NCBI GenBank assembly: GCA_947630465.1
Contig: CANRHT010000030.1
Span: 1 to 14,449, forward strand
From: an uncultured Pseudomonadaceae bacterium
GTDB lineage: Bacteria > Pseudomonadota > Gammaproteobacteria > Pseudomonadales > Pseudomonadaceae
Length of the DNA: 14,449 bases
Reading direction: 5' to 3'
Position numbers and translations under genes: made by a program. The number at the start of each line of letters is the position of its first letter. Within the stretch, counting starts at the first letter, position 1. The notes beneath the pieces are model-generated. The model did no database searches and was not told where the DNA came from. It worked only from the letters and a program-made list of their open reading frames with translations. Positions 1 to 14,449 of the stretch are shown one piece after another.

Positions 1-256
1 AGTGGGCTCGATTTAGATTGAGCAAAGCGCGCGATTATATACCAATGGGGTTTTTAGTCATCATCTTTGCGTGGGCTGGTGTCTGTACTTGTATCTGAGC
101 TTGAGGGCTAGGGCGGTAAAATAGAGTATTAAAGGCGCTGCTGAGCTTGATCGGCGGCATTGCAAAAAAATCTATGATTCCCGCCCTAGCGTAGCTGATG
201 ATTAACTGAGGGTATGCATCAGCCACTACGGTTCACTGCAGACTGTGCTGTTAAAT
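1..256. other. Intergenic sequence, no supported gene
   Basis: I see no convincing gene here. A 63-codon minus-strand frame (226 to 35) begins with GTG, has no ribosome binding site I can see and resembles no family I know. A 10-bp inverted repeat, GCTAGGGCGG (108-117) and CCGCCCTAGC (181-190), brackets a 63-bp stretch. It is short enough to be chance. The stretch probably holds the 3' untranslated region of the lipoprotein gene on the minus strand. Confidence 0.5.
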
Positions 257-883
257 TTATTTTATTTCAGCATTATAAATAACAGTCGTTTCGCCTTCTT
301 TTTTAATGCTGAGCTTATTGCCATCAGCAAAGGCTTCGACAAGTTCTGAGCAGCCGTCAATTTCAGTTGATCCGTCCACGTACTCGCCTTGTATATCAAA
401 ACTCAAGGCATAAGTTGTTGCTGGGCAACTGCGTCCGTTCTCGCCGGTTGAGACAATCAGTACATATTTATTTGGGCCAAATGCATAGGCTTTTTCAACC
501 GCTACATAGCCAGTCTCGTCAGGGTATTCAACGACAGACTCCATCAGGTTCATAACGCCTGCGCGTGATAGGTAGGTGAGAGCAGTACCCATTTCAGTAT
601 GTTGCACGGTAAAGGGACCCGCTTCATCACCAGACACAATTAGTGCTTCATAGGCGACTGTTGGTGCAGCAGGGGCGGCAGTTGCTGGTGCGGGTGTGGC
701 AGGTAACGTTTGTGGCGCAGCGGGGTTGACGCATTGCCCACTTTCGCAAATCCGCTCACCTTTACAGTCAGTGTCCTTCATACATTGATTCAGTGCTGGA
801 GCCGTTGCTGCTGTGTTGTCACTGGGTTTATCACAAGCTGCAAGACTTAATACGAGTACAGCCAGTGCAAAAAAACGTGTCAT
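257..883 (-). CDS. Predicted lipoprotein with a cysteine-paired motif
   Basis: The 208-aa product begins with a short basic N-terminus, a hydrophobic core (residues 5-14) and a lipobox LAAC, so lipidation at Cys17 by the Lgt/LspA/Lnt pathway is expected. Asp follows Cys17; in Escherichia coli an Asp at +2 retains lipoproteins at the inner membrane, though the rule is looser in Pseudomonas. After the anchor comes a four-cysteine stretch (about residues 34-51, pattern C-x5-C-x5-C-x4-C) that could form disulfides. An Ala/Pro/Thr-rich linker follows (about 53-76), then a C-terminal domain of about 130 residues with two more cysteines. An AGGA ribosome site lies about 9 bases before the ATG. I do not recognise the C-terminal domain and assign no function. 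Confidence 0.8.
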   Translation of the reverse strand: MTRFFALAVLVLSLAACDKPSDNTAATAPALNQCMKDTDCKGERICESGQCVNPAAPQTLPATPAPATAAPAAPTVAYEALIVSGDEAGPFTVQHTEMGTALTYLSRAGVMNLMESVVEYPDETGYVAVEKAYAFGPNKYVLIVSTGENGRSCPATTYALSFDIQGEYVDGSTEIDGCSELVEAFADGNKLSIKKEGETTVIYNAEIK

Positions 884-949
884 AGAGCCAATCCTTTTTG
901 GGTATCGTTGTGAGGTTTGATTGTAGCCTTTTAGCTCAAGTGCTGAGTC

Positions 950-1627
950 TTATATTGTCAGCTGAGTTGTTGCATCCAATTTGGATGTGCTTGGTTGAAA
1001 TTCGCCAAGTAGTAGTGCTTGGCAAGTTGTTTTAGGGCGTATTTCATTGCCAAAGTAGAGGTTCTTAATGTTTGGGTAGGCGGCTTGGATGGCATTTTCT
1101 AGCGTTGCACAGCTGTTTAAATCTGGAAACGCTGCCCCCGCAATCACCACATACAACGTATTAAAGTCAGCCAACGAGTGTTTAAGCGCATGCAGCGGCT
1201 CAGCCCAGTTAAAATCAACTGCTATAAAGCTGAGTTGCCGAGTCGTGCAGGCTTGCAAAAAGCTGCGAAACACACACAGGTCACGTGCGGGCCAATCACC
1301 GCAGATCGTTAATTGAATGCAATCAATAACCTGCTTGGCCCATGCATGAAACATTAACGAGGGCAGTTGTGGGTCGGCAACAATCTGATATCCATGAGTG
1401 TCCAGTGTGCGCGTTATAGGGATTGGATCAATAAAGAACATGTATTCAGCATCACTGTTGTCTGCGCGATAACGCTTAGGTGCATCAATGGCAAACGCAA
1501 TAAAACTCTCACCAAAAGAGGAGTGACTATGGTGCTGGTGCATGCGCACTTGTAGGGATTCAAGTTGTGCATGAAAATCCATCACGCGGGTCTTAATGGG
1601 GTCGAATGAAGCGATAAATGGCGGCAT
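950..1627 (-). CDS. Hypothetical protein, 225 aa, unrecognised
   Basis: I do not recognise this protein. It is probably soluble: there is no signal peptide and no long hydrophobic segment. It is rich in His near the N-terminus (a short HQHHSH run at about residues 30-35) and has several Cys and Trp residues. The ATG is preceded by AAGGTG at good spacing, which supports translation. The gene starts 39 bp downstream of the stop of the truncated AAA+ ATPase frame on the same strand, so the two were probably once co-transcribed. If the ATPase is now broken, this gene may be a leftover partner or may be expressed from elsewhere. It has no frameshift and ends in a normal stop. Confidence 0.65.
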   Translation of the reverse strand: MPPFIASFDPIKTRVMDFHAQLESLQVRMHQHHSHSSFGESFIAFAIDAPKRYRADNSDAEYMFFIDPIPITRTLDTHGYQIVADPQLPSLMFHAWAKQVIDCIQLTICGDWPARDLCVFRSFLQACTTRQLSFIAVDFNWAEPLHALKHSLADFNTLYVVIAGAAFPDLNSCATLENAIQAAYPNIKNLYFGNEIRPKTTCQALLLGEFQPSTSKLDATTQLTI

Positions 1628-1666
1628 AAGTGCACCTTAAATTGAGTTGGATTCAAATGCGGCGGG

Positions 1667-2032
1667 TTAAAACCCAATGCGCCGATGTTTAACTTGTTCT
1701 TTATGCATCACTTCATTGTTCAGCGTTTGGACAAAGGCGCTGGCGCTGGATAAAGGATGAAAACGTGCCATGCGTGTTACCGCAGCAAAGTCGCCTGGCG
1801 TCAGGCAGTCAAGGCTGGCGAGTTGTTGTGGCAGATTTTTTTGTCGATAGGGCAGTTGCAGTTGCTTGCAGTGGCGTACAAATAATCCCCAGGCTTGAGT
1901 GTCGGTTAGAAAATCAAACTGTGCTTTTAAGTCAAAACGGCGCACAACCGCTGGGTTCAGTCCGTCCATTAAGTTGGCTGATGCGATAAAAATGCCATTG
2001 AAGTGTTCTATTTGCGTGAGCATTTCATTCAC
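1667..2032 (-). pseudogene. C-terminal remnant of an AAA+ ATPase
   Basis: The 121-aa frame matches the C-terminal half of an AAA+ module. It holds a sensor-1-like segment (IASANL, Asn20), a paired arginine-finger segment (VVRRFDLK, Arg31/Arg32) and part of the C-terminal lid. Walker A and Walker B, which should lie upstream in the same chain, are absent. The frame stays open only to about 2086, where it meets TAG. Family resemblance seems to begin at EVNEML, the segment that usually follows the Walker B helix in these proteins. The nominal start is GTG at 2032. An ATG at 2023 has a GAGGTG upstream that could act as a ribosome site, but the product could not bind ATP by itself. The simplest reading is a gene with its 5' part deleted, with the break next to a palindromic repeat. 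Confidence 0.7.
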
Positions 2033-2078
2033 CTCAGAATCTGCTATTACGGCTGAAACTGCATGATGGCACAGTGAT

Positions 2079-2134
2079 GCGACGAGCTATGTCGTTGAGT
2101 GGACTGTCACGTCGTTATATTCCTCACGGGGATG
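2079..2134. repeat. Degenerate palindromic repeat, copy A
   Basis: The left part (2079-2102, GCGACGAGCTATGTCGTT...) and the right part (from about 2100, TGGACTGTCACGTCGTTATA...) look like decayed halves of the palindromic repeat common in many proteobacterial genomes (GCGAGGAGC..., GAAGCAATCCA and their complements). Many positions have diverged, so identification is by similarity to copy B and to the remembered consensus. It lies immediately upstream of the truncated AAA+ ATPase frame. Confidence 0.4.
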
Positions 2135-2164
2135 GGTGTTGTAGCTTTGCAGAAATGGTGCAGA

Positions 2165-2255
2165 GTCTTTGCGAACGCAGTGAAGCAATCCACTGAACCA
2201 GCTGTGCGGTGCTCGGGTATGGACTGCCGTGTTGCTAAGCTCCTCGCAGAGACGA
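2165..2255. repeat. Palindromic interspersed repeat, copy B (imperfect inverted arms)
   Basis: The left arm at 2165-2192 contains TCTTTGCGAACG and GAAGCAATCCA. The right arm at 2220-2255 contains TGGACTGCC and GCTCCTCGCAGAGACGA. Reverse-complementing the right arm gives TCTCTGCGAGGAGC...CAGTCCA, which aligns with the left arm imperfectly over about 30 bp. The arms enclose a loop of about 27 bp. This matches the widespread GCGAGGAGC/GAAGCAATCCA repeat, a non-coding, probably non-autonomous element. It and copy A lie in the 350-bp non-coding gap between the ATPase remnant and phaC. Confidence 0.55.
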
Positions 2256-2325
2256 AGTCATAGAGCTTGTAGAGATGATAGGTTAGACCTCGAAGGTATG
2301 ATGGGGGCTAGGAATTATAAGGCGC

Positions 2326-2363
2326 ATAAAAAATGGGGCTTAATCGTTAAATTAAGCCCCATT
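2326..2363 (-). terminator. Rho-independent terminator of phaC
   Basis: Perfect 13-bp arms, AATGGGGCTTAAT (2332-2344) and ATTAAGCCCCATT (2351-2363), enclose a 6-base loop. Read on the minus strand, the stem is followed by a run of T. The stem begins about 20 bp after the phaC stop codon. Confidence 0.9.
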
Positions 2364-2383
2364 GAGTGGACATTACGCTGGGT

Positions 2384-4096
2384 TTAACCCTGTTGCATGA
2401 CGTAACGGCCGGGTGCAGCTTCGATCGCTGGGTATTCTGCGCTACCCATCTCAGTGACTGCAGGGACTTTCTTGCCGCTGTGCTTCTCTAACCAGTCAAA
2501 CCAGTCATTCCACCAGCTGCCAGGCTTCTGCTCAGCTGCTTTTAGCCATGCTTCAGGCGACTTAACAATTTTGTCATTGACCCAGTAGTTACGCTTTTTC
2601 TTTGCAGGTGGGTTAATAACACCGGCAATATGGCCAGAGCTGCCCAGCACAAAACGTGTTGGACCTTTCAGTAAAGTGGTACTGGCGTACGCACTGTGCC
2701 AAGGTACGATGTGGTCGTCTTGAGTGGCCAGTAAGTAAGTGGGTGTTTTGATTGTCGCGAAGTCTAACTTCACGCCGCACATGTCCAGCTCGCCTGATTT
2801 CAAATCGTTTTGCAGGTAAGTGTGACGCAAGTACCAGCAGTACATATTGCCAGGGAAGTTGGTGCTGTCGTTGTTCCAGAATAACAAGTCGAAAGCACGT
2901 GGCTTTTCGCCTTTTAAGTACTTATCAACGTTGTAGTTCCACCACAACTCATTTGGACGCAGCATTGAGAATGAGTTGCCCATGTCTTCGCCACGGAATA
3001 AACCGAACTTGCTACCGTCTTTACCACCGATGGTGCGCTCACGGTAAGCCACAAGTTTTTCATCTACGAAAACGTCGATTGGACCGGTTTCTACGTAGTC
3101 AAGGAAGGTGGCAAATAAGCTCAATGATGCGATGTCAGTGTCACCGCGTGCAGCCAATACAGCTAAGGCGCAGCTCAACAAAGTACCACCAATACAGAAG
3201 CCCATGCAGTTCAGTTGACGCTCACCGCTGATAGCACGTGTGGTGCGTATAGCATTGATGATGCCGTCTTGAACAACTTGTTCCCAGCTGACGTGGGCCT
3301 GTTCTTGACCAAAGTTGCGCCAAGAGATCAGGAAGACCTGCTGACCTTGCTCAAGAAGGTGGCGTACTAAAGAGTTCTCTTGTTGTAAATCGAGAATATA
3401 GTACTTATTGATAATGGGTGGCACGATAAACATTGGCTTTTGGAATTGAGTTTCAGTCAGCGGCTTGTACTGAATCAGCTGAAAGAGTTCGTTTTCAAAT
3501 ACCACGGTGCCTGGCGTTGTTGCTAAAGTTTTGCCAACTTCAAACTCGCCTGCATCACATTGACGCATTTTGCCTTCTTTCATGTCGCTTGCTAAGTGCA
3601 AGAAACCACTGGCAAGGCTAGTGCCTTTGGTTTCCACCGCGCGCTCAATGGCGTCAGGGTTGCTCATGAGGAAGTTGCTTGGTGCGCTAGCAGCAATCAT
3701 TTGCTCGATTAAATAATCCAAGCGTTGCTTAGATTTTTCATCATTAATTGGCAGTAAATCCAATAATTTCAATAGAAACTTTGAGTTAAGCAGGTAAAAC
3801 GCTGCTAAAGAACCAAATAATGGATTGTTCCAGTTTTCGCTCGAAAAGCGACGATCGCTGAAAGTAAAATCTTGCTGGCTGAGTGTTTGTTGGCCTAGAG
3901 CCATCCAGTCGTTGTTGAACTCTGCTTGCAGTTGTTCAAGGTCAGTGCTGGGCACATCAAACCAGGTGCTATGGTCACAGTCTTTAAACCAATCATGCTG
4001 TGTAATACCCATACGCAACTGTTGTAGGCATAAGTTAGCAATAAAAGGGGTTTGACCTGACCAATAGGTGTTTAAAAAGTTTTGATTGATATCCAT
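2384..4096 (-). CDS. phaC: Class I poly(3-hydroxyalkanoate) synthase PhaC
   Basis: Polymerises (R)-3-hydroxyacyl-CoA, mainly 3-hydroxybutyryl-CoA, into PHA at the granule surface, releasing CoA. The 570-aa length fits class I synthases (Cupriavidus necator PhaC is 589 aa). After an N-terminal domain (about 1-200) comes an alpha/beta-hydrolase catalytic domain with the lipase-like box GFCIGG. Its Cys301 is the expected nucleophile, Asp461 (in TQDDHIVP) the acid and His489 (in SSGHIAG) the base. The spacing of these three matches C319/D480/H508 of C. necator. No PhaE or small class IV subunit gene is adjacent. The ATG at 4096 has an AGGA about 12 bases upstream, a somewhat long spacing. phaB lies 301 bp upstream on the same strand, and a strong terminator follows. 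Confidence 0.97.
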   Translation of the reverse strand: MDINQNFLNTYWSGQTPFIANLCLQQLRMGITQHDWFKDCDHSTWFDVPSTDLEQLQAEFNNDWMALGQQTLSQQDFTFSDRRFSSENWNNPLFGSLAAFYLLNSKFLLKLLDLLPINDEKSKQRLDYLIEQMIAASAPSNFLMSNPDAIERAVETKGTSLASGFLHLASDMKEGKMRQCDAGEFEVGKTLATTPGTVVFENELFQLIQYKPLTETQFQKPMFIVPPIINKYYILDLQQENSLVRHLLEQGQQVFLISWRNFGQEQAHVSWEQVVQDGIINAIRTTRAISGERQLNCMGFCIGGTLLSCALAVLAARGDTDIASLSLFATFLDYVETGPIDVFVDEKLVAYRERTIGGKDGSKFGLFRGEDMGNSFSMLRPNELWWNYNVDKYLKGEKPRAFDLLFWNNDSTNFPGNMYCWYLRHTYLQNDLKSGELDMCGVKLDFATIKTPTYLLATQDDHIVPWHSAYASTTLLKGPTRFVLGSSGHIAGVINPPAKKKRNYWVNDKIVKSPEAWLKAAEQKPGSWWNDWFDWLEKHSGKKVPAVTEMGSAEYPAIEAAPGRYVMQQG

Positions 4097-4218
4097 AGAT
4101 ATGCAAGATCCTCGCGTGTTAAAAGCCTACGCATGTCGGCGTGGTGCTGTGGTTAGATAAACTGCTTGGATAGCAGAATGATCTGTATTGGGTTTGAATG
4201 CGACCAAGGTACCATATA

Positions 4219-4238
4219 ATCAGCAACTAAGTGCTGAT
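4219..4238. promoter_or_regulatory. Inverted repeat upstream of phaC, possible operator
   Basis: Perfect 7-bp arms, ATCAGCA and TGCTGAT, are separated by 6 bases, about 125-140 bp upstream of the phaC start. On the minus strand it is followed by ATTATATGG, which could be a -10 region. The core differs from the TGC-N3-GCA sites near phaR and the phasin gene, so a different regulator or chance is possible. Confidence 0.3.
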
Positions 4239-4300
4239 CTAAGTCGTATTCTATTTAAATATGACGAATGCCGAACTCTCTTGCAGAGCTACGGTTATAT

Positions 4301-4336
4301 CTTATGCACAGCCCTAAACGTTGGGCCGTGCATAAG
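4301..4336 (-). terminator. Stem-loop after phaB
   Basis: Arms CTTATGCACAGCCC (4301-4314) and GGGCCGTGCATAAG (4323-4336) pair over 14 bp with one mismatch around an 8-base loop. On the minus strand the stem starts about 60 bp after the phaB stop. Only a weak, mixed A/T stretch follows, so it may terminate partially or serve as an mRNA processing or stability hairpin between phaB and phaC. Confidence 0.6.
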
Positions 4337-4397
4337 TGTGTCGCAGGTGTTGCAGTGATCAGTAATGTCCGCACTACAGCGCGGAGCCTTTACTGTC

Positions 4398-5144
4398 TTA
4401 CTGCATATTCATACCGCCGTTGACCGTGAAGTCAGCACCTGTTGAATACGCTGCATCATCTGAAGCCAACCAAGCAACCATTGAAGCGATTTCTGTTGGT
4501 AAACCGAGACGACCCACTGGGATACCTGAAATCATACCTTCCAAGATATCTGGACGGATTGCATCAGTCATATCAGTTTTAATGTAGCCCGGTGAGATTG
4601 TATTAACAGTCACACCTTTGGCGCTGACTTCACGAGCCAAAGCCATAGTGAAACCGTGAACACCTGCTTTAGCGGCAGAGTAGTTGACTTGGCCAAACTG
4701 GCCGCGCTGACCGTTGATTGAGGAAATGTTAATAATACGACCCCAGCCATTACCCAACATGCCATCAACCACTTGCTTGCTGGTGTTAAACAGGCTGTTT
4801 AGGTTGGTGCTGATCACCGCATTCCAGTTTTCTGGAGTCATTTTGCGGAAAGTACCATCACGTGTAATACCAGCGTTATTGATTAACACATCAACTGCGC
4901 CGACTTCAGCGTGGAGCTTTTCAAATGCTTGTACGGTTGAGTCCCAGTCAGCAACGTCACACTCCAGTGCTTGGAAGTTGTAGCCTTCTGCTGCTTGCTG
5001 AGCAAGCCAATCATTTTTGCGTGCCGATGCAGGGCTGCAGCCGACTACAACGGTAAAACCATCATCATGTAAACGACGGCTGATAGCTGTCCCTAAACCA
5101 CCCATGCCGCCTGTAACCAGTGCAATACGTTTTTTATTAGTCAT
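4398..5144 (-). CDS. phaB: Acetoacetyl-CoA reductase PhaB (short-chain dehydrogenase)
   Basis: Reduces acetoacetyl-CoA to (R)-3-hydroxybutyryl-CoA, normally with NADPH, supplying the monomer for PhaC. The 248-aa length is typical. It has the nucleotide-binding TGGMGGLG motif (residues 11-18), NNAG (89-92), and the catalytic Ser142, Tyr155 and Lys159 in the order and spacing of C. necator PhaB (S138/Y151/K155). The segments ISSINGQRGQFGQVNYSAAK and SPGYIKTDM are characteristic of PhaB. The related FabG reductases share the fold, but this detail and the position next to phaC favour PhaB. GGAG lies 8 bases before the ATG. It is first in the minus-strand phaB-phaC pair and divergent from phaR. 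No phaA thiolase gene is nearby. Confidence 0.95.
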   Translation of the reverse strand: MTNKKRIALVTGGMGGLGTAISRRLHDDGFTVVVGCSPASARKNDWLAQQAAEGYNFQALECDVADWDSTVQAFEKLHAEVGAVDVLINNAGITRDGTFRKMTPENWNAVISTNLNSLFNTSKQVVDGMLGNGWGRIINISSINGQRGQFGQVNYSAAKAGVHGFTMALAREVSAKGVTVNTISPGYIKTDMTDAIRPDILEGMISGIPVGRLGLPTEIASMVAWLASDDAAYSTGADFTVNGGMNMQ

Positions 5145-5382
5145 TACTCGATCTCCATTATATTTACTGCTTAAGAATTACCTACCTATTTAAAAATTAC
5201 TAGGGAGTGCTGAATCAAGCAAAACCGTTATGACAAGTGTGACAAAGCAATTGCGTTGGTGTTATGTATCAATCAACGGATGATTGTTGCGTTGCTTCGA
5301 TCCTGGCAATCACGGAGTTAATCAGTGCTCCATTAGATTTTTAAATGGCGGCAATATATTTGTGTCAATGTTTATATGCAAA

Positions 5383-5411
5383 TTGACAGTAATAAGCAAT
5401 TAGATTAATAG
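5383..5411 (+). promoter_or_regulatory. Putative sigma-70 promoter of phaR
   Basis: A perfect -35 hexamer TTGACA (5383-5388) is followed after 17 bases by TAATAG (5406-5411), a poor match to TATAAT. The start would fall near 5418, directly beside the palindrome at 5422-5442 and about 90 bp before the phaR ATG. Confidence 0.4.
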
Positions 5412-5421
5412 CTAATAGGCG

Positions 5422-5442
5422 CCTGTTTGCAGGGCAGACAGG
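5422..5442. promoter_or_regulatory. Candidate PhaR operator in the phaR promoter (TGC-N3-GCA core)
   Basis: Nine-base arms CCTGTTTGC (5422-5430) and GCAGACAGG (5434-5442) are inverted with one mismatch around AGG. The core TGC-N3-GCA also occurs twice upstream of the phasin gene. TGC-containing palindromes are reported PhaR targets in other PHB producers. Its position at the predicted transcription start fits autorepression. The assignment to PhaR is inference. Confidence 0.55.
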
Positions 5443-5507
5443 ACGAAAGACAGGTGAGTAGGGTAAGATACTAGACTTATGTATGCTATTTGCGAGATTT
5501 CCTACCC

Positions 5508-6038
5508 ATGCAAGACAATAATCACAGCCAGCCACGCTTAATCAGAAAGTACACCAATCGTCGCATGTATGACACGCATACCAGCACCCATGTGAATGTG
5601 AACGATATCCGTGAGTTTGTGATTGATGAGATTCCCTTTCAAGTCGTGGATGCCAAGAGCGGTGAGGATCTAACGCGCAGCATTCTTTTACAGATCATCC
5701 AAGAAGCAGAAAATGACGGCGAGCCGATTTTTTCCAGCGATATGCTCAAAGGTATTATTCGTTTTTACGGACCACTGCAAGGCATGCTGGGCAGCTATTT
5801 AGAACAAAGTATTCAAACTGTGGTTGACTTGCAAACCAAGGCCAGTGTCCAGTCATCGCAAGCTTGGAGCGAGTTTATGCACAAGCAGTCGCCAGTGACA
5901 GGGGACTTGATGAATGATTATATGGAGCAGTCAAAGAAGCTGTATCAAAGCACGCAGAGTTTGTTTGGTTTGTTTGGTGCGGCGCCGGCCAGTAAATCAG
6001 AGGCAGCGAATGCTGAAAAGGATACTGATACAAAGTGA
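5508..6038 (+). CDS. phaR: PHB-responsive transcriptional repressor PhaR
   Basis: A DNA-binding regulator that also binds PHB. In characterised systems it represses the phasin gene and its own gene, and leaves DNA when granules form. Near the N-terminus it has the signature RLIRKYTNRRMYDT (residues 10-23) of the PHB accumulation regulator DNA-binding domain. A PHB_acc-type helical segment follows (about residues 78-103, containing LKGIIRFYGPLQGMLG), then a polar tail. From the ATG at 5508 it is 176 aa. A TTG at 5490 in frame would add six residues that are unlikely to be conserved. Neither start has a good ribosome site; the ATG is preferred because the signature follows at the usual distance. 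This PhaR is the regulator, not the class IV synthase subunit of the same name. The gene is divergent from phaB and converges on the phasin gene. Confidence 0.93.
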   Translation: MQDNNHSQPRLIRKYTNRRMYDTHTSTHVNVNDIREFVIDEIPFQVVDAKSGEDLTRSILLQIIQEAENDGEPIFSSDMLKGIIRFYGPLQGMLGSYLEQSIQTVVDLQTKASVQSSQAWSEFMHKQSPVTGDLMNDYMEQSKKLYQSTQSLFGLFGAAPASKSEAANAEKDTDTK

Positions 6039-6137
6039 TGCTGTATTGAGTGTATCGCGTACTCAGGGTTGGCTCAGGTGTAGATTGAGCGCTGAATGAT
6101 TGTTTGCTGAATGATTGTTTATAGTTGCAGTACACAT

Positions 6138-6177
6138 AAAAACGCTGGAGACCCTATTGAGGTGCTCCAGCGTTTTT
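6138..6177. terminator. Bidirectional terminator between phaR and the phasin gene
   Basis: Perfect 13-bp arms, AAAAACGCTGGAG (6138-6150) and CTCCAGCGTTTTT (6165-6177), lie around a 14-base loop. T runs follow on the plus strand and, as the complement of the A run, on the minus strand. It can stop phaR transcription (plus) and phasin transcription (minus). Confidence 0.92.
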
Positions 6178-6180
6178 TAT

Positions 6181-6206
6181 TGAGCTAGACATGACTGTCT
6201 AGCTCA
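6181..6206. terminator. Second stem-loop in the phasin 3' region
   Basis: Perfect 11-bp arms, TGAGCTAGACA (6181-6191) and TGTCTAGCTCA (6196-6206), have a 4-base loop, directly after the phasin stop on the minus strand. It has no T run of its own in either direction. It may stabilise the phasin mRNA 3' end or act in tandem with the terminator 3 bp away. Confidence 0.55.
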
Positions 6207-6213
6207 GACGATC

Positions 6214-6822
6214 TTACTTACCAGCAGGCTTGTTAGTCTTAGCTGAAGTAGATGCAGTCGCTGCAGATGTTGCTGCAGTTGTAGCGTTACGTGTTGCTTC
6301 TGTAGCGGCGCTTGCTGCTGCAGTGATACCTTCTTCAGCCATTTGTGTGGCTTGCTTAGCTGCTTTCTGTACGCTTTCGTAAGTGCTGCCAGCTGTTTCT
6401 AAAGCTGATTTCATCATTGCAACTGCTGGCTCAGCGCCTGCTGGTGCATTCTTGCTCAGGGTTTCGATCATTTCCTGAGTTTGCTTAGAAGTAGCTGTCG
6501 CTTGGCTTTCTGCCAGCTTAGCGATTTCTGCTTGAGTGCTAGATACTAAATCGTAAACTTCACGATTGAATTCCATCATGCGCTCTGCTTGTGCTGCAGG
6601 CTGAGTCAAAGAAGACTGCAGTTTTGCGAAATCTTGTGGGTTAGATGCTGAGAACATAGTGCGCAGGCTTTCCATTTGGTCAGCACTTGTTGCACGTAAG
6701 TTTTTGAACTGTAACTGAGACAGTTGCTCAACGCTTTCAAAGATTTTGCCGCTGATCTGCTGTAACAGCTCAAGTTGAGCTTGTTGAGTTTCTTGGATTT
6801 TTTCAGAATTAAATAAAGACAT
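6214..6822 (-). CDS. phaP: Phasin family protein (PHA granule coat)
   Basis: A small amphipathic protein that coats PHA granules and limits their coalescence. The 202-aa product has no signal peptide. It has a long helical region (about residues 5-120, rich in Gln, Glu, Leu and Met), including the phasin-like stretch FNREVYDLVSSTQAEIAKLAE (two adjoining pieces around residues 84-104). An Ala/Thr/Ser-rich low-complexity tail (about 160-198) ends in Lys-Pro-Ala-Gly-Lys. Such tails help phasins oligomerise or contact other factors. AGGAG lies about 10 bases before the ATG. The upstream region has two TGC-N3-GCA palindromes, which suggests PhaR control. The exact paralogue name is less certain than the family. 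Confidence 0.92.
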   Translation of the reverse strand: MSLFNSEKIQETQQAQLELLQQISGKIFESVEQLSQLQFKNLRATSADQMESLRTMFSASNPQDFAKLQSSLTQPAAQAERMMEFNREVYDLVSSTQAEIAKLAESQATATSKQTQEMIETLSKNAPAGAEPAVAMMKSALETAGSTYESVQKAAKQATQMAEEGITAAASAATEATRNATTAATSAATASTSAKTNKPAGK

Positions 6823-6901
6823 CTTAATGTATCTCCTAACGAATGGTTAAGCCTAAAGCGGCTTGAAACGAAATGGGTTAATCTCAAATCTGCGATTATG
6901 A

Positions 6902-6910
6902 TGCACTGCA
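6902..6910. promoter_or_regulatory. Candidate PhaR site 1 upstream of the phasin gene
   Basis: TGCACTGCA, a TGC-N3-GCA palindrome, lies directly beside the putative -10 element and about 80 bp before the phasin start. It shares its core with the site in the phaR promoter. Confidence 0.5.
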
Positions 6911-6932
6911 AAAAACAATTATGCAACTATTA

Positions 6933-6949
6933 TTTTGCGCTGCACAAAA
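6933..6949. promoter_or_regulatory. Candidate PhaR site 2 upstream of the phasin gene
   Basis: TTTTGCGCTGCACAAAA is a near-palindrome with the core TGC-GCT-GCA (6936-6944). Its centre is 34 bp from that of site 1, about three helical turns, which would put two bound repressors on the same face of the DNA. Confidence 0.5.
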
Positions 6950-7083
6950 TTTTTTTGTTTTGTCTGCAGCCCAGTACAGCTAAGCCTTAAGCTCACCTTG
7001 ATGAGATGGCTGTGGCTAAAAAGAGTTCAAGTCGGTTGGACGCAAACTGATAAAGGGTAGGGGGTCTTGCGCAGAAAAAGTGC

Positions 7084-7117
7084 TTTAGTTGCCATAAGCA
7101 GGGTTATGGCAACTAAA
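7084..7117 (-). terminator. Terminator of the bdhA-patatin unit
   Basis: Perfect 14-bp arms, TTTAGTTGCCATAA (7084-7097) and TTATGGCAACTAAA (7104-7117), lie around a 6-base loop. On the minus strand a TTTTT run follows four bases after the stem. It begins about 15 bp after the stop of the patatin-like gene. Confidence 0.75.
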
Positions 7118-7132
7118 ATTGCGGATGAGTTA

Positions 7133-8152
7133 TTAAGACCAGTGGATTTCGCGCTCAAGATCGAGCGACGACTTGTTACCAATGCTGTCAAAGTGCTCGT
7201 CGAGGAAGTTTTTTGCCGATTCACGTCCAATATCACGCAAGTGAGTTAAAAACGCCCATTCCGAGTTCATTTTACTTGACGATGATAGTGGATTGATCTT
7301 TTCCGTGGCTTCGATGCGGTGCACCAAAATATTCGCGTAGTGATCGGTATCCAGCTTGTTCTCTTCAAGCAGGCGATGCACAAACTCAATACTGCGTAAC
7401 TCTCTTAGCAAAGATGAGTTAAAGGAGATTTCATTGATACGGTTCTGGATCTCGCGTGCTGTTTTCGGGACTTTATTGCGCTCAATGGGGTTAACCTGAA
7501 CGATAATAATGTCTTTAGATTCTGTCGCTTGGAACAACGGGAATAAAGGTGGGTTACCACTGAAGCCACCATCCCAATAGGGAATGCCATCCACTTCTAC
7601 AGCTTGGTAAATCGTAGGCAAGCAGGCAGAAGCCAAAATCATGTCGGCCGTGAGTTCGTCGCGTTCAAACACCTTGATCTTGCCTGACTGTACGTTAGTG
7701 GCAGCAATAAACAGCTCAATATCAGTACAGTTCCTGACTTTTTCAAAATCAACGGTGCTTTCAATCAGTTCGCGCAGTGGATTAAATTTGAACGGATTGG
7801 TGTCGTAAGGTGAGGCGACGCGGCTGAGCAAGTCCATCATTAAGTACGCAGGCGAGCCACTCATATCCCAGTTGCCCATTAAGACACTGAGCGGGCTGCG
7901 TTTAAGCGGGCTGAACATGGCTAAATCGGACACTTTGCGCCAAAACTGCTCAAGTGATTCACGCGCACCTTCTGCACCGCCGTCCATATAGCCTTGGGTG
8001 AACACAACGGCGTTCATAGCACCGGCACTGGTGCCTGAAATACCTTGGACATCGAGGCGACCATCTTCGAGTAAGTAGTCCAGTACGCCCCAAGTAAATG
8101 CGCCATGGGAGCCGCCGCCTTGCAAGGCGAGGTTGATTGATTTTTTACTCAT
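7133..8152 (-). CDS. Patatin-like phospholipase family protein
   Basis: A predicted serine hydrolase with a Ser-Asp dyad. From the ATG at 8152 (339 aa) it has the oxyanion loop GGGSHGAF (residues 12-19), the nucleophile elbow GTSAG with Ser42, and DGG with Asp194, all in the family order. It has no signal peptide or membrane span, so it should act in the cytoplasm on lipid or another ester. An upstream in-frame GTG (8176) would place the GGAG ribosome site (about 10 bases before the ATG) inside the gene, so the ATG is chosen. It lies downstream of bdhA with a shared terminator. In this setting it could release 3-hydroxybutyrate from PHB or act on granule-associated lipid. Both are inference; the family is certain, the substrate is not. 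Confidence 0.92.
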   Translation of the reverse strand: MSKKSINLALQGGGSHGAFTWGVLDYLLEDGRLDVQGISGTSAGAMNAVVFTQGYMDGGAEGARESLEQFWRKVSDLAMFSPLKRSPLSVLMGNWDMSGSPAYLMMDLLSRVASPYDTNPFKFNPLRELIESTVDFEKVRNCTDIELFIAATNVQSGKIKVFERDELTADMILASACLPTIYQAVEVDGIPYWDGGFSGNPPLFPLFQATESKDIIIVQVNPIERNKVPKTAREIQNRINEISFNSSLLRELRSIEFVHRLLEENKLDTDHYANILVHRIEATEKINPLSSSSKMNSEWAFLTHLRDIGRESAKNFLDEHFDSIGNKSSLDLEREIHWS

Positions 8153-8168
8153 CAGAACGTTACTCCGT

Positions 8169-8192
8169 ATGCTCACTGTAATGAGTGAGCAT
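8169..8192 (-). promoter_or_regulatory. Hairpin just before the patatin ribosome site
   Basis: Perfect 9-bp arms, ATGCTCACT (8169-8177) and AGTGAGCAT (8184-8192), enclose a 6-base loop in the bdhA/patatin spacer. In the minus-strand transcript it ends directly before ACGGAG, the patatin ribosome site, so it could affect translation or RNA stability. Read on the plus strand it is followed by a T run, but no plus-strand gene ends here. Confidence 0.45.
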
Positions 8193-8231
8193 CTTTGTTT
8201 TTTAATTATAAAGGGTCTAAGTCAGCGCGCT

Positions 8232-9014
8232 TTATTGTGCAGTCCAGCCGCCATCAACCGGTAGTGTGATGCCGGTAATGGATGCCGCAGGATTACCGCA
8301 GAGGAACACAGCGACAGCTGCAACTTCTTCAACGGTGACGAATTTTTTTGTGGGCTGGGCTTTAAGCAGCACATCTTGCATCACTTGCTCTTCAGTAATG
8401 CCACGCGCTTTGGCGGTGTCGGCAACTTGTTGCTCGACCAGCGGTGTCCATACATAGCCCGGCGCAATGGCGTTGACTGTAGTGCCGAATTCAGCCAGTT
8501 CAAGTGCGGCTGTTTTAGTCAGGCCGGCAATGGCGTGCTTAGCTGCAACATAAGCTGATTTGTACGGTGAGGCTACCAAGGCATGCGCTGATGCGGTGTT
8601 GATAATGCGACCCCAGCCGCGTTGTTTCATGCCGGGAGTCACCGCTTTAATAGTGTGGAAAGCGGAGGTCAGGTTGATGGCAATGATGGCGTCCCATTTA
8701 TCATTGGGGAAATCTTCAATCGGAGAAACAAATTGGATGCCAGCATTGTTAACCAAAATATCCACAGAGCCTAAGGTTTGCTCGGCTTCAGTGATCATCG
8801 CGACAATTTGCTCAGGCTTGAGCATGTTGGCCGGTGAGAACAGCGCTTTAACAGCGAAGTCGGTTTCGATGGCTTGGCGCGTGGCTTCATTGTCTTCTGC
8901 GCTGCCTAAACCATTAATCATCACATTGACGCCCTGAGCGGCGAGCCCGCGGGCAATGGCCAAGCCGATTCCTGATGTTGAGCCTGTTACAACTGCGTTT
9001 TTACCTTTAAGCAT
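8232..9014 (-). CDS. bdhA: D-3-hydroxybutyrate dehydrogenase (short-chain dehydrogenase)
   Basis: Interconverts (R)-3-hydroxybutyrate and acetoacetate with NAD(H), the entry step for using 3-hydroxybutyrate released from PHB. At 260 aa it has TGSTSGIG (residues 10-17), NNAG (89-92), Asn114, and catalytic Ser142, Tyr155 and Lys159. The stretches LVASPYKSAYVAAKHA and PGYVWTPLVEQQV are typical of bacterial 3-hydroxybutyrate dehydrogenases and separate it from PhaB/FabG. AGGA lies 8 bases before the ATG. The patatin-like gene follows 79 bp downstream on the same strand and shares a terminator, so the two are probably co-transcribed. Confidence 0.95.
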   Translation of the reverse strand: MLKGKNAVVTGSTSGIGLAIARGLAAQGVNVMINGLGSAEDNEATRQAIETDFAVKALFSPANMLKPEQIVAMITEAEQTLGSVDILVNNAGIQFVSPIEDFPNDKWDAIIAINLTSAFHTIKAVTPGMKQRGWGRIINTASAHALVASPYKSAYVAAKHAIAGLTKTAALELAEFGTTVNAIAPGYVWTPLVEQQVADTAKARGITEEQVMQDVLLKAQPTKKFVTVEEVAAVAVFLCGNPAASITGITLPVDGGWTAQ

Positions 9015-9061
9015 GACTTGAATCCTATAAATAATGTGCGCTGCGCTTGCAAAGGGTGTTC

Positions 9062-9074
9062 TGACCTTGGGTCA
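9062..9074. promoter_or_regulatory. Short inverted repeat upstream of bdhA
   Basis: TGACC and GGTCA are inverted around TTG, about 50-60 bp before the bdhA start, a place where an operator would be expected. The arms are only 5 bp, so chance is not excluded. Confidence 0.3.
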
Positions 9075-9330
9075 AATAGATCGCTATTGCTCGCTATGCG
9101 CCGATATGTCGTATTGTGTGAATGATACAGATGTTATGCATCCAGGAGAATATTATTAGCCATTGTTATGCAGTTGTGGCGCAGAGTCTCTCAGACTATT
9201 AGGTAGGATCGTTGTGCGCATTTATATATGTATATGTCTAAGCAGGTCTTTTATGTGTTTCTTAAGTGTTTTTCATGCTTGGTTTTTGCAGTGACGTGCA
9301 TTGAATTAGGCTGGGTGTTAAGTGTGTTTT

Positions 9331-9346
9331 GTGACTGATCAGTCAC
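9331..9346. promoter_or_regulatory. Perfect 16-bp palindrome GTGACTGATCAGTCAC
   Basis: A perfect palindrome with no spacer, about 200 bp upstream of the GTPase/Roadblock operon and 315 bp upstream of bdhA. The form suits a dimeric regulator's operator. No T run follows it, so it is not a terminator. The cognate protein is unknown. Confidence 0.4.
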
Positions 9347-9546
9347 TTGACTGGGTTGAGGTATTGCTTTTGTAAATCCCGCGTTTTTACAAAGTCTTTC
9401 TCGTGGTTTAATGAGTTGATTTTCATCGGTCAACTGGTAGAGTTACTCTGCTTTGAGCATAGGCTTGCATTTTAATCTAAGCTTTAAGATTATTTATTGA
9501 TAATAAAGATTTATACATTCAATGCAATTGTAGGTTGGCCTTTTTT

Positions 9547-10467
9547 ATGCGATTTAATATAGCGCTGTTAGGGTTTGCAGAATACGAAGAAGGACTTTTC
9601 ATACAGCAACTAAAAACTGTTCGAAAACATACAGGCATTATGTGGTGTCATCAGGCTGATATCAGTCAGTGTGATTATGTGATTGAGCATGATCTGGACA
9701 GTAAGCAGGCCGTTATTTATAAAAAAGATCATCAGTCTTTTAAGACACATTTAGAATGGCCCGTACGTTTGTTTGGTTTGCTTGATGCGTTGAAAATATA
9801 TGAAGAGCATGACGTTGTGCAGAGTGTATCCTGTAAAGAAAACGTTAGTTTCATGCAGTTTTTAAAGCATATTACACAGACGACGGTTGGTTGTTATTTT
9901 AATGAGCATGGTTTTAAATTTTTGTTTGATGCTGATACAGCTGTCGTGTATTCCAATGCGGGTTGCTTTAATCAGTTGGTCAGTCACTTATTATCAGCGG
10001 ATACGATCAGTCAATTGTATTTTTACACCCACGATAGTGATGCTGTTGAAATAAAACAGCAATGCTCTTTAGTGGTTTCCAAGAAAAAATTAATATGGGC
10101 ATTACTAACCGCTTATAAAAAGGTCATACACACTGATTTAGAGCTGCCCAATTGTCAGTTCAAACTCAAAACGTGGCCAATTGCAGCGGACTATTCGAGT
10201 ACACCTGGGATGCTGCGTTTAGCCGCTATTTTTACGCGCCAATATACAACTGTGAAGCAAGCCGCTGAGTTTGCTAAGGTGCTTGAAATCGATGTGATTG
10301 CATTTTTACAAGCCTGCCAAACAACGGGTATTCAACTTGAGACTGAGCGTGTGAGCGCAATAAATAAGGGTGCTCAGGTGAGTGCAGTCAGTGAGGTCTT
10401 GGAATATAAAGTCAGCGGGTTTGTTGCTCGACTGAGAACCAAGCTCGGTATCGCTTTTAGTCGGTAA
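9547..10467 (+). CDS. Unrecognised 306-aa protein, first gene of the GTPase/Roadblock operon
   Basis: I do not recognise a named family. The N-terminal about 95 residues (RFNIALLGFAEYEEGLF... up to WPVRLFGLLDALKIYEE) look like a compact alpha/beta domain. A middle region contains several Cys and Phe residues. The last about 90 residues (from MLRLAAIFTRQYTTVKQAA through VIAFLQACQTTGI) read like a winged-helix or helix-turn-helix fold with short helices. The ATG at 9547 is preferred over an in-frame TTG at 9535; an AGG lies about 12 bases upstream. The stop is 8 bp before the GTPase start, so co-transcription and a joint role are likely. It could be the effector, adaptor or sensor of the module. 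The gene is AT-richer than the PHA genes. Confidence 0.75.
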   Translation: MRFNIALLGFAEYEEGLFIQQLKTVRKHTGIMWCHQADISQCDYVIEHDLDSKQAVIYKKDHQSFKTHLEWPVRLFGLLDALKIYEEHDVVQSVSCKENVSFMQFLKHITQTTVGCYFNEHGFKFLFDADTAVVYSNAGCFNQLVSHLLSADTISQLYFYTHDSDAVEIKQQCSLVVSKKKLIWALLTAYKKVIHTDLELPNCQFKLKTWPIAADYSSTPGMLRLAAIFTRQYTTVKQAAEFAKVLEIDVIAFLQACQTTGIQLETERVSAINKGAQVSAVSEVLEYKVSGFVARLRTKLGIAFSR

Positions 10468-10475
10468 GTTAATGT

Positions 10476-11018
10476 ATGAAAATTTTATTTGTTGGTCCGA
10501 TGGGCGCTGGTAAGACTACAGCGATTAGCGCCATCAGTGATATCGAACCGGTTTCAACAGAAGCACTCAATAGTGATAAACAGCAGAGTAATAAAGCAAC
10601 CACTACCGTCGCGCTGGATTATGGTGAGATCGTGGTAGATGGCGGCGACACGCTGATGTTGTACGGCATTCCAGGGCAAGAACGTTTCTCTTTTATGTGG
10701 CCGATACTGGGGCAGGGCGCCTTGGGCGCCATTTTATTAATGAATACAGATCTGCTCAGTAGCGAGCAGGATCTTATAAATTACTTAGATGCGTTTGCTG
10801 ATTTAGTCGCTCAAGGCACTGTGGTGATTGGTGTGTGGAGTGCAGATGCTGCCGCAGACAATATTGTAGATCGCTATCAGGTTTTATTAGAAAAAAGAAA
10901 CTTAGCGTTACCTATCATGCATGTTGATGTGCGAGATAAGCAGCATGTGTTAATGCTGATTGAAATGCTTATTGTCAATATTGAAGTTAATCAATTATCC
11001 GCAGGTTGCCAGCTATGA
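10476..11018 (+). CDS. MglA/CvnD-like small GTPase (COG2229 type)
   Basis: A Ras-like P-loop GTPase, expected to switch between GTP and GDP forms and to be controlled by Roadblock partners. The 180-aa chain has Walker A GPMGAGKT (residues 7-14), then SDIEPVSTEA and ATTTVALDYG (41-50, switch I), both typical of COG2229 proteins. The G3 motif reads YGIPGQERF (63-71), with Gly where Ras has Asp, a substitution I recall as usual in this branch (FGTPGQ). At the G4 position the sequence is VWSAD (120-124) rather than NKxD, so guanine specificity may be weakened. The gene overlaps the next by 4 bp (ATGA), a sign of translational coupling. No membrane anchor is seen. Confidence 0.88.
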   Translation: MKILFVGPMGAGKTTAISAISDIEPVSTEALNSDKQQSNKATTTVALDYGEIVVDGGDTLMLYGIPGQERFSFMWPILGQGALGAILLMNTDLLSSEQDLINYLDAFADLVAQGTVVIGVWSADAAADNIVDRYQVLLEKRNLALPIMHVDVRDKQHVLMLIEMLIVNIEVNQLSAGCQL

Positions 11019-11410
11019 TTACAGAAGTTTCAGGGTTACGGATGATGTTTCAAGAGTATTTAGAAACGTTTCATCAGCAAACAGATTGTGTGCAATTTGT
11101 TATTTTAGCCTCTGAAGATGGATTTCCAGTTGCCTATACAGGTATAGAGCCTGATAAAAGTAAAAGAGCTTCGGCAATGGCGTCGACGCTCTATGGTTTG
11201 GCCGGCACTATTGTCAAAGAGTTTGATTTGCAGGCATTGGATGGTGCAATTCTTGAGTGTGAATTGGGTTTGGTATTATGTCGCAGCGTACAATTAAAGA
11301 GTAAAAACTTTGTTGTGTTAGCTGTTGTTGATCATACCGTTGTGATCGGGCATGCTCTATGGAGCATTAAAAACCTAGCGAAAAAAATGAGTGATGCAAT
11401 TCGTATTTAA
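11015..11410 (+). CDS. Roadblock/LC7 domain protein 1
   Basis: A 131-aa single-domain Roadblock/LC7 protein of the kind that binds MglA-like GTPases, as a GAP-like or scaffold dimer. The segment FVILASEDGFPVAYTG (about residues 29-44) matches the strand-turn-strand start of the fold. A helix (KRASAMASTLYGLAG) and two further strands follow, in the order seen in CvnB/MglB proteins. The ATG at 11015 overlaps the GTPase stop and is preferred over an in-frame TTG at 11006. It differs clearly from the second Roadblock gene, so they are not a recent duplicate. Confidence 0.88.
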   Translation: MITEVSGLRMMFQEYLETFHQQTDCVQFVILASEDGFPVAYTGIEPDKSKRASAMASTLYGLAGTIVKEFDLQALDGAILECELGLVLCRSVQLKSKNFVVLAVVDHTVVIGHALWSIKNLAKKMSDAIRI

Positions 11411-11434
11411 ATAAATAAATGAGAAGGGTGGTAT

Positions 11435-11794
11435 ATGAATATCAATGCGGCACTGAATGAGTTATTAGAAGTCGAAGGTGCAACAGCCGCCGCTGTTGTT
11501 GATTATAAAACAGGTATGATGCTAGGTTCAGCGGGCACTGGTATTGATCTTGAAATTGCTGCAGCCGGTAACACGGAAGTGGTGCGTGCAAAATTAAAGA
11601 CCATGCAGATGTTGGGCTTGGATGAGAAGATTGAAGATATCCTTATTACATTAAATACTCAGTATCATATGATTCGCCCTTTAGAGCGCGAAGAAGATCT
11701 GTTTATTTATTATGTATTAGACAGTGCTAAGTCAAACCTTGCTTTGGCACGTCGTAAGCTCAAAAAAGTTGAAAGCGAGCTGCAAGTTGACTGA
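11435..11794 (+). CDS. Roadblock/LC7 domain protein 2
   Basis: A 119-aa protein, again one Roadblock/LC7 domain. It starts with a helix (NINAALNELLEVEGA), then AAAVVDYKTGMMLGSAG as the first hairpin, a central helix (residues 41-61) and strands ending at YYVLDSAKSNLALARRKL. A charged C-terminal helix completes it. A strong ribosome site (AAGGGTGG) lies 4 bases before the ATG, better than for the three upstream genes, so this protein may be made in excess. It is 24 bp from the previous stop and is followed by a strong terminator. With protein 1 it could form hetero- or homodimers on the GTPase. Confidence 0.85.
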   Translation: MNINAALNELLEVEGATAAAVVDYKTGMMLGSAGTGIDLEIAAAGNTEVVRAKLKTMQMLGLDEKIEDILITLNTQYHMIRPLEREEDLFIYYVLDSAKSNLALARRKLKKVESELQVD

Positions 11795-11829
11795 GTTTGA
11801 TACATAGGCCTCAGTGCATGTATTAAACA

Positions 11830-11868
11830 AAAAAGCCCTAACAGAGGTATCCACTGTTAGGGCTTTTT
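11830..11868. terminator. Bidirectional terminator after the Roadblock operon
   Basis: Perfect 15-bp arms, AAAAAGCCCTAACAG (11830-11844) and CTGTTAGGGCTTTTT (11854-11868), lie around a 9-base loop, with T runs in both directions. It serves the plus-strand Roadblock operon and the minus-strand DUF2805 operon that converges here. Confidence 0.93.
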
Positions 11869-11892
11869 ATAATCTCAATACTAAGGCTTAAT

Positions 11893-12147
11893 TTAACGCA
11901 TTTTATATTGCGTAGAACAATAGCCGCGACTGATATCAGGATGGCGTAATTTTAGATGTTTGGTTTTACGGCCACTCACACGTGCACGCCATAAACGAAA
12001 GGATGAGGGTTTTAATTCGCGCTGCATGACTTTAATTAAAGCACTTTCATTTAAGCCGTACAGATGTTCAATCGCTTCAAAAGGTGTGCGATCTTCCCAA
12101 GCCATTTCAATAATACGAGATAAATGAGCCGGATCAAATTGATTCAT
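11893..12147 (-). CDS. DUF2805/TIGR03643 family protein
   Basis: An 84-aa small protein of the TIGR03643/DUF2805 type, recognised by the sequence IIEMAWEDRTPFEAIEHLYGLNE (two adjoining pieces, residues 12-34), followed by LIKVMQRELKPSSFRLWRARVSGR and a basic tail. The first half reads like a helix-turn-helix, and the tail is rich in Arg, Lys and His, so nucleic acid binding is plausible but not shown. No function is established as far as I know. It is the last gene of a minus-strand group, 11 bp after the cupin gene's stop. Confidence 0.85.
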   Translation of the reverse strand: MNQFDPAHLSRIIEMAWEDRTPFEAIEHLYGLNESALIKVMQRELKPSSFRLWRARVSGRKTKHLKLRHPDISRGYCSTQYKMR

Positions 12148-12158
12148 AATGACTGTTC

Positions 12159-12854
12159 TTAAGTAGGCTGGCTAATAAATTGATCGCCCATCAGCTGTGC
12201 GCCAATATGATTAACCTTTACGTAAATTAGCGCGCCTTGTTCGAGCGTGAAAGGTGCATGGCTACTGAATCTTGGGTTACGTAACCAACTGCCAGCCGGG
12301 TATGCGCCCAACTCATCGCAAAATAAACCCTCGAGCACTAAGATTTCTTCACCACCAGGATGAGAGTGTCGATTAAATTGTGTATGTGGCGCCCAGCGTA
12401 CTAAAGCGGTATTCACGCCATCATGCTCGTGCAATGGCAGTACTGATAAGCCATCAACTAAACCGGGTAACCACTGTGCTTGTTGAGTATTGAGTACCTG
12501 TTGTGTGCTGTCATGCTCGGCAAATTGCCATAGCTTGACCAGTAGCGTGCAGCCCTCGGTTGAGAAGGGCTGGTGCGAGGTGCCCGGCGGGTTGCGTAAA
12601 TAAGTACCGGCAGGGTAATCGCCATGCTCGTCTGAAAACACCCCTTCAAGCACTAAAATTTCTTCGCCGCCGTTATGCGTATGTGCGCTATAGCCGCTGC
12701 CTGCAGCGTAGCGCACGATACTGGTGGCGCGCGCGACTTCATTGCCAGCCCGTTCAAGCATCATGCGGCTGACACCGGCCAGCGGTGAGTCAATAAATTG
12801 ATACTCACTGGGTAAAATAACTACACGCTGGCTGAAATCGCTGTTTAATTGCAT
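12159..12854 (-). CDS. Double-cupin protein, ChrR-like
   Basis: A 231-aa protein with two cupin domains that resemble each other closely, a sign of internal duplication. Each contains GGEEILVLEG followed by Phe, Asp and a YPAG...LRNP segment. Metal-ligand candidates are His58, His60, Glu64 and His94 in the first, and His163, His165, Glu169 and His199 in the second, so both appear able to bind metal. The family resembles the C-terminal cupin of the anti-sigma factor ChrR, but the N-terminal zinc-binding anti-sigma domain is missing. It is therefore more likely a stand-alone metal-binding or sensing cupin. The ATG is 9 bp after the VOC stop, with only a weak ribosome site. Confidence 0.85.
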   Translation of the reverse strand: MQLNSDFSQRVVILPSEYQFIDSPLAGVSRMMLERAGNEVARATSIVRYAAGSGYSAHTHNGGEEILVLEGVFSDEHGDYPAGTYLRNPPGTSHQPFSTEGCTLLVKLWQFAEHDSTQQVLNTQQAQWLPGLVDGLSVLPLHEHDGVNTALVRWAPHTQFNRHSHPGGEEILVLEGLFCDELGAYPAGSWLRNPRFSSHAPFTLEQGALIYVKVNHIGAQLMGDQFISQPT

Positions 12855-12863
12855 GTGTCTGAC

Positions 12864-13235
12864 TTAAATAAAATGGTTAAAGCAGATTTTATTGCCGTCG
12901 GCATCTTTTACGTAAGCACCGTAAAAAACATTAGCAATACGCTCGCCTGGAGCACCATCGCAAGTGGCACCGAGTGCCATGGCTTTATTGTACAGCGCAT
13001 CAACGCCTTCTTGGCTGCCAGGTGCAAAGGCAACCATGGTGCCATTACCAGCGGAGGCCGGCTCACCGTTAAAAGGTGTGCAGACGGCCAGCATAGGTGC
13101 GGCCATGTTTTTACCGATAAAACAGATGCGATCCATATCAATCAGGACTTTAGCGCCCTGATCAGCAAGAAGTTCGCTATAGAATTTTTTTGCCGCGGCT
13201 AAATCGCTGACGCCTAAGGTGACATAACTGATCAT
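12864..13235 (-). CDS. VOC (glyoxalase/bleomycin-resistance fold) family protein
   Basis: A 123-aa single-chain VOC protein. It starts ISYVTLGVSDLAAAKKFYSELL, continues with RICFIGKNMAAPMLAVCTPFNG in the first module, and ends with VFYGAYVKDADGNKICFNHF, the typical closing strand of the second. Members bind a metal and act on small molecules by varied chemistry; the substrate cannot be read from the sequence. The position before VTLG, often His in metal-dependent members, is Tyr here. An upstream in-frame TTG (13247) would place GGAG inside the gene; the ATG at 13235 has GGAG six bases before it and is chosen. It is the first gene of the VOC-cupin-DUF2805 group. Confidence 0.88.
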   Translation of the reverse strand: MISYVTLGVSDLAAAKKFYSELLADQGAKVLIDMDRICFIGKNMAAPMLAVCTPFNGEPASAGNGTMVAFAPGSQEGVDALYNKAMALGATCDGAPGERIANVFYGAYVKDADGNKICFNHFI

Positions 13236-13247
13236 TTTGAACTCCAA

Positions 13248-13511
13248 AGATAAAAAATATTCTTATACAGATACTATGCAATGACTATACGTTAATTGTG
13301 TCGTATTGCTGCACTTTTTTAAAGTTTATTTTTGCCGTGCTGCAAAGAGCAGTACGGCTGTCGCCCGATGGCACAGAACATTGTCTAGTCGTTAGCCCTG
13401 CAGGTGCTCTATGCTTGTGCTTGTTTTTCTAGAAGCACCTTATGCAGGCAGCGACTCAACTGAGCTGGCTGCATAAATGTATACATGTTATTGAGTCTAA
13501 ACGAGATCCCC
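13248..13511. promoter_or_regulatory. Divergent region between the VOC operon and the helicase gene
   Basis: A 264-bp non-coding region that must hold the promoters of both flanking units. It contains inverted pairs AGGTGCT (13402-13408) with AGCACCT (13434-13440), and TTATGCAG (13440-13447) with CTGCATAA (13469-13476), plus the 10-bp palindrome ATGTATACAT just beyond. None is strong enough to name. No clear -35/-10 pair stands out. Confidence 0.4.
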
Positions 13512-14449
13512 ATGCTTTTTTTACCCCTGTATCGCACCCTTGCTCAGCAGTTATCACAAGACGATGTGTCTGATTTTTTTGCGACGGCGAGTGTGCCTCA
13601 GTTGGCGGCGGTACTCTGTATTCAAAGCGCACCTAAGCTGCTCGATGAGCAGGCGACCTGCGCTTTAATTGAGCGCCAGTTGGCGAAAATGATCAGTGCA
13701 GGTCAACAAGCCAATCAATTGGCAGCGCAGTCGTTTCAAACGCTGGTCAGTGAGCGCTTTTCAGCAGCGCTATTTGCTACCGGTTTATCCTGTTTAGCGC
13801 AGCTCAAAGTAGGCTTGCTCGATGATGAGCATCCTGTTGCCGAGTCGCGTTATATTGATGCTGAGGGTCAGTGGATATTTGGCTTTAGTGCGTTGTATCA
13901 AGCCGAGATTAAACCTTTGCAGCCTGTGTATTTTGACGCTTACCAATCTGAACTGTCGGTAACTGATGCGCAAAACCGTATGTTGCGTGAGTTCTTGGTC
14001 GCACCGAATGAATCTTTCAATGTGCAAGGTTATGCCGGGTCGGGGAAAACCCATTTAATCAGCCGTTTTGCGCAGCTGTTGATTCCTAAGCGCACCTTAT
14101 TGCTGGCGCACACCTACGGTCAGCTGCAAGCGTTGCAGGCGCGAGCGGGTAAGCAATTTCCGGCATTGACCTTTGCGCAAGCGGCGGGGCAGGTATTAGA
14201 CAGTAATTTGTTGGCTAACAGCTGGCGTCTAAAAGATAAAACCCGTCTGCAACAGACGTGGCAGGTCGCGCACAGCCAAGTGGCGCAGTGGCTACAGTTA
14301 CCGGCAATTGCGCATTTATCTGCGGCGGAAGTGGCGAGCATTTGTGTGCGCACCGTGGCCAGTTACTGCAATACCACCGCGGCTGAGATTGAATTGACTC
14401 ATCTGCCGGTGGCGATTGCCAGTCATCTGAGTGTGGTGGATAAAGCAGT
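13512..14449 (+). CDS. Superfamily-1-type helicase / P-loop ATPase, 5' part (runs off the window)
   Basis: An open frame of 312 codons continues past the right edge, so the gene is incomplete here because of the window, not by mutation. The N-terminal about 150 residues form a mostly helical domain I do not recognise. Then LSVTDAQNRMLREFL (about 148-162) leads into VQGYAGSGKTHLI, with Walker A GYAGSGKT (residues 173-180), Lys179 and Thr180. The segment TLLLAHTYGQLQALQAR is like motif Ia of UvrD/RecD-type helicases. A UvrD-like or AAA-family DNA helicase is the best guess; the other motifs lie outside the window. GAG lies six bases before the ATG, a weak ribosome site. GC content is clearly higher than in the Roadblock operon. 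Confidence 0.82.
   Translation, partial: MLFLPLYRTLAQQLSQDDVSDFFATASVPQLAAVLCIQSAPKLLDEQATCALIERQLAKMISAGQQANQLAAQSFQTLVSERFSAALFATGLSCLAQLKVGLLDDEHPVAESRYIDAEGQWIFGFSALYQAEIKPLQPVYFDAYQSELSVTDAQNRMLREFLVAPNESFNVQGYAGSGKTHLISRFAQLLIPKRTLLLAHTYGQLQALQARAGKQFPALTFAQAAGQVLDSNLLANSWRLKDKTRLQQTWQVAHSQVAQWLQLPAIAHLSAAEVASICVRTVASYCNTTAAEIELTHLPVAIASHLSVVDKA

Follow-up and report, generated by a model that had tools for sequence, protein, structure and literature searches.

A Group 3-type MglA GTPase module with two Roadblock proteins and a receiver-like/winged-helix partner in an uncultured Pseudomonadaceae bacterium

The stretch of DNA analysed here (the window, 14,449 nucleotides from an uncultured Pseudomonadaceae bacterium) carries a four-gene module that encodes an MglA-type small GTPase, two Roadblock proteins and a partner protein. 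Judged by motifs and gene set, and with a tree built without reference members of Groups 1, 2, 4 and 5, the module is a Group 3 MglA module. We conclude that it represents a branch, so far uncharacterised, of a signalling family that is already known, and not a new kind of system. Compared with the part of the Group 3 description (PMC4316618) used here, what appears to be new is the loss of receiver residues on the window's side of the GTPase tree, and the swapping of input domains in front of a constant winged helix and tail.

The four-gene module and its genomic setting

The module consists of the following features:

9547..10467, plus strand: partner (input) protein, 306 aa; open reading frame (ORF), no Pfam family above the cut-off
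10476..11018, plus strand: MglA-type small GTPase, 180 aa; ORF, Pfam, motif alignment and tree
11015..11410, plus strand: Roadblock protein R1, MglB-like; ORF and Pfam, 4 bp overlap with the GTPase gene
11435..11794, plus strand: Roadblock protein R2, 119 aa; ORF, relatives, and MglB fold by structure
11830..11868, no strand assigned: strong hairpin with A and T runs on either side; terminator

A preliminary description of this DNA had reported four genes separated by 8 bp, a 4-bp overlap and 24 bp and ending in one terminator, all of which was confirmed; the coherent GTPase/two-Roadblock/partner module without a kinase gene that it proposed was borne out by the ORFs and by Pfam. Between the flanking minus-strand genes, the four module genes are the only ORFs of at least 80 aa. 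The hairpin may serve as a terminator for both strands; it was absent from the list produced by one terminator scan of the window.

The window is an entire 14.4-kb contig of a 2.2-Mb draft genome that is 76% complete. A PHA locus at positions 2384-9014 encodes PhaC, an SDR protein and a patatin-like protein (by Pfam), together with phaB-, phaR- and phasin-like genes named by their look, and its gene order is kept in same-genus genomes. PhaC shares 78-82% identity with its counterparts in three genomes of the genus that also keep the pha gene order; on these grounds the contig belongs to the genus, and mis-binning was ruled out. In two of these three genomes the order from pha to the SDR gene is shared as well, but the module is absent beside the SDR gene; the stretch fetched from the third stops short of this gene. 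The GC content of the module is 41%, versus 46.5% for the contig's pha part.

Of the 95 genomes searched, 14 have the GTPase, a count that takes in the genome of the window, and all 11 other genomes of the genus lack it; the module is therefore dispensable, and it looks to have been either gained by the window's lineage or lost by its kin. An R2 relic of 68 aa is present in one same-genus genome (G001, L131:6547-6753), near ORFs judged by eye to be IS-like, and is a trace of a lost module.

Component proteins and the loss of receiver residues

The GTPase has a GPMGAGKT P-loop, the motif YGIPGQ, no NKxD motif, and DVR at residues 151-153. In an alignment of 14 GTPase sequences, P-loop residues, T43-T44, PGQ and D-x-R (D151 and R153) are invariant. 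Its sister in the tree is the GTPase of genome G024 (58% identity, support 97/80; the L014 row), whose locus has the same four-gene order as the window, and the next neighbour is that of a Neisseriaceae MAG (support 97/90).

R1 was recognised by Pfam as Robl_LC7, and R2, which falls below the Pfam cut-off, has a Roadblock/MglB fold by structure. R2 had 6512 relatives at E <= 0.001; among the best 120 of them, the six nearest non-self relatives are 75-85% identical to it. By these comparisons, R2 is of a widespread and highly conserved type. It is also found without the remaining module genes, for example as two adjacent lone copies on a Comamonas plasmid (L030:5216-6354), whose opposite-strand neighbours encode a response regulator and an ATP-binding protein.

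The partner can be divided into a degenerate receiver-like domain (residues ~1-93), a middle domain (~100-178), a winged-helix domain here called WP (~179-270), a linker, and a basic tail (~290-306). The preliminary description had called for profile and structure analysis of this protein, and the outcome is that no Pfam family exceeds the cut-off and that the receiver-like plus winged-helix architecture is that of a Group 3 partner. With the model of the complete partner as query, Foldseek found no similar structure at E <= 0.001, and a profile of 13 partners searched against solved structures gave weak matches, the best being to BLUF proteins at E 0.11. The window partner itself had no match to Pfam BLUF at E <= 1, and its identification as a BLUF protein was rejected. 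A Pfam scan of 48 partners revealed no family common to two of them at E <= 0.05; a single partner matched HTH_24 (6.6e-5). A protein search that needs shared exact words found two partner relatives outside the protein's own cluster, and profile searches show the partner to be widespread.

The winged-helix fold of the C-terminal domain comes from the structure model. The top structural matches listed for residues 1-93 are anticodon-binding domains of tRNA synthetases, and calling this part receiver-like rests on its alignment to canonical partners that carry D-x-D and K-P. At the aligned sites, the window partner has His in place of the acceptor Asp that ends strand 3, and Trp in place of the Lys of the KP motif. 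With both residues absent, the window partner is not predicted to be a functional phospho-receiver. A W-P dipeptide is invariant in 47 aligned partners and is present in 95 of 97 partner ORFs (all except L042 and L096). Partner C-terminal tails have a mean net charge of +4.0 (n=97), versus -2.1 for the GTPase, +1.0 for R1 and +1.7 for R2. Compared with their own shuffles, the tails had a mean amphipathicity z of 0.7 (n=97), with z > 1 in 38%, and the window tail is weak in this respect. A clear amphipathic membrane helix is thus unsupported and, since the tail is barely more amphipathic than shuffled sequences, membrane binding is a guess. The charge was also considered as an argument against DNA binding, which was dropped because E. 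coli controls do not separate; the winged helix may therefore yet be a DNA-binding one.

In a GTPase tree of 101 rows, a canonical group of 58 rows is split from the rest with support of 90/90, which is below the tool's star. The window module falls outside this main branch, on the side that we call compact. Both the receiver Asp and Lys are kept in 47 of 55 canonical partners (L016 and L114, which have identical GTPases and same-looking partners, were both counted), versus 0 of 34 compact partners (a count that includes, by exclusion, L029, of BLUF type and on a long branch in the tree, and L032, for which the tree contains no GTPase) and 0 of 8 partners from Actinomycetota, which barely align to the receiver part; the non-canonical total is 0 of 42, with the residue columns of divergent rows taken from the automatic alignment. 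The contrast mainly reflects one deep split of the tree (the 90/90 node), and therefore few events, not 97 independent ones. When partners were sorted by the presence of R2, both residues were kept in 0 of 12 with R2 versus 23 of 28 without (Fisher p 1.1e-6, relatedness ignored). This count leaves aside two protein-search rows without an assigned locus, together with five loci whose R2-like gene is divergent; in two of these five, both residues are kept. We do not claim R2 as the cause of receiver loss: the partners of the non-canonical loci L083, L036 and L066, which have no R2, are degenerate too.

Conservation of the gene set and swapped input domains

A scan of genome contigs with the GTPase alignment yielded at least 229 confirmed candidate loci, of which the best 80, with 82 GTPases, were analysed. 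Among these, a partner homologue lies within ~2.5 kb of 81 of the 82 GTPases (the exception, L069, is at a contig edge) and directly upstream in 78; R1 accompanies 73 of them, and R2 or an R2-like gene accompanies 23. The strict order partner-GTPase-R1-R2 is found in 21 of these best 80 loci, the last gene being a divergent R2-like one in four (L070, L089, L103 and L107), and six of the 80 loci are from Actinomycetota. Thus, the co-occurrence that the preliminary description had proposed to examine is nearly general in this sample, and the gene set, whose confinement to a single genome would have spoken against a system, recurs by sequence in beta- and gamma-proteobacteria and some Actinomycetota.

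When a partner profile was searched against 90 relatives, 11 genomes matched strongly (E < 1e-10), and the GTPase is present in 10 of them; in the eleventh, G078, the profile aligns in the N-terminal part only. At E <= 0.001 the number of matching genomes rises to 27 of 90, the sixteen additional ones through weak, short alignments that mostly fall in the N-terminal part. Three of the 90 (G014, G030 and G071) have the GTPase without a strong partner match, and the partner in G071 is of BLUF type. A second partner match was seen on contig 11 of G020.

Several further arrangements were observed. An Acinetobacter plasmid (L032:2-1924) carries R1, a partner-like gene and R2; its incomplete gene table has no GTPase past the start of the record, and two IS transposase genes lie at that end. 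A protein of 209-219 aa is encoded between the GTPase and MglB in the canonical loci L045, L055, L075, L080 and L098 (~5525-6190), and the one copy scanned, from L055, matched no Pfam family. The Neisseriaceae partners of L075 and L098 have upstream of them a gene (L075:2378-3811 and L098:2405-3838) for a protein of 478 aa, which is hydrophobic at its start and matches TPR weakly.

The N-terminal part of the partner is replaced in some loci. The L031 and L029 partners matched Pfam BLUF (8e-23 and 8e-11, respectively); the former lies on the Agarilytica plasmid pSU2, where the gene order is R2-BLUF-GTPase-R1 (L031:5998-8069). The exact relation of the window to these two loci is unsure because their GTPases pair on a long branch. 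A profile of four such proteins (BLUF-WP) was searched against 390 of the order's genomes, an even sample of a larger group, and matched in 97 of them at E <= 1e-15, mostly via the BLUF part alone. Near-full-length matches, reaching at least position 227 of 246, numbered 18 in 17 of the 390 genomes and came from five families; they include one of the profile's own seeds, from G071. Pfam found BLUF in all eight further BLUF-WP proteins scanned. BLUF-WP, GTPase, R1 and R2 genes lie within 1.5 kb of one another in 15 of the 17 loci fetched (L139-L155, one per genome); in L151 and L153 the BLUF-WP gene alone was seen. The C-terminal part of the BLUF-WP proteins matched residues 201-302 of the window partner in a profile comparison (probability 91%, E 1.1e-6), and we take the two as homologous on this basis. 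Among 20 BLUF-WP proteins, eight keep Tyr6, Asn34 and Gln52 (Agarilytica numbering), which we take to be the photoactive, flavin-site residues of BLUF, and 12 have Cys for the Tyr. No paper linking BLUF to Roadblock or MglA was found in the open-licence literature.

Pfam assigns DUF2510 to the two partners from Actinomycetota that were scanned (L044 and L058). At these loci (L044:4117-6868 and L058:4027-6832), the GTPase and R1 lie between two copies of the partner; the DUF2510 matches are in the first copies, which were those scanned, and the second copies have the same kind of sequence near their start. Taken together, the comparisons indicate that input domains are swapped while the winged-helix domain and basic tail stay.

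Known systems and possible modes of action

As laid out in the part of Wuichet and Sogaard-Andersen (2014; PMC4316618) used here, Group 3 systems pair a single MglA with one or two MglB and with a functionally uncharacterised partner. The partner has a receiver-like N-terminus, a winged-helix-like C-terminus and a variable linker; the GTPase has a G4 motif without the usual Lys and D-x-R at G5. In the same part, the systems are described as almost exclusively beta/gamma-proteobacterial, MglBs from two-MglB systems form clades separate from one-MglB ones, and a role in transcription is suggested. The window has the corresponding features: a receiver-like/winged-helix partner adjacent to the GTPase (by model and alignment), an MglA without NKxD and with D151 and R153 invariant in 14 sequences, and two MglB genes, R1 assigned by Pfam and R2 by structure. 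It differs in that its side of the tree is without the receiver Asp and Lys, while related loci have an N-terminal BLUF or DUF2510 domain; six of the best 80 loci are in Actinomycetota, and the present analysis adds a conserved basic tail at the C-terminus. Because the gene set has been described as a Group 3 MglA system (PMC4316618, the part used), the suggestion in the preliminary description of an "undescribed" switch was too strong, although a search of the open-licence literature found no functional study of the partner beyond that paper.

The CvnC domain of conservons is DUF742. Conservons (Group 2, CvnA-D) likewise have a similar GTPase, a Roadblock protein and an input protein in one operon, but the window has two Roadblock genes, a different partner, no histidine kinase gene and no DUF742 match. 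Conservon membership was rejected, as Pfam analysis of the four module ORFs and nine others in the window found neither histidine kinase nor DUF742. The idea that the partner takes the place of these genes holds insofar as neither is in the operon; it does not hold as something particular to this DNA, since the partner is the usual neighbour of this group of GTPases. The mglAB systems of Myxococcus and Thermus (Group 1) share with the window a small GTPase and a Roadblock protein, R2 having the MglB fold, but the window has two Roadblock genes, a dedicated and conserved partner, and different G4/G5 motifs; a plain mglAB pair was rejected on the first two of these points. Eukaryotic Rag GTPases with Ragulator and GATOR1/SEACIT resemble the module in combining a small GTPase, Roadblock proteins and regulators that bear winged helices; Npr2/Npr3 contain three winged helices according to the portion of PMC3521125 used here.

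The explanation that we favour, and hold to be reasonably probable, is that an input protein that is not driven by phosphorylation sets the state or the place of the GTPase, with the Roadblock proteins as regulators. The GTPase would be the switch, and at least one Roadblock protein would work on it in the manner of MglB, either as its GAP or as a scaffold. The N-terminal domain of the partner would receive the input, and the winged-helix domain and basic tail would relay it to the GTPase/Roadblock core, or would fix the core at a site such as the membrane or a pole. For the window's branch, phosphorylation is an improbable input, given that the receiver has lost its Asp and Lys and that related modules have BLUF or DUF2510 domains instead.

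It is possible, though we put it forward tentatively, that the compact side is made up of small-GTPase switches whose sensors have been swapped: two-component input would have been given up, and a conserved core wired to varied sensors, BLUF among them. Those BLUF members with Tyr, Asn and Gln intact would then be natural blue-light-controlled Ras-like GTPases, and the window module a cousin whose degenerate receiver-like domain responds to a different cue, possibly a small molecule or protein.

The module might instead regulate polarity or type IV pili and motility as in Myxococcus, the GTPase marking the pole and the partner serving as localiser or effector. Known MglA/MglB systems do so, and three mglB genes of Snodgrassella, a relative whose GTPase (L075) sits in the canonical branch, are reported to benefit colonisation of the bee gut, although pili are raised in the discussion of that paper (PMC11112851, the part used). 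The ORFs of the window, nine neighbours having been scanned with Pfam, include none that could be recognised as a motility gene. We regard this reading as rather unlikely, and it is compatible with, not opposed to, control by a phosphorylation-independent input protein. Less likely still is the proposal of Wuichet and Sogaard-Andersen (2014; the part of PMC4316618 used) that the partner is a transcription factor whose winged helix binds DNA under the switching control of the GTPase/Roadblock core; the fold of the partner model and the one HTH_24 match among 48 partners agree with it. That the module is a decaying or recently acquired selfish passenger without a host role, as its patchy distribution, its GC content and the R2 relic near IS-like ORFs could suggest, is very improbable given four intact frames, overlapping start and stop codons, a strong terminator and the high identity of R2 to its nearest relatives.

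Inputs to bacterial Ras-like GTPases are known for few systems. A constant core with a changing sensor, including a photoreceptor that can be switched with a lamp, would make the step from input to GTPase directly testable, and would offer a bacterial comparison for the control of eukaryotic GTPases by Roadblock and winged-helix proteins.
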